Shown here one piece after another: positions 1-64,000 of a stretch of DNA of 64,000 bases; within the stretch, counting starts at the first letter, position 1, and every line of letters starts with the position of its first letter. Both the position numbers and the translations under genes were made by a program. The notes under the pieces were generated by a model that saw nothing but the letters and a program-made list of their open reading frames with translations, did no database searches and was not told the origin of the DNA. Source of the DNA: Christensenella massiliensis (lineage in GTDB: Bacteria; Bacillota; Clostridia; Christensenellales; Christensenellaceae); the NCBI GenBank assembly GCA_900155415.1, contig LT700187.1:992001-1056000 (forward strand). The letters are read 5' to 3'.

Positions 1-862
1 TCAGCTCCTCCGTCTGCGGGATATGGTCGAATGAAACGATGTGCAGCCTGCGCCCCGGCAGGAAAGACTGCACCGCGCGGCAAACGCCATAAATGCCTGC
101 CGCCACGAGGAAGATCGTATCGATCTCCGGATGGTCGGTCAGCATTTTGCGCGTGCTTTCAAAGCCGATCATATCGTCGTCCTGCGTTTCCATAATGGAA
201 AGGAACCGGAATTTGGGATATTTTTTATACATCACGTCCAAAAAGCCGTCGATACGCTGCTTGTGGCCGAGGATATGCACAGAGCCGATGAGGATACCGA
301 CATTTGCGACACCGCCCGTCATCAGGCCCAGCATGCCGCAGGCGATGCGTCCGCCCTCGAAATAGTCGCTGCCTACATAGCATAGGCGGCGGCAGTTTTC
401 GATGTCCGTATTGAGTGTATAGACCTGAACGCCCCGCGCGGCCAGCTCGTTTATCTTTCCGGCGACCTCCGGGGTATTGATGGGGTTGAAGATCAGCGCG
501 CTCGAATCGGCTCCCATTTCGGTCAGCGCAGTGATCTGCGCGTCCACATCGTAGCCCTTTAAGGTGCGCAGGACGACCTTTACGCCGTAATCGTGGAGCT
601 CGCGCTCCGCCGCATGCACACCGCTGATGACCTCGGAAAAGAACGGGTTGCCCTCGCTTGCGAGAAGCACGCTGATGATATAGGATTTTTTCCGCGCGGC
701 GAGCGCCTTGCCCGCCCGGTTCGGCTTATAGCCTACCTGCTCGGCAATGCTGCGCACGAGCCGCTCCTTTTCGGGGGAAACATGCCCGCGCCCGTTAAGT
801 ACGCGGTCTACTGTTCCGCGCGAAACGCCGCTCAGTTCGGATATTTGTTTGATCGTTGCCAT
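1..862 (-). CDS. LacI/GalR-family transcriptional regulator (3' end outside window)
   Basis: Sugar-responsive repressor, about 287 residues present of a usual 330, C-terminus lost at the window edge. The minus-strand product opens MATIKQISELSGVSRGTVD, the LacI helix-turn-helix, then the hinge (about 45-55) and a periplasmic-binding-protein-like effector domain starting near SYIISVLLASEGNPFF. The RGTVDRVLNGRG recognition-helix variant is typical of one LacI subgroup. ATG at 862 has GAGG seven bases upstream; no other in-frame start fits. It is divergent from the DUF4867/isomerase operon, and a TTGACA-17-TATCAT promoter with a palindromic operator lies in front of it, so autoregulation is likely. 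Effector unknown; a sugar related to the adjacent isomerase substrate is inferred. Confidence 0.93.
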   Translation of the reverse strand, partial: MATIKQISELSGVSRGTVDRVLNGRGHVSPEKERLVRSIAEQVGYKPNRAGKALAARKKSYIISVLLASEGNPFFSEVISGVHAAERELHDYGVKVVLRTLKGYDVDAQITALTEMGADSSALIFNPINTPEVAGKINELAARGVQVYTLNTDIENCRRLCYVGSDYFEGGRIACGMLGLMTGGVANVGILIGSVHILGHKQRIDGFLDVMYKKYPKFRFLSIMETQDDDMIGFESTRKMLTDHPEIDTIFLVAAGIYGVCRAVQSFLPGRRLHIVSFDHIPQTEEL

Positions 863-896
863 GATTGCCTCACATTCGGTTTGAATACAAGTTCTG

Positions 897-910
897 TGTG
901 CTCGTGCACA
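897..910. promoter_or_regulatory. LacI-type operator, copy 1 (regulator side)
   Basis: TGTGCTCGTGCACA, a near-perfect palindrome with the central CG typical of LacI-family sites. It lies 14 bases downstream of the -10 box of the regulator's own promoter (TATCAT, 930-925). It is the exact reverse complement of the site at 1023-1036. Confidence 0.75.
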
Positions 911-924
911 TGTTGTATGGTTTT

Positions 925-953
925 ATGATAAAGCCTCGCGGGGATACTGTCAA
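925..953 (-). promoter_or_regulatory. Promoter of the LacI gene
   Basis: On the minus strand: -35 TTGACA (953-948), 17-base spacer, -10 TATCAT (930-925). Divergent from the promoter at 981-1009. Confidence 0.8.
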
Positions 954-980
954 CTGTCTTTCACGGCAAAGAAAAAAACG

Positions 981-1009
981 TTGACTGCGGCGCGATACGG
1001 TGGTATTCT
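981..1009 (+). promoter_or_regulatory. Promoter of the DUF4867/isomerase operon
   Basis: TTGACT at 981-986, 17-base spacer, TATTCT at 1004-1009. The operator at 1023-1036 lies 13 bases downstream, mirroring the divergent promoter. Confidence 0.8.
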
Positions 1010-1022
1010 TAAAGCAAAAGCG

Positions 1023-1036
1023 TGTGCACGAGCACA
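1023..1036. promoter_or_regulatory. LacI-type operator, copy 2 (operon side)
   Basis: TGTGCACGAGCACA within the longer inverted repeat GTGTGC-ACGA-GCACAC (1022-1037). Same sequence as copy 1 on the other strand; a third, one-mismatch copy lies at 13249-13262. Confidence 0.78.
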
Positions 1037-1085
1037 CATCTGTATTTATGATCCAATAGAAAAATAGATCCAAGGGGGAATTGTG

Positions 1086-1706
1086 ATGGAGATTCAAGCG
1101 GTCACCTCGCCGGCGTTCCGGAAGTACGGAAGGATCGTCGGGGGGATTGATTTTACGGAGCTTTTGGAAGCGATGAAAGCTACTCCCACACCGGACGGCG
1201 TAGTCTATGAGCCGAGCGTTCCGGAATTGGAGGCTGTGGGGGTATTTGAGGCACTGCGCGACCGTGTATACGGTGGCCTGCCCATTCAGATCGGCTACTG
1301 CAACGGGGACAACCATATGCTGAACGCAGTGGAATATCACCGGTCGAGCGAGATCAACGTCGCATGCACGGATATGATACTGCTCATTGGAATGCAGCAG
1401 GATATCGACCCGGATACGTTTGAATACGATACGTCCAAAATGGAGGCGTTCCTCGTGCCCGCGGGCACAGCCGTCGAGGTATACGCGACGACGCTGCACT
1501 ATGCGCCGATCAGCTCGGACGGAAAATTCCGCGTGGTAGTCGTGCTGCCGAAGGAAACGAACGAGCCGCTGACGTTCACGCCCGGAAAAGAGGGAGAGGA
1601 CGCGCTGCTGTTCGCGCGGAACAAGTGGCTGATCGCACACCCGGAAAGCGGGCTGGAAAAAGACGGCGCGTTCATCGGGCTCAAAGGGGAAAACATTACG
1701 ATATAA
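1086..1706 (+). CDS. DUF4867 family protein (cupin-like, sugar-operon associated)
   Basis: A 206-residue soluble protein resembling the DUF4867 family, found beside sugar isomerases in Firmicutes. The reaction is unknown to me. The pattern of a central beta-rich segment (FLVPAGTAVEVYATTLHYAP, about 125-144) with a histidine in LHYAP suggests a cupin-like fold, as in ureidoglycolate lyase-type enzymes; this is inference. ATG 1086 is preferred over the in-frame GTG at 1083 because AGGGGG (1073-1078) is 7 bases before the ATG. First gene of an operon with the isomerase 25 bases downstream, under the divergent LacI regulator. Confidence 0.75.
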   Translation: MEIQAVTSPAFRKYGRIVGGIDFTELLEAMKATPTPDGVVYEPSVPELEAVGVFEALRDRVYGGLPIQIGYCNGDNHMLNAVEYHRSSEINVACTDMILLIGMQQDIDPDTFEYDTSKMEAFLVPAGTAVEVYATTLHYAPISSDGKFRVVVVLPKETNEPLTFTPGKEGEDALLFARNKWLIAHPESGLEKDGAFIGLKGENITI

Positions 1707-1731
1707 TCAATTTTAAATGGAGGTCAAAGTT

Positions 1732-3222
1732 ATGAACAACATTCCTGAAGTAAAATTAGGCGTGATCGCGGTGAGCCGCGACTGCTTCGTGATCTCGCTG
1801 TCCGAACGCCGCCGCGCCGCGGTAAAAGAGGCGTGCGGAAAGAAAGGTATCGACCTTTTTGAAGCGAAGACAACGGTGGAAAACGAAACCGACATGCTGA
1901 AGGCCGTAGAGGAAGTGAAAGCGGCAGGCTGCAACGCGCTGCTCGTGTTCCTCGGAAACTTCGGCCCGGAAACGCCGGAAACGCTGATCGCAAAATATTT
2001 CGACGGCCCGGTGATGTATGCGGCGGCAGCTGAGGAAACAGGCAAAGACCTGATCAACGGACGCGGCGACGCATATTGCGGCATGCTCAACTGCTCGTAT
2101 AACCTCGGCCTGCGCAACTTAAAGGCATATATCCCGGAATATCCGGTCGGCACGGCGGAGGAGGTCGCGGATATGATCGCGGACTTCATTCCGGTGGCGC
2201 GTGTGCTGATCGGTCTTTCCAACCTTAAGATCATCACGTTCGGGCCGCGCCCGCAGGACTTCTTCGCCTGCAACGCGCCCATCAAGCCGCTGTATGACCT
2301 CGGCGTAGAGGTGCAGGAAAATTCCGAGCTCGACCTGCTGGTGGCCTACCGCGCGCATAAAGACGACCCGCGCATCGCGGACGTTGTGGCGGATATGGCG
2401 AACGAGCTTGGCATGGAGGGGAACCAATATCCAGACCTGCTGCCCCGCATGGCGCAGTTTGAGCTTACGCTGCTCGACTGGGCGGAGCAGAACAAGGGCG
2501 CGCGCAAATATGTCGCGTTTGCAGACAAATGCTGGCCGGCATTCCCGTCGGAATTCGGCTTCGAGCCCTGCTATGTAAACAGCCGTCTTGCTTCAAGGGG
2601 CATCCCGGTGGCGTGCGAGGTGGACATCTACGGCGCGCTTTCCGAATATATCGGCGCGTGCATCACGGGCGACGCGGTGACGCTGCTCGACATCAACAAC
2701 TCCGTTCCGCGCGACCTTTATGAAGAGGACATCAAGGGTAAGTATGATTACACGCTCAAGGATACGTTTATGGGCTTCCACTGCGGCAACACGCCGTTCT
2801 GCAAGCTTGCAAAGGGCGCGGCTGTAAAATATCAGCTGATCCAGAACCGCCTGCTTGAAAACGGCGGCGAGCCGGACTTCACGCGCGGCACGCTCGAGGG
2901 CGACATCGCCGCAGGACAGATCACGTTCTTCCGTTTGCAGAGTGCGGCGGACGGTACGCTGCACAGCTATATCGCGCAGGGCGAGGTGCTTCCGGTGGCG
3001 ACGCGTTCGTTTGGCGGCATTGGCATTTTCGCCATTCCGGAGATGGGACGCTTCTACCGCCATGTGTTGATCGAAAAGAACTATCCGCATCATGGCGCGG
3101 TCGCGTTCGGCCACGTCGGCAAGGCGCTCCACAGCATTTTCCGCTATCTCGGCGTGAAAGACATCATGTTCAATCAGCCGAAAGGCATGCTGTATCCGAC
3201 GGAAAACCCGTTTGCGGAATAA
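1732..3222 (+). CDS. L-fucose/L-arabinose isomerase family protein
   Basis: Predicted aldose-ketose isomerase of the FucI/AraA superfamily, 496 residues. The N-terminal half is Rossmann-like (KLGVIAVSRDCFVISLSERR), the middle holds LIGLSNLKIITFGPRPQDF, and the C-terminal third carries the fucose-isomerase C-terminal pattern (ITGDAVTLLDINNS, GFHCGNTPFCKL, ending HHGAVAFGHVGKAL). Acidic and histidine metal ligands are probably among these but I cannot assign them one by one. Start ATG 1732 has GGAGG (1719-1723) eight bases upstream; the upstream in-frame ATG at 1717 overlaps that site. Substrate is uncertain, since this family covers fucose, arabinose and unrelated sugars. Co-transcribed with the DUF4867 gene. 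Confidence 0.85.
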   Translation: MNNIPEVKLGVIAVSRDCFVISLSERRRAAVKEACGKKGIDLFEAKTTVENETDMLKAVEEVKAAGCNALLVFLGNFGPETPETLIAKYFDGPVMYAAAAEETGKDLINGRGDAYCGMLNCSYNLGLRNLKAYIPEYPVGTAEEVADMIADFIPVARVLIGLSNLKIITFGPRPQDFFACNAPIKPLYDLGVEVQENSELDLLVAYRAHKDDPRIADVVADMANELGMEGNQYPDLLPRMAQFELTLLDWAEQNKGARKYVAFADKCWPAFPSEFGFEPCYVNSRLASRGIPVACEVDIYGALSEYIGACITGDAVTLLDINNSVPRDLYEEDIKGKYDYTLKDTFMGFHCGNTPFCKLAKGAAVKYQLIQNRLLENGGEPDFTRGTLEGDIAAGQITFFRLQSAADGTLHSYIAQGEVLPVATRSFGGIGIFAIPEMGRFYRHVLIEKNYPHHGAVAFGHVGKALHSIFRYLGVKDIMFNQPKGMLYPTENPFAE

Positions 3223-3234
3223 GAAAAAGCTTGC

Positions 3235-3263
3235 AAAAGGCCCTGCAATGCAGGGCCTTTTTT
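3235..3263 (+). terminator. Intrinsic terminator of the isomerase operon
   Basis: Stem AAGGCCCTGC / GCAGGGCCTT with an AAT loop followed by a T run. Confidence 0.9.
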
Positions 3264-3327
3264 GTGAGGGGAAAAAAGGTTGTCGGGGAACTGTCGTATA
3301 GACGTCATGGGAATGGTAGCGTTTTTG

Positions 3328-3336
3328 TGATAGAAT
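3328..3336 (+). promoter_or_regulatory. Extended -10 promoter
   Basis: TGATAGAAT (TG-n-TAGAAT) with no good -35. It would start transcripts just upstream of the hairpin at 3371-3397 and the gene at 3430. Confidence 0.45.
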
Positions 3337-3370
3337 AGTAATGTGGAAGCAGTGGGGGAACACTGCCAAA

Positions 3371-3400
3371 AGAGACCGGAAGCATTCGGTCTCTTTTGTT
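3371..3400 (+). terminator. Terminator-like hairpin in the 5' leader (possible attenuator)
   Basis: AGAGACCG (3371-3378) pairs with CGGTCTCT (3387-3394) and is followed by TTTTGTT. It lies between the candidate promoter and the start codon at 3430, so it could attenuate transcription; it could also simply be a second terminator. Confidence 0.5.
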
Positions 3401-3429
3401 ATGCAGAAAAAAGGAAAGGAGCAAACAGG

Positions 3430-5697
3430 ATGAAAAAGGCGAAGAAAAGGAATTGGTATGAGGAGCAGAAGGAGAGGAGGGAAAGAGAACAGCGGGAAAA
3501 AGAGGCGCGGGAGCAGCGGAGGAAAGCGGCGCAAAGGAGAAGAGCGGAGCAGGCCGGAACGGGGAACGGATATGCGGGGGTGGAAAAAAAGACGGCCGAA
3601 CCGTGGAAAAACACGGCCGGAACGGGGAAAAATCAAACGGACGTTGCTGCGGAAGGAGTTTTGCCGCAGGGAAAACGGATTAGAGCGGAAGCTGCTCCGA
3701 CGTGGGTGAACACGGCAGGGCCGGGAGGAGGCGCAGAGCTGTGGAAGCAGGTGAAGCTGGAGCCGGGGGAGACGGCGGCGGATTACTATGAAAAGAAACG
3801 AAAGCAGCGGGAAGCGGACAGAAAGGAAACGGACGCAGCATTCAGCCGTGCGCTGGAGGAGACGCAAAAGGAGCTGCGGGAGCAGCGGCTGGGCGTGGCA
3901 GAGGGCTTCGGGAGGAAGAAGCGGTACAACCGGAACTATGAGGACCTGTTCGGGCTGCCGGAGGGAGGAGACTTCCGGAGCCGGGTTGAGGGAACGCGCG
4001 GATGGGATAAGCTGAACGGGAGCGAGCAGTATGATAGAATGGTGTATATACAGGAGGAATTGGAGAGGCGGAAAAAAGAACGGGAAAAGGAAGAAGAAAT
4101 AGGGTATAATACGATCAACGGGAGAAATAAACAGCCGGATGTATGGAACGGGCAGCGGCCGTCGCGGACGATGGAGCTTATAACGGAGAAGCCGCAGGGA
4201 GGAGCCGGAAGAGAAACGGCGGATGCGGTATGGAGCGGCCCGGCGATCGTCAGGCGGCCGGAGGAAATCCCGGAGGACGTATGGAACGGGCTCGACTGGC
4301 GCGGGCGGTTAAGCGCGGCCGGCAGGATAGAGGGGGCAAAGCAACGGGAGGCATGGATCGCAGGAGAGCGGGAGGCGGCAAACCAGCCGACAACCGGCAG
4401 GGCAGGCGCGGAGCTTCTGATGGCAGATGTGAATGAGGAGCAGGCGAACGGTCTGAACAAGACGAATTTCCAGACGTCCGGCTTGCGGCAGGCAAATCCG
4501 GCTGTTCAGACGGTTTCCGCTTCCGGTGTATGGACAGAATTGCCGGAGGTATTCGATTCGTATGACGATCTTAAGAAGCTGGCGCCGGACGGCGTTTTGG
4601 CAGGACTGATGAGCGCGGGCCTCACCGAGGACGCATGGAACAGCATGGCGCCGGAAGAACAGGAGGCGGTTCTCGCGCCGTGGGTGGAGGGCGGCCCGGG
4701 CCGGGAAGATTTGTCGCCGGGGGCGCAGGAGGTCGTAACCAAAATTGAAAACACAATGATGGAAATCATGAATGATGAGGAGAAGCGCGGGCAAGTGCTC
4801 GGCGGGCTGGGAACAGCCGCGAATGTCGCGGGCGTAATGGGAGCGCTCGGCGGGCCATTGACGGACGCGGCCAGCCAGAAAGCAGCGGAAAGGATCGTGC
4901 AGGAGGCGCTGAAAGGAACGGAGTTTGACGGCGAGCTTTCACCGGAGCAGCTGCGGGATATTTCACAGGGCATAAACGCATTTTTTGACATCCGCGTGGA
5001 CGAGGACGGCGTCTGGCATTCGACAGGCAATGGAATTGCCCACCGAAAGGGCGGATATGCGCCGGTGATGGACGACGTGGCGGAGAACATACTGGGCTTC
5101 GACCTGAATTCGGGCACGGTGGATTTTACGGTAACGAATGAAAAGGGAGAGGAACAAGCCTACCAACTGCGCGGCTGGAGCGGCAGCTACGGCGATCTGC
5201 TGGGGGGTGAGTTCGGCATCTATGAGAAAAATAGTGACGGTGAATGGGTAGAGTCGAGTGACGACCGTTTCAACGTAGAGCTGACGCTGGAGGACAAGGA
5301 CGGGCACAAGCTGTTCAGCTATGGGCAGGAGGACGCGAAGTTCTGGCAATACGCGGCGATGCACCCGGAGGACATGCCCGAATTGATGGTGCAGGAGGGC
5401 TACGCGAAAAATGAAGAGGAAGCGCGCGCGATTGTGGACAAGCTGAACGCGGGCGACGTCGTGGTGCGGGGGCGCATCATTGGGAATGGAGACACGGACG
5501 AGTCTTATCTCCGGGCAATGGAGGATGGGATCCGTGCGCAGAACGCGGAGAAAGCAAAGGGAGCGTTCTGGAGCCCGCTTGGCTATATGATGACGGAGGC
5601 GGAGCAGATCAAAACATCCGGGCGGGGACATACGGATGACGGCAGGCCGTACATCGACGTCAGCCTGAATTCACCGTGGTACAGAGGAGGAAACTGA
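3430..5697 (+). CDS. Large charged protein with DUF4474-like C-terminal domain
   Basis: A 755-residue protein of unknown function. Residues 1-40 are almost entirely K/R/E (predicted coiled coil). Residues 40-400 are low-complexity and hydrophilic, with recurring tryptophan motifs such as PWKNTAGTG, PTWVNTAGPG, DVWNGQ and DVWNGLD. A small glycine/alanine-rich segment lies near 460-480. Residues about 514-696 resemble DUF4474: a GYAPVMDDVAENILGFDL segment, then LRGWSGSYGDLLGGEFGIYEK. No signal peptide or clear membrane span. ATG 3430 has AAAGGAG eight bases upstream; the upstream ATG at 3343 would run through the hairpin. The lipoprotein gene follows after 2 bases, so they are probably co-translated. 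A cytoplasmic or scaffold role is possible; no function is claimed. Confidence 0.7.
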   Translation: MKKAKKRNWYEEQKERREREQREKEAREQRRKAAQRRRAEQAGTGNGYAGVEKKTAEPWKNTAGTGKNQTDVAAEGVLPQGKRIRAEAAPTWVNTAGPGGGAELWKQVKLEPGETAADYYEKKRKQREADRKETDAAFSRALEETQKELREQRLGVAEGFGRKKRYNRNYEDLFGLPEGGDFRSRVEGTRGWDKLNGSEQYDRMVYIQEELERRKKEREKEEEIGYNTINGRNKQPDVWNGQRPSRTMELITEKPQGGAGRETADAVWSGPAIVRRPEEIPEDVWNGLDWRGRLSAAGRIEGAKQREAWIAGEREAANQPTTGRAGAELLMADVNEEQANGLNKTNFQTSGLRQANPAVQTVSASGVWTELPEVFDSYDDLKKLAPDGVLAGLMSAGLTEDAWNSMAPEEQEAVLAPWVEGGPGREDLSPGAQEVVTKIENTMMEIMNDEEKRGQVLGGLGTAANVAGVMGALGGPLTDAASQKAAERIVQEALKGTEFDGELSPEQLRDISQGINAFFDIRVDEDGVWHSTGNGIAHRKGGYAPVMDDVAENILGFDLNSGTVDFTVTNEKGEEQAYQLRGWSGSYGDLLGGEFGIYEKNSDGEWVESSDDRFNVELTLEDKDGHKLFSYGQEDAKFWQYAAMHPEDMPELMVQEGYAKNEEEARAIVDKLNAGDVVVRGRIIGNGDTDESYLRAMEDGIRAQNAEKAKGAFWSPLGYMMTEAEQIKTSGRGHTDDGRPYIDVSLNSPWYRGGN

Positions 5698-5699
5698 AG

Positions 5700-6374
5700 A
5701 TGAAAAGGATTTTAGCGGCAGTGACAGTAGTGGCGCTGTGCATGGCGTTCGTGGGGTGCGGAGGAATCTTTCTTTCAAAAAACGATAAGGAAAAATTCTA
5801 TGTTACGGATCCAAGCCTGCATGTATTGGAGGATATGGACGAGTTTGGGGTATATGAGGATGGCAAAGCCATCCTCACGGCGGAAGAAATGGAAAATGGA
5901 GGAGGATTTAATTTTGGTAATCCCTACTCCGAATATTTTGGAGGAAGCTATACAGGAGAACCGTATGACTTCCGCGGAAGAAATATTACGACGAAGCGGG
6001 GGATCGGCATTGGGAGCACGATGGAGGAAGTGATAGAAGCCTACCCGGATGTTGCATGTATCCTTGCGCCGGATAAGACAAAATCAACACCAGATAATGC
6101 ACCGTATATTTTTGATATTTCCCCCGCACAGGTGGAATACAGGATACGCGACTATGAAGATGAAGAACCATATTTTAGAATAGAGCGGTATGAAACAAAG
6201 GACGGGGAGCTATTGAGCAGTGCTGGTTATTACGACTATATTTATGATAACGATTTATCACGGTATTATGTTTACGATCATGAGGAGGAGTATTTTAAAT
6301 CCGAATGGGCTTTAAATTTTCATATAAAAGATGGGGTTGTATCCATGTTGGGAATTTCGGTTGATTTATATTGA
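5700..6374 (+). CDS. Lipoprotein, paralogue A of a tandem pair
   Basis: Secreted lipoprotein, 224 residues. The signal peptide MKRILAAVTVVALCMAFVGC ends in a lipobox (FVGC) with cysteine 20. The mature part carries an RGIGIGSTMEEVIEAYPDV segment, reminiscent of the GxxxGMSKxEVxxxYG motif seen in SmpA-like and other small envelope lipoproteins. Function unknown. AGGAGG lies at 5685-5690, inside the end of the preceding gene. It shares long near-identical DNA blocks with the next gene, showing a recent tandem duplication. Confidence 0.85.
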   Translation: MKRILAAVTVVALCMAFVGCGGIFLSKNDKEKFYVTDPSLHVLEDMDEFGVYEDGKAILTAEEMENGGGFNFGNPYSEYFGGSYTGEPYDFRGRNITTKRGIGIGSTMEEVIEAYPDVACILAPDKTKSTPDNAPYIFDISPAQVEYRIRDYEDEEPYFRIERYETKDGELLSSAGYYDYIYDNDLSRYYVYDHEEEYFKSEWALNFHIKDGVVSMLGISVDLY

Positions 6375-6393
6375 AACGGAAAGCGAACTGAAG

Positions 6394-7074
6394 ATGAAAA
6401 GGATTTTAGCGGCAGTGACAGTAGGGGCGCTATGCATGGCGCTCGTGGGATGCGGAGCACTCTCCGGCATCGGAGCGATGCTTGTAGGAAATGGTGAAAG
6501 AAGTAATTTTATCGTAGATCCGAGCCTGCATGTATTGGAGGATATGGACGAGTTTGGGGTATATGAGGATGGCAAAGCCATCCTCATGCCGGAAGAAATG
6601 GGAGACGGAATGGACATAGGGATTGCTTTTAATAAACCCTATTCAGGTTATTTTGGGAAATATTACACAGGAAAAGAATATGACTTCCGTGGGCGGGATA
6701 TTACGACGAAGCGGGGGATCGGCATTGGGAGCACGATGGAGGAAGTGATAGAAGCCTACCCGGATGTTGCAATAGGACTCCGACGAGAAAACGGGGAGCT
6801 TCCCTATATCTGCGATATTTCCGCAGCGCAGGCGGAATACAGGATACGCGACTATGAAGATGAAGAACCATATTTTAAAATAGAGCGGTATGAGACAAGA
6901 GATGGAGAGCTATTGAGTACAGCTGGCTTTCTTGCCTATGTCTATGACAATGGATTAAGCGGAAACTATGTGGTGAATCACATGGAAGAATATTTTGAAT
7001 CTATTTGGACGATTAGCTTTACTGTGAAAGACGGCGTGATAACGCACATAGGGATTAGCAGCGAAACGCTTTAA
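6394..7074 (+). CDS. Lipoprotein, paralogue B of a tandem pair
   Basis: Secreted lipoprotein, 226 residues, paralogue of the preceding gene. Signal peptide MKRILAAVTVGALCMALVGC with lipobox LVGC. Shared blocks include VLEDMDEFGVYEDGKAIL, ITTKRGIGIGSTMEEVIEA and YRIRDYEDEEPYF. The region just after the cysteine and the C-terminus diverge, so the two copies may bind different partners. ATG 6394 was chosen because it starts the same signal peptide; the ribosome binding site is weak. An in-frame upstream ATG (6331) lies inside the preceding gene. Function unknown. Confidence 0.84.
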   Translation: MKRILAAVTVGALCMALVGCGALSGIGAMLVGNGERSNFIVDPSLHVLEDMDEFGVYEDGKAILMPEEMGDGMDIGIAFNKPYSGYFGKYYTGKEYDFRGRDITTKRGIGIGSTMEEVIEAYPDVAIGLRRENGELPYICDISAAQAEYRIRDYEDEEPYFKIERYETRDGELLSTAGFLAYVYDNGLSGNYVVNHMEEYFESIWTISFTVKDGVITHIGISSETL

Positions 7075-7094
7075 ATCGATGCGGGAAACTGAAG

Positions 7095-7292
7095 ATGAAA
7101 AGAATTTTAGCGGCAGTGACAGTAGTGGCGCTGTGCATGGCGCTCGTGGGGTGCGGGGACGCATCATTGGGAATGAAAGACACGGACGAGTCTTATTTCC
7201 GGTATAAACCGGCAAAAAAAGAACAAGGCGGCATACCTTCATGCCGCCTTTCCGTTTGCTCCCGTCAGCCCACCGCCTCATTGATGCAATAG
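7095..7292 (+). pseudogene. Chimeric third lipoprotein copy (remnant)
   Basis: Begins with the same signal peptide and lipobox (MKRILAAVTVVALCMALVGC) as the two preceding genes. Right after the cysteine the DNA switches to sequence matching the 3' part of the large gene (compare 7150-7204 with about 5466-5513: both hold GCGCATC or ACGCATC, ATTGGGAATG and ACGGACGAGTCTTAT). There it is read in another frame, giving DASLGMKDTDESYF rather than IIGNGDTDESYL. The reading frame then runs through the terminator at 7228-7256. Best explained as a recombination scar at the GTGCGGGG microhomology shared by both parents, not a working gene. Confidence 0.7.
7228..7256. terminator. Bidirectional terminator
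   Basis: AAGGCGGCAT / ATGCCGCCTT stem with loop ACCTTC. T-rich on both sides (TTTCCGTTT on plus; TTGTTCTTTTTTT on minus), serving the lipoprotein array and the minus-strand gene at 7265. Confidence 0.8.
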
Positions 7293-8125
7293 GACGCTTT
7301 TGTGAACGTAACGCCTTTTTCCGTCAGCTTTTCGGGCAGTGTGAACGTCAGCTGTGTGCTTTTTCCGGAAAGAACAGTCTCGTCTGACGAAGCGATCTGC
7401 GCACAGATGATTCCCGAATCGTCGGAAAACAGCGCGGTCACACTAATATTCTGACAGGCAAAGCTGGAATGATTCGTGATGGTAAGCGTATAGGACGTAT
7501 CCGTCACACTTTCCTCAACAGCAAGACTGTCCGAGATATCGGTACGCGAATTTGCGTTCATAGTGACGGAAACGCTTGCCGTTACGGCAGGCGGCAAATC
7601 GCCGTCATCCTTTTCCACAGGAACGATGATAGTTCCACCCGGAGCAAACTGGTAAAAGTTGTATGTCTTTTCGCCGTCCGGATAATTGACGTGGACCGTC
7701 ACCATCGGGATCGTCACATCATTTCCGTTCCGGACTTCTATGATCATGTTATTGCCGCTGATCATGGTAGGGCTGCAAGAGATCCGGTCTGCATATTCCT
7801 GTAGGGCGCGGCCTACTTCCTGTTCGTCGTAAACCGCATCGCCGTCCTCCTGCTTTACTGCGGCCTCGGGAACGATGCCCTCCTCCACGAGCTCCTGCAT
7901 CTGCTGCTGGTCAAGCGAGGGAGAGGCGGCTTCCTCTGCGGCGGGCTCCTCTGCCGGGGAAGCTGCTTCCATACCCTCCTCCACAGCCGTTCCCGCAGCC
8001 GTTTCAGCCGGCTCAGGCGTGCTCACGATCTCTATTTTTCCCATATCAGATATTGATACTGCACAGGCAGTCATGCAGGCCGCTGCAGCGAACAAAACGG
8101 CGGCCAGTGCAACCAATTTCTTCAT
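7265..8125 (-). CDS. Lipoprotein with acidic linker and Ig-like C-terminus
   Basis: Secreted lipoprotein, 286 residues, function unknown. Signal peptide MKKLVALAAVLFAAAACMTAC with lipobox MTAC. Residues about 35-75 are an Ala/Glu/Pro-rich linker. From about residue 110 there are two beta-rich stretches resembling FxLYCH/Ig-like domains: NNMIIEVRNGNDVTIPMVTV and YTLTITNHSSFACQNISVT. ATG 8125 is chosen because AGGAG lies five bases upstream; the ATG at 8146 has none. A single gene between two terminator/promoter regions. Confidence 0.85.
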   Translation of the reverse strand: MKKLVALAAVLFAAAACMTACAVSISDMGKIEIVSTPEPAETAAGTAVEEGMEAASPAEEPAAEEAASPSLDQQQMQELVEEGIVPEAAVKQEDGDAVYDEQEVGRALQEYADRISCSPTMISGNNMIIEVRNGNDVTIPMVTVHVNYPDGEKTYNFYQFAPGGTIIVPVEKDDGDLPPAVTASVSVTMNANSRTDISDSLAVEESVTDTSYTLTITNHSSFACQNISVTALFSDDSGIICAQIASSDETVLSGKSTQLTFTLPEKLTEKGVTFTKASYCINEAVG

Positions 8126-8181
8126 AGCTACTCCTAATCTATTCAATAAAACGCGGAAAACCGCGCATTCTCTTCGTATGC

Positions 8182-8214
8182 ATTATAACAGATACGAAAA
8201 TTTTGTGTTACAAT
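8182..8214. promoter_or_regulatory. Divergent extended -10 promoters
   Basis: Minus strand: TGTTATAAT (TATAAT at 8187-8182) for the lipoprotein gene. Plus strand: TGTTACAAT (TACAAT at 8209-8214) for the HAD gene. Neither has a clear -35. Confidence 0.5.
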
Positions 8215-8302
8215 AGGGAATGGATTTTACAAATTATTCACGAATTCTGCATGGAAACGCCCTTCCCGGGCGGTGTTTAGGACGGAAAGGAAACGGTTAT
8301 AT

Positions 8303-8959
8303 ATGATGGTGTATGCTACGGTGATCTTTGATATGGACGGCACATTGCTCGATACGCTTGCGGACCTTACGGACAGCCTGAACGCTGTGCTTGAAAAGAA
8401 TGGCTTTCCCACGCGCAGTGCGCGGGAGGTCAGAAGCTTTCTCGGAAACGGCGTCCGGTTCCTCATCTCTTCCGCTTTGCCGGAAAATACGGAAAAGCAG
8501 GCAGAGGAGCGTGTTTTAAACGAATTTAAGGCATATTATGCACAGCATCTGCAGGATAAGACCTGCCCCTATGAAGGCATATTGCCGCTGCTCCGCTCTC
8601 TGAAAGAAATGGGAGTGCGGACGGCGATCGTGTCGAACAAATTCGACCGGGCGGTCAAGCTCTTGAGCGCGGATCATTTTGAGGGACTTGTAGAAAGCGC
8701 GGTAGGCGAGAGCGGGACAGTGCGCCGGAAGCCGTCGCCCGACGGTGTCCTCGCGGCAATGCGGGAGCTTTCCGGAGCACCTGAAAAAACGCTCTATGTA
8801 GGGGATTCTGAGGTGGACGTTCTGACCGCAAAAAACGCAGGAACAAAGTGTGTGGGCGTAACGTGGGGTTTTCGGGACAGAGACGTCCTCGAATCCGCGG
8901 GGGCCGACTATATCATAGACAGACCGGAGGAATTGCTTGACATCGTCAAAAACGGCTGA
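8303..8959 (+). CDS. HAD-family phosphatase (phosphoglycolate phosphatase-like)
   Basis: Cytoplasmic HAD-superfamily hydrolase, 218 residues, of the Gph/PGMB type with an alpha-helical cap. Motif I FDMDGTLLDT (nucleophile D and acid/base D) is near residue 10, motif II is IVSNKFD near 115, the motif III lysine lies in RRKPSPDG, and motif IV is VGDSEVDVLTA. The substrate is a small phosphorylated metabolite, not identifiable from sequence. The tandem ATGATG at 8303/8306 follows GGAAAGGAAA. Single gene or leads the small lipoprotein 49 bases downstream. Confidence 0.88.
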   Translation: MMVYATVIFDMDGTLLDTLADLTDSLNAVLEKNGFPTRSAREVRSFLGNGVRFLISSALPENTEKQAEERVLNEFKAYYAQHLQDKTCPYEGILPLLRSLKEMGVRTAIVSNKFDRAVKLLSADHFEGLVESAVGESGTVRRKPSPDGVLAAMRELSGAPEKTLYVGDSEVDVLTAKNAGTKCVGVTWGFRDRDVLESAGADYIIDRPEELLDIVKNG

Positions 8960-9007
8960 GTGGATTCCGGGCATTTGGGGAAAACTAAAGTGCAGGGAGA
9001 ATGAAAC

Positions 9008-9379
9008 ATGGAAAGAAAAATATGGATCGCGATCGTGTGCATAGCGATCATCGCGCTTGCAGCGGCAGGCTGCGTGCAGCCCGCAGAGGGCAGCACACCG
9101 GCGGATGCACAAGTTCCGCAGGATACGCAGCTTTATGCGGAACGCCTGATGGATTATGAAATGGAACATAAAAACAACGTTCCGGACGCCATCAGGGTGG
9201 GAGAAGCGGAAGTGGTCGGGCAGCGCACCTATACCGTGGCGGAGGCGCTGGCAAAGAGCGAAGACGGGCAGGAGGTCATCATGGGAACGTTCGCGTTCGA
9301 TCTTGAAACGGGCGATGTGTTCGAATATCATGCGGAAAGCGGAGAGCTCACTCAGCTGTTTCGCGTCACAGATGGTTAA
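9008..9379 (+). CDS. Small lipoprotein of unknown function
   Basis: 123 residues. Signal peptide MERKIWIAIVCIAIIALAAAGC, lipobox AAGC. The mature part contains VVGQRTYTVAEALAKSEDGQ and ends in a short beta-rich segment (MGTFAFDLETGDVFEYHA). GGGAG lies before the ATG. No family recognised. A strong terminator follows. Confidence 0.75.
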   Translation: MERKIWIAIVCIAIIALAAAGCVQPAEGSTPADAQVPQDTQLYAERLMDYEMEHKNNVPDAIRVGEAEVVGQRTYTVAEALAKSEDGQEVIMGTFAFDLETGDVFEYHAESGELTQLFRVTDG

Positions 9380-9381
9380 AG

Positions 9382-9404
9382 CGGGGGCCGCGGCCCCTTT
9401 TTTA
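9382..9404 (+). terminator. Intrinsic terminator
   Basis: GGGGCCGCGGCCCC hairpin followed by TTTTTT. Confidence 0.9.
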
Positions 9405-9415
9405 ATATCTAAAAG

Positions 9416-9431
9416 TGAAAATATATTTTCA
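9416..9431. promoter_or_regulatory. Perfect palindrome, candidate DeoR operator
   Basis: TGAAAATATATTTTCA, a perfect 16-bp palindrome five bases upstream of the -35 box of the DeoR-family gene. Autoregulation is inferred from position. Confidence 0.55.
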
Positions 9432-9436
9432 AATTA

Positions 9437-9465
9437 TTGACATTTTATTTTTAAAACGATATGAT
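9437..9465 (+). promoter_or_regulatory. Promoter of the deoR-like operon
   Basis: TTGACA (9437-9442), 17-base AT-rich spacer, TATGAT (9460-9465). Confidence 0.82.
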
Positions 9466-9506
9466 GAAAACGGAACGATATACAGGCGCAGGAAAGAGTG
9501 GGATGT

Positions 9507-10280
9507 ATGAACGGAGAATTAAGAGAGCTTCGGCAAAGCGAGATCTATGAATATATCAAGGGGCGCAGCCTGACTACGATACAGAATATCAGCGAGGCGC
9601 TCCGCATCTCGCAGTCCACCGTACGGCGGGACCTCAAAAAGCTGGAGGAAGAACGGAAGATCGTGTCTTTCCACGGCGGCGTTTCCGCACAGGTCGGAGA
9701 CGACCCGTTCCCGGAACGGAAAGTGCGCCATCCCAAGGAAAAAGAGGCGGTGGGCGTACGGGCCGCGCAGCTGGTGGGTCCGGGAGAGCTGCTCTATATC
9801 GGCGGAGGCTCCTCTGCCTATGCGTTCGCGTCCGCGCTTGCCCGGCGTACGGACCTGAAAGACGTCACGGTCATTACTGCCGCCATGAACATCGGGAACT
9901 GCTTTCTGGAAAATCCGGGCTTTCAGGTCATCGTGCCCGGCGGAGTGCTGAGAACATTTGATGAAAGCATGACCTCACAGATGACGATAGACGGCCTGTC
10001 CGCATTCAACTTCAGGAGAGCGTTTCTGGGTGTGCAGGGCCTTACGGTGGAGCGCGGCTATACGCTTCCCACCATACAGCTTGCGGAGCTGAAAAAGGCA
10101 GTCATCGCCCATACGGAGCAGGTCGTCCTGCTCTGCGACCATACGAAGATCGGGCTGGTAGGCTCCTACAACATCTGTCCGGCGGCGCGTATCGATACGG
10201 TCGTGACGGATAAACAGAGTGCGGAGGCGGATGAACGGAAAAAAATCGCCCGCGCAGGTGTGGAATTTATTGATGCATGA
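9507..10280 (+). CDS. DeoR/GlpR-family transcriptional regulator
   Basis: 257-residue repressor that normally senses a sugar phosphate. The N-terminal winged helix-turn-helix carries the family signature (TIQNISEALRISQSTVRRDLKKLEEE). The C-terminal DeoRC sensor domain shows YIGGGSSAYAFA, VIVPGGVLR, FLGVQGLTVERGYT and VLLCDHTKIG. ATG 9507 is used; the upstream in-frame GTG at 9498 has no usable spacing to AGGAAAG (9490-9496). It leads an operon with a DeoC-like aldolase (54 bases on) and a HAD phosphatase, and probably controls its own promoter. Confidence 0.92.
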   Translation: MNGELRELRQSEIYEYIKGRSLTTIQNISEALRISQSTVRRDLKKLEEERKIVSFHGGVSAQVGDDPFPERKVRHPKEKEAVGVRAAQLVGPGELLYIGGGSSAYAFASALARRTDLKDVTVITAAMNIGNCFLENPGFQVIVPGGVLRTFDESMTSQMTIDGLSAFNFRRAFLGVQGLTVERGYTLPTIQLAELKKAVIAHTEQVVLLCDHTKIGLVGSYNICPAARIDTVVTDKQSAEADERKKIARAGVEFIDA

Positions 10281-10334
10281 AAAGGAATCGCTTCCTTTCC
10301 AAATAAGATTAAAATACCGGAGGAGAACAGGAAC

Positions 10335-11015
10335 ATGAATGCAAAAGAAGCGGCGCATTTGATCGATATCAGCGCGGTAAGGACGCATCACACGATGTCG
10401 GACATCGAGGAGATCGTGGGGTATGCAAAGGAATACCGGTTCATCAACGTGCACGTGCTGCCGAACTGGATGAAGCAGCTTGCAGAGATGCTGAAGGATG
10501 TGGACGGGGTATATGCGGGCGGCCCGGTAGGCTTTCCGTCGGGGGCGCACAAGACGCAGACCAAGATTCTGGAAGCGGTTGGGCTCATACAGGACGGCAT
10601 CGAGGAAATGGATATCGTGATGAACGTTGGGCGCTTCAAAAATAAGGAATATGATTACGTGCTGAACGAGCTGAAGCAGATCATCGGGCTTGCGAAGAAT
10701 GCGGGGCGGCCGATCCTGACGAAGGTACTGATCGAGCTGAACTGCCTGACGGAGGCGGAAGCGGACAAGGCGTGCGAGCTTGTTGTGGAGAGCGGAGCAG
10801 ACTTTCTCAAGACGGGCACGGGCTGGGTGCCGGGGGATGCGAACATCGAGCGGATCCGGAGGATCAAGAAGAACCTTGCGGGAACAGGAGTGAAGGTAAA
10901 GGCAGCGGGGGGGATCCGCACACGTGCGGAATTCGACGAGCTGCTCGCGATGGGAGTGGAGCGCTTCGGCATCAACACGCAGTCTGCCATCGAGATCGTA
11001 AAATCGTTCGAGTAA
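10335..11015 (+). CDS. DeoC/LacD-superfamily class I aldolase
   Basis: 226-residue TIM-barrel Schiff-base aldolase similar to deoxyribose-phosphate aldolase. Catalytic residues match: Asp93 in EEMDIVMN, Schiff-base Lys159 in DFLKTGTGW, and Lys189 in VKVKAAGGIRT. It differs from true DeoC at the N-terminus (LIDISAV where DeoC has IDHTAL). With a DeoR-like regulator and HAD phosphatases beside it, and no nucleoside phosphorylase, the substrate may be another keto-sugar or deoxy-sugar phosphate. AGGAG precedes the ATG. Confidence 0.85.
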   Translation: MNAKEAAHLIDISAVRTHHTMSDIEEIVGYAKEYRFINVHVLPNWMKQLAEMLKDVDGVYAGGPVGFPSGAHKTQTKILEAVGLIQDGIEEMDIVMNVGRFKNKEYDYVLNELKQIIGLAKNAGRPILTKVLIELNCLTEAEADKACELVVESGADFLKTGTGWVPGDANIERIRRIKKNLAGTGVKVKAAGGIRTRAEFDELLAMGVERFGINTQSAIEIVKSFE

Positions 11016-11045
11016 AAAGCGGATAAAGGATGAACAGGAGAAGCG

Positions 11046-11705
11046 ATGCTGAAGTATGAACACATCATGTTCGATATGGACGGTACCTTTATCGATTCGC
11101 GGAATTTTCACGGACTCGCGTTCCAGCGCTATTTCAAATCACTGGGAAAAGCGGTGGATATGGAGGCGGTCAAAGACGCGCTCGGCGTAACGGTCGCCGA
11201 TATCTTCCACCGTATCGGCATTACGGGTGCGGAGGAAGAACGGGCGTTCGACCATCTGGCGGAGTTCTACAAAACGGGCGCGGCAGACGACCTGATCGCG
11301 CAGATTCCGTTTGGACCGCACGCAAAAGAAACCTTTCGCGTGCTGCATCAAGCGGGATACCGGATGAGCATCGTAACGAATTCCTTTACGGAGCTGGCGG
11401 AAAAGATATTGGAGCTTCATGAGCTGCAAGAGTATTTTGCAGAAGTCGCGGGCGCGGATAGGCATTCGCTGGATAAGGAGGGCCGCTGCCGCGCCATACT
11501 CGGCAAATACGGCGTAGCCGCAGACCGCGCGCTCTATGTGGGAGACGCGGAGCGAGACATCGAGATCGCGAACACGATCGGCTGCGACGCATGCTTCGCC
11601 GATGTGCCCATCGGCTGGGCAAAGGATCCGGAAGCGCTTGTGCACCGGCTGGCCCCTGCGTATGTGATACGCGGCCTTGGCGAATTGCAGGCGCTTCTCA
11701 CATAA
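11046..11705 (+). CDS. HAD-family phosphatase
   Basis: 219-residue HAD hydrolase of the beta-phosphoglucomutase/phosphoglycolate phosphatase class. Motif I FDMDGTFIDS, motif II IVTNSFTEL, motif III lysine in LDKEGRC, motif IV VGDAERDIEIA. Third gene of the DeoR operon, 30 bases after the aldolase, preceded by AGGAG. It may dephosphorylate the aldolase substrate or product. It is only distantly similar to the HAD gene at 8303. Confidence 0.88.
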   Translation: MLKYEHIMFDMDGTFIDSRNFHGLAFQRYFKSLGKAVDMEAVKDALGVTVADIFHRIGITGAEEERAFDHLAEFYKTGAADDLIAQIPFGPHAKETFRVLHQAGYRMSIVTNSFTELAEKILELHELQEYFAEVAGADRHSLDKEGRCRAILGKYGVAADRALYVGDAERDIEIANTIGCDACFADVPIGWAKDPEALVHRLAPAYVIRGLGELQALLT

Positions 11706-11718
11706 CGGACGCAAGAAA

Positions 11719-11757
11719 AAAAGAGCTTCCGCATGGTTTTTGCGGAAGCTCTTTTTT
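11719..11757. terminator. Bidirectional terminator
   Basis: AAAGAGCTTCCGCA / TGCGGAAGCTCTTT stem with A run before and T run after. Separates the DeoR operon from the convergent oxidoreductase. Confidence 0.92.
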
Positions 11758-11771
11758 ATGTTACATACAGC

Positions 11772-12878
11772 TTAGAATTCGGGGATGACGATCTTCTCCC
11801 CGCCCTTCAGGCAGGATTCGTGCCCGCAAATGCCTGCCGCCGTGATGTTGGCGGACATTCTTGCGTTCAGCAGAGGTTCGCGTTCCTCGATGATGGAAGC
11901 GACGAACTCCTGCACAAGGTGCGGATGGGAACCGCCGTGACCGGAACCCTGAATAAAGGAAACGTTTTCCTTGTTGAGGATCACCTCTCGCTTCGTAAAG
12001 GGCTTCAGCTCGTCGATCAGCAGGTCGTCCGTGTCCGGCGCGTGGAAACGGCGCGCGTTTTCGCCGCCCTCAAAGAGGACGGAACCCTCCTCGGCGATCT
12101 GGTCCCATTCATAAGACATCTTTGTGCCATATACGTCGAAGCTCTCGCGGTACTGGCGGACCGTCTCATACAGGGAACGGGTCGCCTCCGCAACGACGTC
12201 CGTATCCTTCAGACGGAACGTGAGCGTTTCGCAGGCGAACGGCGAACCGTAGCGCTTCGCAAGGTCTTCGGAAATATGCCCGGAGCCGTGGCCGATGACG
12301 GAGAGCGCCTTTGTTTTGTTGATCATGAGCAGCGGGGAAATGGCGTGCGTGCCATACCAGAAAGGCGGGAAGCCCAGCCAATATTCCGGCCAGCCCTCAA
12401 GCCCCATATCCTGCATGTGGCTGCCGCGTACGAGCTGGATGCGGCCCATCTGCCCGCTCTCCACCAAATGCTTGACATACAGGTATTCGCGCGTATAGAC
12501 GGCGGTCTCCATCATCATATAGACCTTGCCGCTCTTTTTCTGCGCGTCGCACAGATTTTTTAATTCCTCGATGGTAGTAGCCATAGGAACGGTGCAGGCG
12601 GTGTGCTTGCCTGCCTCAAGGGAAGCAAGCGATTGCTTGTAGTGGTCGAGGATGGGCGTGATGATGTGGATCGCGTCGATCTCTTTCGAGGCGCACACAT
12701 CGTCAAAGCTCGTAAACTGCATAGACTCGTCGATGCCGAGCTCTTTACCCGTCTGCGCGAGCGCTTCCGGATTGCGCTGGCAGATCGCGACCTTCCCGAC
12801 ATTCGGGTGTTTCTGATAAAGCTTGACAAATTCCTTGCCGAAATTCATACCGATCACAGCAACATTGATTTTTTTCAT
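11772..12878 (-). CDS. Gfo/Idh/MocA-family oxidoreductase lacking the EKP lysine
   Basis: 368-residue NAD(P)-dependent oxidoreductase. The Rossmann start is NVAVIGMNFGKEFV. The family's EKP motif, expected after GKHTAC, here reads TVP (96-98), so the lysine that normally assists hydride transfer is valine. The C-terminal alpha/beta domain is present (FWYGTHAISPLL with a histidine, GSGHGGSHPHLVQEF). It may use another residue or serve a non-redox role. AGGAG lies before the ATG on the minus strand. Monocistronic, with its own promoter at 12912-12941. Substrate unknown. Confidence 0.87.
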   Translation of the reverse strand: MKKINVAVIGMNFGKEFVKLYQKHPNVGKVAICQRNPEALAQTGKELGIDESMQFTSFDDVCASKEIDAIHIITPILDHYKQSLASLEAGKHTACTVPMATTIEELKNLCDAQKKSGKVYMMMETAVYTREYLYVKHLVESGQMGRIQLVRGSHMQDMGLEGWPEYWLGFPPFWYGTHAISPLLMINKTKALSVIGHGSGHISEDLAKRYGSPFACETLTFRLKDTDVVAEATRSLYETVRQYRESFDVYGTKMSYEWDQIAEEGSVLFEGGENARRFHAPDTDDLLIDELKPFTKREVILNKENVSFIQGSGHGGSHPHLVQEFVASIIEEREPLLNARMSANITAAGICGHESCLKGGEKIVIPEF

Positions 12879-12911
12879 GGGATATCACTCCTGTTTTTTA
12901 AGATTAACTTT

Positions 12912-12941
12912 ATCATAGCACGCGGTTTTCCCAAAAGGCAA
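12912..12941 (-). promoter_or_regulatory. Promoter of the oxidoreductase gene
   Basis: Minus strand TTGCCT (12941-12936), 18-base spacer, TATGAT (12917-12912). Confidence 0.6.
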
Positions 12942-12977
12942 TAGACGGGGAAAATAAAAATGCCGGAAGAAAAAATA

Positions 12978-13006
12978 TTGACAACCCGGGAAGTGTGTGC
13001 TATTCT
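12978..13006 (+). promoter_or_regulatory. Upstream promoter of the transporter operon
   Basis: TTGACA (12978-12983), 17-base spacer, TATTCT (13001-13006). The operator at 13010-13023 covers the expected transcription start, as at the second LacI gene. Confidence 0.8.
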
Positions 13007-13009
13007 TTA

Positions 13010-13023
13010 CTTAAACGATTAAG
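13010..13023. promoter_or_regulatory. Second LacI-type operator, copy 1
   Basis: CTTAAACGATTAAG, a near-perfect palindrome with central CG, beginning 9 bases after the start of the -10 box. Matching sites are at 21580-21593 and 22805-22818. Confidence 0.75.
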
Positions 13024-13054
13024 AAGCACGCCAGAACGAAATAAAAATTGAGGG

Positions 13055-13083
13055 TAGACAAATAAACGTTTTTTGATTACAAT
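13055..13083 (+). promoter_or_regulatory. Second promoter in the transporter leader
   Basis: TAGACA (13055-13060), 17-base spacer, TACAAT (13078-13083). Predicted start near 13090, just before the first paired base of the candidate RNA. Confidence 0.6.
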
Positions 13084-13091
13084 AGATTCAC

Positions 13092-13222
13092 ACGGCGGTC
13101 AGTTCAATAACCGTTGATAGGAAGAAAGTCCGTTGCAGGAGAATGCTTTTCTGCAAGCTGTCATGCAAAAGTGCAGAGGGAAAGATATGGTCTCGGTTTT
13201 CTGGGGTATCAACTGCCGTTTT
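13092..13222 (+). ncRNA. Candidate structured leader RNA or small RNA
   Basis: The 5' segment ACGGCGGU (13092-13099) can pair with ACUGCCGU (13212-13219). An inner alternative, GUUGAUA (13113-13119) with UAUCAAC (13207-13213), extends the stem to about 13 pairs with a one-sided bulge. Inside, TTGCAG/CTGCAA forms a hairpin. The 3' stem strand is followed by UUUUAUU, resembling termination. The predicted transcription start coincides with the first paired base. It matches no riboswitch or 6S/RNase P consensus I recall. Confidence 0.35.
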
Positions 13223-13248
13223 ATTGGAAAGAATAGAAGCAACCACCG

Positions 13249-13262
13249 TGTGCACGGGCACA
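13249..13262. promoter_or_regulatory. LacI-type operator, copy 3 (transporter leader)
   Basis: TGTGCACGGGCACA, one mismatch from the sites at 897-910 and 1023-1036. It suggests the first LacI regulator also controls the transporter. Confidence 0.6.
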
Positions 13263-13471
13263 AATTGAAGACATGAGAGATTTGCAGAGCCCGGAAAGAG
13301 GGGGAACGAAACAGATCCGCAGCCTTTGAAACCGCTGCGGAAAAGCGGAGAGGTCGGCCGTTTGGAACAAATCAGTCTTGAAAAAAAGACAAAGGTGTCC
13401 TATTTTGCTTTTTGGTAATAAACTATACTGAAATGAAGCAAAAGACTGCAAAAAGGTGTAGAAATTTAGCC

Positions 13472-13499
13472 ATAAAAAAATGCGCTCTGTTGAGCGCAT
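13472..13499 (-). terminator. Orphan minus-strand terminator
   Basis: On the minus strand, ATGCGCTC-AACA-GAGCGCAT followed by seven T. No minus-strand gene lies upstream of it within this leader, so it would end an antisense or small transcript, or insulate. Confidence 0.65.
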
Positions 13500-13836
13500 A
13501 ATAGCAGCAATATGGTATTGGTCATAAACGTACAGGATTTTGACCATACGGAAATATACCGTTGCAGGCGGATCGGAAAGGCCGTATGGCAATGGGTATG
13601 CGGATCATTTTCTCTGCCGTGAAGCAAAATGCAGGCGGAGGACGGCTGCGGCACGTCTCGCTCTTCGTTTTATCCCTATGTAAAACAGCGCTTCGCAAAT
13701 GGGTTTCCCATTTTGTGCGCGGCGGCTTTCAGCCGGAAAGGGCATGAAGATGAATTGCCCGGCATCCGGGAATCCCGGAAGAGCAAGGATGCCGGTTCTA
13801 TTCTGAAATTGAAATTTATATGGAGGTGGTGAGAAA

Positions 13837-15324
13837 ATGGCAGAAGAGATTTTGAAGCTGACGAATATTTCGAAAACCTTCCCGGGCGTAAAGGCTTTAA
13901 ATGGTATTAACTTCAGCCTGAACGCCGGAGAGGTGCATTGTATTTGCGGCGAAAACGGCGCGGGAAAATCCACGCTGATCAAAATTATCTCCGGCGCGTA
14001 CCAACCGGACGCGGACGGCGAGATCTGCTTCTGCGGAAAACCCGTCAAGCTGGATCCTTTTTCGGCCATGAAACTTGGTATCCAGACGATTTATCAGGAG
14101 CACAACGTATTCGAGACGCTGAGCATTACGGAAAACATCTTTGCGGGCATGGAGATCACAAAAGGCGGCATCATGCAAAAGCAGGAGATGGAACAAAAGA
14201 CACGGGAGGTCTTGGAATACCTGAATAGTGACCTGCAGCCCGATCAGATCGTAGGAGACCTTTCCTCGGGTGAACAGAAGATCGTAGAGATCGCGAAAGC
14301 GCTGGTGTTCGACCGGAAGGTCATCATCCTCGATGAGCCGACGGCGTCTTTCTCGGCGTCGGAGATCGATAATCTGCTCGATATCGTCCACAAGGTAAAA
14401 GCACGCGGAATGGGCATCATTTATATTTCTCATCATTTGGACGAAGTATTCCGCATCGCAGACAAGATCACGGTCATCCGCGATGGGCAGTATATCAAGA
14501 CGGTGGGCGTGAACGAGACGGATGAGCCTCACCTCGTGCGCGATATGGTCGGCCGCGACGCTTCCGCATTCTATACCCGCGAATTCTATCCTGCGGGCGA
14601 GACGGTCATGGAAGTGAAGAACCTGACGGGCAACGGCGTGCGCAATGTATCGTTCAAGCTGCGCCGGGGCGAGATCGTCGGCTTTGCGGGCATGGTCGGC
14701 TCCGGCCGGAGCGAGCTCATGACGCTGCTGTTCGGCGGCGCGGAGCGCCTGACCGGTGAAGTAGAGGTGCTTGGCAAAAAGGTCAACTACAAAAACCCGA
14801 GCGACGCGATCAAAAACAAGATGTGCTATATCACGGAAGACAGGCAGCATACAGGTCTCTTCCTGATCCACACCATCGCACGCAATACGCTCATTGCCAA
14901 TATGGTCAACACAAAGGGTTCCTATATCAATCCGAAGACGGAGATGAAGGTCGGAAACGAATTTGTGGAAAAGCTGGGGACAAAAGCAAAGGACGCTGCA
15001 GTGCTGGCAGGAAACCTGTCGGGCGGGAACCAGCAGAAAGTCGTTTTGGCGAAGTGGTTCAATACAGACGGAGAGATCTTCATCTTTGACGAGCCGACGC
15101 GCGGTATCGATGTCGGTGCAAAGCAGGAGATCTACCAGATCATGATGGACCTTTTAAAACAGGGCAAGGCGATCATCATGGTATCCTCGGATATGCCCGA
15201 GGTCGTCTCCATGAGCGACCGCGTTATGGTCATGAAAGCCGGAGAGCTGGTTGGCGAATTGGGCCGTGACGAAATATCCGAAGAAAATATTCTCGAGTAT
15301 TCAATAGGGGGTAAAAAAATATGA
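13837..15324 (+). CDS. Sugar ABC transporter ATP-binding protein (RbsA/MglA type)
   Basis: 495-residue double-cassette ATPase energising a simple-sugar importer. Cassette 1: Walker A GENGAGKS (38-45), signature LSSGEQK (about 141), Walker B VIILDEPTA (about 162). Cassette 2 has the degenerate Walker A GMVGSGRSE (about 286) usual in this family, LSGGNQQ (about 394) and FIFDEPTRG (about 416). The stop overlaps the permease start as ATGA (15321-15324), so translation is coupled. GGAGGTGGTGAG precedes the ATG. Regulation by two LacI-type operators in the leader is inferred. Confidence 0.95.
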   Translation: MAEEILKLTNISKTFPGVKALNGINFSLNAGEVHCICGENGAGKSTLIKIISGAYQPDADGEICFCGKPVKLDPFSAMKLGIQTIYQEHNVFETLSITENIFAGMEITKGGIMQKQEMEQKTREVLEYLNSDLQPDQIVGDLSSGEQKIVEIAKALVFDRKVIILDEPTASFSASEIDNLLDIVHKVKARGMGIIYISHHLDEVFRIADKITVIRDGQYIKTVGVNETDEPHLVRDMVGRDASAFYTREFYPAGETVMEVKNLTGNGVRNVSFKLRRGEIVGFAGMVGSGRSELMTLLFGGAERLTGEVEVLGKKVNYKNPSDAIKNKMCYITEDRQHTGLFLIHTIARNTLIANMVNTKGSYINPKTEMKVGNEFVEKLGTKAKDAAVLAGNLSGGNQQKVVLAKWFNTDGEIFIFDEPTRGIDVGAKQEIYQIMMDLLKQGKAIIMVSSDMPEVVSMSDRVMVMKAGELVGELGRDEISEENILEYSIGGKKI

Positions 15325-16400
15325 AGCAGCAGCCATCTTCTATTTCCGGCAAGAAGCCGTCTATTTTCAGGAGAAGCGACCTTGCAATGGTACTTACCAT
15401 TTTGGTGGGCTTTGTAGCCGTAATGTTTGTGATAGAGCTTGCAGGCGGTACATTTAAGTTCTTTACACCAACAAACTGGCTCAACATTCTGATGCAGAAT
15501 ACGGTAATCGGCATCATGGCAATGGGCATGACGATCGTTATGATCGCGGGCGGCATCGACCTTTCGGTCGGTTATCTCGCGTCTCTCGGCGGCATTTTCG
15601 TTGCGAAAGGCATCGTAGACTGGGGCATTCCGGTCGTTCCGGCGGTGATTCTTGGCATCTTGATCTGTATCGGCCTTGAAGCGATGCTTGGCGCGATCAT
15701 CGCGCGCCTCGAGGTGGAACCGTTCATCATCACGCTGGGCGGAAGTATCGCGTTCCGCGGCATCGCACTTCTCATGTGCCAGTCCCGTGAGGTCGTTATG
15801 CAGGGGCAGCTTGAGGGTTTCAAGACAAACCTGATCGAGGGTGCGAAATCTCCGGATGGCCTCAATATGACCTTGCCAATATATGTCGTGATTTTTATCA
15901 TCATTGCTATCATAGTTTGGTGGGTGTTGAAATATACAAAATATGGCCGCAGGATCTTTGCGGTCGGCGCGAATCCGAGCGCTGCCTATCTTGCCGGCAT
16001 CAATGTAAAGAACATCAAGCTTTCGTCCTATATTATTAATGGATTGCTTGTAGGTATTGCGTCTATTTTGCTGTTGGCCCGCGTTGGCACCGGTATCATC
16101 ACGAACGGTGAGGGTATGGAGATCGACGTCATCGCGGCAGTCGTTATCGGCGGCGTTGCGATGTCGGGCGGCAAAGGAAACGCGATGGGAACGCTCCTTG
16201 GCGTGATTTTGCTCGGCGCGATCACAAACGGCATGACGGTCCTGAAGCTGCAGTCCGAATGGCAGTTTGTCGCAAAAGGTGCGATCATCATTGCAGCAGT
16301 TGCGGCGGGCGCTATCTCAACGAGGATCGCCGCACGTGCGGAGCTTCGCCAGCAGAAGCAGGAAGCGCTGGCAGAGCAGGCTGCGGCAGAACAAAAATAA
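15321..16400 (+). CDS. Sugar ABC transporter permease (RbsC type)
   Basis: 359-residue inner-membrane permease of the branched-chain/ribose family (BPD_transp_2). About eight to ten hydrophobic segments, with the conserved NTVIGIMAMGMTIVMIAGGI and IDLSVGYLASLGGI region and VGANPSAAYLAGINV in the cytoplasmic coupling loop. The first 15 residues are a hydrophilic cytoplasmic lead; the C-terminus is a charged tail rich in Glu/Gln. Partner of the preceding ATPase and the binding protein that follows. Confidence 0.95.
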   Translation: MKQQPSSISGKKPSIFRRSDLAMVLTILVGFVAVMFVIELAGGTFKFFTPTNWLNILMQNTVIGIMAMGMTIVMIAGGIDLSVGYLASLGGIFVAKGIVDWGIPVVPAVILGILICIGLEAMLGAIIARLEVEPFIITLGGSIAFRGIALLMCQSREVVMQGQLEGFKTNLIEGAKSPDGLNMTLPIYVVIFIIIAIIVWWVLKYTKYGRRIFAVGANPSAAYLAGINVKNIKLSSYIINGLLVGIASILLLARVGTGIITNGEGMEIDVIAAVVIGGVAMSGGKGNAMGTLLGVILLGAITNGMTVLKLQSEWQFVAKGAIIIAAVAAGAISTRIAARAELRQQKQEALAEQAAAEQK

Positions 16401-16483
16401 TGATATTGACCGGAAACCGGTTGATATAAAATCCCTGTAATTTGTGTAAGTGAGCACACATGAAAAAAAATCAGGAGGAAAAC

Positions 16484-17701
16484 ATGAAAAAGATTATTGC
16501 TATTCTCGTATGTGTAGTAATGGCAGCAGCTCTGTTCACGGCATGTGCGGCAGAGACTCCGGCTGAAACTTCGGCTCCGGCTGAAGAATCCGCTTCCGCT
16601 GAAGCTTCGGCTCCGGCAGAAGAGTCCGCTGAGGCTTCCGAACCGGCTGCTTCCGGCGAAGCAAAGACGATCGGCTACTACAAAGACGCGGCTGACGACT
16701 ATTACAAGGCTGGCTATGAAGTGTTCCTTGAATGCCTGAAGGCAGACCCGGAAACGGCTAACTGGGAAGTGATCGACAAGGTTGGTCAGGGCACGGCTCA
16801 GGAACAGCTTGCTGCAGTTGAAGACTTTATCACCACGGGCGTTGACGCGATCGTAGTGGTTCAGAACTCTCCCGAGATCACGGCTGAGTGCATCACGAAA
16901 GCAAACGAAGCGGGCATCCCGTACTTTGCTCTCACGCACGCTCCGACGGTTCCGGCAGGCGGCGAGCTCGCTGGCTTCATCGGATATGACTTCGTTGAGA
17001 CCGGCGTTATGGCTGGTGAAGACGCGCTCCAGTACAATAACGGCGAAGGCGTTAAGAAGCTGGTCATGGTAGAAGGCAAGCTCGGTCAGGGCACGGCTTC
17101 CGCGCAGTCCCTCGGTTTCCTGCAGGCTTATGAAGAGGCTGGCAAGGACATCGGCGGCACGGCGAACGACGTTGCTGTAAACAAGACGGCAGGCGGCGCA
17201 GACCTCGAGATCGTTCAGTGGTCTTCCGGCGACTGGATGGCTGACCCGGCTAAGAAAGTGGTAGCTGACGTTATCACGGCTCTGGGCGCAGATGGTTTTG
17301 ACGGAATGTACGTTCAGAACGACGAAATGATGGACGGCGCGATCCAGGCGATCGAAGAAGCTGGTCTCAATCCGGCTGACTACTGGCTCGGTTCTTCCAA
17401 CGGTAAGGAAAAATCCTGGACGTGGGCTGAAGAGGGCCGCGTAACGATGGACGTTAACCAGACGCCCGCGCTTGAAGGCGACGCGCTCTATCAGATGCTG
17501 AAGGCATACTTCAACGGCGAAGAATACAGACAGTATATCGCTCCGTACCTCACGCCTTACAACTCCTCCAACGTTACCGAGCTGACGCTGGTACCGTATG
17601 TTGCTGCTGATTACATGGCAGGCCGTGAAGCGGGCGACTATGTAACGGATATCAACGATCCGAAATTCACGGACGCGACGGAACTGATCACGTTCAACTA
17701 A
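16484..17701 (+). CDS. Sugar ABC transporter substrate-binding lipoprotein
   Basis: 405-residue Peripla_BP_4-type solute-binding lipoprotein anchored outside the membrane. Signal peptide MKKIIAILVCVVMAAALFTAC, lipobox FTAC, then an acidic Ala/Glu/Ser/Pro linker to about residue 60, then the two-lobe sugar-binding fold (TIGYYKDAADDYYKAGYEVF; VDAIVVVQNSPEITAEC). ATG 16484 has AGGAGG five bases upstream; the ATG at 16460 lacks one. A half operator, GAGCACA (16452-16458), lies just upstream. The gene has fewer rare codons than its neighbours, consistent with high expression. Ligand unknown. Confidence 0.93.
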   Translation: MKKIIAILVCVVMAAALFTACAAETPAETSAPAEESASAEASAPAEESAEASEPAASGEAKTIGYYKDAADDYYKAGYEVFLECLKADPETANWEVIDKVGQGTAQEQLAAVEDFITTGVDAIVVVQNSPEITAECITKANEAGIPYFALTHAPTVPAGGELAGFIGYDFVETGVMAGEDALQYNNGEGVKKLVMVEGKLGQGTASAQSLGFLQAYEEAGKDIGGTANDVAVNKTAGGADLEIVQWSSGDWMADPAKKVVADVITALGADGFDGMYVQNDEMMDGAIQAIEEAGLNPADYWLGSSNGKEKSWTWAEEGRVTMDVNQTPALEGDALYQMLKAYFNGEEYRQYIAPYLTPYNSSNVTELTLVPYVAADYMAGREAGDYVTDINDPKFTDATELITFN

Positions 17702-17769
17702 GAAAGAATCTATTAGTTAAGCATTAAGCAAGATAACGAATCGATTCACTTACAAAAGGGATAACAGTC

Positions 17770-17798
17770 AAGGGTTCAAGGCTTTGCTTTGGACCCTT
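17770..17798 (+). terminator. Weak terminator or 3' hairpin of the transporter operon
   Basis: Ten-pair stem AAGGGTTCAA / TTGGACCCTT with one G-U pair; followed by TGCTTTCC rather than a clean T run. Confidence 0.5.
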
Positions 17799-17976
17799 TG
17801 CTTTCCGGGCGCGCAAAGCAAACCCATCTCAAAGAAAGCGCAAATATGTCATAGCGTTTTCGGACGCCGGTGATAAACTGTATTTATAGGTATAAGAAGT
17901 TTTGCTCTCCGCAGGCGTATCTGCTGCAAAACAGACGGAAAAAATCACAAAAAAAGCGGCGCGATCCCGAAAAAAC

Positions 17977-17985
17977 TGTTATAAT
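17977..17985 (+). promoter_or_regulatory. Extended -10 promoter of the TIM-barrel/oxidoreductase operon
   Basis: TGTTATAAT with a consensus TATAAT at 17980-17985; no recognisable -35. Confidence 0.55.
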
Positions 17986-18094
17986 GAAAAGAGGCCGGAA
18001 AAAGGCCTGCATGTCAAACGGCAATTCGGCCTGAGACCCGTATCTTCAGGCTTCGGGCCAAAACAAATCGATAAAACGAAGGGAGTAATTGATT

Positions 18095-19084
18095 ATGGCA
18101 AGACCGGTAACACTGATGACGGCACAATGGGGCGATATGGATTTTGAGACCCTGTGCAGGACCGCAAAGGAAATGGGCTACGACGGACTTGAGATCATGT
18201 GCTGCTCGCACATCGACCCCAAACGCGCAGCGGAGGATATGGACTACTGCAACGAGCTGAAGAGCACGATGGAAAAATACGGCCTCAAAACGTGGGCGCT
18301 CGCGGCGCACATGGTAGGCCAGTGCGTGGGCGACAAATGGGATCCGCGGCTCGATAATTTTGCTCCGGCAGAGCTTGCAGGCAAGCCGGAAGAGATCCGC
18401 AAATGGGCGATCGAGACCATGATGTATGTGCCGAAAGCGGCAAGAAATATGGGCGTAGACGTTGTAACGGGCTTCATGGGCTCGCCGATCTGGGCATACT
18501 GGTATTCCTTCCCGCAGACGACGGAGGAAATGATCGACGCAGGATTTCAGGAGATCGTGGACCTGTGGACGCCTATCTTCGACGAATTTGACAAATACAA
18601 CGTTCTTTTTGCTCTGGAAGTACATCCGACGGAGATCGCGTTCGACTACTATACGGCGGAACGCCTCCTCGAGGAATTCGATTACAGGGAAACGCTGGGC
18701 TTCAACTTCGACCCGTCCCACCTGCTGTGGCAGGGCGTGAACCCGACCATCTTCCTGCGTGACTTCATCGACAGGGTATATCATGTGCACATGAAAGACG
18801 CGGCGGTCACGCTCGACGGACGTGCGGGCATCCTCGGTTCTTTCATCACGTTCGGCGATACGGCGCGCGGCTGGAACTTCCGTTCCCTCGGCCACGGCGA
18901 CGTCAATTTCGAAGAGATCATCCGCGAGCTGAACCAGTACGGCTATGACGGCCCGCTTTCCGTTGAGTGGGAAGACAGCGGCATGGAGCGCATCTATGGT
19001 GCGACGGAAGCGTGCGAATTTGTACGCGGAGTGGACTTCAAGCCGTCCGACGTAGCGTTCGACAAAGCGATTGCGAACGACTAA
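18095..19084 (+). CDS. Sugar phosphate isomerase/epimerase (xylose-isomerase-like TIM barrel)
   Basis: 329-residue AP-endonuclease-2-fold TIM barrel. Metal-binding positions are visible: Glu in LFALEVHPTEI, Asp/His in GFNFDPSHLLWQG, His in VYHVHMKD, and a C-terminal Glu in LSVEWEDSG. Such proteins act as isomerases, epimerases or dehydratases on sugars or keto-sugars. ATG 18095 has AAGGGAG at usual spacing. First of three genes with a Gfo/Idh/MocA oxidoreductase and another TIM barrel, an association known from inositol and 3-keto-glycoside pathways. The substrate cannot be named. Confidence 0.88.
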   Translation: MARPVTLMTAQWGDMDFETLCRTAKEMGYDGLEIMCCSHIDPKRAAEDMDYCNELKSTMEKYGLKTWALAAHMVGQCVGDKWDPRLDNFAPAELAGKPEEIRKWAIETMMYVPKAARNMGVDVVTGFMGSPIWAYWYSFPQTTEEMIDAGFQEIVDLWTPIFDEFDKYNVLFALEVHPTEIAFDYYTAERLLEEFDYRETLGFNFDPSHLLWQGVNPTIFLRDFIDRVYHVHMKDAAVTLDGRAGILGSFITFGDTARGWNFRSLGHGDVNFEEIIRELNQYGYDGPLSVEWEDSGMERIYGATEACEFVRGVDFKPSDVAFDKAIAND

Positions 19085-19158
19085 TATCTGGATTTTACCG
19101 CAGCGCGCGGGAACGGAGAGCCGTTCCCGCATACATGCGCAAAAAGGAGGATACAAGC

Positions 19159-20310
19159 ATGGAACGTAAATTGAGATACGGTATGATAGGCGGCGGCCCG
19201 GGCGCATTCATCGGCGGCGTGCACCGTGCAGCGGTACGGCTGAACGACGAAGCGGAGCTCGTAGCGGGATGCTTCTCCTATATCGAAGAAGAACGCCAGC
19301 AGGCGGGACGTGAACTGAATATCGATCCCGAGCGCAATTATACGACGTTCGAAGAAATGGCAGAGGCTGAGGGAAAGCGTGAAGACAAGATCGATTGGGT
19401 CGATATCGTGACCCCGAACCGCTTCCACTATCCGGCGGCAAAGCTGTTCCTCGAGCAGGGCATCAGCGTTGTCTGCGAAAAACCGCTGTGCTTCACGGTG
19501 GAAGAAGGCGAAGACCTCAAAAAGACCGCAAAAGAGCATGGCTGCCTGTTCTGCGTGACCTATACCTACACGGGCCACGTTATGGCGCGTCAGGCACGTG
19601 CGATGGTGCAGAAGGGCCAGATCGGCGATATCCGCATGGTCATGGCGGAATATCCGCAGGATTGGCTTCTCGATTCGCTCGAGACGATCACGGAAGACAA
19701 TAAGCCGTGGCGCGCGGACCCGAAGCTTTCCGGCCGCGGTGCATGCGTGGCGGACCTTGGGACGCATATCGAAAACTGGGTCAACTATGTAACGGGCCTC
19801 AAGATCGACAAGCTGTGCTGCAACCTTGACGTGTTCGGCAAGGGCGGCGTGCTGGACAACAACGTAGAGGTCATGGTGAAATATAAAGGCGGCGCAACGG
19901 GTATGTACTGGACGTCGCAGGTCGCGATCGGCTTTGACAATGCCCTCAAGATCCGTATTTTCGGTGAAAAGGGGACCATCGAATTCGTACAGGAGGAAAA
20001 CAACTACCTGCGCGTTTCCATGCGTCACGAGCCGCCGAAGATCTACAGCCGCGGCTGCGGCTACCTCGAAGAGGAAGCGAAAAAATATGTGCGCGTTCCC
20101 TGCGGCCATCCGGAAGGCCTTACGGAAGCATTTGCGAACATCTATAAGGACTTCTGCGCCGCCCTGCGCGATAAGCTCGACGGCAAGGAAGTCGACGAAG
20201 CAAGCTACGGCTATCCGACGATCGATATGGGCATCGAAGGCGTGGAATTCTCCAATAAATGCGTAGACAGCTCTGAAGCAGGCTGCACGTGGGTAACAAT
20301 GGAGAAATAA
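19159..20310 (+). CDS. Gfo/Idh/MocA-family oxidoreductase
   Basis: 383-residue NAD(P)-dependent sugar oxidoreductase. The Rossmann start YGMIGGGPGAFIGGVHR marks the subgroup that often accompanies TIM-barrel isomerases. EKP is intact at 107-109 (VVCEKPLCFT). The C-terminal domain includes GACVADLGTHIENW with the usual Asp/His pair. ATG 19159 has AAAGGAGG eight bases upstream. It lies between two TIM barrels, 74 and 27 bases away, suggesting oxidation of a sugar ring hydroxyl followed by isomerisation or lyase action; that pathway is inferred. Confidence 0.92.
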   Translation: MERKLRYGMIGGGPGAFIGGVHRAAVRLNDEAELVAGCFSYIEEERQQAGRELNIDPERNYTTFEEMAEAEGKREDKIDWVDIVTPNRFHYPAAKLFLEQGISVVCEKPLCFTVEEGEDLKKTAKEHGCLFCVTYTYTGHVMARQARAMVQKGQIGDIRMVMAEYPQDWLLDSLETITEDNKPWRADPKLSGRGACVADLGTHIENWVNYVTGLKIDKLCCNLDVFGKGGVLDNNVEVMVKYKGGATGMYWTSQVAIGFDNALKIRIFGEKGTIEFVQEENNYLRVSMRHEPPKIYSRGCGYLEEEAKKYVRVPCGHPEGLTEAFANIYKDFCAALRDKLDGKEVDEASYGYPTIDMGIEGVEFSNKCVDSSEAGCTWVTMEK

Positions 20311-20337
20311 ATCAGGACATCAAAGGAGAAAAACGAT

Positions 20338-21183
20338 ATGAAATTTGGTATGGTATCACTTGCTTGGCAGTCGCCGTTCAGCGATCCGCTCGGGCAGTTC
20401 AAACTGGCAAAGAAATATGGCTGTGACATCTATGAGATCGTTCCCGAGGATTGGGCGACCATCGATGTGGACGCGATCAACGCCGCAAAAGCGGAAACGG
20501 GCATCGAAACGCCCACCATCACGGGCGCGTTTGGAGATACGCGCGATATGTCTTCGGATAATCCGGAATACCGCAAGGGCGGCGTCCAGTATGTGAAAGA
20601 TATGGTGGATTTTGCCGTCAAGATCGGCGCGAAGGTCGTTGCCGGCCCGATGTATTCGGCGGTAGGCAAGGCGCGCCAGATCACGGAGGACGAAAAGAAG
20701 CAGGCTTGGGATTGGGCGACCGAGAACATCAAAGAGTGCGCGCAGTATGCGCAGGACAAAGGCATCAAGCTCGGTATCGAACCGCTCAACCGTTTTGAAA
20801 CGGACTTCATCAACACGGTGGAGCAGGGCCTTGACCTCATCGGACGCATTGGTTACGACAATGTGGGCTTCCTGCTCGATACGTTCCACATGAACGTAGA
20901 GGAATCCAATATCCCGGCTGCGATCCGCGCTGCGAAGGGCAAAATTTTTGACTTCCACACCTGCGCGAACAACCGTGGAACACCGGGCGAGGATAACTTC
21001 AACTGGGAAGCGATCGCGGAAGCGATCAAGGACGCGGGCTATGACGAATACTGCCTGATCGAGTCCTTTACGCCCGATTGCAAGGAGATCGCGAAAGCGG
21101 CGTCCGTATGGCGGCCGTTTGCAAAATCTCCGGAAGCGATCGCAGAGAACGGCATTCCGTTCCTGAAGAAAGTATTCGGATAA
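20338..21183 (+). CDS. Sugar epimerase/isomerase (ketose 3-epimerase-like TIM barrel)
   Basis: 281-residue TIM barrel close to D-tagatose/D-psicose 3-epimerases. The metal-binding set is present: Glu in GIEPLNRFETDF (near 150), Asp/His in FLLDTFHMNVEE, His in DFHTCANNRGTPG, and Glu in CLIESFTPD. The IEPLNRFETDF signature is shared with ketose 3-epimerases. AAAGGAG precedes the ATG. Last gene of the three-gene operon; followed by a terminator. It could act on a keto-sugar made by the oxidoreductase upstream. Confidence 0.9.
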   Translation: MKFGMVSLAWQSPFSDPLGQFKLAKKYGCDIYEIVPEDWATIDVDAINAAKAETGIETPTITGAFGDTRDMSSDNPEYRKGGVQYVKDMVDFAVKIGAKVVAGPMYSAVGKARQITEDEKKQAWDWATENIKECAQYAQDKGIKLGIEPLNRFETDFINTVEQGLDLIGRIGYDNVGFLLDTFHMNVEESNIPAAIRAAKGKIFDFHTCANNRGTPGEDNFNWEAIAEAIKDAGYDEYCLIESFTPDCKEIAKAASVWRPFAKSPEAIAENGIPFLKKVFG

Positions 21184-21218
21184 CAAAACCGCGCCGCGCG
21201 CGGCGCGTATGGCTTTGG

Positions 21219-21249
21219 CGGCTCCCGCTTTTTGTGGGGGCCGTTTTTT
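21219..21249 (+). terminator. Intrinsic terminator
   Basis: CGGCTCCC / GGGGGCCG stem followed by six T. A GC-only inverted repeat (CGCGCCGCGCGCGGCGCG, about 21191-21207) lies just before it. Confidence 0.85.
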
Positions 21250-21547
21250 ATGCGGCTCACGGGGCAGGGCTGCGGCCTTGCTGCGCCGCTCTCTTTCATC
21301 GCAAAGCATGGCCGTCTCTATCGCCCCTGCGCATGTGTTCGTGCCGCTGATATGCTTGCTTCCGAAGCCTTGAAGCCTGTATCCCATTGGCCTGCATGGG
21401 TCAGGCTGCGCGCCGGAAAAGTACCGTCCGGAGCATATTTGCGCAGCTTTTCCGAACGCTCAAAAAATGGCCGCGCTTATGAGCGGGCGGCGGTCAAAGG
21501 GTATGGCCGCTTCGCCTATTTTTCATCATCCGCAGCAGGCAAAAGGA
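21250..21547. other. Non-coding stretch before the second LacI gene
   Basis: About 300 bases between the terminator and the LacI promoter. An open frame of 112 codons crosses it but begins inside the terminator, has no ribosome binding site and shows no family pattern. Nothing else recognised. Confidence 0.5.
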
Positions 21548-21576
21548 TTGACAAAAAAGGGGAGATATAGTATAGT
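21548..21576 (+). promoter_or_regulatory. Promoter of the second LacI gene
   Basis: TTGACA (21548-21553), 17-base spacer, TATAGT (21571-21576). Same architecture as the promoter at 12978. Confidence 0.85.
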
Positions 21577-21579
21577 CTA

Positions 21580-21593
21580 ATTAAACGATTAAG
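21580..21593. promoter_or_regulatory. Second LacI-type operator, copy 2
   Basis: ATTAAACGATTAAG, 9 bases after the start of the -10 box, the same offset as at 13010-13023. Confidence 0.75.
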
Positions 21594-21683
21594 AAGAGCG
21601 GAAACCACGATTTTCCGTTGCAATACAGCAACAAAAAGAGCGAAAAGGCCGCAGCAAAAGCTGTGCGCATGAGGAAGCCGGAT

Positions 21684-22735
21684 ATGGTAAGAATGAAAGA
21701 CGTTGCCGAACACGCAGGTGTTTCCGTCGCAACGGTATCTAACGTCATTACGGGGAAAAACTTCGTAAGCCCCGCAGTAAAAAAAAAGTAGAAAAATCGA
21801 TTGAGGAGCTGGGCTACAAGGTCAATCTGCTTGCCCGGGGCCTGAAGATCAAGCATACCTATACCATCGGGGTAGTACTTCCCGATATCACGAAGATCTT
21901 TTTCCCAAATGTGCTCAAGGGAATCGAGACGGCGGCGAAAAAGGCGGGATATAAAGTAAATTTCCTCTCCAGCGATTTTGATTTCGCAACGGAGCGGGAG
22001 AGCGTGGAATATCTGAAAGCAAGCTATGTGGACGGTATCATCATAGACTCCTGCTGCAGGGCGGAGGGCCTTGCAAAATGGGCGGGAGAGCTTGCAGAAA
22101 GCGGCGGGGAAGCGCCCTTTCATGTCGTTTCGATGGAGCAGGTGATGGATTCGTCCAAGATATCGTCGGTGCTCGTGGATTATGAAAAGCTGAGCGGGAT
22201 GGCGACGGCCCATTTGATCGGGCAGGGAAAGCGGGATATCCTTTACATCAAGGTGGGGAAGGAACTCCGGCATGGACAGGAGCGTTATCAGGGTTATTTG
22301 AACGCTCTTGCAGAGCAAGGGCTCCCTTTTCGTGAAGAGCTCGTCCTGGAAGCGGATTTTTCAGCGCTTTCCGCCTATCATGCCACCAAGCTGGCCCTCG
22401 AAAAGGGGCTCCGGTTCGACGCAGTCCAGACGACGAACGACCAGATGGCGATCGGGTCGCTCAAGGCGCTCAAGGAGGCGGGGATATCCGTTCCCGGGCA
22501 GGTGGCGATTGCAGGATGCGACAATATCTTTCCCAGCACGCTCGTAAGCCCGCAGATCACGACCATAGACCTGCCGAAGTATGAAATGGGCTATACGGCG
22601 TTCGAGGAATTGAAGCGTTTGATGGACGGCGAGGGAAAAGCGTCTCCCCGTTCCGTCATATTGGAAGCAAAGCTGGTGGTCCGGCAGTCGACCGCCGCAG
22701 ACAGAGCCGGCGACTGGAACCTTTCGATGTGGTAA
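21684..22735 (+). pseudogene. LacI/GalR-family regulator interrupted by a homopolymer frameshift
   Basis: Reading from ATG 21684 (GAGGAAG upstream) gives MVRMKDVAEHAGVSVATVS, a classical LacI helix-turn-helix, ending at TAG 21789-21791 after AVKKK. The run of nine A at 21779-21787 is one short. Ten would continue as AVKKKVEKSIEELGYKVN and join the intact effector domain in the next frame (through LPDITKIFFPNVLKGIE to the stop at 22735), a normal length of about 350 residues. It may be a true pseudogene, an assembly error, or a slippage site. The second frame alone lacks the DNA-binding domain. Its likely operator is CTTAATCGATTAAG. Confidence 0.85.
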
Positions 22736-22803
22736 AAATTTTTTGGATAAAGCACAGACGGCAAAAATATAAGGGAAAAGCAGCAATTTTTCTTGAACGG
22801 AAT

Positions 22804-22819
22804 GCTTAATCGATTAAGC
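22804..22819. promoter_or_regulatory. Second LacI-type operator, copy 3 (perfect palindrome)
   Basis: GCTTAATCGATTAAGC, a perfect 16-bp palindrome upstream of the TIM-barrel gene at 22922. Core identical to the consensus of the copies at 13010 and 21580. Confidence 0.8.
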
Positions 22820-22921
22820 GAATAATCAATTTCTATCCGCCTGCGCAGCGGATGAATCAAAATAACGAAGACCAAAAAGAAGCGGTAGCTTTTGAACGGG
22901 CAAAAAGGAGAGGTGAAAACT

Positions 22922-23815
22922 ATGAAAAAAGTATCGATCGGTAGTTGGGCGTATGTATTCGGAGCATTCGAAGAAAACCCGGTGCTGCTTCCGCAGCTGT
23001 GCGAAAAGCTGCATGAGCTGGGATTCGACGGCATCAGCATGGGCGGTTTCAAGCCGCACGCGAATCCGGAGCTTTATGACACGCCGGAAAAACGGGAAGA
23101 GCTGAAGCAGCTCCTGAAAAAATATGATCTGGAAGTCGCGGATTTCGCCTGCGACCTGTGGAGTCTCGACTCCTTGAAGCAGCCGGAGGAATGGATCGCC
23201 CTGTTTGAGAAGAACGCGGAATTTGCGTCGCAGATGGGCTTCAAGATGATCCGGGTCGATTCTGGTACGGAGCCGGTCCTGCCGGAGGGCATGACCTACG
23301 AGCAGGCGCGCGCGAAAATTGTGGATAACTTCAAGCGCATCGCAAAGATCGCGCAGAAATACGGCCTCGAGGTCGTTTGGGAATTCGAGCCCGGCTTCAT
23401 GATCAACGAGCCGAAGTACATCGTTGAAACGTACGAAGCAGTAAACGAGCCGAACTTCAGCATTCTGTTCGATACCTGCCACGGCTATATGTCGGCAGTC
23501 GTCGGCGCGCGCCACATCGAGCCGAACAAGCTCGAGGGCGGCCTCGTAGAATTTATAGAAATGCTGAAAGGCAAGATCGGCCTTGTGCACGTCATCGATT
23601 CGGACGGTACGCTCAACGTGGCGAATACGAGCACACACGCGCCGTTCGGCCTCGGCAAGGTGGATTTTGACGAGGCGATCCCGGCTCTGCTCGAAAAAGC
23701 GGACTATAAGGGCGACTGGTGGGCGATCGACCTGTGCGAGTGGCCGGACGCTTGGAACGTAACGGCGGACTGCAAGGCGTTCGTAGATCAGTTCAACAAA
23801 AAATACTGCGGCTGA
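22922..23815 (+). CDS. Sugar phosphate isomerase/epimerase (TIM barrel)
   Basis: 297-residue AP-endonuclease-2/xylose-isomerase-like barrel. Probable metal ligands are Glu in VVWEFEPGFM, Asp/His in ILFDTCHGYMS, His in LVHVIDSDGTL, and Glu in AIDLCEWPD. Start ATG 22922 follows GGAGAGGTG. First gene of a run 22.9-27.1 kb with a cupin, a zinc dehydrogenase and an aldolase, preceded by the perfect LacI operator. It is the third barrel of this kind in the island, so at least two related sugars may be handled. Reaction unassigned. Confidence 0.88.
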   Translation: MKKVSIGSWAYVFGAFEENPVLLPQLCEKLHELGFDGISMGGFKPHANPELYDTPEKREELKQLLKKYDLEVADFACDLWSLDSLKQPEEWIALFEKNAEFASQMGFKMIRVDSGTEPVLPEGMTYEQARAKIVDNFKRIAKIAQKYGLEVVWEFEPGFMINEPKYIVETYEAVNEPNFSILFDTCHGYMSAVVGARHIEPNKLEGGLVEFIEMLKGKIGLVHVIDSDGTLNVANTSTHAPFGLGKVDFDEAIPALLEKADYKGDWWAIDLCEWPDAWNVTADCKAFVDQFNKKYCG

Positions 23816-23829
23816 GGAAAGGCAGAAAA

Positions 23830-25023
23830 ATGGAAACAAAAGAAATCAGAAATATATTGGAACGCGGAGAGGGCATCCTCTCTATGGCGCCCACATGGGT
23901 GCCCCGTCCGTTCAATAGGCCGGGCAAGCGCATCCGCCTGCATCCGGACGACTATTACGCGATGGGTCTGAAGCGCGGCGCGATCGTAGAACGCTGGTTC
24001 TCGTCCATCACAAAGGTGGAAACGGAGGGCGCGGAAGAATTTGAAGGCATGAGCTTTGTCAATGTGGACGGAAACGCCGACCACAAGGTCCTGTTCAAGG
24101 ACTTTGTAGACGCGCTCGGCGCGGAGCTGATCGGCGAAAAGCTGATGGAGGATTACGGCACATGGCCGATGTATTCCAAATTTTACGACTACAACGAGCC
24201 ACTGTTCCATCATGTGCACCACCGCGAGGAAGCGTGTGCGAAGGTCGGCGTGATGCCGAAGCACGAGCACTACTTCTTCCCGAAGCAGTATAACAACCAT
24301 CTTGGCATCCGTCCTGTGACGTATTTCGGGTTCGACCCGTCTGTCACGAAGGAACAGGTCAAAGAGCGCCTGTCCAAATTCGAAACAGCGGACGGACGTA
24401 TCCTCGAGCTTTCCCGCGCGTTCCGCGTAGAGCTCGGAACGGGCTGGTTCACGCCCGCAGGCGTCGTTCATGCGCCCGGCTCGCTGTGCACCTATGAGCC
24501 GCAGTGGAACAGCGACGTTATGGCAATGTGGGAAAACGTCGTGGAGGGAGAAGTGTTCGACTATTCGAGCCTGTGCGGTTATGTTCCGGCAGGAAGCGAA
24601 CGCGACCTCGACGTCATCATGGACGCGGCGGACTGGGAGCTCAACACGATCCCGAATTACCGCGAGAAGTTCTTCCGCCCGCCGGTCACGGACGAAGTGG
24701 GCGAGGGCTATAAGCAGGACTGGATCTGCTACGGAAACGACTACGTCGCGGCAAAAGAACTGACGGTAGAGCCGGGCGCGGAGGTCCTCATCAAGGATGC
24801 GGCGGCATACGGCTGCCTTGCGGTGCAGGGCCACGGGCAGTTTGGTAAATTCGTGGTCGAATCCCCGACGCTCATTCGCTATGGGCAGCTGACGGCGGAC
24901 GAGTTTTTCGTATCGAACGCGCGCGCAAAGGAAGGCGTGCTCATCAAAAACACGTCGCCTGTGGAGCCGCTCGTTATCTTAAAGCACTTTGGGCCGGACT
25001 GCGGAATGCCCCAGATGGACTGA
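23830..25023 (+). CDS. Cupin-fold sugar isomerase-like protein
   Basis: 397-residue protein with a mannose-6-phosphate-isomerase-like cupin pattern. Clustered histidines and acidic residues could bind metal: LFHHVHHREEAC, GVMPKHEHYFFP, and further on WFTPAGVVHAPGS. A second beta-rich cupin-like domain occupies roughly residues 310-380. I do not recognise a named family. GAGGAAAG precedes ATG 23830, 14 bases after the preceding stop, so the two are co-transcribed. A role in isomerising a free or phosphorylated sugar is inferred from context. Confidence 0.75.
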   Translation: METKEIRNILERGEGILSMAPTWVPRPFNRPGKRIRLHPDDYYAMGLKRGAIVERWFSSITKVETEGAEEFEGMSFVNVDGNADHKVLFKDFVDALGAELIGEKLMEDYGTWPMYSKFYDYNEPLFHHVHHREEACAKVGVMPKHEHYFFPKQYNNHLGIRPVTYFGFDPSVTKEQVKERLSKFETADGRILELSRAFRVELGTGWFTPAGVVHAPGSLCTYEPQWNSDVMAMWENVVEGEVFDYSSLCGYVPAGSERDLDVIMDAADWELNTIPNYREKFFRPPVTDEVGEGYKQDWICYGNDYVAAKELTVEPGAEVLIKDAAAYGCLAVQGHGQFGKFVVESPTLIRYGQLTADEFFVSNARAKEGVLIKNTSPVEPLVILKHFGPDCGMPQMD

Positions 25024-25070
25024 ACGCAGGCGTGGCATAAAGCGTGTCGCAAGACAGAAAGGGAAAATAG

Positions 25071-26150
25071 ATGAAAGGAAAAATGAAAGTCCAGAATTTT
25101 TATGAACCGATGGTCATGAAGCTGGAGGAGCACGATATCCCCCAGATCGCAGACAACGAGGTTCTCATCAAAGTAAAGGCCGTGGGTATCTGCGGCTCCG
25201 ATATATCCTATTATTATGGGCACAGCCCGCTCGATACGCCGAACGGCAAGGGACCGATGTATCTCGGGCACGAAGCGTCCGGTGTGGTCGCAGAGGTGGG
25301 AAGCATCCCGCGGAGCCTCGGGCTCTTCAAGGAGGGAGACCGCGTGGCCCTGAACCCGGTGCAGCAGTGCAACGCCTGCCCGGCATGCATGCGCGGAGAA
25401 TTCAATACATGCAGCCATGTGGAAACGATCGGCGTTTCGGTAAACGGCTGCTTTGCGGAATATGTTAAGGTAAAATATACGCACGTCTATAAGATACCGG
25501 ATGAGGTCAGCTTTGAGGATGCGGCGCTCGCAGAGCCGCTTGCCTGCGCGACGCACGCCATCGAGCGCCTTGACGTACGGCTCGGCCAGACGGTCGTGGT
25601 CTATGGAACAGGCGGGATCGGCCTCATGCAGGCACAGCTCGCGAAGGCGGCGGGCGCAGGCAAGGTCATCGTCGTCGCACGGAAAGACTATGGCCTCAAA
25701 AAAGCATTGGAATGCGGCGCGACGCACGTCATCAACAACACGGATACGAGCTCTGAATATTATGCTGCGGACGTTGCCGCCCGCGTTGCGGAAATCAACG
25801 GCGGAGTACCCGCTCCCCGCGCGATCGTCGCGACGAGCAACATGGATGCGCTTCAGGATGCCATCAAGGTAACGGGCCCGTGCTCGACCATCGTTTACTT
25901 CGGCCTGCCCGGTCCGGAGGATAAGCTTCAGGTTCCGGTGCTCGACGCCATCCAGTCTGAGCGTACGCTGAAATTCGCATGGCTCGCTCCGCTCGTATGG
26001 GACGAAGTGTTTGCGGTCATCGCCTCCGGGCAGGTGGATCTTTCCCCCATCATCACGCACCGTTTCTCGCTCGAGGATGCGGAAAAAGGCATCGTGTTCA
26101 TGAAGGAAGCAAAAGAGCCGAAGATCAAAGGCGTTATTGTAATGGATTAA
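25071..26150 (+). CDS. Zinc-dependent alcohol/polyol dehydrogenase (MDR family)
   Basis: 359-residue medium-chain dehydrogenase similar to sorbitol/threonine dehydrogenases. Catalytic zinc ligands Cys41 (GICGSD), His67-Glu68 (GHEASG) and Glu155. Structural zinc cysteines 100, 103, 106 and 114 (CNACPACMRGEFNTC). NAD(P)-binding GTGGIG at 179-184. An alternative start at 25083 has a closer AAGGA; either is possible. It sits between the cupin and the aldolase and would interconvert a polyol or hydroxyl and a keto-sugar. Confidence 0.93.
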   Translation: MKGKMKVQNFYEPMVMKLEEHDIPQIADNEVLIKVKAVGICGSDISYYYGHSPLDTPNGKGPMYLGHEASGVVAEVGSIPRSLGLFKEGDRVALNPVQQCNACPACMRGEFNTCSHVETIGVSVNGCFAEYVKVKYTHVYKIPDEVSFEDAALAEPLACATHAIERLDVRLGQTVVVYGTGGIGLMQAQLAKAAGAGKVIVVARKDYGLKKALECGATHVINNTDTSSEYYAADVAARVAEINGGVPAPRAIVATSNMDALQDAIKVTGPCSTIVYFGLPGPEDKLQVPVLDAIQSERTLKFAWLAPLVWDEVFAVIASGQVDLSPIITHRFSLEDAEKGIVFMKEAKEPKIKGVIVMD

Positions 26151-26233
26151 AATACGGGAAACAGCGGCGCGCGCATTCTTCCCGGATGCGCGCATCCGTC
26201 TGCCCGGAAAACAGGACAGGAGAAATAAGATAA

Positions 26234-27148
26234 ATGGCACTTGATACAAAAGAAACCGTACTGAGAGCACGCAAAAACGGGGTCGTGATCCCGGCGTTCA
26301 ACATTCCTCACCTCCCGATGCTCAAGGCTGTCGTAGAGGCGATCCGGGACGAGGATTCCGTCGCTATGATCGAAGTGGCGCGCGTGGAATGGGAAAAATT
26401 CAGCGCGCAGAGCCTTGAAGCGGTTGCGGAGGAATATCGGAAATACGCGGACGAAAAGCGCACCATGCTGCATCTCGACCATGTTCCGGTCATAGATGAG
26501 GATTATAAAAAGGTAGACTATATGCCGATCATCGAGCGTGCGGTGAAGGCGGGCTTTGGCTCCGTTATGGTAGACGCTTCCCGGCTGTCCTTTGAGGAAA
26601 ATGCCGCGGCGACGAAGCAGGTCGCAGACAGGGCACACGCGGCAGGAATACCCTGCGAGGCGGAGCTCGGCGCGGTCATGGGGCACGAGAGCGGCGAAAT
26701 GATGCCCTATGAGGAGATTTTTGCCACCAAAACGGGCTTCACGAAGCTCGACGAAGCGAAGCGGTTCGTACAGGAAAGCGGCTGCGACTGGCTCTCCGTC
26801 GCGGTCGGAAATATTCACGGGGCGATCGCAGACGCGACGCGCGACCAAAAGAAGCCGACGGCGCGCCTTGACGTAGAGCATATCGCGGCGCTGCATGAAG
26901 CGACGGGCATACCGCTCGTGCTGCACGGCGGCTCGGGCATCGATCCGGAATATATCCGCGCGGGCATCAAGGCGGGTATCGCGAAGATCAATGTGGGCAC
27001 GGAAGTGCGGCAGGTGTATGAAGCGGCGCTGAAAGAAAGCGGAAACGATATCGAAGCGGGCCGTAAGGCAGTTTATGACGCGGTACGCGCACTGCTGCAC
27101 GATACGCTCCGCATCAGCGGGACCCGGAGCCTTTTATACGGAGAATGA
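26234..27148 (+). CDS. Class II fructose-bisphosphate aldolase family protein
   Basis: 304-residue zinc-dependent ketose-bisphosphate aldolase (FbaA/GatY/KbaY type). Catalytic Asp82 and zinc His83 in LHLDHVP, Glu144 in CEAELG, His195 in GNIHG, and His231 in LHGGSG, then NVGTEVRQ for phosphate binding. AGGAG precedes the ATG. Final carbon-carbon cleavage in the pathway of this operon is the natural inference, giving dihydroxyacetone phosphate plus an aldehyde. The exact substrate is open. Confidence 0.92.
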   Translation: MALDTKETVLRARKNGVVIPAFNIPHLPMLKAVVEAIRDEDSVAMIEVARVEWEKFSAQSLEAVAEEYRKYADEKRTMLHLDHVPVIDEDYKKVDYMPIIERAVKAGFGSVMVDASRLSFEENAAATKQVADRAHAAGIPCEAELGAVMGHESGEMMPYEEIFATKTGFTKLDEAKRFVQESGCDWLSVAVGNIHGAIADATRDQKKPTARLDVEHIAALHEATGIPLVLHGGSGIDPEYIRAGIKAGIAKINVGTEVRQVYEAALKESGNDIEAGRKAVYDAVRALLHDTLRISGTRSLLYGE

Positions 27149-27271
27149 TTGCTTATGATAAGCGGCCGGCAGGGAACAGACAGCATAGGAAGGCATATTA
27201 TTTTTCCTGCGCGGCAGCTTATTGTAATAACCTGTCCGCCGCAGAAAAGAGCGGACATGAAAAGGAAACGG

Positions 27272-27302
27272 CGGCGCAAAAGAAACCCTTTTGCGCCGTT
27301 TT
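27272..27302 (+). terminator. Intrinsic terminator
   Basis: CGGCGCAAAAG / CTTTTGCGCCG stem, loop AAACC, followed by TTTT. Confidence 0.88.
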
Positions 27303-27355
27303 GCCAAAAAATTTCAAAACAAGGGGCTGTGCCCCGCAAAGCAGGAGGATAAGCC

Positions 27356-28828
27356 ATGAATTTCTGCGGACTCGACGTAGGAACGAGCGGCGTGAAAGCA
27401 GTCGTTTTTGACGAAACGGGCAGACAGGCCGCAGCCGCATACCGCGCCTATGGAACGCAATACGACCCGGACGGCCTGCGCGGCCTTGACCCGCGCGCCA
27501 TGTGGGAAAAAACAAAGGAAGTGCTCGCGGAAGCATGCGCGAAAGCCGGAGGGATCGACGCGCTTGCGGCGGCTTCGTTCGGCGAGGCGTTCGTTGTGCT
27601 GGACGACAGGGACGAACCGCTGCACGACATCATGATCTTTACGGACCCGCGCGGCGAGACGGAATTCCTGCGCGCGTCGCAGGGGCTGCCGCAGGAAGAG
27701 ATCGCGGCTGTCTGCGGCCTCCCGTTTTCTCCGACCTACAGCATTTCCAAGCTGCTTTATCTGAAAGAGAAGAAGCCGGAGCTGTACGGACGGGCAAAGC
27801 GCGTTTTATTCATCGAGGACTATGTGGGCTATATGCTCAGCGGGAACGCGGCAGTCGATTATTCGGTGGCCGCGCGTTCCATGCTGTTCGATGTGAAGAA
27901 CTATATATGGAGCGAACGGATGACCGGCCATTTTGGGATCGATGCGGGCTTGTTCTCCGCGCCTGTTCCGGCGGGCACGGAGATCGGCACGGTGCGTTCG
28001 TCTCTCGCGCGGGAGCTGGGGCTGCCTGAGGGAATGAAGGTGGTCGCGGGCGCGCACGACCAGCCGGCCTCGGCGATCGGCGCGGGTCTTGCGCCGGGCA
28101 GCGTCGTCTGCTCGATGGGCACTTCCGAATGTATGACGCCCGTTTATAAAGGCATGTTCAAGCCGGACGCGATTTTGCAGAACGGGCTCCCCTGCGAGCC
28201 AATCTGGAATGATGGAACGTATTGTACGCTGGCCTATAATCCGTCGTGCGGCGTGCTCATTGAATGGTTCTTCCGCACCTTCGCTGCGGAGGAAACAGAG
28301 AGGAGCGGGCCGCCCTTTGCGTTGTTTGAAGAGAACTTCCCGAGCAGGCCGACGAAGCTGATGGTCCAGCCGTATCTTACGGGCAGCGGCACGCCGTATC
28401 TCGACGCGCATGCGCGGTTCGCCGTTTTGGGTGCAGGCCTTGAAACGACGCGCTATGACCTATACCGTGCGGTACTCGAGGGCCTTGTGCTCGACCAATA
28501 TCTGAACAAGGAGACGCTGCATGCGCAGGGCGTGGAGGTAGAAGGCCTTGTGTGCGTGGGCGGCGGAAGCAAAAGCAGGCCGTGGCTCAGGCTCAAGGCG
28601 GATATGATGCAGATACCGGTCTCTACCCTTACATGCAGCGAAGCGGGTGCGCTTGGCTGCGCGGCCTTGTGCGCGGCCTCCACGGGCGCATATAGCTCCG
28701 TAGCGGAAGCGGCGGGGCGCATGGCGCAGAAAAAAAACACGATCGAGCCAGACCCGGAATATCGGGAGCTTTACCGGGAAAAATTCGAGGAATACCGCAC
28801 GCTCCACGCGCGGCTCGCGAAGCAGTAA
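27356..28828 (+). CDS. FGGY-family carbohydrate kinase (xylulokinase-like)
   Basis: 490-residue two-domain sugar kinase. The N-terminal ATPase-fold phosphate loop is GLDVGTSGVKAVVFD (5-19). The catalytic aspartate is expected in GAHDQPASAIGAG (about 234). The C-terminal signature includes EGLVLDQYLN and VCVGGGSKSRPWLRLKADMM. The AGGAGG before ATG is strong. It lies after the aldolase operon's terminator and may have its own weak promoter. Phosphorylation of a ketose such as xylulose or a related sugar is likely. Confidence 0.92.
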   Translation: MNFCGLDVGTSGVKAVVFDETGRQAAAAYRAYGTQYDPDGLRGLDPRAMWEKTKEVLAEACAKAGGIDALAAASFGEAFVVLDDRDEPLHDIMIFTDPRGETEFLRASQGLPQEEIAAVCGLPFSPTYSISKLLYLKEKKPELYGRAKRVLFIEDYVGYMLSGNAAVDYSVAARSMLFDVKNYIWSERMTGHFGIDAGLFSAPVPAGTEIGTVRSSLARELGLPEGMKVVAGAHDQPASAIGAGLAPGSVVCSMGTSECMTPVYKGMFKPDAILQNGLPCEPIWNDGTYCTLAYNPSCGVLIEWFFRTFAAEETERSGPPFALFEENFPSRPTKLMVQPYLTGSGTPYLDAHARFAVLGAGLETTRYDLYRAVLEGLVLDQYLNKETLHAQGVEVEGLVCVGGGSKSRPWLRLKADMMQIPVSTLTCSEAGALGCAALCAASTGAYSSVAEAAGRMAQKKNTIEPDPEYRELYREKFEEYRTLHARLAKQ

Positions 28829-28836
28829 AAACGGTC

Positions 28837-28870
28837 AAAAAAGAGCGCGCCCTGCGGCGCGCTCTTTTTT
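28837..28870. terminator. Bidirectional terminator between convergent kinases
   Basis: AAAAAAGAGCGCGCC / GGCGCGCTCTTTTTT with loop CTGC. Confidence 0.95.
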
Positions 28871-28880
28871 CGTTTTCCTG

Positions 28881-29888
28881 TTATTTTCCGTTCAGACTCC
28901 GGTAAAGCTCCATCGCGTCAGCCGCCGTGCGCATCCCGTCCGAAGCGCCGTCCGCAGAAAGCGAGCATGCCGCGGAGGCGATGCCAAGGCGTATCGCGTC
29001 CTCCAAGGACTGACCCTTATATGCGGCGTAGAGCACGCCCGAGCAGAACGCGTCGCCTGCGCCCACCGTGCCCTTGATATATCCTTCCGGGAGCCGGAGG
29101 CTCGGAAGCTCGACAAAATTTCCGTCCGCGTCCATTCCGTAGCCGACCTCGGGACAGTGAATGACCACCCATGTGGAAACGCCCATTTCAAACAGGCTGC
29201 GGAGCGCTTTCGGAAGATTTTCCGTAATCAGCTTTTCATTCGCATCGCGCAGCGGAATGCCCGTCGCGTTCTGTGCCTCAAGCTCGTTGATGATGCAGTA
29301 GTCCGTGAATTTAAGCGCCGGAGGCACGAGCCGCGCAAAGCGGTCGCCCGTTTCGCTCACGACGTCGATAGAGGTCTTGATACCCGCCTGCTTCGCACTG
29401 TGCAGCAGCCGCGCCATTTTCGTGCCGTATTCCGCATCCTCCTCATCGAGCGTATCGAGCAGGAGGATATAGCCGATGTGCAGCAGGGAAGCGTCGATCT
29501 TACTCCAATCAAAATCCGCCTCGCACAGCTGCGCGTTCGCGCCGCGGTATTGGAAGAATGTACGCTGCTTGGTCGTGCTTTCGGCCATGACGGCAGTAAA
29601 GGAGGTCTTGCCCTCGCGGATCATGCCGTCTGTCCTGATGTTCGGGAACCGCTCCATCTCGCTCAAAATAAGGTCTCCCTCTGCATCGTTCCCGATGCGG
29701 CCGACCGCTGAAAGAGGGAGCGCAGGGTCAAGGTGCGCAAGATCGAGGATCACATTGCAAAGGGCGCCGCCCGTCGCGCGCGAGATGCCCTCGGTAATGG
29801 TGGTAAGCTCGCCCTTGCCCGGATAGCATTCGATGGGATACAGGATATCGATGATCGCGTTTCCTGCAACGCAAATACCTTTTTCCAT
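28881..29888 (-). CDS. PfkB-family carbohydrate kinase
   Basis: 335-residue ribokinase-fold kinase. It opens VAGNAIIDILYPIECYPGKG (first PfkB signature region). The second signature, GTVGAGDAFCSGVLYAAYKG, near residue 275 carries the catalytic Asp and anion hole. ATG 29888 has AAAGGAG six bases upstream on the minus strand; earlier in-frame starts lack one. Divergent from the XylA-like gene. Substrate not identifiable; ketose or nucleoside kinases share this fold. Confidence 0.9.
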   Translation of the reverse strand: MEKGICVAGNAIIDILYPIECYPGKGELTTITEGISRATGGALCNVILDLAHLDPALPLSAVGRIGNDAEGDLILSEMERFPNIRTDGMIREGKTSFTAVMAESTTKQRTFFQYRGANAQLCEADFDWSKIDASLLHIGYILLLDTLDEEDAEYGTKMARLLHSAKQAGIKTSIDVVSETGDRFARLVPPALKFTDYCIINELEAQNATGIPLRDANEKLITENLPKALRSLFEMGVSTWVVIHCPEVGYGMDADGNFVELPSLRLPEGYIKGTVGAGDAFCSGVLYAAYKGQSLEDAIRLGIASAACSLSADGASDGMRTAADAMELYRSLNGK

Positions 29889-30246
29889 AAAAATCTCCTT
29901 TGAAAGACCGGAAAAGCAGAAGAAAAGCTGCATACCGGTATATTCTGATGTTTTTGTGATGATTCTATTTTACAAAAAAAGGCCGCGCCGGATATGACAG
30001 GTTTGCCATTTTTGCAAGACCGATTTGTCTCAAATCAAAAAATATGACAAAAAAGCAAAAAAGTAATAGATAAGATCGGGAAAACCTGTAAATATCAAGG
30101 GGAAAGCAACAGATAGAAAACAAAACTGTCCCGGAAAAAAAGCAAAGATGTGCGGGAAGAGGGAAAAAAGAGGGGATATAATAAAGGCAGCATGGAAAGA
30201 AAGGCCGTTCGGCCGGAAAAAAAGGGAACCAAAGGAGGAAAAAAGG
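29889..30246. other. Divergent intergenic region between PfkB kinase and XylA-like gene
   Basis: 358 bases, strongly A/G-rich on the plus strand. Contains ATACCGGTAT (about 29933-29942, perfect palindrome, possible operator) and a TATAAT at 30177-30182 without a clear -35. AAAGGAGG lies before the gene at 30247. No gene seen. Confidence 0.5.
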
Positions 30247-31278
30247 ATGGCAAAATTCAGGTTTACGGTAGGACCGTGGAACGTACACGAGGGAAACGAG
30301 ACGTTCGGGCCGGGGATCAGGCCGACGGTGCCGTTTGAGGAGAAGATCAAAACATTCGCGGAGATCGGGATGGACGGAGTGCAGTTCCATGACGACGACG
30401 CGGTGCCGGATATGAACAATATGACGGAAAAGGCGATCGTGGATTACGCGAAGGACGTCAAAGCGATGCTGGACAAATACGGTCTGTTCGCGGAATTCGT
30501 GGCGCCGCGGCTGTGGTTCGACGCGCACACGAACGACGGGGGCTTCACGGCGAGCCGGAAGGAGGACTATGATTTTGCGATCTGGCGGGCGCTGCGGTCG
30601 GTAGATATCGCAAAGGCGCTGGGGACGAACAAGGTGCAGCTGTGGCTGGCGCGCGAGGGAACGCTGTGCGCGGAGGGGAAAAACCCGGTCGAGAAGATCA
30701 GGCAGCTGAGGGACGCGTTCGATACGATCCTGAAATACGACCCGGACGTGCAGATACTGGTAGAGCCGAAGCCGAACGAGCCGATCGACCGGAGCTACTG
30801 CGGGACGGCAGGGCATGCGCTTGCGGTAGGAGCGCAGACGGTGGACCCGTCGCGGGTAGGACTGTGCATCGAGAGCGCGCATTCGATCTTAGCGGGTCTT
30901 GACCCGGCGGCGGACATGGCGTTCGCGATCGCGTGGGGGAAGCTGTGGGGAGTACACCTGAATGACCAGAACGGGATCAAATACGATCAGGACAAGACGT
31001 TCGGAGCGGAGAACCTGAGGGCATGCTTCAATCAGGTGAAGGTGCTGTATGAAAACAACTTCGGCGATAACGGGGAATGCGTAGGACTCGACGTAAAGGC
31101 GATGCGGACGCAGCCGGCGGAGGACTGCTACCGCCACATCATCAACAGCAAGCGCGTATTCGAGCTGCTGCTTGAGAAGGTGAAGAAGTTCGACTATAAG
31201 TTCCAGGAGGAGTGCGTGAAGACGCAGAACTTCGAGAAGCTTGAGATGTATGTGATCGAGCTGCTGCTGAACGGCTGA
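30247..31278 (+). CDS. XylA-like sugar isomerase (short class)
   Basis: 343-residue TIM barrel clearly related to actinobacterial-type xylose isomerase (about 385 residues) but shorter. Matching blocks: the FTVGPWNV start, catalytic His48 in VQFHDDD, Glu173 in LVEPKPNEP, Glu209/His212 in CIESAHSILAG, and Asp247/249 in NGIKYDQD. The position equivalent to metal ligand Asp245 (HIDLN) is His237 (GVHLND), and WGGREG is LWLAREG, so specificity or metal chemistry may differ. AAAGGAGG precedes ATG 30247. Monocistronic, ended by a terminator. I do not assign xylose as substrate. Confidence 0.9.
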   Translation: MAKFRFTVGPWNVHEGNETFGPGIRPTVPFEEKIKTFAEIGMDGVQFHDDDAVPDMNNMTEKAIVDYAKDVKAMLDKYGLFAEFVAPRLWFDAHTNDGGFTASRKEDYDFAIWRALRSVDIAKALGTNKVQLWLAREGTLCAEGKNPVEKIRQLRDAFDTILKYDPDVQILVEPKPNEPIDRSYCGTAGHALAVGAQTVDPSRVGLCIESAHSILAGLDPAADMAFAIAWGKLWGVHLNDQNGIKYDQDKTFGAENLRACFNQVKVLYENNFGDNGECVGLDVKAMRTQPAEDCYRHIINSKRVFELLLEKVKKFDYKFQEECVKTQNFEKLEMYVIELLLNG

Positions 31279-31393
31279 GAGGAAGACAAAGGAACGGCGG
31301 ACATCCCTGCCGATACCGTGCCGCAGACGAACAGACAGGCTCTGAAAAAGTGTCCGGCCGCGCAGCGGGCGGCAAGACTTTTTTGAAAAACGC

Positions 31394-31424
31394 AGCATTG
31401 GCGGAGCATTCCGCCAATGCTTTT
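31394..31424 (+). terminator. Intrinsic terminator
   Basis: AGCATTGGCGGA / TCCGCCAATGCT stem with GCAT loop, followed by TTTT. Confidence 0.88.
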
Positions 31425-31470
31425 GCCGTTTTGCGGCTTTAAAATAAACACGACACAGCGGAGGATAAAC

Positions 31471-32619
31471 ATGAAACAGGCGGTAATGTATGGAGCGGGA
31501 AACATCGGAAGAGGTTTCATCGGAAAAACGCTTTCAGAAAGCGGGTATGAGGTGTGCTTTCTCGATATCGTGCCCGAGGTGATCGACGCATTCAACAAAG
31601 ACCACGAATACCGGGTACGCATCGTTTCAAACGAAGGACAGAAGGTAGATACGGTCAAAAATGTGCGTGCGGTGAACGCGAATACGGAAGAGGCCATCGA
31701 GACCATCGCGGCGTGCGATATCATGGCGAGTGCCGTCGGCGTCAACGTGCTGCCGCATATCGCGGAAAATATTGCAAAGGGAATGCGGCTGCGCATGCAG
31801 AGAAGCGGCCGGCCGCTCGATATCATCCTCGCGGAAAACCAGCTTGATGCGGATAAGATCATGCGCGGGTATATCTATCAGTATCTGACGGAGGAGGAAA
31901 AGAAGTGGGCGGATGAAAATCTGGGACTGGTGGAAGCGTCCATTGGGCGTATGGTTCCGCCGCTCACGCCAGAGGAGCGCGCGGGCGACCCGCTGCTCAT
32001 CGCGGTGGAGCCTTATTGCCAGCTTCCGGTGGATAAGGAAGCGTTCCGGGGCGGTATTCCGGATATCGTGGGGCTGATCCCCTATGCGCCGTTTTCGTTC
32101 TATATCCGGCGCAAGCTCTTTATCCACAACATGGGGCACGCGATATGCGCCTATCTCGGCTGGCTGAAAGGCTATGAATATATCTGGCAGGCAGTCGCGG
32201 ACGAAGAGATCAAAGCGGCCGCGCAGGCTGCGATGGACGGCAGCGCGGCGGCGCTCAGCAAGGAATACGGCGTGCCGGAAAGCGAGCTGAAAGAGCATGT
32301 GCGCGACCTTCTTTCCCGCTTCGGCAATCAGGCGCTCCGCGATACGACGGTGCGCGTGGGCGCAGACCCGGTGCGCAAGCTGCGCCGGGACGACCGTCTC
32401 GTGGGCGCGGCGCTCTATTGCATGGAGCAGGGCGTCGCTCCGGACATGATCGTACGCGGCATTGCGGCGGCGCTGAAATTCGCGCCCGAGGGCGACAAAG
32501 CGGCAGAAAAGCTGCAGGTGGCGCTGAAGCAGGACGGGCTCGACGCCGTGATCGAGACCTATATGGGCATTCCAGCCTCAGGAGAGCTCGCGCAGCTCAT
32601 CAAAAAAGAAATGGCGTAA
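31471..32619 (+). CDS. mtlD: Mannitol-1-phosphate 5-dehydrogenase
   Basis: 382 residues, the usual MtlD length. It oxidises mannitol 1-phosphate to fructose 6-phosphate with NAD. The Rossmann motif GAGNIGRGFIG sits at residues 8-18, and the polyol dehydrogenase C-terminal domain shows the conserved YIRRKLFIHNMGHAICAYLG with the active-site lysine and histidine. ATG 31471 has GGAGG six bases upstream; the upstream ATG at 31417 lies within the terminator hairpin. No mannitol PTS genes are adjacent, so its substrate could come from elsewhere or from the island's polyol dehydrogenase route. Confidence 0.95.
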   Translation: MKQAVMYGAGNIGRGFIGKTLSESGYEVCFLDIVPEVIDAFNKDHEYRVRIVSNEGQKVDTVKNVRAVNANTEEAIETIAACDIMASAVGVNVLPHIAENIAKGMRLRMQRSGRPLDIILAENQLDADKIMRGYIYQYLTEEEKKWADENLGLVEASIGRMVPPLTPEERAGDPLLIAVEPYCQLPVDKEAFRGGIPDIVGLIPYAPFSFYIRRKLFIHNMGHAICAYLGWLKGYEYIWQAVADEEIKAAAQAAMDGSAAALSKEYGVPESELKEHVRDLLSRFGNQALRDTTVRVGADPVRKLRRDDRLVGAALYCMEQGVAPDMIVRGIAAALKFAPEGDKAAEKLQVALKQDGLDAVIETYMGIPASGELAQLIKKEMA

Positions 32620-32630
32620 ACGGAAAGGAA

Positions 32631-32670
32631 AAAGGCTGCTTTCCCGCGACCCGGAAAACAGCCTTTTTTT
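32631..32670 (+). terminator. Intrinsic terminator of mtlD
   Basis: AAAGGCTG-C-TTTCC / GGAAA-A-CAGCCTTT imperfect stem followed by seven T. Confidence 0.88.
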
Positions 32671-32709
32671 GTTGCGGACAGGCGCCGGTTTCCTTTGAAG
32701 ATAAAACCA

Positions 32710-32738
32710 TTGAACGAAAGAAAAAACGGGGGTAAAAT
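32710..32738 (+). promoter_or_regulatory. Promoter of azlCD
   Basis: TTGAAC (32710-32715), 17-base spacer, TAAAAT (32733-32738). Confidence 0.75.
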
Positions 32739-32767
32739 AATATCCGGAAACGAAAGGAACGGTATTT

Positions 32768-33508
32768 ATGGGGCTAATCGGCAGAAAACCAAAGGGAAAA
32801 TGCCCGCCCGGAACGGCGAAAAAGGCGCTGCGGGCGGCGTTTCCCCATACGCTTCCCATCTTTGCAGGCTTCTGGTTTCTGGGCCTCACATATGGGATCT
32901 ATATGAACGCGTGCGGGTTCAGCTTCTGGTATCCGATGCTGATGAGCCTGACTATTTTTGCGGGCTCGATGGAATTTGTGGCGGTGAACCTGCTGATGGG
33001 AGCGTTCGATCCGCTTCAGGCCTTTGCCATGACGCTGATGATCAACGCACGCCACCTGTTCTACGGACTTTCCATGCTGGACAAATATAAGGGAACGGGC
33101 TTAAAAAAGCCCTATCTTATCTTCGGCATGTGTGACGAAAGCTTTTCCATCAATTACACCGCAAAAATACCAGCGGGGGTGGATAAAGGCTGGTTCATGT
33201 TTTTCGTGACGCTGCTCAATCATATCTATTGGTTCTCCGGCTCGACGCTTGGCGGCATTTTCGGATCCCTGCTCCAGTTCAATACGGAGGGTCTTGAATT
33301 TGTGATGACAGCCATGTTCGTCGTCATTTTCCTCGAGCAATGGCTGAAAGAAAAAAACCATACCGCCGCACTGCTCGGCCTCGGGCTGTCCCTCCTGTTC
33401 CTCATCGCGTTCGGGGCGGACGGTTTTATCCTGCCCGCCATGCTGGCGATCCTCGGCGTATTGACGCTGCTCCGCAGGCCTATCGAGCGGGGAGGTGATG
33501 CCGCATGA
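32768..33508 (+). CDS. azlC: AzlC-family branched-chain amino acid exporter subunit
   Basis: 246-residue integral membrane protein. After a basic cytoplasmic start ([15 protein letters not shown]) it shows the AzlC core [39 protein letters not shown] and [17 protein letters not shown], and several further hydrophobic spans. With AzlD it forms an efflux system for branched-chain amino acids or analogues. AAAGGAA precedes the ATG. The stop overlaps the azlD start as ATGA. Confidence 0.93.
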
Positions 33509-33840
33509 CGGAAATGACGCTCACCCAGCAAATTGTTACGGTCGCCGTCATCGTGGGAGGTACGATGCTCACGCGCTTTCTGCCCTTTCTGCTTTTCCCG
33601 GCAGGGAAGAGCACGCCGAAATTTGTGCAGTACCTTGGGAAGGTGCTTCCCGCCGCGGTGTTTGGCCTGCTCATCATCTATTGCCTGAGGAACGTCTCCG
33701 TTTTTACGGGAAGCCACGGCATTCCCGAATTGATCGCGATCGGCGTCGTCGTGGGTCTGCACCTGTGGAAGCGGCAGATGCTCCTTTCTATCGCCGGCGG
33801 AACGATATGCTATATGCTGCTCGTGCAGCTCGTGTTTTGA
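33505..33840 (+). CDS. azlD: AzlD-family branched-chain amino acid exporter subunit
   Basis: 111-residue small membrane partner of AzlC with about four hydrophobic segments and the typical [17 protein letters not shown] start and [19 protein letters not shown] end. Coupled to azlC by a 4-base overlap. Confidence 0.93.
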
Positions 33841-33860
33841 GAACGGGAGGAAGATGGTCT

Positions 33861-34574
33861 ATGAAAAGAGGAGAAGGCGCCTGCCTCGTGTGCGGACAGC
33901 CGCTGCAATACTTCAGGGAAGCGCGGGAAATGGAATGCAGCGTGTGCCATGGGAAATTCAAGAGCTATGCAAGCTGCAAGCAGGGGCACTATGTGTGCGA
34001 CGCGTGCCATGAGAAAAAAGGGCTTGAGGCAGTCATGCGGGAATGCGGGGAAAGCGGGTCGAAAGACCCGATCCATATCATACAGACGGTCATGCAGGAC
34101 CCTTACCTCTATATGCACGGGCCGGAGCATCATGTGCTCGTGGGCACGGCGCTGCTTACCGCCTACCATAACGCGGGCGGGGAGCTTGACCTTGCGGCCG
34201 CCCTGCGGGAAATGGAAGCGAGGGGAAGCGGATATCCCGGCGGGGCATGCGGGCTGTGGGGCTGCTGCGGCGCGGCGGTCAGCACGGGCATATTCGTCAG
34301 CATCGTGACGGGGGCGACGCCCCTGAGCGGAAAGCCGTGGAGCCTCGCCAATCAAATGACGGCGCGTGCGCTCGATGCGGTCGCACAGCTTGGCGGACCG
34401 AGGTGCTGCAAGCGAAATTCATTCACAGCCGCACAGGAGGCCGTCCTATTCACACAGGAAAACTTAGGTGTTTCAATGAAGCTGCCCGAAAAGATCGTCT
34501 GTAGGTTTTCGGATGAAAACAAGGAATGCATCGGGAAAAAGTGTCCATATTATCAGAAAAAATGGGAACGGTAG
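33861..34574 (+). CDS. DUF5714 family cysteine-rich protein
   Basis: 237 residues, cytoplasmic, cysteine-rich. The N-terminal zinc-ribbon-like part has CLVCGQPL, CSVCHGKF, SCKQGHYVCDACH (residues about 8-50). The middle holds GPEHHVLVGTALLTAYHNAGG and GGACGLWGCCGAAVSTG, and the C-terminus CCKRNSF and CIGKKCPYYQ. Some 15 cysteines suggest several metal sites, possibly iron-sulfur. The family is reported near radical-SAM or methyltransferase genes, but here it follows azlCD by 20 bases and is probably in that operon. Function unknown. Confidence 0.85.
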   Translation: MKRGEGACLVCGQPLQYFREAREMECSVCHGKFKSYASCKQGHYVCDACHEKKGLEAVMRECGESGSKDPIHIIQTVMQDPYLYMHGPEHHVLVGTALLTAYHNAGGELDLAAALREMEARGSGYPGGACGLWGCCGAAVSTGIFVSIVTGATPLSGKPWSLANQMTARALDAVAQLGGPRCCKRNSFTAAQEAVLFTQENLGVSMKLPEKIVCRFSDENKECIGKKCPYYQKKWER

Positions 34575-34959
34575 ATTCAAGCGACGTAAGGAAAAGACTT
34601 CTGAAGGGAAACCGCATTCTGTTTACGAGAGATAGCCCGTGCCTAAAGGAGCTGCTTTGTATGCTCCGCGGACAGACGCGCAGAGCAGTGGTGCTGTGGG
34701 CGCTTGCCTGTGCGGAGGAAACGGTGCTTTGGCTGTCCAAACGTTTGCTGGACGACACAAGGCCTCAAACGGCGCTGCGGTCGTACGGGAATATGGGATA
34801 GATGCCTGTGAACATGCCGTGCGCGATAGGCTTGCCTTTTACAAAGAGCGCATGGAATGGTGCGCAAGGGCGGAATGCGGAAGAAAATGGGCTCCCTTTC
34901 TCCAAACCGAAGGTCCCAACCGGGAGTGGCAGTTGTGGAAAAAGAAGGTAAAAAAATAA
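34562..34959 (+). pseudogene. Degraded gene resembling Imm5-like 'putative immunity protein'
   Basis: Two overlapping frames each hold half of a protein. The frame beginning at ATG 34562 gives VVLWALACAEETVLWLSKR and DDTRPQTALR, then stops at 34801. Another frame continues VVREYGIDACEHAVRDRLAF to the stop at 34959. N- and C-terminal parts match what I recall of a roughly 170-200-residue family of putative immunity proteins, but the central repeat (normally following DxRPxxALE) is missing. An internal deletion with a frame change near 34770-34785 fits. It overlaps the 3' end of the DUF5714 gene. Not expected to be functional. Confidence 0.5.
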
Positions 34960-34985
34960 GCCGGAGTGTATATCCGGCCTATTTT
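34954..34985. terminator. Bidirectional terminator
   Basis: GCCGGA / TCCGGC stem flanked by an A run and TATTTT; serves the azlCD side and the convergent TetR gene. Confidence 0.75.
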
Positions 34986-35599
34986 CAGTTGAGCGCCTTT
35001 AAAAGCAGCGTATAGGCATTGCCCATCGCGGTCCTGAGCGCGCCGTCCGTCGGCAGGTCCATACGGCAGCGCGCATGCACGAACCCCATCAGGGCGGAAG
35101 CGAATGCGCTGTAAGTATATTCTTCATCGGTATACGGCGGAAAAAGCCCTTCGTCCGCGCCCGTTTGCGCGAGCTGCAATACCTTTTCGCGTATGGCCGA
35201 AAGATAGCGCCATATAAGAGAAATTTCACCGCCGAGAAGCTGTTTTGCCTCTCTGCTCCCCAAATTAAACAAAATCAGGTTTAGGTCGGAATGCTCGTTC
35301 GCCATCATTTCATGTATGGAAAACAGAACGGCATAACACTTTCCGCGGAAGGAGCTTTCCCGGTCCATACGCTCCCAAATACCGTGCAGCAGAGTGTCGA
35401 TGCTGTAAATGACTGTCCGCGCGAAAATATCTTCCTTTGCCGCAAAATAATTGTAAAGCGTTCCCTTGCCGACGCCCGCCTCCTGCGCGATGTCGGAGGT
35501 CTTGATCTCCGCGAGGGTTTGCCCGCGTGCAAGCAGGCGCATCAGCGCCCGCATGATCACGAGCTCCTTTTCTTTATAGGACGGGGATATCATCATCAA
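34985..35599 (-). CDS. TetR-family transcriptional regulator
   Basis: 204-residue repressor. The N-terminal helix-turn-helix is IKTSDIAQEAGVGKGTLYNYFAAKEDIF (about 33-60); the C-terminal helical domain binds an unknown ligand. ATG 35599 overlaps the end of the RND gene by 26 bases with GGAGGG six bases upstream inside that gene, so it is translationally coupled to the exporter. It very probably binds the palindrome at 39451-39466 in the promoter of its own operon. Confidence 0.92.
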   Translation of the reverse strand: MMMISPSYKEKELVIMRALMRLLARGQTLAEIKTSDIAQEAGVGKGTLYNYFAAKEDIFARTVIYSIDTLLHGIWERMDRESSFRGKCYAVLFSIHEMMANEHSDLNLILFNLGSREAKQLLGGEISLIWRYLSAIREKVLQLAQTGADEGLFPPYTDEEYTYSAFASALMGFVHARCRMDLPTDGALRTAMGNAYTLLLKALN

Positions 35600-38500
35600 G
35601 TCCCTCCTCGATCACAACAGGCTTCAGAGCCTTTTTGTTGAAGATATCGTACAGCACGGGTACGAAGAACAGCGTCATAAAGGTCGCGTAAACGAGGCCC
35701 CCGATGGTCACCACCGCCATGGGCTGCAGCATTTCCGCGCCCTGCCCCATGCCGAGCGCGAGCGGCACGAGGCCAAGGATAGTGGTAAGCGCCGTCATCA
35801 GGATAGGCCGGATACGCGCCGCGCCCGTTTTGATGAGCGCCTCCCGCTTCTCCATACCGGAGAGCCGAAGCTGGTTCACATAATCCACGAATACGATGCC
35901 GTTGTTCACGACGATGCCCGCGAGGATGAGGAAGCCGAGCAGCGCGATCATGCTGAGGTCCGCACCCGAGAAAAGCAGGGCCAAAAGCCCGCCCGTGAAC
36001 GCAAGCGGGATCGTGAACAAAATGATGAACGGCGCCTTTAAGGACTGGAACTGCGCCACCATGATGAGGTAGATCAGTACCACTGCAAGCAGGAACATGT
36101 AGATCAGGTTCGAGAAAGCATCCATGATCGTCTGGTTCTCACCCTCGATCTCCACGGAATAACCGGCCGGGACCGAATAGCCGGCCAGCTTCTGGGAAAA
36201 ATCCCTGCTGACAAGGCCAATATTATGCTCCGTGTCTACGCCTGCCGTCACAGACATTGTGCGCGTCTGGTCTTCATGGCTGATGGAGGCGAGGCTTTGC
36301 TGCTGCGATATCCCGGCGATGTCCGCAAGACGCACCTCCGCTTCCTCTCCGTCTTTCGTTCCGATGAGCGTAAAGTCTTCCAGCGTATCGAGGGAGGTCA
36401 TACCCTCCGGGCTGTTTTTTACGATGACAGGATACTCCTCTGTTTCAAAGGTCACGGTGGTGGCCGTCGTACCGGAGGAGACCTCGGCGGCTACCTGCTG
36501 GTAGACCTGCGCCGTTGTGAGGCCATATTCCGCGGCCTTGTTTTTGTCGACAACGATGCGCGTTTCCATCGAAGCGTCCGAAAGGCCGTCGTCGACTGCC
36601 GTAAGTCCCTCCGTCTCCTGCATCATGGCGGCGACGTCCTGCGCGATCTGCTTTAATGTGTCGAGGTCGTCGCCCTTGATGACGACCTCAAGGCCGGAGC
36701 CGGAAAGCGCGGACAGGTCCATCGTGGAATCGCTCACGTCGATCTCGGCGGGCAGGTCCGCTACGGCGTTTCTCATATCCGCTGCGATTTCGGAACTGGT
36801 GCGCGTCCGGTCTTCCTTCAAAAGAGCATACATCATCATGCTCGTGTTGTTCCCGCCGCCGGACGACGTTCCCATGGAAGACATCACGCTTCCCTCCATT
36901 GCGCCGATCGTTTCCACGTCGGGAACGGCGGTGAGGCGGGCAAGCACCTCGTCGCTCATATCCCGCGTCTCCTGCGTGGTGCTGTCCTCCGGCATCTCCA
37001 TCGTGATCATGATCTCCGAGCTGTCCATCTTGGGCATGAGAGACGTTCCCATCGTAAAGACATTTGCCGCGCTGAATACGAACAGCACGACCACAAGGAC
37101 GATCACGATCCATTTGCGCCTGAGCGCGCCGGAAAGCAGCTTCTGATAGCCCGCGGTAAAGCGGTCAAAGAGGGGGTGCTTTTTCTCTTTTGCCTTTTTC
37201 AGCATGGTGGAGCCCATGGCTGGCACGAGCGTGAGCGCGATGATGAGGCTCGCGAGCAGCGAAAATGCGATCGTAAGCCCCATATCCGCAAACAGCTGGC
37301 GCGTGAGGCCCTCTGTAAATACGATGGGCAGGAAGACGCACACCGTGGTCAGGGTGGAGGCGAAGATCGCGCCCGCTACCTGCTGCGCTCCTTTCACAGC
37401 CGCCCTTGCGGGCGGGATGCCGAGCGAACGCAGACGGTAGATATTTTCGATGACGACGATACTGTTGTCCACCAGCATGCCTACGCCGAGCGCAAGGCCC
37501 GCGAGGGAGATAACGTTCAGCGTGACGCCGCAGAAATACATCAGAGTGAGCGCGGCGAGCAGGCTGAACGGAATACTGATGGCGACGATCAGCGTGGGGC
37601 GTATATCCTTCAAAAAGAGGAACAGGATAATGATCGCGAGCACCGCCCCGAGAAGCAGGTTATCCAGCACCGAATCGAGCACGATGCCGATGTATACCCC
37701 TTGGTCGGACAGCGCGGTAAGATGCAGGGAAGAGTCCTCGGCCTGCAGCTGCTCCATCATGTCGTTGATGCGGTCCGAAACGTCGGTCGTGGAAGCCGTG
37801 CTCTGCTTTTGGAACGTGAGGAGAATACCGTCGTTGCCGTTGATCTTGGCATACATCTCGTCCCGGTTGTCCGTCATCTCGATATCGGCGACGTCCGAAA
37901 GGGTAACGGCGCCGATGCCGCCCGCCTCGATGTCAAATAAAACGAGGTCTTTGAGCTGGCCGATATCCCCGAACTGATCGCCCACCTTGACGAGATAGCG
38001 CTGGTCGCCCTCGCTGACATATCCGGCGGGCATAGAAAAGTTCTGCGCGGAGAGGATCTGGCTTATCGTTTCCTGCGTGATCTGCCCGTCAAGACCGGCC
38101 TGCTCGTAGGCGGCCTCTTTCTGCGCTTCAAATTCGGCCTCCTGCTGCGTGAGCGCCGCTTCCCCTCCGGCAAGCTGGCCGGAGGCCTGCGCAAGCTCTG
38201 TGGTAAGCGTCATTTTTCCGGCTTCAAGCTGGCGCTCACCGTCTGCGAGCTCGGCAAGCTTCGCCTCCAGCTGTTCTTTTTGAGCGGGAAGTGCGTCGAG
38301 CCCTGCTTCGATCTGGGAAATGCCGTCTGTAAGCTGCGGGATACCCTCCTCGATTTGAGAAAGCCCGCTTTCAAGCTGCGGTATGCTTTCTTTCAGCGCC
38401 GCAAGCTGTGCGGTCAGCTCGTCCGGAACAGGCTGCCCCGCGGCGACGAGCGCGGCGATCTGCTGCTCAAGCGCCGTTTCGGCTGTCCTTGCGTCTGCAA

Positions 38501-39371
38501 GCTGCGCGGTCAGCGTGCTTTTCTGCATTTCAAGGTCCGTAAGCTGTGTTTTGAGGTCCGTAAGCTGCGTCTCGAGGTCTGTCTGCGCCTGCGGCAGGCT
38601 TTCGAGCGCGGCCTCGACCTGCTCCTTTCCGGCGGAGAGCGCGAGGCCCATGTCCACCAGCTGCTGCGACTGCGTTTGGCTCATGGAGCGCAGCTGCGAT
38701 TTTCCGCTTTCGATCTGCCCCTTTGCCTCGTCGATCTTCTCCTGCGCCTCCGCGAGCTTTTCATCTACCGACGCAAGCACACGCCGGTTCAGTGCGTCGA
38801 TCTTGTCCTGATCGAGCGTGACCTCAATGGAATCCTCCACAAGGCCGGTCGCGGTGACGGACGCCACGCCGTCTATCCGCTCGAACGCGGGCAGGATATC
38901 TTCGGAGACGATCTTCGAGGTCTCGATGATGTCTTTGCCGTCGATGTCAACGCTTGAGATCATGACGGGCATCATGTCGGGATTGATCTTGATGAGCGTA
39001 GGCGTGCCCGCCGCGTCGTCGAGACTCGCCTCCACAAGATCGATGCTGCCGCTCATTTCGATCATCACGCTGTCCATGTTGGTTCCCTGCTCAAATTCCA
39101 GCAGGACCATACTGGAGTTTTCGTTGGACGCGCTGGTGATGCTTTTCACGCCGCTCGTAGTGGCGAGCGTCTGCTCAAGGGGCTTCGTTACCGTTTGTTC
39201 GATCTTCTCCGGGCTTGCGCCGGGATAGGTAGTGAGCACCATAACGTAGGGAAGATCCATTTTGGGCAGCAGGTCGGTGGTCATACTCGTGAATGAGATG
39301 AAGCCGAGGATGCACACCAAAACGACCGCCACAAAAATGGTCATTGGTTTTTTCACGCTGAATTTTGGCAT
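35574..39371 (-). CDS. RND-family efflux transporter with coiled-coil insertion
   Basis: 1265-residue HAE1/SwrC-like proton-driven exporter (AcrB type, usually about 1040). TM1 is at 10-29. The two RND repeats follow, with TM4 GVGMLVDNSIVVIENI holding a single relay aspartate where AcrB has two. The extra length is residues about 198-425, a Gln/Glu/Leu/Ala-rich coiled coil (DEKLAEAQEKIDEAKGQIES onward). It is inserted exactly between DQDKIDAL and ISQILSAQNFSMPAGYV, a loop of the first extracytoplasmic domain. No membrane-fusion or outer-membrane gene is adjacent. ATG 39371 has GGAGG upstream; promoter and operator at 39451-39503. Confidence 0.94.
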   Translation of the reverse strand: MPKFSVKKPMTIFVAVVLVCILGFISFTSMTTDLLPKMDLPYVMVLTTYPGASPEKIEQTVTKPLEQTLATTSGVKSITSASNENSSMVLLEFEQGTNMDSVMIEMSGSIDLVEASLDDAAGTPTLIKINPDMMPVMISSVDIDGKDIIETSKIVSEDILPAFERIDGVASVTATGLVEDSIEVTLDQDKIDALNRRVLASVDEKLAEAQEKIDEAKGQIESGKSQLRSMSQTQSQQLVDMGLALSAGKEQVEAALESLPQAQTDLETQLTDLKTQLTDLEMQKSTLTAQLADARTAETALEQQIAALVAAGQPVPDELTAQLAALKESIPQLESGLSQIEEGIPQLTDGISQIEAGLDALPAQKEQLEAKLAELADGERQLEAGKMTLTTELAQASGQLAGGEAALTQQEAEFEAQKEAAYEQAGLDGQITQETISQILSAQNFSMPAGYVSEGDQRYLVKVGDQFGDIGQLKDLVLFDIEAGGIGAVTLSDVADIEMTDNRDEMYAKINGNDGILLTFQKQSTASTTDVSDRINDMMEQLQAEDSSLHLTALSDQGVYIGIVLDSVLDNLLLGAVLAIIILFLFLKDIRPTLIVAISIPFSLLAALTLMYFCGVTLNVISLAGLALGVGMLVDNSIVVIENIYRLRSLGIPPARAAVKGAQQVAGAIFASTLTTVCVFLPIVFTEGLTRQLFADMGLTIAFSLLASLIIALTLVPAMGSTMLKKAKEKKHPLFDRFTAGYQKLLSGALRRKWIVIVLVVVLFVFSAANVFTMGTSLMPKMDSSEIMITMEMPEDSTTQETRDMSDEVLARLTAVPDVETIGAMEGSVMSSMGTSSGGGNNTSMMMYALLKEDRTRTSSEIAADMRNAVADLPAEIDVSDSTMDLSALSGSGLEVVIKGDDLDTLKQIAQDVAAMMQETEGLTAVDDGLSDASMETRIVVDKNKAAEYGLTTAQVYQQVAAEVSSGTTATTVTFETEEYPVIVKNSPEGMTSLDTLEDFTLIGTKDGEEAEVRLADIAGISQQQSLASISHEDQTRTMSVTAGVDTEHNIGLVSRDFSQKLAGYSVPAGYSVEIEGENQTIMDAFSNLIYMFLLAVVLIYLIMVAQFQSLKAPFIILFTIPLAFTGGLLALLFSGADLSMIALLGFLILAGIVVNNGIVFVDYVNQLRLSGMEKREALIKTGAARIRPILMTALTTILGLVPLALGMGQGAEMLQPMAVVTIGGLVYATFMTLFFVPVLYDIFNKKALKPVVIEEGLDDDIPVL

Positions 39372-39450
39372 TGCCGTTCCTCCGTTGCAGTAAAGTATAT
39401 CCGCCGGTAAAGGCGGCTGGATCCTGATATCGTTTACGGTCCGCATAAAT

Positions 39451-39466
39451 GACTGACCGGTCAGTC
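39451..39466. promoter_or_regulatory. TetR operator of the RND-tetR operon
   Basis: GACTGACCGGTCAGTC, a perfect 16-bp palindrome with a TGACCGGTCA core typical of TetR-family sites, just downstream of the -10 box. Confidence 0.82.
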
Positions 39467-39473
39467 CGAATCC

Positions 39474-39503
39474 ATTATACTGCGTGCCCGGGAAAAGCGT
39501 CAA
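39474..39503 (-). promoter_or_regulatory. Promoter of the RND-tetR operon
   Basis: Minus strand TTGACG (39503-39498), 18-base spacer, TATAAT (39479-39474). Confidence 0.85.
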
Positions 39504-39567
39504 TAAAAAACGGCGCCGCTGTTCATAGTATTTTCATAAAAAGTTTACAGCCCTGATGCATGGTTAT

Positions 39568-39576
39568 TGCTATAAT
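39568..39576 (+). promoter_or_regulatory. Extended -10 promoter of the lipoprotein gene
   Basis: TGCTATAAT (TATAAT 39571-39576); a distant TTTACA at 39544 has too long a spacer. Confidence 0.6.
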
Positions 39577-39630
39577 GAGTAGTGCTATGCAGTACTATAA
39601 TGAAACAGATCTTGAAGTCAGGAGAAGCTT

Positions 39631-40125
39631 ATGAAACGCATTTTATCTGTGGTAATCGGTATGATGGTAGCGGCGGGAACGCTGTGCGCGTGCGCGCCTG
39701 CGGCGGAAACGCCCGCCGTGTTGCCGGTGGAAGCTGTTTCGTCCGCGGACGAGATGTCGGAAAAGCTGGGCTTTACGATGGAGACGCTCAGCATGGACGG
39801 CTACGAAGCGGCCCGTTTTGAAATATTGGACGGCGAGCTGGGGCAGATCACCTATGAAAATCAGGATGGCAGGATACTGCGCCTGCGCGTGCAGGATGTG
39901 AGTGACGATATCTGCGGGATAGAAGGCGCGAAAGACGCGGGTATGCACAAGATAGGAAAGCATGATATCTGGCTCGGATATCTTGACGGTACGCAGATCG
40001 CACAGTGGGGCGATAATGGCTTCACTTACTGCCTGATCGGTGAAAATTTTGGAGGAATGGGAAGAAAACCGTTCAAGGAAGCTGTAGCCGCACTCGAAAA
40101 ACAAATCGAAGCGCGCAGGGAATGA
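39631..40125 (+). CDS. Small secreted lipoprotein of unknown function
   Basis: 164 residues. Signal peptide MKRILSVVIGMMVAAGTLCAC, lipobox LCAC. The mature part is one domain: KLGFTMETLSMDGYEAARFE, LGQITYENQDGRILRLRV, a DDICGIEGA segment, then a beta-rich C-terminus with YCLIGENFGGMG. This layout recalls the DUF4367-like outer domains of some anti-sigma proteins, but I cannot confirm it. AGGAG precedes the ATG. Divergent from the RND operon, single gene. Confidence 0.8.
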   Translation: MKRILSVVIGMMVAAGTLCACAPAAETPAVLPVEAVSSADEMSEKLGFTMETLSMDGYEAARFEILDGELGQITYENQDGRILRLRVQDVSDDICGIEGAKDAGMHKIGKHDIWLGYLDGTQIAQWGDNGFTYCLIGENFGGMGRKPFKEAVAALEKQIEARRE

Positions 40126-40147
40126 CCGGGCGCTTATTGCTTATCGC

Positions 40148-40179
40148 AAAAAAAGACAGGCTCCATGCCTGTCTTTTTA
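40148..40179. terminator. Bidirectional terminator
   Basis: AAAAAGACAGGC / GCCTGTCTTTTT with loop TCCAT. Confidence 0.93.
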
Positions 40180-40190
40180 TATGGAGCGAT

Positions 40191-40535
40191 TCAGCCCTTC
40201 GGCTCCCATTGATCCAGATGGACGATGCCCATCACATCTTCCACAGGCAGGGAGAAAGAGATCCCATGCCCCTCGGTGGAAAGGCCGGCGCCTTTGCAGA
40301 TCGCTTTCATGATAGCGTTCCGCGTCTTGAGCGGCGTGAGTATGAGGACGACTTCCTTTTCCGGCTGTATCGTGATGCCGAAAAATTTTTCCGCCTCATG
40401 GATGCCGGTGCCGCGACCATACAGCACGGTGCCGCCCGTCGCTCCTGCGGCCTTTGCCGCATCCATGACCTCGTCGGCAAAGCCGCGGTTTACGATCGTG
40501 ATCACGAGTTCAAATTCTTTTTGGGATAGTTCCAT
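40191..40535 (-). CDS. PII-like nitrogen-regulatory-family protein, second copy
   Basis: 114-residue ferredoxin-fold PII-family protein. ELVITIVNRGFADEVMDAAKAAGATGGTV is the first beta-alpha unit, and GRGTGIHEAEKFFGI occupies the T-loop region, which lacks the canonical uridylylated tyrosine motif. Last gene of the DUF1538-PII-PII operon; overlaps the preceding PII gene by 26 bases with GAGGGT upstream of its ATG. Likely a trimer that reports a nucleotide or metabolite level to the transporter. Confidence 0.85.
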   Translation of the reverse strand: MELSQKEFELVITIVNRGFADEVMDAAKAAGATGGTVLYGRGTGIHEAEKFFGITIQPEKEVVLILTPLKTRNAIMKAICKGAGLSTEGHGISFSLPVEDVMGIVHLDQWEPKG

Positions 40536-40902
40536 GGTTCGTACCCTCTTTCAGCGTTTCAAACAGTTGGGAGAGAAAGGAAAGTGTCGTAGGACCGCCT
40601 ACGCTGCCGATCGGTATGGTAAAGGCAATGCCGTTTCCCGCTTCCCGCAGCTCGTGGTCGTTTTCCAGCATGCGCATGACCTGCCGAACCTTATCTTCCG
40701 CCACAAAGCTCAGTATAACATATTTTTCCGTTTCGCCAAGCCCCAAAATATCGAGAAGCTCGGAAGAAGCGGTGCCCCGCCCCATCAGCATCATATTATA
40801 ATACAGCCCCTCGCCGCGCAGGGTATGCAAAGCGTCTTTGCCTTTCTCCCGGTCGACGATCGTGACCAGCATCTTCATTTTTTTGCGCACGGCTTCCGCC
40901 AT
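40510..40902 (-). CDS. PII-like nitrogen-regulatory-family protein, first copy
   Basis: 130 residues. MKMLVTIVDREKGKDALHTL begins a PII beta-alpha-beta unit; LMGRGTASSELLDILGLGE replaces the normal T-loop, and IAFTIPIGSVGG closes the fold. AAAGGAGG precedes ATG 40902. It is 16 bases after the DUF1538 gene and overlaps the second PII gene. The two PII proteins are clearly different from each other (GRGT is the main shared block), suggesting a heteromer or separate signals. Confidence 0.86.
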   Translation of the reverse strand: MAEAVRKKMKMLVTIVDREKGKDALHTLRGEGLYYNMMLMGRGTASSELLDILGLGETEKYVILSFVAEDKVRQVMRMLENDHELREAGNGIAFTIPIGSVGGPTTLSFLSQLFETLKEGTNHGTIPKRI

Positions 40903-40918
40903 AAAAAAACCTCCTTTT

Positions 40919-42442
40919 TTAGAGATCGATGATCTCTTCCTCGTCCTCTGCGGCGGCCTGACCAAGCCCTCCGGCGAGCCGGGCCGCGTCGTTTTTGGTC
41001 TTGAGCTTATAATAAAGCCCCATGACCTGTATGGTAACAAGCGGCGTCATCGCGACCATCGCGACGATGCCAAAGGCGTCCGTGAGGATATTCCCCCCCA
41101 TCGCACTGCATGCGCCCATCGCAAAGGGGAGCAGGAACGTAGCGGTCATCGGGCCGGAAGCGACGCCGCCCGAATCGAAGGCAATCGCTGTAAAGATTTT
41201 CGGTACGAAGAAGGAAAGGCCAAGGGCGACCGCATAGCCGGGAACAAGGAAATACCAAATGGAAAGTCCGGTCACGACACGCACCATAGCGAGGCCGACC
41301 GAGACTGCCACGCCGATGGAAAGGCTCAGGAGCATGGAGCGCTTCGAGATGGCTCCTACGGTGATCTCCTCCACCTGCTTGTTCAGAACATGTACGGCAG
41401 GCTCCGCCATGACGACGAAGAAGCCCATGATCATGCCGAGCGGAATGAGTATCCAGTTATAGTCCACAGAGCCGATCTGCGTGCCGAGATAGTTGCCCAC
41501 CGGCATAAAGCCTACGTTCACGCCCGTCAGGAACAATACGAGGCCAAAATAAGTGTAGGCCATGCCGACAGCCATTTTCAAGAGCTGCGTTTTCGGCAGC
41601 CTGAGGAATACGATTTGAAAGATGACAAAAAATGCGATGATCGGAGAGATCGCGATCCCCACATCGCGGAAATATTCGGGGAAGCCCTCGCCAAACGCGT
41701 GCAGCAGGTCTGAAAATCCGCCGATCTCCGGAACAGAAAGGTCCGCCGCATAGTCGCTGGACGCGGGAAAAAGCATCCCCATAATGAGCACCACGAGAAT
41801 CGGGCCGACCGAGCAAATGGCAACGAGGCCAAAGCTGTCCTCCTGCGCGCTGCGCCCGCCGCGCACCGCCGCGACGCCCACGCCGAGCGCAAGGATAAAG
41901 GGAACGGTGATAGGCCCCGTCGTTACGCCGCCCGAGTCAAATGCCACAGAAAGAAAATCGCCGGACGTAAACACCGCAAGGGCAAATACAGCAGCATAAA
42001 GCACGATCAGAATAACGGCAAGCTTCTTCTGAAAAATAATACGCAGGAGCGCGAGGACGAGGAACAGGCCCACGCCGAGCGCCACTGTGATGATAAGCGT
42101 CATATTGGGAACGGAGGGGACCTGATCGGCAAGCACCTGCAGGTCGGGCTCGGCAATGGTGATGGCGATCCCCATAATAAGGGCTACCACGATGAGCAGG
42201 CCGAGCTTACGCGTTTTGGTCAGCTGCGAGCCGATCCGTTCACCCATCGGCATCATGGCGATATCCGCGCCAAGAGAAAAGAGCGCCATGCCCACGATGA
42301 GGAGCACAGCGCCCATAAGAAACAATGCGACCGTTCCGCCTGTCATGGGGGCGACGGTGAAATTGAGCAGCAAAACAATGGCCGTGATCGGCAATACCGA
42401 TATGAGGGCTTCCTTAAATTTTGCTGACAAGTTTTTATTCAA
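40919..42442 (-). CDS. DUF1538 family membrane transporter
   Basis: 507 residues with about 12-14 hydrophobic segments and an internal duplication. Each half has an AFDSGGVxxGPxTxxFxLxxxxGxxxxxGG block (FDSGGVTTGPITVPFILALG; FDSGGVASGPMTATFLLPFA), followed by DSFGLVA or DAFGIVA. The GEE-type acidic tail is cytoplasmic. The start is TTG at 42442, with AAGG and GGAAGC upstream; no ATG fits. DUF1538 proteins are believed to be transporters, often paired with PII proteins; the substrate is unknown. First gene of the operon. Confidence 0.88.
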   Translation of the reverse strand: MNKNLSAKFKEALISVLPITAIVLLLNFTVAPMTGGTVALFLMGAVLLIVGMALFSLGADIAMMPMGERIGSQLTKTRKLGLLIVVALIMGIAITIAEPDLQVLADQVPSVPNMTLIITVALGVGLFLVLALLRIIFQKKLAVILIVLYAAVFALAVFTSGDFLSVAFDSGGVTTGPITVPFILALGVGVAAVRGGRSAQEDSFGLVAICSVGPILVVLIMGMLFPASSDYAADLSVPEIGGFSDLLHAFGEGFPEYFRDVGIAISPIIAFFVIFQIVFLRLPKTQLLKMAVGMAYTYFGLVLFLTGVNVGFMPVGNYLGTQIGSVDYNWILIPLGMIMGFFVVMAEPAVHVLNKQVEEITVGAISKRSMLLSLSIGVAVSVGLAMVRVVTGLSIWYFLVPGYAVALGLSFFVPKIFTAIAFDSGGVASGPMTATFLLPFAMGACSAMGGNILTDAFGIVAMVAMTPLVTIQVMGLYYKLKTKNDAARLAGGLGQAAAEDEEEIIDL

Positions 42443-42598
42443 GCTTCCGGCCTTTCTTTTTTATTGTAGTATTGATAGACAAAAAATATTCTGCTAAAAC
42501 GTCTTACTTTCAGTAAGCTTATTTTAATTATAGCAAAAAAAGCCGAAAGCATCAAGCGCAGGAAAAGGAAACGGGCAGATCATGCCATTTCATGACAG

Positions 42599-42622
42599 CA
42601 AAAAAAGACCGCTTCCGCGGCC
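42599..42622 (-). terminator. Terminator of the oxidoreductase gene
   Basis: Minus strand GGCCGC-GGAA-GCGGTC with one G-T pair, followed by seven T. Confidence 0.8.
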
Positions 42623-42631
42623 CTTTCGCAA

Positions 42632-43612
42632 TCATTCCGGGAAAACGATGCCCGCCTGCGCGCGCATCTGCGTGATCGTCTCCAGCACATCGAGGGAAAG
42701 CCGCTGTGCGCGCCGAAGCTCCTCCGCACAGCCCGCAGGGTCCCTGACATAGCGGACAAAATCCCGCGCCTCGTTCGCCATCAGCGTTTCGCGCGTAACG
42801 TCGCCCACAATGGTTTCCCTGCTCCCGTCCAGATATTCGATGCCGATGCCGGAAAGCTCGAACAGCGTGCGGATCGTCATCGTTCCCTTGTCGCCTAAGA
42901 TTTCAGAGCCGATCCGGTCCTCCGATGCTTTGGAGGCGGTGAGTACGACGTGCTTGTCGTCATACACGAACAGGCTGGTAAATGAAATATCGGCGCCGGA
43001 GGAAAGCAGCCTTGCGCGCGTCACGATCTCGCGCGGCCGTCCGAAGAAATACAGCGCGGGATAAACGACATAAACGCCGAGGTCCATCATGCAGCCGGCT
43101 GCGAACCGCGGGTTGAAGATGTTCGGAAGCTCGCCGTCCATAAGCGCCTGATAACGCGAGGAATACTGGCTGAAATCGAAGCGTGCCGTATCGATCCTCC
43201 CAAGCCTTGAAAGGGCGTCTTTTACTGTTTTCAGACAGGGCTGGTGGAGCATCATGATGGCCTCCATGAATACGAGGCCGTTTTCATGCGCAAGGTCGTG
43301 CAGCTCAAGCAGCTGCTCGGGCCGGACGACGGCAGGCTTTTCGCAGATCACATGCTTGCCGTGGGATAAAAACAGCTTTGCCTGCTCGTAATGCAGGGAA
43401 TTCGGACTCGCGATATAGACCGCGTCTACGCCGCTCCTCGCGATGGTGTCAAGGTCGTCGTAAGCATAATCGCAGCCGTTTTTGGAAGCGAATTCCACCG
43501 CGCGGGAGAGGCTGCGGGAATAGACCGCCCCAAGCGTGAGCTCTCCCAGTGTATTCGCACTGTCGATAAACGCCTGCGTGATCCATGAAGTGCCGATGAT
43601 CGCATATTTCAT
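42632..43612 (-). CDS. Gfo/Idh/MocA-family oxidoreductase
   Basis: 326-residue NAD(P)-dependent oxidoreductase with Rossmann start YAIIGTSWITQAFI and intact EKP at 91-93 (HVICEKPAVV). C-terminal domain AAGCMMDLGVYVVYPALYFFG. Of the trans-dihydrobenzenediol dehydrogenase/glucose-fructose oxidoreductase kind. Monocistronic, 189 bases upstream of the DUF1538 operon on the same strand. Substrate unknown. Confidence 0.9.
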   Translation of the reverse strand: MKYAIIGTSWITQAFIDSANTLGELTLGAVYSRSLSRAVEFASKNGCDYAYDDLDTIARSGVDAVYIASPNSLHYEQAKLFLSHGKHVICEKPAVVRPEQLLELHDLAHENGLVFMEAIMMLHQPCLKTVKDALSRLGRIDTARFDFSQYSSRYQALMDGELPNIFNPRFAAGCMMDLGVYVVYPALYFFGRPREIVTRARLLSSGADISFTSLFVYDDKHVVLTASKASEDRIGSEILGDKGTMTIRTLFELSGIGIEYLDGSRETIVGDVTRETLMANEARDFVRYVRDPAGCAEELRRAQRLSLDVLETITQMRAQAGIVFPE

Positions 43613-43778
43613 AAGGAATACCTCATTTTATTTTATTGATCAAGATAAACATACAACATGCGCGCTTTTTATTCAAGGGATTTTTAGGAAAGAGGAGCGC
43701 GGAAAGAGAAAAAGCCGGAAAAGGATGGCGGGAGAAGGGCTTTTTGAGGGAATACGCGCATTTATTTCATGAAATCTA

Positions 43779-43808
43779 TTGAGTTTCCGGCGCAAGATAG
43801 GGTACAAT
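43779..43808 (+). promoter_or_regulatory. Promoter of dapL
   Basis: TTGAGT (43779-43784), 18-base spacer, TACAAT (43803-43808). The palindrome GGGTGTGCGCACCC (43831-43844) lies in the 5' leader. Confidence 0.65.
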
Positions 43809-43859
43809 AACACTGTATTGGATGAATACAGGGTGTGCGCACCCGTGGAAGGAGAAATT

Positions 43860-45092
43860 ATGTTTAAGGTAAACGACTATTTCGGACGGCTGCAGGGAAG
43901 CTATCTCTTCACAGAGATCGCGCACCGCGTGAACGCGTATACAAAAGAGAATCCGGATAAGGAGATCATCCGGCTCGGCATCGGCGACGTAACGCGCCCG
44001 CTTGCGCCCGCAGTCCTGCAGGCGATCGATGCGGCGACGCGCGAAATGTCGGACGCGAAAACGTTCATGGGCTACGGGCCGGAGCAGGGGTATGAATTTC
44101 TGCGCGCTGCGATCCGCGAGAACGACTATCTCGCGCGCGGGGTGGAGATCGGCCTCGACGAGATATTCGTCTCGGACGGAAGCAAGTGCGATACGGGCAA
44201 CATTCAGGAGCTGCTTTCAGCGGACTGCAAAATCGGCGTGACCGATCCAGTCTATCCGGTCTATGTGGATACGAACGTCATGGCGGGCCGTTCGGGCGAA
44301 TTTGACGCAGCGAAGGGCGAATTTACAGAGATCACCTATATCCCGACGACGGCGGAGAACGGCTTTGTTCCCGCGCTGCCGGAGCGGCGGGTGGACGTGA
44401 TGTATTTGTGCTCCCCCAACAACCCGACGGGCACGGCGATGACCAAAGAACAGCTCAAGGTATGGGTGGACTGGGCCAACGAAACGGGTGCGCTCATTCT
44501 GTTCGACGGCGCGTACGAGCATTTCATCACGGACGAAAACGTTCCGCACAGCATTTATGAGATCGACGGAGCCAAGACGTGCGCGGTCGAATTCCGCAGC
44601 TTTTCCAAAACGGCGGGCTTCACGGGCACGCGCTGCGCGTATACGGTCATTCCCAAAGAGCTCGCGGGGGAAAACAGCAGGGGCGAAAAGGTCAGCCTGA
44701 ATGCGATGTGGCTGCGGCGGCATTCGACGAAATTCAACGGCGTTTCCTATATCGTACAGCGCGGCGCTGCGGCGGTTTATACGGAAGAGGGCAAAAAGCA
44801 GATCGACGAAACCATCGCGTTCTATCTGGAAAACGCGAAAATCATCCGCGAGGGCCTCGGGCGGATCGGCATCACGGCATACGGCGGGGTAAACTCGCCC
44901 TATGTATGGCTGAAAACGCCGAACGGCATGAAAAGCTGGGATTTCTTCGATAAACTGCTTACGGAAGCGAACGTCGTAGGAACGCCGGGCAGCGGCTTTG
45001 GAAGCGCAGGCGAGGGCTATTTCCGCCTGACGGCGTTCAATACGAGGGAAAATACGGAAAAGGCGATCAGTCGCCTTGCCAATTTAAAGTAA
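43860..45092 (+). CDS. dapL: LL-diaminopimelate aminotransferase
   Basis: 410 residues, the normal DapL length. It converts tetrahydrodipicolinate to LL-diaminopimelate in one step, for lysine and peptidoglycan. A class I/II fold PLP enzyme with Lys250 in [25 protein letters not shown] (185-192) and FDGAYEHF. It starts with the DapL-typical [25 protein letters not shown] lies before ATG 43860. Followed after 15 bases by a glycosyltransferase, so probably co-transcribed. Confidence 0.96.
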
Positions 45093-45107
45093 GGAAAGGG
45101 AAGTATC

Positions 45108-46178
45108 ATGAAAATCGCATTTTTAGCGGCGGCAAGCTCGCCGCATACGGTCAAATGGGCAAACGCTTTCGTGCAGGAGCACGACGTTACGGTCTTTTCC
45201 CTGCCCGACCAAAAGGATGAGCAGGGAGAGCTCGACGGAAAGGTGACGGTGGAATATCTGCCGTTTAGCACGGCGCAGGGCGGTTATAAGAAAAATGCGG
45301 CGGAGCTCAAAGGAAAGCTTGCTGCCGGCGGCTTCGGCGTGGTCAACGCATTCGGCGCGACGACCTACGGCTTCCTCGCGGCAAAGGCGAAAGCGCCGAA
45401 CGTGCTTCTCACGGTGCTTGGCCCGGACGTTTACGCGGAGGCAGACCGCGGCCTGAAAGGACTGGTGAAAAAAAGCGTGAAGCACGCAGCGGGCGTGCTC
45501 GCGGCGGCTCCGAACGTCATTACGCGCGTCAAGACGCTCTATAAAAAAGAAAAAGCGTATTTTGTAGCGCCGTTCGGTGTGGATACCGAGGTGTTCAAAA
45601 AGCTGGGCGCAGAAAAACCGGAGGATTCCATGTGTTTCGGCTCCTTAAAGGCGCTTGAATACGGGAACGGCGTGGACCACGTTCTGGACGCGTTTGCGAA
45701 ATATCTCGAAAAGACGACGGGCGCGGCGACGCTGAAAATAGCGGGGACCGGCTCGATGGAAAGCAGCCTCAGGCAGAAAGCGCAGAGCATGGGGATCGCG
45801 GACAAGGTGGAATTCCTCGGACATGTGAAAAATGCGGATATGCCAGCTCTCCTTGCCACGATAGACGTAACGGTGCAGATGGGCGACGCGGAGGCGTTCG
45901 GCGTGCCGGGCATCGAATCCATGGCGTGCGAAGTGCCGGTCGTGGCGTCAGACACGGTAGGCGCGAGCGAATATATCCTCAACGGGGTGACGGGCTATCT
46001 TGTGAAGATCGGCAATGTGGACCGCTGCTGCGAATGCATGATGGAGCTGCGCGACAAGGCGGCGCGCGAGCACATGGGCGAGCTTGCGCGGGGCGATATC
46101 AAGGAATCCTACGAGCTTGCGGCCTGCAGGGAAAAATATGAAGAAGCGCTACGGGCAGTCGGTTCGCGCGTGATGTAA
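45108..46178 (+). CDS. Glycosyltransferase family 4 protein
   Basis: 356-residue GT-B glycosyltransferase. The N-terminal acceptor domain begins MKIAFLAAASSPHTVKWANA. The C-terminal donor domain has FGSLKALEYGNGVDHVLDAF and the EX7E-type motif EAFGVPGIESMACEVPVVAS, with nucleotide-sugar-binding glutamates. AAGGGAAG precedes the ATG, 15 bases after dapL. Likely adds a hexose to a cell-envelope polymer or lipid; donor and acceptor unknown. Confidence 0.9.
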   Translation: MKIAFLAAASSPHTVKWANAFVQEHDVTVFSLPDQKDEQGELDGKVTVEYLPFSTAQGGYKKNAAELKGKLAAGGFGVVNAFGATTYGFLAAKAKAPNVLLTVLGPDVYAEADRGLKGLVKKSVKHAAGVLAAAPNVITRVKTLYKKEKAYFVAPFGVDTEVFKKLGAEKPEDSMCFGSLKALEYGNGVDHVLDAFAKYLEKTTGAATLKIAGTGSMESSLRQKAQSMGIADKVEFLGHVKNADMPALLATIDVTVQMGDAEAFGVPGIESMACEVPVVASDTVGASEYILNGVTGYLVKIGNVDRCCECMMELRDKAAREHMGELARGDIKESYELAACREKYEEALRAVGSRVM

Positions 46179-46190
46179 GCAGAAAAATAA

Positions 46191-46228
46191 AAAAACGGCA
46201 TGACATAGAGGTCATGCCATTTTTTTAT
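46191..46228. terminator. Intrinsic terminator
   Basis: GGCATGACATAGAGGTCATGCC hairpin flanked by A7 and T7. Confidence 0.92.
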
Positions 46229-46408
46229 GCGCACGGAAATCTTTGCCGGAATATCTAAAATTTTATGAAAGGCTGCTGCGCGGGGCGGGGGGCTTATCCA
46301 AAAAATGTATACCGCGATCCAAAGGATTTGGGATAGGAAACGTTTTTTATCTCCGTATAATGAGAAGCATGGAGCATTATCATTCTTTCGGAAAAGGAGA
46401 CGGAAAAA

Positions 46409-48610
46409 ATGGCATATATGAAAAAAATCTATCTCAGCAGCTATGAAGAAGTGCTTGAGCTCGGAAAAGAGCAGATGGAAGAGCTTAAAACGCGGGTAAA
46501 ACAGGAAAAAAAAGAGGCGCCGCGGCACATCGGAAGCGAATGGGGAAGATTCGAGGGGCTCCATGATCTCTCGGAAGAACAGATAGATGAGTTGGCAAAA
46601 ACAGTTCTGGCGGAAATGACACTCGAGCAAAAAGTGAATCAAATGAGCGGAGACGAATCACTGGATTCCATCGCGCTCAGCATCACGCGGGAATACAATA
46701 AAACGCCTTATTACGGAGGAGAGGATGCACAGCTCGACCTGCCCGCAGTTAAATTTTCAGATGGACCGACAGGCGTAGTGATGTACCATTCCACGGCATT
46801 CCCGGTTCCGGTCGGCCGGGCGGCGTCGTTTGATAAAGAGCTTGAATATAAGATCGGTGATGCGATTGGAACGGAGATCAGAGCACAGGGCGGCAATTAT
46901 TATGGAGGCGTGTGCATCAATTTAGTACGGCACCCGGCATGGGGACGCGCGCAGGAATCCTTCGGGGAGGATCCCTATCTGCTGGGCGTTATGGGGGAAG
47001 CGCTGACAAAGGGTGTACAGAACCATGTAATGGCCTGTATCAAGCATTTTGCGGCAAACAGCATTGAAAATACGCGGTTTGAGGTAGATGTAGATATGGA
47101 CGAGCGTTCCCTGCGCGAGGTCTATCTGCCGCATTTTGAACGCTGCGTCAAGGCGGGTGCAGCATCTGTGATGAGTGCCTATAATTATTTTCGGGGAGAG
47201 TCCTGCGGGCATAGCGCTTACCTGCAGAGAAAAATATTAAAGGACGAGTGGGATTTCCGTGGATTTATCCTATCAGACTTCGTGTTTTGCATCCGGGATA
47301 CAGAGGATTCTGTAAACAGCGGTATGGACATCGAAATGCCGTCGACGATCCATTGGGGCACAAAGCTGGTGGAGGCGGTCAAAAAAGGGAACGTAAGAGA
47401 GGACGTGATAGACGATGCCGTCCTGCGCCTGCTGCGGCAGAAGATCCGTTTTGCGCAGATCAATGCAGATAAAAAGCCCGAACCGGAAAAGGTTGTGTGC
47501 AAAGAACATATCGCGCTTGCACGCCGGGCAGCGCAGGAATCCTTTGTTCTGCTGAAAAACGAAGGGGTCTTGCCGCTTGACGATAAAAAGGGGCAGAAAA
47601 TACTTATTGCCGGAAAGCTCGCTGCGGAAGTCAATATCGGGGATGGAAAAGGTTCGAGTGCGGTCCGCCCGCCTTATGCCGTGACGCCGCTTGAAGGAAT
47701 TTACCGCAGGGTAAAAAATGCGGCGGTCCTCTATGATGACGGCGATGATCTGAAAATGACCGCTCAAAAGGCACGGGATGCGGATTCCGTTATTGTCATC
47801 GCAGGGCTTACATGCGCAGACGAGGGGGAATATATGGCGACCTTCAGCGGCGGCGCAGACGGTATCATAGGCGGCGACCGGAGCGACCTGCGCCTGCACG
47901 GCAGCGACATACGCCTGATTGAGGCCTGTGCAAGGAATAACCGGTCCGTTACGGTCTGTGTGATGGGCGGAAGTTCGATCATTATGGACCCGTGGTGCGA
48001 AACAGTACAGGGGATCGCGATGATCTGGTATCCGGGAATGGAGGGTGGCAATGCGCTTGCGGATATCCTTTTTGGGGATGTATCACCCAGCGGAAAGCTG
48101 CCTGTCTCGATCCCGAAGACGGAGAGCCAGCTCCCATTCTTCAGAATAAACGCAGTAAAGGCAAAGTACGATTACTACCACGGTTATTTTCTTGCGGATA
48201 AAAATGGTTATGATATGCGGTATCCATTCGGATATGGACTTTCATATACGGATTTTGAATTGAGAAATCTACGTGTGAGCGCAAAGACAGCAAGCAAGGA
48301 AGACGTCGTAAAGGTGTTGGTCGATGTGTCGAATACAGGCAGCCGGGCAGGCACAGAGATCGTGCAGCTGTATACAGGCTACTGCGGACCGTCGGTAGAA
48401 CGCCACCTGAAAGACCTGCGGGGCTTTGAGCGCGTCACGTTGGAACCGGGGCAGACAAAAACGGTGAGCATTCCTCTTGCTGTAAGTGATCTTTCCTATT
48501 ATGACGATGCAAAAGGTGAATGGAGGGTAGACCCGATCGGCTATCGTATTATTGTGGGAAATTCTTCCATGGATCCGGACGCACTTGAAGCCGTATTGGA
48601 GGTGCGGTAA
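46409..48610 (+). CDS. Glycoside hydrolase family 3 beta-glycosidase
   Basis: 733-residue cytoplasmic enzyme (no signal peptide). GH3 N-terminal domain: LPAVKFSDGPTGV, RNPAWGRAQESFGEDP-like block, CIKHFAANS (about 212) and nucleophile Asp about 290 in GFILSDFVF. GH3 C-terminal domain: LARRAAQESFVLLKNEGVLPL and a probable acid/base Glu in DEGEYMATFSGG. C-terminal fibronectin III-like domain: YPFGYGLSYTDFE and EIVQLYTGYCGPSV. The first 60 residues are a charged extension. GGAGACGG before ATG 46409. A TATAAT at 46356-46361 may be its promoter. Cleaves beta-glucosides or xylosides. Confidence 0.93.
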   Translation: MAYMKKIYLSSYEEVLELGKEQMEELKTRVKQEKKEAPRHIGSEWGRFEGLHDLSEEQIDELAKTVLAEMTLEQKVNQMSGDESLDSIALSITREYNKTPYYGGEDAQLDLPAVKFSDGPTGVVMYHSTAFPVPVGRAASFDKELEYKIGDAIGTEIRAQGGNYYGGVCINLVRHPAWGRAQESFGEDPYLLGVMGEALTKGVQNHVMACIKHFAANSIENTRFEVDVDMDERSLREVYLPHFERCVKAGAASVMSAYNYFRGESCGHSAYLQRKILKDEWDFRGFILSDFVFCIRDTEDSVNSGMDIEMPSTIHWGTKLVEAVKKGNVREDVIDDAVLRLLRQKIRFAQINADKKPEPEKVVCKEHIALARRAAQESFVLLKNEGVLPLDDKKGQKILIAGKLAAEVNIGDGKGSSAVRPPYAVTPLEGIYRRVKNAAVLYDDGDDLKMTAQKARDADSVIVIAGLTCADEGEYMATFSGGADGIIGGDRSDLRLHGSDIRLIEACARNNRSVTVCVMGGSSIIMDPWCETVQGIAMIWYPGMEGGNALADILFGDVSPSGKLPVSIPKTESQLPFFRINAVKAKYDYYHGYFLADKNGYDMRYPFGYGLSYTDFELRNLRVSAKTASKEDVVKVLVDVSNTGSRAGTEIVQLYTGYCGPSVERHLKDLRGFERVTLEPGQTKTVSIPLAVSDLSYYDDAKGEWRVDPIGYRIIVGNSSMDPDALEAVLEVR

Positions 48611-48675
48611 AAAATGGTCTTAAAAATACCGCTTTGTCCTATAAAATGATTGAACGGGCTGAAAAGGGGGTATGA

Positions 48676-50775
48676 ATGAGACATAGCCTCCCGTCCGCCT
48701 CTGTACGGAAAAGGAAGGCGAAAGGCGGTATGATAATGAAAAAAAGACCAGAAATAGGAAAAAAGACGGCACAGCTGCTGCTTGCCGCGCTGTTTTGCCT
48801 CCTGCCGTTTACTTCGGCCTATGCTGCGGAAACGGGCGAAGAGGACTATGTGCCTCAGACTGCTGCTGTGGAAGAGACTGAGAAGGAGACGCAGGAAACG
48901 GATGTCTCCCCGGCTTCTGTTCCGTCTGCCCCACAGAAAGAGGTTGCGGACCTGCAGCCCGAAACAGAAAGCAAAGAGGCCCCGACGGCGCTTGCCGCCG
49001 GGGATGTGGCGATCGATGAAGCAAATTTTCCGGATGCCGTGTTCCGGGCGTATATCAGCAAACATTTCGATACGGACCACAATTCTATTTTGACACCGGA
49101 GGAATGCGGCGCGGTAAGCAGCATCAACGTTTCATTCTCTCAGGTGACAGGCACGATTTTTTCGCTTGAAGGGATTGGTTTCTTTCCAAATTTGACTTTT
49201 CTTAAATGCAACGGCAATGCCATAACCTCGCTTGACATGAGCGGGAATCCCAAGCTGGAACAGCTGATTTGCGAAAACAATCAGATATCCAGTCTGAATG
49301 TGACGGAAAATCCACAGCTGAAAACGCTGGAATGCTATAACGACCCGCTGACAGAGCTCGACTTAAGCGGAAATCCGCTTTTGTCTAGCCTGTCGTGCGG
49401 AAGCGGCCGGCTGACAGAGCTTGACTTGTCGCACAACCCGAATCTTATTTCGTTCACCTATCTGGGTGGGAATATCGGGGAACTGGACGTCACCCATGCG
49501 GCCGGGCTTCAAAGCCTGATCTGCGTCGGTTCAAAAATCAGCAGCTTGGACCTGTCGGGTAATCCGCAGCTCAGCTACCTGTCTCTCAAAGGAGACCGGC
49601 TCACCCGGCTCGACCTGTCGCATAATCCGCAGCTTTCTGTGCTGGAAGTGAATGGAAACGAACTGCTTACGCTCGACCTGTCCAACAATCCGAATTTGAG
49701 CAGGATAGAAGCGGGAAACAACGCTCTGATCTCTTTACACATGGGAACGAATACGGCAGCGAATGTGGATGGGCAAAAGGCTTATACCATCAAACTGGCG
49801 CAGGGAGAGACATCCTTCGATCTGACACAGCTCGATCCGGCGTTTGACGGTACGGCAGTCAGCAATCTTAAAAATGCTGTTCTGAACGGAACGGTGCTGA
49901 AAAATCTCACCGTCGGCATGCCGGTCTCCTACGATTATACGAGCAACGGCGTGACGCTGCATGCGAAGCTCGACGTCGTAGAGGGAAACGCATGGATAAC
50001 GCCGCTCAGTATCCAAAACTGGACCTTTGGGGAAACGCCGTCTAAGCCGCATGCACAGGCACGGCTTGGAACCGTCCGCTTTCTCTATGGCAGGAACGGA
50101 GTATTCACAGAAAATATACCGCAGAGCGCCGGAACGTGGACGGTCCGGGCAGTAGTGGATGGAACGGACGATTATCCCGGGCTTGAGGCGGAAACGGAAT
50201 TTGAGATCTATAAGGCGGTGCCGGCTTACACGGTTCCGCAGACGCTTTCGGGGACCTATGGGGATATCCTGCGCGATATTTCACTGGGAACAGGATTTTC
50301 GTGGACAGACGGGAGCCTGAGTGTGGGAAACGCCGGAGAGCATACGTTTGAGGTGACCTATACGCCTGCGGATACCGCCGATTACGTCACGGTAGAGCAT
50401 ATCCCCGTACACGTCATGATCCGGCCCAAGGACGGAACCGGCTTTGCAATATCCCCCTTGCCGCTGCAAAATGCGGAGGACGCAGACAGCATTGTCATCA
50501 AGGACGGCAGTACCGTGCTTGAGCGCGGCAAAGACTATACGGTAACGGAGGAGCGGCAGGGAACCGGCGTTCTTGTCACAATACAATATATCGGAAACTA
50601 TACGGGAACCGTGACGCTCAGATATCCCGTTCCCGGGGCGGGAGCAGATGAAAGCGGGATTGCGCCCCGTACAGACGATGCTTCCGGCGGGCCGGGAGCC
50701 TATATTCTGGCTGCGGCCGCACTGCTGGCCATGTTGGGAACGACATTCGCACGGCGCGCAGGGAAAACAAAATAG
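48676..50775 (+). CDS. Secreted leucine-rich-repeat protein with C-terminal membrane anchor
   Basis: 699 residues, surface-exposed by inference. A basic N-extension precedes the signal peptide (AQLLLAALFCLLPFTSAYA). Then an acidic Pro/Glu linker, an EF-hand-like segment (IDEANFPDAVFRAYISKHFD to TPEECG, about 105-135), and about eight LRRs of about 21 residues (LDLSGNPQLSYLSLKGDRLT type, 150-360). Two Ig-like/MBG beta domains (about 440-640) and a C-terminal span GAYILAAAALLAMLGTTF with RRAGKTK follow. The residues before the span, APRTDD, resemble but do not match LPXTG. Start 48676 has AGGGGG five bases upstream; 48730 and 48736 are alternatives. Confidence 0.88.
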   Translation: MRHSLPSASVRKRKAKGGMIMKKRPEIGKKTAQLLLAALFCLLPFTSAYAAETGEEDYVPQTAAVEETEKETQETDVSPASVPSAPQKEVADLQPETESKEAPTALAAGDVAIDEANFPDAVFRAYISKHFDTDHNSILTPEECGAVSSINVSFSQVTGTIFSLEGIGFFPNLTFLKCNGNAITSLDMSGNPKLEQLICENNQISSLNVTENPQLKTLECYNDPLTELDLSGNPLLSSLSCGSGRLTELDLSHNPNLISFTYLGGNIGELDVTHAAGLQSLICVGSKISSLDLSGNPQLSYLSLKGDRLTRLDLSHNPQLSVLEVNGNELLTLDLSNNPNLSRIEAGNNALISLHMGTNTAANVDGQKAYTIKLAQGETSFDLTQLDPAFDGTAVSNLKNAVLNGTVLKNLTVGMPVSYDYTSNGVTLHAKLDVVEGNAWITPLSIQNWTFGETPSKPHAQARLGTVRFLYGRNGVFTENIPQSAGTWTVRAVVDGTDDYPGLEAETEFEIYKAVPAYTVPQTLSGTYGDILRDISLGTGFSWTDGSLSVGNAGEHTFEVTYTPADTADYVTVEHIPVHVMIRPKDGTGFAISPLPLQNAEDADSIVIKDGSTVLERGKDYTVTEERQGTGVLVTIQYIGNYTGTVTLRYPVPGAGADESGIAPRTDDASGGPGAYILAAAALLAMLGTTFARRAGKTK

Positions 50776-50786
50776 CACGATATAAG

Positions 50787-50818
50787 AAATATCCGCCCGG
50801 AATGGCGGATATTTTTTT
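50787..50818 (+). terminator. Intrinsic terminator
   Basis: AAATATCCGCC / GGCGGATATTT with loop CGGAAT, then T7. Confidence 0.92.
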
Positions 50819-50823
50819 GCCGC

Positions 50824-50852
50824 GTGACGCGGCAGCCGTTTTCTGCTATAAT
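50824..50852 (+). promoter_or_regulatory. Promoter of the NHLP export operon
   Basis: GTGACG (50824-50829), 17-base spacer, TATAAT (50847-50852) with an extended TGC. The only good promoter before the 50.9-58.1 kb operon. Confidence 0.65.
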
Positions 50853-50902
50853 CTGAAAGAGATATATTGGGATGGGCGGCGTAAAAAGCAGGAGCAGGGC
50901 GA

Positions 50903-51124
50903 ATGAAAAAAAATTCCCGGTTTCCGGAACGGAAAAAAGAAGCGGAGATCATGGACTTTTCACAGGAGAGTAATTTGGAAGAGAAACTGCTCGGGCAGCT
51001 GAGGTCGGCGTTTTGGGGCAAGTTCGAAGACGACGACCTTGCTTCCGTCCATGCCGCCGGAAAGCCGCCGGTCTATCGGGATGACCGTTTGCCAAAACAA
51101 ACGGAGGAGACGGACAAGCGATAG
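50903..51124 (+). CDS. Small peptide of the NHLP cluster (candidate precursor or regulator)
   Basis: 73-residue charged peptide with AGGAGCAGGG before the ATG. The central helix LEEKLLGQLRSAFWGKF is followed by DDDLASVHAAGKPP. Aligned to a double-glycine leader, Asp(-8) Leu(-7) Val(-4) Ala(-2) Ala(-1) would fit cleavage before GKPPVYRDDRLPKQTEETDK. That core is unusually charged and has no Cys, Ser or Gly content typical of NHLP products. It may instead be a short anti-sigma or adaptor peptide for the sigma factor gene 65 bases downstream. First gene of the operon; either role is inference. Confidence 0.6.
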   Translation: MKKNSRFPERKKEAEIMDFSQESNLEEKLLGQLRSAFWGKFEDDDLASVHAAGKPPVYRDDRLPKQTEETDKR

Positions 51125-51189
51125 CCCGCGCACGCCCGCCTTGGCAGGCTGCCGTAAAGCAAGACGAAAAGCCAAAGCGGAGAATACGT

Positions 51190-51707
51190 TTGAACTACGA
51201 TATCACGAGCCAAAGCGGCTTTGAACGAATGTACCGGGAATATTTCCCGAAGATCTACAACTATATTTTTTACCGGCTCCTGTCCCGGGAGGATACGGAG
51301 GACGTCGTGAGCGTGATCTTTATGAAAGCGGCCCGCAGCGCAGAAACATTTGACGAGAGTCGGGCGTCCCTCAGGACGTGGCTCTGCCGGATCGCTCAAA
51401 ATGCGCTGATCGATTTTTTCCGTGCGAAGAAGCGGACGGTCTCTCTCGACGACGAAACTGCCGGAGTCGTCCTGCCGGTCGATTTTGAGGAGCAGGCGGA
51501 GCAGATCTCCTCGGAAAAGCGCCGGGTGATCTATCTCGAGCTCATGAAGCTTAGGGAACGCGAACGGCTCATTGTTTACTATAAATTTTTGAGGGCTATC
51601 ACAACAGGGAGACCGCCTCTTTGCTCGGTATGAACGAGAGCACGGTGGGCACGGCGCTCTCCCGTACACTGAAGAAATTACGGACGGCTGGTTTGCGGGA
51701 ACTCTGA
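51190..51707 (+). pseudogene. ECF sigma-70 factor with a single-base frameshift near the 3' end
   Basis: Start TTG 51190 with GGAG seven bases before. The frame reads FERMYREYFPKIYNYIFYR (region 2), RTWLCRIAQNALIDFFRAKKR and VIYLELMKLRERERLIVYYKF, then loses frame at the T run (AAATTTTTGAGG, 51586-51597) and stops at 51633. One extra T restores FFEGYHNRETASLLGMNES and TVGTALSRTLKKLRTAGLREL, a complete region 4 ending at 51707. As read, region 4's helix-turn-helix is lost. May be a real mutation, an assembly error or slippage. It probably controls the export operon. Confidence 0.85.
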
Positions 51708-51781
51708 AGCAGGGTTTCCGTTTTGCGGTCTCTTAAGAGAAACGCGGTATGGCGCACGGAAGACAGGAAAGAGAGGAAGCT

Positions 51782-52684
51782 ATGGGAGACCTTTTCCGTA
51801 AAAAACCATTAGAGCATGCGGCAGGGCCGGAAAAATTAGACGATTACATCAAGGTGACGAATCCGGGTGTGTGGAGCCTGCTTATCGCCTGCATTGCGAT
51901 CGTGGTGGCAGCCGTCGTGTGGCTTGCCATAGGAACGATACCGACGACGCTCGACATCAGGGGGGTCGTATTCCCGGGGAGCGGCGCGCTTTCCGTGACT
52001 GTACCCGTTTCCGGAGAGATACAGGATATGCGGGTGTCCCCGGGGGATACCGTATATCCGCACGATATCCTTGCGGTCGTTTCCCAGCCGGAGCTGCGCG
52101 CCGAGCTCGAAGCGCTTATGGCGGCGGAAACGCCCGATGAAGCCGCGGCCGCGCAGAAAAGGCAGGAATATATTGCCGCCTCCGTTATCCGTTCTGACAC
52201 CTACGGCGTTGTGCTTGACGCGAAGCACAGAGGAGATATCGTTTCGGAAAACGATGAGATCGCAAGCCTCGCGCTGATGGAAGAGGGGACGAACAATTAT
52301 CAGATCATCTGTTACGTTCCCGCGGATACGGCCCGCCGCCTGTCCGCCGGGATGGAGGCACAGGTCTGCCCGTCCTTTCTTTCCCGGGAAGAATACGGCT
52401 ATATGTACGGGTATATCGAAAGCGTCGGAGACCATCCTGTGACAGACAGCGATATCGAAGCGGCAGTAGGCAGCCGGCAGTATGTGGAAGAGGTCCTTTC
52501 GGAGGGCAGTCTGATCGAAGTGCGCATCACGATCACGCTTGATCCGGAGGCGGAAGGCACGGCCAACTCTGCGCTTTGGTCCAATCCGATTGGGAACACA
52601 GTTCCGCTCTCGACGGGTATGGCGTGCGACATTCTTGTTGTGTTGGACGAACAGAAGCCATACGAGCTTCTCTTAAGGTCATAA
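51782..52684 (+). CDS. NHLP system HlyD-like secretion protein
   Basis: 300-residue membrane-fusion-type protein. A cytoplasmic N-terminus (LDDYIKVTNPGVW, typical of the NHLM HlyD family) precedes one transmembrane span (LLIACIAIVVAAVVWLAIG, about 35-53), then a biotinyl/HlyD-type barrel (VPVSGEIQDMRVSPGDTVYP) and further beta domains. ATG 51782 has GAGAGGAAG upstream. Acts with the two ABC exporters downstream to move a peptide across the membrane. It lacks the long coiled coil of Gram-negative HlyD, fitting a single-membrane cell. Confidence 0.88.
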   Translation: MGDLFRKKPLEHAAGPEKLDDYIKVTNPGVWSLLIACIAIVVAAVVWLAIGTIPTTLDIRGVVFPGSGALSVTVPVSGEIQDMRVSPGDTVYPHDILAVVSQPELRAELEALMAAETPDEAAAAQKRQEYIAASVIRSDTYGVVLDAKHRGDIVSENDEIASLALMEEGTNNYQIICYVPADTARRLSAGMEAQVCPSFLSREEYGYMYGYIESVGDHPVTDSDIEAAVGSRQYVEEVLSEGSLIEVRITITLDPEAEGTANSALWSNPIGNTVPLSTGMACDILVVLDEQKPYELLLRS

Positions 52685-52694
52685 GGAGGGCGCA

Positions 52695-54827
52695 ATGGCG
52701 AAAACAGCCGTTAAGGTACCCGTTGTTATGCAGATGGAAGCGCTGGAATGCGGCGCGGCGAGCCTTGCGATGATTCTGGCCTATTATGGGAAATGGCTCC
52801 CGCTCGAGCAGGTGCGCGCCGACTGCGGCGTATCGCGCGACGGAAGCAGCGCGCGCGATCTGGTGCGCGCAGCCCGCGCCTATGGGCTTTCAGCCGCGGG
52901 TTACCGCATGGAGATAGAGGACGTCATGGCCTGCAGCTTTCCTGTGGTCCTGCATTGGGGATTTGATCATTTTGTCGTATTATGCGGCTTCAAAAGGGGG
53001 AAAGCCCTCATAAACGACCCTGCGCGCGGACGGGTAGCGGTGCCGATGGAGGAATTCGACCGCACGTTCACGGGCGTTGTGCTGTGCTTTGAACCAACTG
53101 GGGATTTTGAGCCCAGCGGAAAACCGGCAAGTGTGCTCGGATTCGCAAAAAAGAGGCTGCGGGGCAGCCGGGCGCTGATTCTGTTCGTCATGCTGTGGTC
53201 GCTGATCGGTGCGGCGATCGGCGTGGTGATTCCCCTCTTCTCTAAAATATTTATGGATCATATCCTGTCCGGCAAAAATCCGGAATGGCTTACGCCTCTT
53301 TTAAGCGTCATGCTCGGCGTGCTTGTTTTTCAATTTGTGGTATCCGCGCTGCAAAACGTCTATTGGCTGCGGATACAGGGGAAGATGGCCGTACAATCCA
53401 GCGCCTCGTTCATGTGGCATGTACTGCGCCTGCCTGTCGGCTTTTTTGCACAGCGCTATGCGGGCGATATCGCCGCGCGCCAGCAGAGCAATGAGGGTAT
53501 TGCATTTTCTCTCATCGGGCGTATCGCGCCTGTGGCAGTCAATATATGCCTGCTCGTGCTCTATTTGTTCGTGATGCTGCGCTACAGCGTCCTGCTGTCG
53601 GCAGTCGGCCTTTCGGCAGTGGCGGCGAATGTTATCGCCATGCGCGTCATCTCGAATAAGCGCGTCGATTTCAGCCGCGTGATAGAGCGGGATATGGGCG
53701 CGCTGGCGGGGCTCACAGCCGCCGGCTTCGACATGATAGAAAGCATCAAGGCCGCAGGCGCGGAGGAGGGCTTTTTCGAGCGGTGGAGCGGCGCGTACGC
53801 AAAGGCGAATAACGGACGTATCCGCATGGAAAAGGCAAATCAATATTACGGCGTCATTCCGCAGTTTATCCAGCAGATCGCCAATATCGCCGTGCTCGTC
53901 CTCGGCGTCAGCCTCATATTGGACGGACAGTTCACGATCGGTACGCTGCTCGCGTTCCAAGGCTTCCTGTCCTCCTTTCTTGCGCCGGTAAACGAGATCG
54001 CGCAGATCGGCTCCGCGTTCATCGAGATGCGCACGCAGATGGAGCGTGTGGAGGATGTGCTGCACTACCGGACGGACGTTCCCGCAGCGGACGGAGGAGG
54101 CGGGGAAAAGCTGAACGGAGAGATCCGCATGGAGGGCGTTACATTTGGCTATGCCCGTCTTTCCCAGCCGCTCATCACAGATTTTTCTCTTCATGTAGGT
54201 CCCGGAAAAAGCGTCGCGCTCGTCGGCGCGTCCGGGAGCGGGAAATCCACGCTGGCCAAGCTGATCGCAGGGCTCTATCCGCCGTGGTCGGGCAGGATAT
54301 CGCTGGACGGCCGGGAGCTCAGCGCGATCCCGCACAGCGTGCTTACGGATTCTCTCAGCGTCGTCGATCAGGATATCGTTCTGTTCGAGGATACTGTGGA
54401 GAACAATATCACGATGTGGGACGCTTCCATCTCCCGTGCGGACGTGATAGAGGCGTGCAGGGCGGCGGAGATACACGCGGATATCATGCAGCGGCCGGAG
54501 GGGTACGATTATATCATCCGGGAGGGCGGCATGAATTTTTCGGGCGGGCAGCGCCAGCGGATAGAGATCGCACGCGCCCTTGCCGTAAAACCGCGCATTC
54601 TGGTGCTTGATGAAGCCACGTCGGCTCTGGACGCGAAAACAGAGCAGCAGGTCATGGAAAACATCAAGCGCATGGGGCTCACCCTTGTAGTCGTCGCGCA
54701 CCGCCTTTCCACGATCCGCGGCTGCGACGAGATCATCGTCCTCGAAGGCGGGCGGGTCTGCGAGCGCGGAACGCACGAGGAACTGATTGCCGCGCACGGC
54801 AAATATGAGGAATTGATCAGAAGCTAA
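52695..54827 (+). CDS. NHLP-family peptide export ABC transporter with C39 peptidase
   Basis: 710 residues: C39 peptidase (1-135), six-span exporter domain (about 150-440), ATPase (about 475-710). Peptidase triad Cys19 (QMEALECGAAS, oxyanion Gln13), His92 (GFDHFVVL), Asp108 (NDPARG), all intact, so it should cut a double-glycine-type leader during export. Walker A GASGSGKST about 513, signature SGGQRQR about 616, then ILVLDEATSALD. AAGGAGG precedes the ATG, 10 bases after the HlyD gene. Confidence 0.95.
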   Translation: MAKTAVKVPVVMQMEALECGAASLAMILAYYGKWLPLEQVRADCGVSRDGSSARDLVRAARAYGLSAAGYRMEIEDVMACSFPVVLHWGFDHFVVLCGFKRGKALINDPARGRVAVPMEEFDRTFTGVVLCFEPTGDFEPSGKPASVLGFAKKRLRGSRALILFVMLWSLIGAAIGVVIPLFSKIFMDHILSGKNPEWLTPLLSVMLGVLVFQFVVSALQNVYWLRIQGKMAVQSSASFMWHVLRLPVGFFAQRYAGDIAARQQSNEGIAFSLIGRIAPVAVNICLLVLYLFVMLRYSVLLSAVGLSAVAANVIAMRVISNKRVDFSRVIERDMGALAGLTAAGFDMIESIKAAGAEEGFFERWSGAYAKANNGRIRMEKANQYYGVIPQFIQQIANIAVLVLGVSLILDGQFTIGTLLAFQGFLSSFLAPVNEIAQIGSAFIEMRTQMERVEDVLHYRTDVPAADGGGGEKLNGEIRMEGVTFGYARLSQPLITDFSLHVGPGKSVALVGASGSGKSTLAKLIAGLYPPWSGRISLDGRELSAIPHSVLTDSLSVVDQDIVLFEDTVENNITMWDASISRADVIEACRAAEIHADIMQRPEGYDYIIREGGMNFSGGQRQRIEIARALAVKPRILVLDEATSALDAKTEQQVMENIKRMGLTLVVVAHRLSTIRGCDEIIVLEGGRVCERGTHEELIAAHGKYEELIRS

Positions 54828-54844
54828 ACGAAAGGAGGCGCACA

Positions 54845-56992
54845 GTGGAAAGAAACAAAAAAGAACGGGAGCAGGAAGCGATGGATACGGCACTGGAAGC
54901 GCTCCTCTCCGTTTTTGGCAAAGAGGCGCCCGGAACAGACGGCGCGCAGCCCGCAGCGGACGGTATGCCCGCGCTGCGGCAGATACTCCGCTATCTGAAA
55001 GCGGATGCGCCGGAACCGCCGGAGGAAGTAACGGAGCTCCGGGAAAAAATGGAATATATGCTGCGCCCGGCAGGCGTCATGTGCAGACGGGTGCGGCTCA
55101 CCGGAGCGTGGTGGAAAGAGGCGGCGGGGCCTTTTCTCGGTTCGCTCGCAGATGGAACGGCAGTCGCTCTTCTGCCTGCGGCGGGAGGATACTGCTATAC
55201 CGACGGGGCGGGAAAGCGCGTCAGGATCACCAAAAAAAATGCGGGAAGCATCGAGAAAGAAGCCTGTTCTTTCTACCGGGGCTATCCTCTCCGGCCGCTG
55301 AAGCTGATGGATTTCCTGAAATTTCGGTTGGAGAGCATTTCCGTGTGGGACGTCGTATGGGTGTTGATCGCGTCGCTCGGCGTGAGCCTGCTTGGGCTGG
55401 TGCTGCCCATGATCAACAAGCTGATCTTTGACAATATCATTCCCGGAAATCTTCGGGAGGATATTCTGCCTGTTGCCGCCCTGCTCGTCGGAGCGACGGT
55501 AGGCAGCCTGCTGTTCGGGATATCGCGCACCCTCGTCATGTCGCGTTTGAGCAACAAGATGTCGTTTGCCTCCCAAAACGCCGTCATGGCACGTATTTTC
55601 TCGCTGCCTGTGTCGTTTTTCAAAGACTATTCGGCGGGAGACCTTGCCCAGCGCTTCAATGGGATCAACACGGTGTCGCAGGTCGTTTCAGACGGCGTGC
55701 TGACCGCAGGACTTTCGGTGCTGTTCTCGTTCGTATACCTGTTTCAGATGAATTCTCTGGCGCCTGTCCTCGTCGGACCGGGCATGCTTGCCATCGCCGT
55801 GATGCTGGCGGTGATCGTCGCAACGGTCCTGCTGCGTATGAGATTTATGAAGCTGCAGACAGAGGCGGCGGCAAAATGCAGCGGCCTTACGTTCAGCCTG
55901 CTCGGCGGGATCCAAAAAATCAAGCTGGCGGGCGCAGAACGGCGCGCATTCGCAAAATGGGCGGAGCTTTTTGCGCGGGAGGGGCGGTATGAATACAATC
56001 CGCCTTTCGGCATCAAGATCGGCTCCGCGCTGACCGGTGCGGTCTCGCTCGGCGGCACGATCCTGCTCTATCTGATCGCCGGTACGAACGACGTCTCCCA
56101 ATCGGACTACATCGCGTTTTCGACCGCATACGGGGCAATATCCGCCGCGCTCATCGGGCTTTCGGGCGTGGTCGTGCAGATTGCGATCATCAAGCCGCTC
56201 CTCGACCTCGTTCAGCCTATTTATGACGCACAGCCGGAAAAAGCGGAGGAAAAAAAGCAGGCCGTTTCTCTCAGCGGAGAGGTGGAGGTGTCGCACCTGT
56301 CTTTCCGGTATGGGGAAAAGCTGCCCTATGTCCTCAAGGACCTCAGCTTGCATGTCGCCCCGGGCGAATATGTCGGCATCGTTGGAAAGAGCGGCTGCGG
56401 AAAATCCACCCTGATGCGCCTTTTGATCGGTTTTGAAACGCCCGGCTCAGGCGCGGTCTATTACGACGGGGAGGACCTGCGGGAGTTCGATCTGCGCAGT
56501 ATCCGGCAGAAGATCGGCGTCGCCCTGCAAAATGGGAAGCTGTTTGCGGGGGATATTTTCTCCAATATCGTCGTCACTGCGCCGTGGAGCACGCAGGAGG
56601 ATGCATGGGAGGCCGCCCGGCTCGCAGGGATAGCGGACGACATCGCCGCTATGCCGATGGGCATGCATACGGTGATCAGCGAAGGCAGCGGCGGGATATC
56701 CGGCGGACAAAAGCAGCGGCTCCTCATTGCACGGGCCCTCGTGGGAAAGCCGAAGATATTGCTGTTCGATGAAGCGACGAGCGCGCTCGATAATGCTGTG
56801 CAAAACGAGGTGGCGAAAAATATCGCCCGGCTCGGCTGCACGCGCATCGCGATCGCGCACCGTCTTTCCACCGTAAGGGAATGCGACCGCATCATCATGA
56901 TAGACGGCGGACAGATCGCGGAGGAAGGAACTTACGACGAGTTGATGGAAAGGAAAGGGCTGTTCTATGAGTTTGCCGTCCGGCAGATTTGA
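54845..56992 (+). CDS. NHLP-family export ABC transporter permease/ATPase (second subunit)
   Basis: 715 residues, start GTG 54845 with AAAGGAGG seven bases before. The N-terminal 150 residues form a non-peptidase domain typical of the second NHLM transporter (TIGR03797-like). Exporter spans at about 165-430. ATPase with Walker A GKSGCGKST, signature SGGQKQR, and Walker B ILLFDEATSALD. Most likely forms a heterodimer with the C39 transporter. Spaced 17 bases from it. Confidence 0.93.
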   Translation: MERNKKEREQEAMDTALEALLSVFGKEAPGTDGAQPAADGMPALRQILRYLKADAPEPPEEVTELREKMEYMLRPAGVMCRRVRLTGAWWKEAAGPFLGSLADGTAVALLPAAGGYCYTDGAGKRVRITKKNAGSIEKEACSFYRGYPLRPLKLMDFLKFRLESISVWDVVWVLIASLGVSLLGLVLPMINKLIFDNIIPGNLREDILPVAALLVGATVGSLLFGISRTLVMSRLSNKMSFASQNAVMARIFSLPVSFFKDYSAGDLAQRFNGINTVSQVVSDGVLTAGLSVLFSFVYLFQMNSLAPVLVGPGMLAIAVMLAVIVATVLLRMRFMKLQTEAAAKCSGLTFSLLGGIQKIKLAGAERRAFAKWAELFAREGRYEYNPPFGIKIGSALTGAVSLGGTILLYLIAGTNDVSQSDYIAFSTAYGAISAALIGLSGVVVQIAIIKPLLDLVQPIYDAQPEKAEEKKQAVSLSGEVEVSHLSFRYGEKLPYVLKDLSLHVAPGEYVGIVGKSGCGKSTLMRLLIGFETPGSGAVYYDGEDLREFDLRSIRQKIGVALQNGKLFAGDIFSNIVVTAPWSTQEDAWEAARLAGIADDIAAMPMGMHTVISEGSGGISGGQKQRLLIARALVGKPKILLFDEATSALDNAVQNEVAKNIARLGCTRIAIAHRLSTVRECDRIIMIDGGQIAEEGTYDELMERKGLFYEFAVRQI

Positions 56993-57007
56993 GAACGGGC
57001 AATACGA

Positions 57008-58147
57008 ATGAAAAAAGGTATGAAAAAAATAGTATCGGTATTACTATGCGCAGCAGTGTTCCTTTCGCTCACGGGCTGCGCACCCGCGCCGGAGCAGCAG
57101 GATGCGGACGCAGTCCGGATCGCGCTTCTTTGCAGGGAGGATATGGACTATAATGTGTCCCGCTATCAGAAGGGCATGGAAATGGCGATCGAGGAATACG
57201 CCGGACCGTATGAGGCATCCGTTGAAGTGTACGGCCTTGACGCCCCCGATTTTGAAAGCTCGGTAGAGGAGGCTGCGCGCCTTGCGGAGGACCCGGATAT
57301 TACGGCAGTCGTCACGATGCAGGACTATGAGGTCATCAATGCGGCGGCGAAAACGATGGACGATGCGGGCAAGGCGTTTTTCGCCGTGCAGGGCTATTAT
57401 GACGAAACGGCGGAAGCAGGCTACGATACGTTTTTTCCGTTTTCCCTCAATGCGGAGCATCTTGGCTGCGCGATGGGCCTTTATGCTGCCCGGCAGGGTC
57501 TGAGACGGATAGGCTGCATCTACAGCGGCGCTGAATTTGAACGTGTACAGGTCAACGAGTTTGAGCGCGCGGGTATCATGAATGGGATTCAAACGGGAAG
57601 CTCGCTTTCCGAGCCGTTTGATACCGCTGCGTTTTATGAAGAGCTTGCAGTATGGGAGGCGCTCGGCATAGAAGCGGCCTATGTTCCCTATTACCGCTCG
57701 GCGTGGGGAGCGGAGATTTTAGCCGAAATCAAGGCGGAAATGCCGGAGATCCGACTGCTCTCCTGCTTTACGCTCGGCTCGCAGACCGCGGTGGATTATC
57801 TTGCGGAGCTTGACGGAACCGTCATGCCTGCGTTCTATCCGGTCGAAAGAAGCGATGAATACCGGGAGTGGGCGGCGCGGTATGAAGAAAGATATGGAGA
57901 AACGCCGGATAACGAGGCGGTACAGGGCTACGACCTTGCGAATCTGATTCTCAGCAATTACAGCGGGGATAACAAAACGCTTGCGGAGGCGATACGTGCG
58001 AACGCGGAAAATGCCGCAGGGATCGCAGGAAACACCGTGCGCGACTTGCTGGCCGGCCTGCCGGAGGTCTCCTATGACGAGGCGGATGCATACGGTTACG
58101 AATATTTGACCGTTCAGGACGGCCGGCTGGTGCATACGGAGCCATAA
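57008..58147 (+). CDS. Solute-binding lipoprotein in the NHLP operon
   Basis: 379-residue periplasmic-binding-fold lipoprotein of the leucine-binding/Peripla_BP_6 kind. Signal peptide KKIVSVLLCAAVFLSLTGC, lipobox LTGC. Two-lobe fold with MDYNVSRYQKGMEMAIEEYA, ITAVVTMQDYEVINAAAKTM, LRRIGCIYSGAEFERVQVNEF and GYDLANLILSNY. No permease or ATPase for import is near it. It lies 15 bases after the exporter gene, so it is in the same operon. It may sense or bind the exported peptide or a signal; this is inference. The ribosome binding site is weak. Confidence 0.85.
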   Translation: MKKGMKKIVSVLLCAAVFLSLTGCAPAPEQQDADAVRIALLCREDMDYNVSRYQKGMEMAIEEYAGPYEASVEVYGLDAPDFESSVEEAARLAEDPDITAVVTMQDYEVINAAAKTMDDAGKAFFAVQGYYDETAEAGYDTFFPFSLNAEHLGCAMGLYAARQGLRRIGCIYSGAEFERVQVNEFERAGIMNGIQTGSSLSEPFDTAAFYEELAVWEALGIEAAYVPYYRSAWGAEILAEIKAEMPEIRLLSCFTLGSQTAVDYLAELDGTVMPAFYPVERSDEYREWAARYEERYGETPDNEAVQGYDLANLILSNYSGDNKTLAEAIRANAENAAGIAGNTVRDLLAGLPEVSYDEADAYGYEYLTVQDGRLVHTEP

Positions 58148-58196
58148 AGCAAAAAACGGGCCGCGCGTAAGACGGTCCGCTTTCTGTGAAACGCTT

Positions 58197-58232
58197 CAAA
58201 AGGGCGCAGCTGCAGGGCTGCCCCTTTTTTTA
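58197..58232. terminator. Bidirectional terminator
   Basis: AAAAGGG-C-GCAGC / GCTGC-CCCTTTT stem with T7, between the NHLP operon and the convergent HxlR gene. Confidence 0.88.
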
Positions 58233-58550
58233 TCCGTTTTTCTGCTTATATTCCGTACCCCACGCAACCATAGCGTCCAGAATAGGCTTTAAGCTATAGC
58301 CGGTTTCCGTAAGCGTGTATTCCACGCGGGGCGGGACCTCGGCATAAACCTTTCTTGTCAGCAGGCCGCTTTCCTCCATAGAGCGCAGGTTTGCAGTCAG
58401 GACCTTCTGAGAAACATCCCCAACGGAGCGCTTCAGCTCTCCAAAGCGCTTCGTGCCCTCCATCAGGTCCCGCAGGATGAGCACCTTCCAACGGTCGCTG
58501 ATGAGCATCAAAGTGGTCTCCACCGGGCAGGCCGGCAAATTTTTTTTCAT
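58230..58550 (-). CDS. HxlR-family transcriptional regulator
   Basis: 106-residue winged helix-turn-helix of the HxlR/MarR-like type, with the Cys at residue 8 (LPACPVETTLMLISDRWKVL) that senses electrophiles or redox in several family members. RFGELKRSVGDVSQKVLTANLRSMEESGL is the DNA-binding core. AGGGGG precedes the ATG. Divergent from the NAD(P)-binding oxidoreductase, which it probably controls. Confidence 0.93.
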   Translation of the reverse strand: MKKNLPACPVETTLMLISDRWKVLILRDLMEGTKRFGELKRSVGDVSQKVLTANLRSMEESGLLTRKVYAEVPPRVEYTLTETGYSLKPILDAMVAWGTEYKQKNG

Positions 58551-58571
58551 AAAATCCCCCTGTTTTACACA

Positions 58572-58593
58572 ATAGTTTCTATTTGGTAACTAT
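58572..58593. promoter_or_regulatory. Candidate HxlR operator
   Basis: ATAGTT-n10-AACTAT inverted repeat, followed by AGCAC-n6-GTGCT (58594-58609), in the divergent region. Plus-strand TATAAT at 58639-58644 gives the likely oxidoreductase promoter. Confidence 0.5.
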
Positions 58594-58696
58594 AGCACAA
58601 TAAAGTGCTTACTTTACGATTCGGGACTACAGATATATTATAATATCAGAAGCGGAACAGAGCAAGCCGCAAAAATAAAAAACGGAGGAAAGCAAA

Positions 58697-59326
58697 ATGA
58701 AGATCGCAGTTGTTTGTGCAAATGGAAAAGCAGGAAAGCTGATCGTGCAGGAGGCTATGGAAAGAGGGCTCGACGTCACCGCTGTCGTGCGCGGGGAAAA
58801 CCGCACGGTAGCGAAGCAGGTGATAAAAAAGGACCTGTTCGATCTGACGGCGGACGACCTCAAGGATTTCGACGTTGTGATAGACGCATTCGGCGCGTGG
58901 ACGCCGGAGACTTTGCCGCAGCACAGCACGTCGCTTAAGCATCTTTGCGATATTCTGAGCGGCAGCAGCATCAGGCTGCTCGTTGTCGGCGGCGCCGGGA
59001 GCCTGTATGTAGACCCGGCGCATACGGCGCAGGTCATGGACGGAGTGGATTTCCCGGATATGTTCAAGCCCTTGGCAACGAATATGGGAAAGGCACTGGA
59101 CGAGCTCCGCGCGCGCAGCGATGTAAAATGGACCTATATAAGCCCGGCGGCGGATTTTCAGGCGGACGGTGCAAAAACGGGGAAATATATTCTGGGCGGC
59201 GAAGAGCTGACGCTGAACGGCAAGGGAGAAAGCGTGATCAGCTATGCCGATTACGCCATTGCCATGGTGGACGAAGCCATAAGCGGGGAACATATCCAAG
59301 AGAGGATCTCCGCAGTGGCGGAATGA
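58697..59326 (+). CDS. NAD(P)H-binding oxidoreductase (NmrA/YwnB-like)
   Basis: 209-residue atypical short-chain dehydrogenase with a Rossmann start KIAVVCANGKAGKLIVQEA. The pattern continues DVVIDAFGAW, RLLVVGGAGSLYVD and WTYISPAADF. The typical tyrosine-lysine pair is not obvious. Divergent from HxlR, as is common for electrophile-response genes. GGAGG precedes the ATG. Confidence 0.88.
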   Translation: MKIAVVCANGKAGKLIVQEAMERGLDVTAVVRGENRTVAKQVIKKDLFDLTADDLKDFDVVIDAFGAWTPETLPQHSTSLKHLCDILSGSSIRLLVVGGAGSLYVDPAHTAQVMDGVDFPDMFKPLATNMGKALDELRARSDVKWTYISPAADFQADGAKTGKYILGGEELTLNGKGESVISYADYAIAMVDEAISGEHIQERISAVAE

Positions 59327-59379
59327 GCGGAAGCAGCCCCCTGCCGAAGGAACAGGGGGCTGCTTGCTTTGGAGGAACG

Positions 59380-60006
59380 ATGAAAGCAGAACGGTATTTA
59401 CAGATGCTGCAAAAGGATATCCATTCGGTGGTGCTTGCCTCGACGGATGAAAACGGCCTGCCCGTCACCTGCGTGATCGACGTCATGCTGGCAGGACAGG
59501 ATGGGCTTTCCTTTCTCACGGCAAAGGGAAAAGCGCTTTACAGGCGTCTCAAAGAGCGGCCGTTCGTCTCTATCACAGGGTTTACGGGAAAAAGCACAAT
59601 GAAGAGCAGGGCCGTCACCCTGCGCGGCGAAACGCGGGAAACGGGCCGGGAAGAGCTGGCGGAAATATTCCGGGAAAACCCTTACATGGTTGAAATATAC
59701 CCAAGCACGGAAAGCAGGACGGTGCTGACCGTATTCCGGCTCTATCGGGGCAGCGGAGAATTTTTCGATCTGAGCCAAAAGCCTGTTTTTCGGGAAGCGT
59801 TTTCGTTCGGCGGGCTGAAAACGCATGCAGAAGCATTCTTTATCACAGCAGACTGCAATGGGTGCGGACGCTGCGCCGCTGCCTGTCCGCAGGATTGTAT
59901 CGACCTGTCCGTTCGTCCTGCGTGCATACGGCAGGAGCATTGTCTGCACTGCGGGAAATGTGAGGAGCTCTGCCCGCGGCAGGCGGTGGAAAGGAGAGCA
60001 TTATGA
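59380..60006 (+). CDS. FMN-binding (PNPOx-like) protein fused to 2x[4Fe-4S] ferredoxin
   Basis: 208 residues. An N-terminal pyridoxamine-phosphate-oxidase-like split barrel (1-140: IHSVVLASTDENGLPVTCVID; FLTAKGKALYRRLKERPFVS) probably binds FMN. The C-terminal dicluster ferredoxin (155-200) has Cys159, 162, 165, 169 and Cys188, 191, 194, 198. An electron-transfer flavoprotein-ferredoxin. Ribosome binding site GGAGG. Its stop overlaps the macrodomain start as ATGA, linking it to the ADP-ribosylation module. The oxidoreductase at 58697 lies 53 bases upstream and may read through. Confidence 0.92.
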   Translation: MKAERYLQMLQKDIHSVVLASTDENGLPVTCVIDVMLAGQDGLSFLTAKGKALYRRLKERPFVSITGFTGKSTMKSRAVTLRGETRETGREELAEIFRENPYMVEIYPSTESRTVLTVFRLYRGSGEFFDLSQKPVFREAFSFGGLKTHAEAFFITADCNGCGRCAAACPQDCIDLSVRPACIRQEHCLHCGKCEELCPRQAVERRAL

Positions 60007-60776
60007 CACAAGAGGAAAGGCGCATCTTTCTGATCGACTATTTAAAGCATGAGGACAGCAGGCTGGAGCAGCTGGAGCTTCCCGCTGGGGAAGAGGAGCA
60101 AAAGCGCCTCCTGCGTTCTCTTATGAATGTGCGTCCGGCAAGGCCGGCCCCGCCGGAGTTTATGGCGGTGCAGGACGCGTATTTGCTGGAAGAGCGGGAA
60201 AAAAGGGGGATCGTCTTTCCGGAAGCGCTTTCTCCGGTCAGGCCGGGAATTTATCTGTGGCAGGGCGACATTACCCGCCTTGCCGCGGACGCGATCGTCA
60301 ATGCGGCGAACAATGCCCTCCTTGGCTGCTTTGTTCCCTGCCACGGCTGTATCGATAACGCGATCCATTCCGCCGCGGGCATACAGCTCCGGCTGGAGTG
60401 CGCGCGCATAATGGAACGGCAGCAGGCGCCGGAACCGGCAGGGAGGGCGAAGCTCACAAGGGCTTATAATCTGCCCAGCCGCTATGTACTGCATACGGTC
60501 GGGCCTATCGTGCGCGGCGCGGTCACGAGGCAGGACAGGGCCTTGCTTGCAGCTTGCTACCGCTCCTGTCTGGCGCTCGCCGCGGACCGTCGGCTGAAAA
60601 GCATTGCCTTTTGCTGCATTTCCACCGGCGAATTTCATTTTCCGCCCCAAAAGGCGGCGGAAACGGCGGTACGGACGGTGCTGGAATATTTGGAGAAAAA
60701 CGGGAACGGTATGGAGGTGATCTTTAATGTCTTTCAGGACAGCGACTATGAGCTCTACCGGCGGCTGCTGGCATAG
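60003..60776 (+). CDS. Zinc-dependent macrodomain ADP-ribosyl hydrolase
   Basis: 257-residue macrodomain protein of the SirTM-linked type. An N-terminal helical region (1-80) precedes the macro fold: WQGDITRLAADAIVNAANN (86-104). The zinc motif C109-x3-C113-H114-x-C116 (GCFVPCHGC) follows, a hallmark of this class, then YVLHTVGPIV and ISTGEFHFP. It would remove ADP-ribose from a target protein modified by the sirtuin. ATGA overlap with the ferredoxin gene; the sirtuin start lies inside its 3' end. Coupled translation of all three is likely. Confidence 0.93.
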   Translation: MTQEERRIFLIDYLKHEDSRLEQLELPAGEEEQKRLLRSLMNVRPARPAPPEFMAVQDAYLLEEREKRGIVFPEALSPVRPGIYLWQGDITRLAADAIVNAANNALLGCFVPCHGCIDNAIHSAAGIQLRLECARIMERQQAPEPAGRAKLTRAYNLPSRYVLHTVGPIVRGAVTRQDRALLAACYRSCLALAADRRLKSIAFCCISTGEFHFPPQKAAETAVRTVLEYLEKNGNGMEVIFNVFQDSDYELYRRLLA

Positions 60777-61593
60777 TGTCCGGCGGCTGAAAGCGGAGCT
60801 CGAAGCGGCCGACGCCGTATTGGTCGGCGCGGGGGCCGGATTATCTGCCTCTGCGGGCTTTACCTATTCCGGCAAACGCTTTGAAGAGAATTTCCCGGAT
60901 TTTATCCGGAAATATGGATTTTCGGACATGTATTCCGCGGGCTTTTATCCCTATGAGACCTTAGAGGAGCACTGGGCGTATTGGAGCCGCTATATTTTCA
61001 TCAACCGCTATGAGGACGCGCCAAAGGACGTCTATGGGGCCCTGCTGGCGCTGCTGCGGGATAAGGATCATTTCGTGCTTACGACGAATGTGGACCATTG
61101 CTTTCAAAAGGCGGGCTTCGACAAGCACCGGTTATTTTATACGCAGGGCGACTACGGCCTGTGGCAGTGCTCGAAGCCCTGCCATGCGAAAACGTATGAT
61201 AACGGGCGGAGCGTCCGGAAAATGCTTGCGGAGCAGAAGGATATGCGCATCCCGCCGGAGCTTGTTCCGCACTGCCCGCGCTGCGGCGCTCCGATGACGA
61301 TGAACCTGCGGGCGGACAGCACCTTTGTGGAGGATGAGGGATGGCATAGAGCGGCGGCAAGATATCAGGATTTCGTGCGCCGCCACAAGGACCTGCGCGT
61401 CCTGTATCTGGAGCTTGGCGTGGGCGGCAACACCCCGGGGATCATCAAATATCCGTTCTGGCAGATGACCTATCAGAACCCAAAGGCGGTCTATGCCTGC
61501 GTCAATCTGCTGGAGACCGGCGTCCCGTCCGGGCTTGCGGGACGTTCCATCCGCATCAAGGGAGATATAGGGAGCATTCTTGCGCAGCTATAG
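60727..61593 (+). CDS. Class M sirtuin (SirTM), predicted protein ADP-ribosyltransferase
   Basis: 288 residues. NAD-binding GAGAGLSASAGF (34-45), TTNVDH with Asn121, and zinc cysteines 148/152 and 183/186. The canonical catalytic His is replaced by Gln140 (YTQGDYGLWQ), the SirTM hallmark, and these enzymes ADP-ribosylate rather than deacetylate. ATG 60727 has GGAGGTGA upstream inside the macrodomain gene. In Staphylococcus and Streptococcus SirTM modifies lipoylated GcvH-L; no gcvH-L or lplA is visible here, so the target is unknown. Confidence 0.93.
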   Translation: MSFRTATMSSTGGCWHSVRRLKAELEAADAVLVGAGAGLSASAGFTYSGKRFEENFPDFIRKYGFSDMYSAGFYPYETLEEHWAYWSRYIFINRYEDAPKDVYGALLALLRDKDHFVLTTNVDHCFQKAGFDKHRLFYTQGDYGLWQCSKPCHAKTYDNGRSVRKMLAEQKDMRIPPELVPHCPRCGAPMTMNLRADSTFVEDEGWHRAAARYQDFVRRHKDLRVLYLELGVGGNTPGIIKYPFWQMTYQNPKAVYACVNLLETGVPSGLAGRSIRIKGDIGSILAQL

Positions 61594-61643
61594 AGCGGGC
61601 CTCCATTTTCGGCGGCAAACGGGCTTTTCATTTTGGCGGGATA

Positions 61644-61652
61644 TGGTATAAT
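61644..61652 (+). promoter_or_regulatory. Extended -10 promoter
   Basis: TGGTATAAT upstream of the flippase gene; TATAAT at 61647-61652, no clear -35. Confidence 0.6.
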
Positions 61653-61724
61653 AAAAAAGATGCCGGGGAGAAGCGTATGCTTTTTGCCCGGCATGCCTAT
61701 TACAACGACCGATTGGAGTTTTGT

Positions 61725-63347
61725 ATGTCGAGCACGACGAAAAGCCTTATCAAAAGCACGATGATCCTCGGTGCGGCGGGCGTGATCGTAAAGATCATAG
61801 GCGCGCTTTTCAGGATCGTCCTTACGAACCTCATCACCTTTGAGGGGATGAGCTATTACCAGCAGGCGTTTCCGGTCTATTCCGCCCTGCTCATCATTTC
61901 TACGGTGGGCCTGCCCATTGCCATCTCCCGCCTCGTTTCCGAGCGTGTGACGGTAAACGACTATAAGGGCGCGTACGCCGTGTTCCGAACGGCGCGGGCC
62001 TTTCTGCTTATCGTCGGGCTGATAACCTCTATCCTGATGTTTGCGTTCGCGGGGCAGATCGCGGCGCTCCAGCAGCTCCCCGACGCGAAATATTCCCTGA
62101 TGGCGCTTGCACCCGCCCTGTTCTTTGTATCGGTCATGTGCGCATACCGCGGTTATTTCCAAGGCCTGCAAAACATGAAGCCCACGGCGCTTTCGCAGAT
62201 CGTCGAACAGCTCGTTAAGGTGGGCATGGGCCTTGCGCTCGCCTATTTGCTCCTGAAATGGACGGGCAGACTCGAATTCGGCGCGATGGGCGCGCTGCTC
62301 GGCATCACGATTTCCGAGATCACGGCGCTTTTCTATGTCATGGGGGCATTCGGGAAAGAAAAACGCCGCATGACCGCGGGCATGGTCGCGGCCTATAAAG
62401 GAAAGCTTTCCTTTGAAGACGCAAAGCCGCTTTTGAAAAAAATACTGGTGATCGCGCTCCCCGTTACAGTGGCGGGGCTCGTCATGCCGATCATCACGTT
62501 TGTAGATTCGGTCATCATACCGCGCAGCCTGTTCAACCTCGGTTATGACACGCAGACCGTACGCAGCATGTATGGCGCCCTCACAGGAGGCGTGCTCACG
62601 CTCATCAACCTCGCGGCCATCGTTTCGCAGGCGCTGCAGATGAGCGTCGTGCCCGCGATCTCCGAAGCGCTCAAGCTGGGGGACAAGGACCGCGTCCGGG
62701 CGAACGTCCTGCACGGGATAAAATTCGCGTTCCTTGAGGGGATACCGGTCACAGCGGCGTTCTTCGTCTTTGCGTATCCGCTGCTGCACTTCCTCTATCC
62801 AACGGCGTCGCAGGAAGAGATGGCGCTTTCCACCGGGCTCTTGATGACGATGTGCTCCGTTGCAGTATTCCTCCCGTTTATGCAGACCATGACGGGCATC
62901 CTGCAGGGGATCGGCAAGCAGAACCTTCCCCCGATCTCGCTCGCGGTCGGCGCGGGGACCAAGGTCGCGCTCAGCCTGTATCTGATGACGTTCCCGCAGA
63001 TCAATATCTATGGCGCGGTCATCGGTACAGTCGTGTGCTATATCATTGCGGCATGCATGAACTATTACTTTGTACGGAAATATACGGGCGTACGCATGAA
63101 TTTCGGCGAACACCTCCTGAAGCCAATTATTGCAACGGCGGTCATGGCGGCGGCTGCTTATCTGGTCTATAGCCTAATCGCGCCGTATTCCAATACGGTG
63201 GGCGTGATCGCCTGCGTGCTGGTAGGGCTCGTGGTCTATTTCATCATGCTTATCCTTGTAAAAGCGGTCACGGAGCGGGAGATGGAGCAGATACGCGGCG
63301 GAAAGAAGCTTGCCCGGATTTTGAAGCGGATGCATGTCTGGAAATAA
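61725..63347 (+). CDS. spoVB: SpoVB/MurJ-type oligosaccharide flippase
   Basis: 540-residue MVF/MOP-family membrane protein with about 14 spans. It begins TKSLIKSTMILGAAGVIVKI, followed by the typical GFFRIxLTNxI-like and RGYFQGLQNMKPTALSQIVEQ blocks, and PTASQEEMALSTGLLM in the second half. Flips lipid-linked peptidoglycan or polysaccharide precursors; SpoVB acts in spore cortex, MurJ in growth. ATG 61725 has TTGGAG six bases upstream. The symbol is by similarity class only. Confidence 0.9.
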   Translation: MSSTTKSLIKSTMILGAAGVIVKIIGALFRIVLTNLITFEGMSYYQQAFPVYSALLIISTVGLPIAISRLVSERVTVNDYKGAYAVFRTARAFLLIVGLITSILMFAFAGQIAALQQLPDAKYSLMALAPALFFVSVMCAYRGYFQGLQNMKPTALSQIVEQLVKVGMGLALAYLLLKWTGRLEFGAMGALLGITISEITALFYVMGAFGKEKRRMTAGMVAAYKGKLSFEDAKPLLKKILVIALPVTVAGLVMPIITFVDSVIIPRSLFNLGYDTQTVRSMYGALTGGVLTLINLAAIVSQALQMSVVPAISEALKLGDKDRVRANVLHGIKFAFLEGIPVTAAFFVFAYPLLHFLYPTASQEEMALSTGLLMTMCSVAVFLPFMQTMTGILQGIGKQNLPPISLAVGAGTKVALSLYLMTFPQINIYGAVIGTVVCYIIAACMNYYFVRKYTGVRMNFGEHLLKPIIATAVMAAAAYLVYSLIAPYSNTVGVIACVLVGLVVYFIMLILVKAVTEREMEQIRGGKKLARILKRMHVWK

Positions 63348-63352
63348 AAAAG

Positions 63353-63382
63353 AAAAAACGGCGTAAGAGCCGTTTTTTTTTT
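63353..63382. terminator. Bidirectional terminator
   Basis: AAAAAACGGC / GCCGTTTTTT with loop GTAAGA and long A and T flanks. Confidence 0.95.
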
Positions 63383-63386
63383 GACG

Positions 63387-64000
63387 TTATTTTTCCCCGT
63401 ATTGCTCGAGTCGGCTGATGCTGTCCTCCTCGCCGATCACGACAAGTACATCGTCCTCGGCGATCACGTCGCCGGGCAGCGGGCTGACATTGACGGAATG
63501 GCCGTTTTTGATGGCAATGATGTTCACGCCGTATTTTTTACGGAAATCGAGGTCGACGAGCGTTTTGCCGACCCATGGAGCATGCACCTCTATTTCCGCG
63601 ATGCCGTAATCGTCTGAAAGCTCGATGAAGTCGAGAATGTTGGAGGAGATCAGGTTGTGTGCCACACGGATGCCCATATCGCGCTCCGGGAAGACGACCT
63701 TGTCCACACCCATCTTATAGAGCACCTTTGCGTGTACCTCGCTCTGCGCTTTCACGAGCACGAGATCGATCCCCTGCTCCTTGCAGATGAGCGCCGCCAT
63801 GATGCTCGACTGGATCTCGCCGAGACATACGCACGCCACGTCGAAATTGCGGATGCCGAGGGACCTTAGGGCCTGCTCGTCTGTGGCGTCCGCCTGAACG
63901 GCATGCGTCGCATAGCTGATGGCCTGATCCACCTTTTCCTCATTTGCGTCGATTACCAGAACGTCTGCTCCCTGCTCTGCCAATGTTTTTGCGACACTCG
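63387..64000 (-). CDS. TrkA/KtrA-type potassium uptake regulatory subunit (5' end outside window)
   Basis: About 204 residues present, N-terminus lost at the window end. On the minus strand it enters as SVAKTLAEQGADVLVIDANEE, the RCK N-terminal NAD-binding Rossmann domain. Then MGVDKVVFPERDMGIRVAHN links to the TrkA-C (RCK-C) domain (VGKTLVDLDFRKKYGVNIIA; LVVIGEEDSISRLEQYGEK). Peripheral cytoplasmic gate of a Ktr/Trk potassium channel; the partner membrane subunit would lie beyond the window. Confidence 0.92.
   Translation of the reverse strand, partial: SVAKTLAEQGADVLVIDANEEKVDQAISYATHAVQADATDEQALRSLGIRNFDVACVCLGEIQSSIMAALICKEQGIDLVLVKAQSEVHAKVLYKMGVDKVVFPERDMGIRVAHNLISSNILDFIELSDDYGIAEIEVHAPWVGKTLVDLDFRKKYGVNIIAIKNGHSVNVSPLPGDVIAEDDVLVVIGEEDSISRLEQYGEK

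Follow-up and report, generated by a model that had tools for sequence, protein, structure and literature searches.

To our knowledge, lipoylated GcvH-L is the only known target of tagging by SirTM sirtuins and their macrodomain partners, and the locus described here raises the question of what such a pair acts on where GcvH-L is absent. The locus lies in a window (the whole stretch of DNA that was analysed, 64,000 nucleotides) from Christensenella massiliensis, whose genome (G000) consists of one contig of 2,560,186 bases (2.56 Mb). A cassette at C1:1050230-1053593 is made up of four genes on the plus strand together with a divergently oriented regulator. A first-pass annotation of the window had placed a PNPOx-ferredoxin gene, a macrodomain gene and a SirTM gene in this order at 59380-61593, and coordinates and order were found to be correct, as was the ATGA overlap that joins the end of the first gene to the start of the second. 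It had also named an adjacent HxlR/NmrA-like pair, of which the HxlR assignment holds (117.9 bits), whereas the NmrA model itself is not reached (19.8 against a cut-off of 27). In window coordinates the cassette reads:

58230..58550, minus strand: HxlR-family regulator, 106 aa (PF01638, 117.9 bits)
58571..58619, plus strand: conserved operator/promoter-like box (pattern core 58586-58617)
58697..59326, plus strand: NAD(P)-binding NmrA-like protein, 209 aa (PF13460, NAD_binding_10, 55 bits)
59380..60006, plus strand: PNPOx-Fd, a split-barrel flavin-type and 2x[4Fe-4S] ferredoxin protein, 208 aa (PNPOx_N, Fer4)
60003..60776, plus strand: Zn-Macro, 257 aa (NF003163, PDB 8rsi, motifs)
60727..61593, plus strand: SirTM, up to 288 aa (PDB 5a3a, motifs)

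The start of SirTM is located inside the macrodomain gene, at ATG 60727 or 60748, and its stop is at 61593. A strong hairpin without U tract (about 59332-59364, z -3.98) separates NmrA from PNPOx-Fd, so that the genes may not share a single transcript. The next gene 3' of SirTM, spoVB-like and scoring under that model's cut-off, begins at 61677 and is preceded by a promoter-like site of a kind no commoner than in shuffles; it was left out of the cassette.

Judged by their motifs, both enzymes look functional, with activities suggested by family, and the set would probably attach and remove an ADP-ribose tag. Zn-Macro scored 345.9 bits on NF003163 (cut-off 272), and its best PDB chain was 8rsi (1.7e-79), which the accessible part of PMC11490716 gives as MorMacro, the Zn-Macro of a minimal operon. 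The same part of that source defines Zn-Macros by a Cx4HxC Zn-loop, NAAN and Dx3H motifs and an N-terminal extension. All of these are present in the window protein (NAAN 100-103; Cx4HxC 109-116, with C109-H114-C116; Dx3H 118-122, with D118/H122; an extension of about 80 residues, the alignment to 8rsi beginning at its residue 2), which places it in this class, and Zn-loop, NAAN and Dx3H are kept at 97% or more across 112 aligned sequences. SirTM found 5a3a as its best PDB chain (7.4e-80) and scored 19.6 bits on the Pfam SIR2 model, under the cut-off of 24. As hallmarks of SirTMs, the text available of PMC4518038 gives QG in place of the catalytic HG, N118/D120/R192 (Spy numbering) and GVGx[NT]TP. 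The window protein has N121, D123, Q140-G141, R195, GVGGNTP and N260, each position occurring in at least 95% of 121 aligned sequences with only the x of GVGxNTP varying, and by these motifs and its linkage to a macrodomain it belongs to the SirTMs.

The protein encoded directly upstream, PNPOx-Fd, scored 28.2 bits on PNPOx_N (cut-off 28.1) and 37.1 bits on Fer4. Its AlphaFold2 model, built from a 65-row alignment (mean pLDDT 94.8), consists of a split barrel followed by a ferredoxin domain. The barrel matched 2hhz (Z 16.5, rmsd 3.2, 132 aligned) and NimA/NimC 2ig6 (Z 15.9, rmsd 2.2, 132 aligned); since split-barrel matches filled the fold-search list, the assignment of the ferredoxin part relies on sequence. 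Two alignments, of 33 and of 65 sequences, show no variation at the eight cluster cysteines, nor at F45, T47, G50 and K51, which we take to be the residues holding the flavin phosphate. Fold and flavin-phosphate-type motif put the protein among the PNPOx-like/NimA split barrels, and it is predicted to be of the flavin type.

The association of this partner with the pair was followed in a class sample of 391 genomes. SirTM matches occurred in 73 of them at E<=1e-3; eight with a best match weaker than 1e-30 (G014, G097, G113, G148, G202, G204, G243, G367) were dropped, leaving 65 SirTM-positive genomes, 63 of which are at least 90% complete. PNPOx-Fd was detected at E<=1e-10 in 33 genomes, and in 31 after removal of the ferredoxin-only G095 and G297. 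All but two of the 31 (G337, G350) are SirTM-positive, which amounts to 29 of the 65 SirTM-positive against 2 of the 326 other genomes (Fisher p=1.6e-23, nominal, as genomes are related), and for 25 of these 29 SirTM is found no more than 5 kb away along the contig (the exceptions being G124, G314, G316 and G325). No PNPOx-Fd match at E<=1e-10 was obtained in 36 of the 65, and in G124, the only other genome of the genus in the sample, the cassette runs HxlR, NmrA, SirTM, Macro, with PNPOx-Fd far from SirTM; both observations count against PNPOx-Fd as a general target. NmrA-like genes (E<=1e-40) occurred in 13 genomes of the class, 10 of them SirTM-positive, and the association thus does not single out PNPOx-Fd as the substrate; NmrA was for this reason dropped as a specificity control. 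Counts for sPNPOx were set aside because that HMM also matches PNPOx-Fd.

In 68 SirTM-selected loci, window included, Macro was found in 64, HxlR in 31, PNPOx-Fd in 25, radical SAM in 12, Rrf2 in 9 and NmrA in 8. PNPOx-Fd stands immediately 5' of Macro in 19 of the 68, the HMM ends being 4-60 bases apart where the two are directly adjacent, so that the order expected by the first-pass annotation is kept in many relatives and its absence from them, which would have spoken against that proposal, did not occur. The converse set, the best 80 of at least 541 PNPOx-Fd relatives in named genomes, had SirTM in the flanks of 60 loci and Macro in those of 56 (60-bit cut-off), and the next detected downstream gene was Macro in 50 and SirTM in 6; with stricter cut-offs, SirTM was found in 59, Macro in 54 and PNPOx-Fd directly before Macro in 45 of these best 80. 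In 20 of the 80 no SirTM was found in the flank examined, and some of these, not all, lie near a contig edge. The two sets overlap, L157 being the same contig as L044. The genes also occur reordered and still linked, as PNFd-SirTM-Macro (L169, L179, L192) or SirTM-PNFd (L125, L133, L141, L144, L151, L155, L183). On a quick SirTM tree of 65 rows, PNPOx-Fd adjacency changed at least 14 times, a number that would also fit an exchangeable accessory. Of the 62 inner branches of this tree 21 are open, and the row of L090 is very long; only the number of changes was used, in which gains and losses are not distinguished. Natural fusions were dropped as proof of interaction: NTR-PNFd in L053 sits in what is apparently the remnant of a deletion, and the Macro-SirTM fusion of L111 is fragmentary.

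Among the hosts of these loci are Mediterraneibacter, Eubacterium barkeri, Ruminococcus flavefaciens, Shuttleworthella and Anaerotignum, and also MAGs labelled Methanomassiliicoccus, Spirochaetales and Chloroflexi, labels that may reflect contamination.

The nearest NCBIfam model of the divergent regulator is RrpB (NF047364), on which it scores 133 bits, below the cut-off of 175; by this measure it is not an RrpB but still an HxlR protein, and its Cys8 occurs in 98% of 57 aligned sequences, window included. A 32-base box pattern, GTAACTAYNGCACNNNANNGTGCNTACTTTAC, was drawn from 55 regions upstream of HxlR. The window copy spans 58586-58617, against 0 expected in shuffles, and a scan of the whole genome allowing 3 mismatches gave no second site (control 0). 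When 5 mismatches were allowed, a set of 156 loci (1.69 Mb including the window) yielded 63 sites distributed over 55 loci, a locus count that is partly by construction as the pattern comes from these same loci, window included; this does not apply to the genome uniqueness or to the zero controls, among them the reversed pattern with 0 sites. A cassette gene follows within 470 bases downstream at 52 of the 63 sites, 34 with a divergent HxlR behind and 18 with the gene only, while six sites have HxlR only and five (L049, L073, L103, L114, L169) neither. Seen from the regulator, 42 of 57 HxlR loci have the box, while the remaining 15 are without it even when 5 mismatches are allowed. In L036, L040 and L044, where NmrA follows SirTM, NmrA has a separate box, giving two sites per locus, and this, with the common box, supports the HxlR/NmrA pair as part of the cassette. 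The 3' end of the box overlaps a promoter-like TTTACG-17-TATTAT (58613-58641), a match that is weak alone (2 found against 2.0 expected in the promoter scan). From its position, the box at 58571-58619 is the likely binding site of HxlR. Beside other cassettes Rrf2-type regulators are found, usually replacing HxlR.

A sister form of the cassette was encountered in which six loci (L045, L046, L052, L056, L060, L064) have the order HxlR (divergent), ACGX-repeat peptide, radical SAM protein, nitroreductase, PNPOx-Fd, Macro and SirTM. In L039, L041 and L051 a gap of 1.2-1.7 kb lies between PNPOx-Fd and Macro; L047, L070 and L116 are without PNPOx-Fd within the stretch examined, and L053 is without the maturase; L106 has neither Macro nor SirTM, whereas L153 carries PNPOx-Fd twice and gave no match for nitroreductase. 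The radical SAM protein of L046 scored 603.5 bits on TIGR04340 ('ACGX system', cut-off 400), and the two peptides tested scored 60.5 and 36.2 bits on TIGR04341 (cut-off 28). TIGR04340 was above cut-off in 15 of the 391 genomes, all 15 SirTM-positive (p=4.7e-13), and its gene lies less than 5 kb from SirTM in 12 of them; three genomes with matches below cut-off (G112, G180, G348) are not SirTM-positive. The box was present in 6 of 15 ACGX loci, in five of them with 4-5 mismatches.

Taken together, we read the locus, with a probability of about one half, as an HxlR-switched redox- or electrophile-stress cassette in which SirTM and Zn-Macro carry out a reversible, lipoate-independent mono-ADP-ribosylation of a redox protein. 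The HxlR-type regulator with its conserved Cys8 would control the promoter via the dedicated box at 58571-58619, and upon stress this switch would induce NmrA-like protein, PNPOx-Fd, Zn-Macro and SirTM. SirTM would then transfer ADP-ribose from NAD+ onto the redox protein and Zn-Macro would remove it, the flavin/2[4Fe-4S] protein being the dedicated redox partner. That PNPOx-Fd is itself the protein modified is plausible, if clearly tentative, and it is the best single candidate; its electron transfer might be turned off by ADP-ribosylation and the protein released again by Zn-Macro. Genes, motifs, conserved order, the common box and the absence of lipoate machinery from most SirTM-positive relatives are read from sequence. 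The kind of stress signal is suggested by the HxlR family, and substrate and consequence are likewise proposed.

A competing possibility is that tagging here depends on lipoate after all and acts in trans, on the lipoylated E2 of a 2-oxoacid dehydrogenase. The C. massiliensis genome does have one LplA-type ligase and four E2 matches, one E2 ORF having two lipoyl/biotinyl-type domains. However, the ligase (C1:558268-558843) is 491 kb from the cassette and no GcvH match was obtained in the whole genome; this agrees with the first-pass annotation, which had noted the absence of GcvH-L beside the pair and regarded gcvH-L or lplA close by as evidence against its proposal, and it sets the cassette apart from the extended GcvH-L/LplA2 operon. 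Having the ligase and the E2 matches without GcvH makes a lipoyl-E2 target unlikely here. Taking E below 1e-29 as a strong match, LplA/LipB was found in 14, GcvH in 5 and E2 in 12 of the 65 SirTM-positive genomes, the GcvH and E2 sets lying within the LplA/LipB set, so that strong LplA, GcvH and E2 matches are missing in 51 of the 65, and likewise in 19 of the 25 genomes with PNPOx-Fd near SirTM. When all LplA matches at E<=1e-3 are counted, 46 of the 65 are still without any. Weak GcvH matches (<=29.1 bits) in 21 further SirTM-positive genomes are probably biotin carriers, and weak E2 matches occurred in nine further ones. Given this gene content a lipoylated target is improbable in those 51 genomes, and lipoyl-GcvH-L was rejected as the general target. 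In addition, the minimal-operon Zn-Macro tested, MorMacro, could not demodify GcvH-L according to the accessible part of PMC11490716, and the window keeps one arginine of the Sau R175/R176 patch. Overall, we consider modification of a lipoyl-E2 quite improbable.

A far stronger competitor is that all these genes belong to the same stress regulon, with PNPOx-Fd and NmrA merely co-regulated detoxification enzymes (NimA/nitro- or quinone-reductase-like) and the target of SirTM and Zn-Macro encoded elsewhere and common to SirTM-positive species. The 36 of 65 genomes without PNPOx-Fd and the tie of NmrA to SirTM make such co-regulation without modification nearly as likely. It would also be consistent with the variable genes near HxlR and SirTM, among them lactate dehydrogenase, hydroxyacid dehydrogenase, MBL-fold, SnoaL-like and cupin proteins as read from translations rather than by family search. 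Among the neighbours counted in the 68 SirTM-selected loci, however, PNPOx-Fd is present in 25, NmrA in 8 and radical SAM in 12 (the regulator HxlR in 31); PNPOx-Fd also abuts Macro in 19 and is accompanied by SirTM in 29 of 31 genomes, all of which counts against this competitor. That the genes stand together without function, by chance or recent descent, has nothing in its favour beyond the relatedness of the compared genomes; we rejected it as most improbable, since it is contradicted by the nominal Fisher value, by the spread over several families, by linkage kept in rearranged orders and by the common box that is absent from the reversed control.

Beyond the preferred reading, it is conceivable, although rather unlikely, that a SirTM/Zn-Macro pair is a plug-in module that switches whichever small, dedicated redox carrier its operon encodes. 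In staphylococci and streptococci this carrier would be lipoyl-GcvH-L, while the flavin/2[4Fe-4S] protein would take the role here and the ACGX peptide with its cysteine repeats would do so in the sister cassettes. We know of no reversible ADP-ribosylation of a RiPP-type peptide, and the ACGX form would, if this were true, be the first. Its target would be the thiols of the peptide after maturation by the radical SAM enzyme, in line with the statement in the available part of PMC11490716 that Zn-Macros can cleave ADP-ribose linked to cysteine. PNPOx-Fd, the box and the ACGX link each point to specific candidates and to a regulator, including in anaerobes that are not pathogens.

SirTM/Zn-Macro pairs without GcvH-L have already been published as the minimal operon (MorMacro type; accessible part of PMC11490716), which has the same adjacent Zn-Macro and SirTM and neither GcvH-L nor LplA; the bare pair is hence not new. 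The window conforms to it in having the pair and no GcvH-L, yet PNPOx-Fd abuts Macro and HxlR/NmrA come with the common box, additions that do not appear in the minimal-operon description as far as available. We found neither the recurring PNPOx-Fd partner nor the box nor a report of the ACGX-SirTM link in the literature searched (few subscription papers, no bioRxiv), and Table S3 of PMC11490716 may list some of the loci. NimA/NimC and PNPOx proteins (2ig6, 2hhz) share the fold of PNPOx-Fd residues 1 to about 147, whereas PNPOx-Fd has a C-terminal 2[4Fe-4S] ferredoxin domain fused on. RrpB redox regulators are, in the part of PMC8765430 available, likewise HxlR-type with a conserved N-terminal Cys and divergent from a redox gene set, but the cassette regulator falls short of RrpB proper on the RrpB model (133 against 175 bits). 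The ACGX system of relatives has HxlR, PNPOx-Fd, Zn-Macro and SirTM in common with the window cassette, which is not a member of it: a motif scan gave no ACGX-like peptide in the window, and the genome had no TIGR04340 match at E<=1e-80. The extended operon of S. aureus and S. pyogenes likewise combines SirTM and Zn-Macro with flavin oxidoreductases (there OYE and LLM) and is redox-linked (accessible part of PMC4518038), while the window cassette is without its GcvH-L/LplA2 and has PNPOx-Fd and the NmrA-like protein instead. A redox carrier or flavoenzyme thus stands beside SirTM and Zn-Macro in the extended, ACGX and window forms, which favours a redox-stress circuit.

Open reading frames for ACGX-repeat peptides were identified in 15 loci of relatives (L039, L041, L045-L047, L051-L053, L056, L060, L064, L070, L106, L116 and L153). 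Within the examined stretch of each locus, a radical-SAM maturase accompanied the peptide in 14 of the 15, and the class M sirtuin SirTM together with the zinc macrodomain (Zn-Macro) was also present in 14 of the 15. Judged from sequence, the ACGX loci constitute an uncharacterised, predicted RiPP-type system with a tie to ADP-ribosylation.

In L088 and L089, SirTM shared only about 36% identity with the window SirTM, while the adjacent HxlR, PNPOx-Fd and Zn-Macro were well conserved; the two SirTM proteins represent a divergent branch. L090 carried three SirTM-like matches in tandem, one of them partial, bounded by an Rrf2 gene on both sides, and no macrodomain match was found in this locus. 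In L043 (genome G385), a protein (3063-3911) with a GcvH-type match in its C-terminal part was located upstream of SirTM, and no macrodomain match was found beside SirTM in the 10.8 kb examined.

In L102, from the congeneric genome G124, PNPOx-Fd adjoins a second, partial Zn-Macro match distant from that genome's SirTM, a pair that may represent a cassette relic. The genome of the window itself encodes a second macrodomain (G000:C1:810450-810788; PF01661, 160.6 bits).

In the window, a strong RNA hairpin without a U tract (59332-59364; region z -3.98) lies downstream of the NmrA stop codon and upstream of the PNPOx-Fd start codon, and it may mediate transcript processing or attenuation. The window further contains:

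52695-56992: two adjacent ABC transporters, then a periplasmic-binding-type protein

The first transporter has a Cys-peptidase-like N-terminus, and the pair is, we presume, similar to RiPP exporters.
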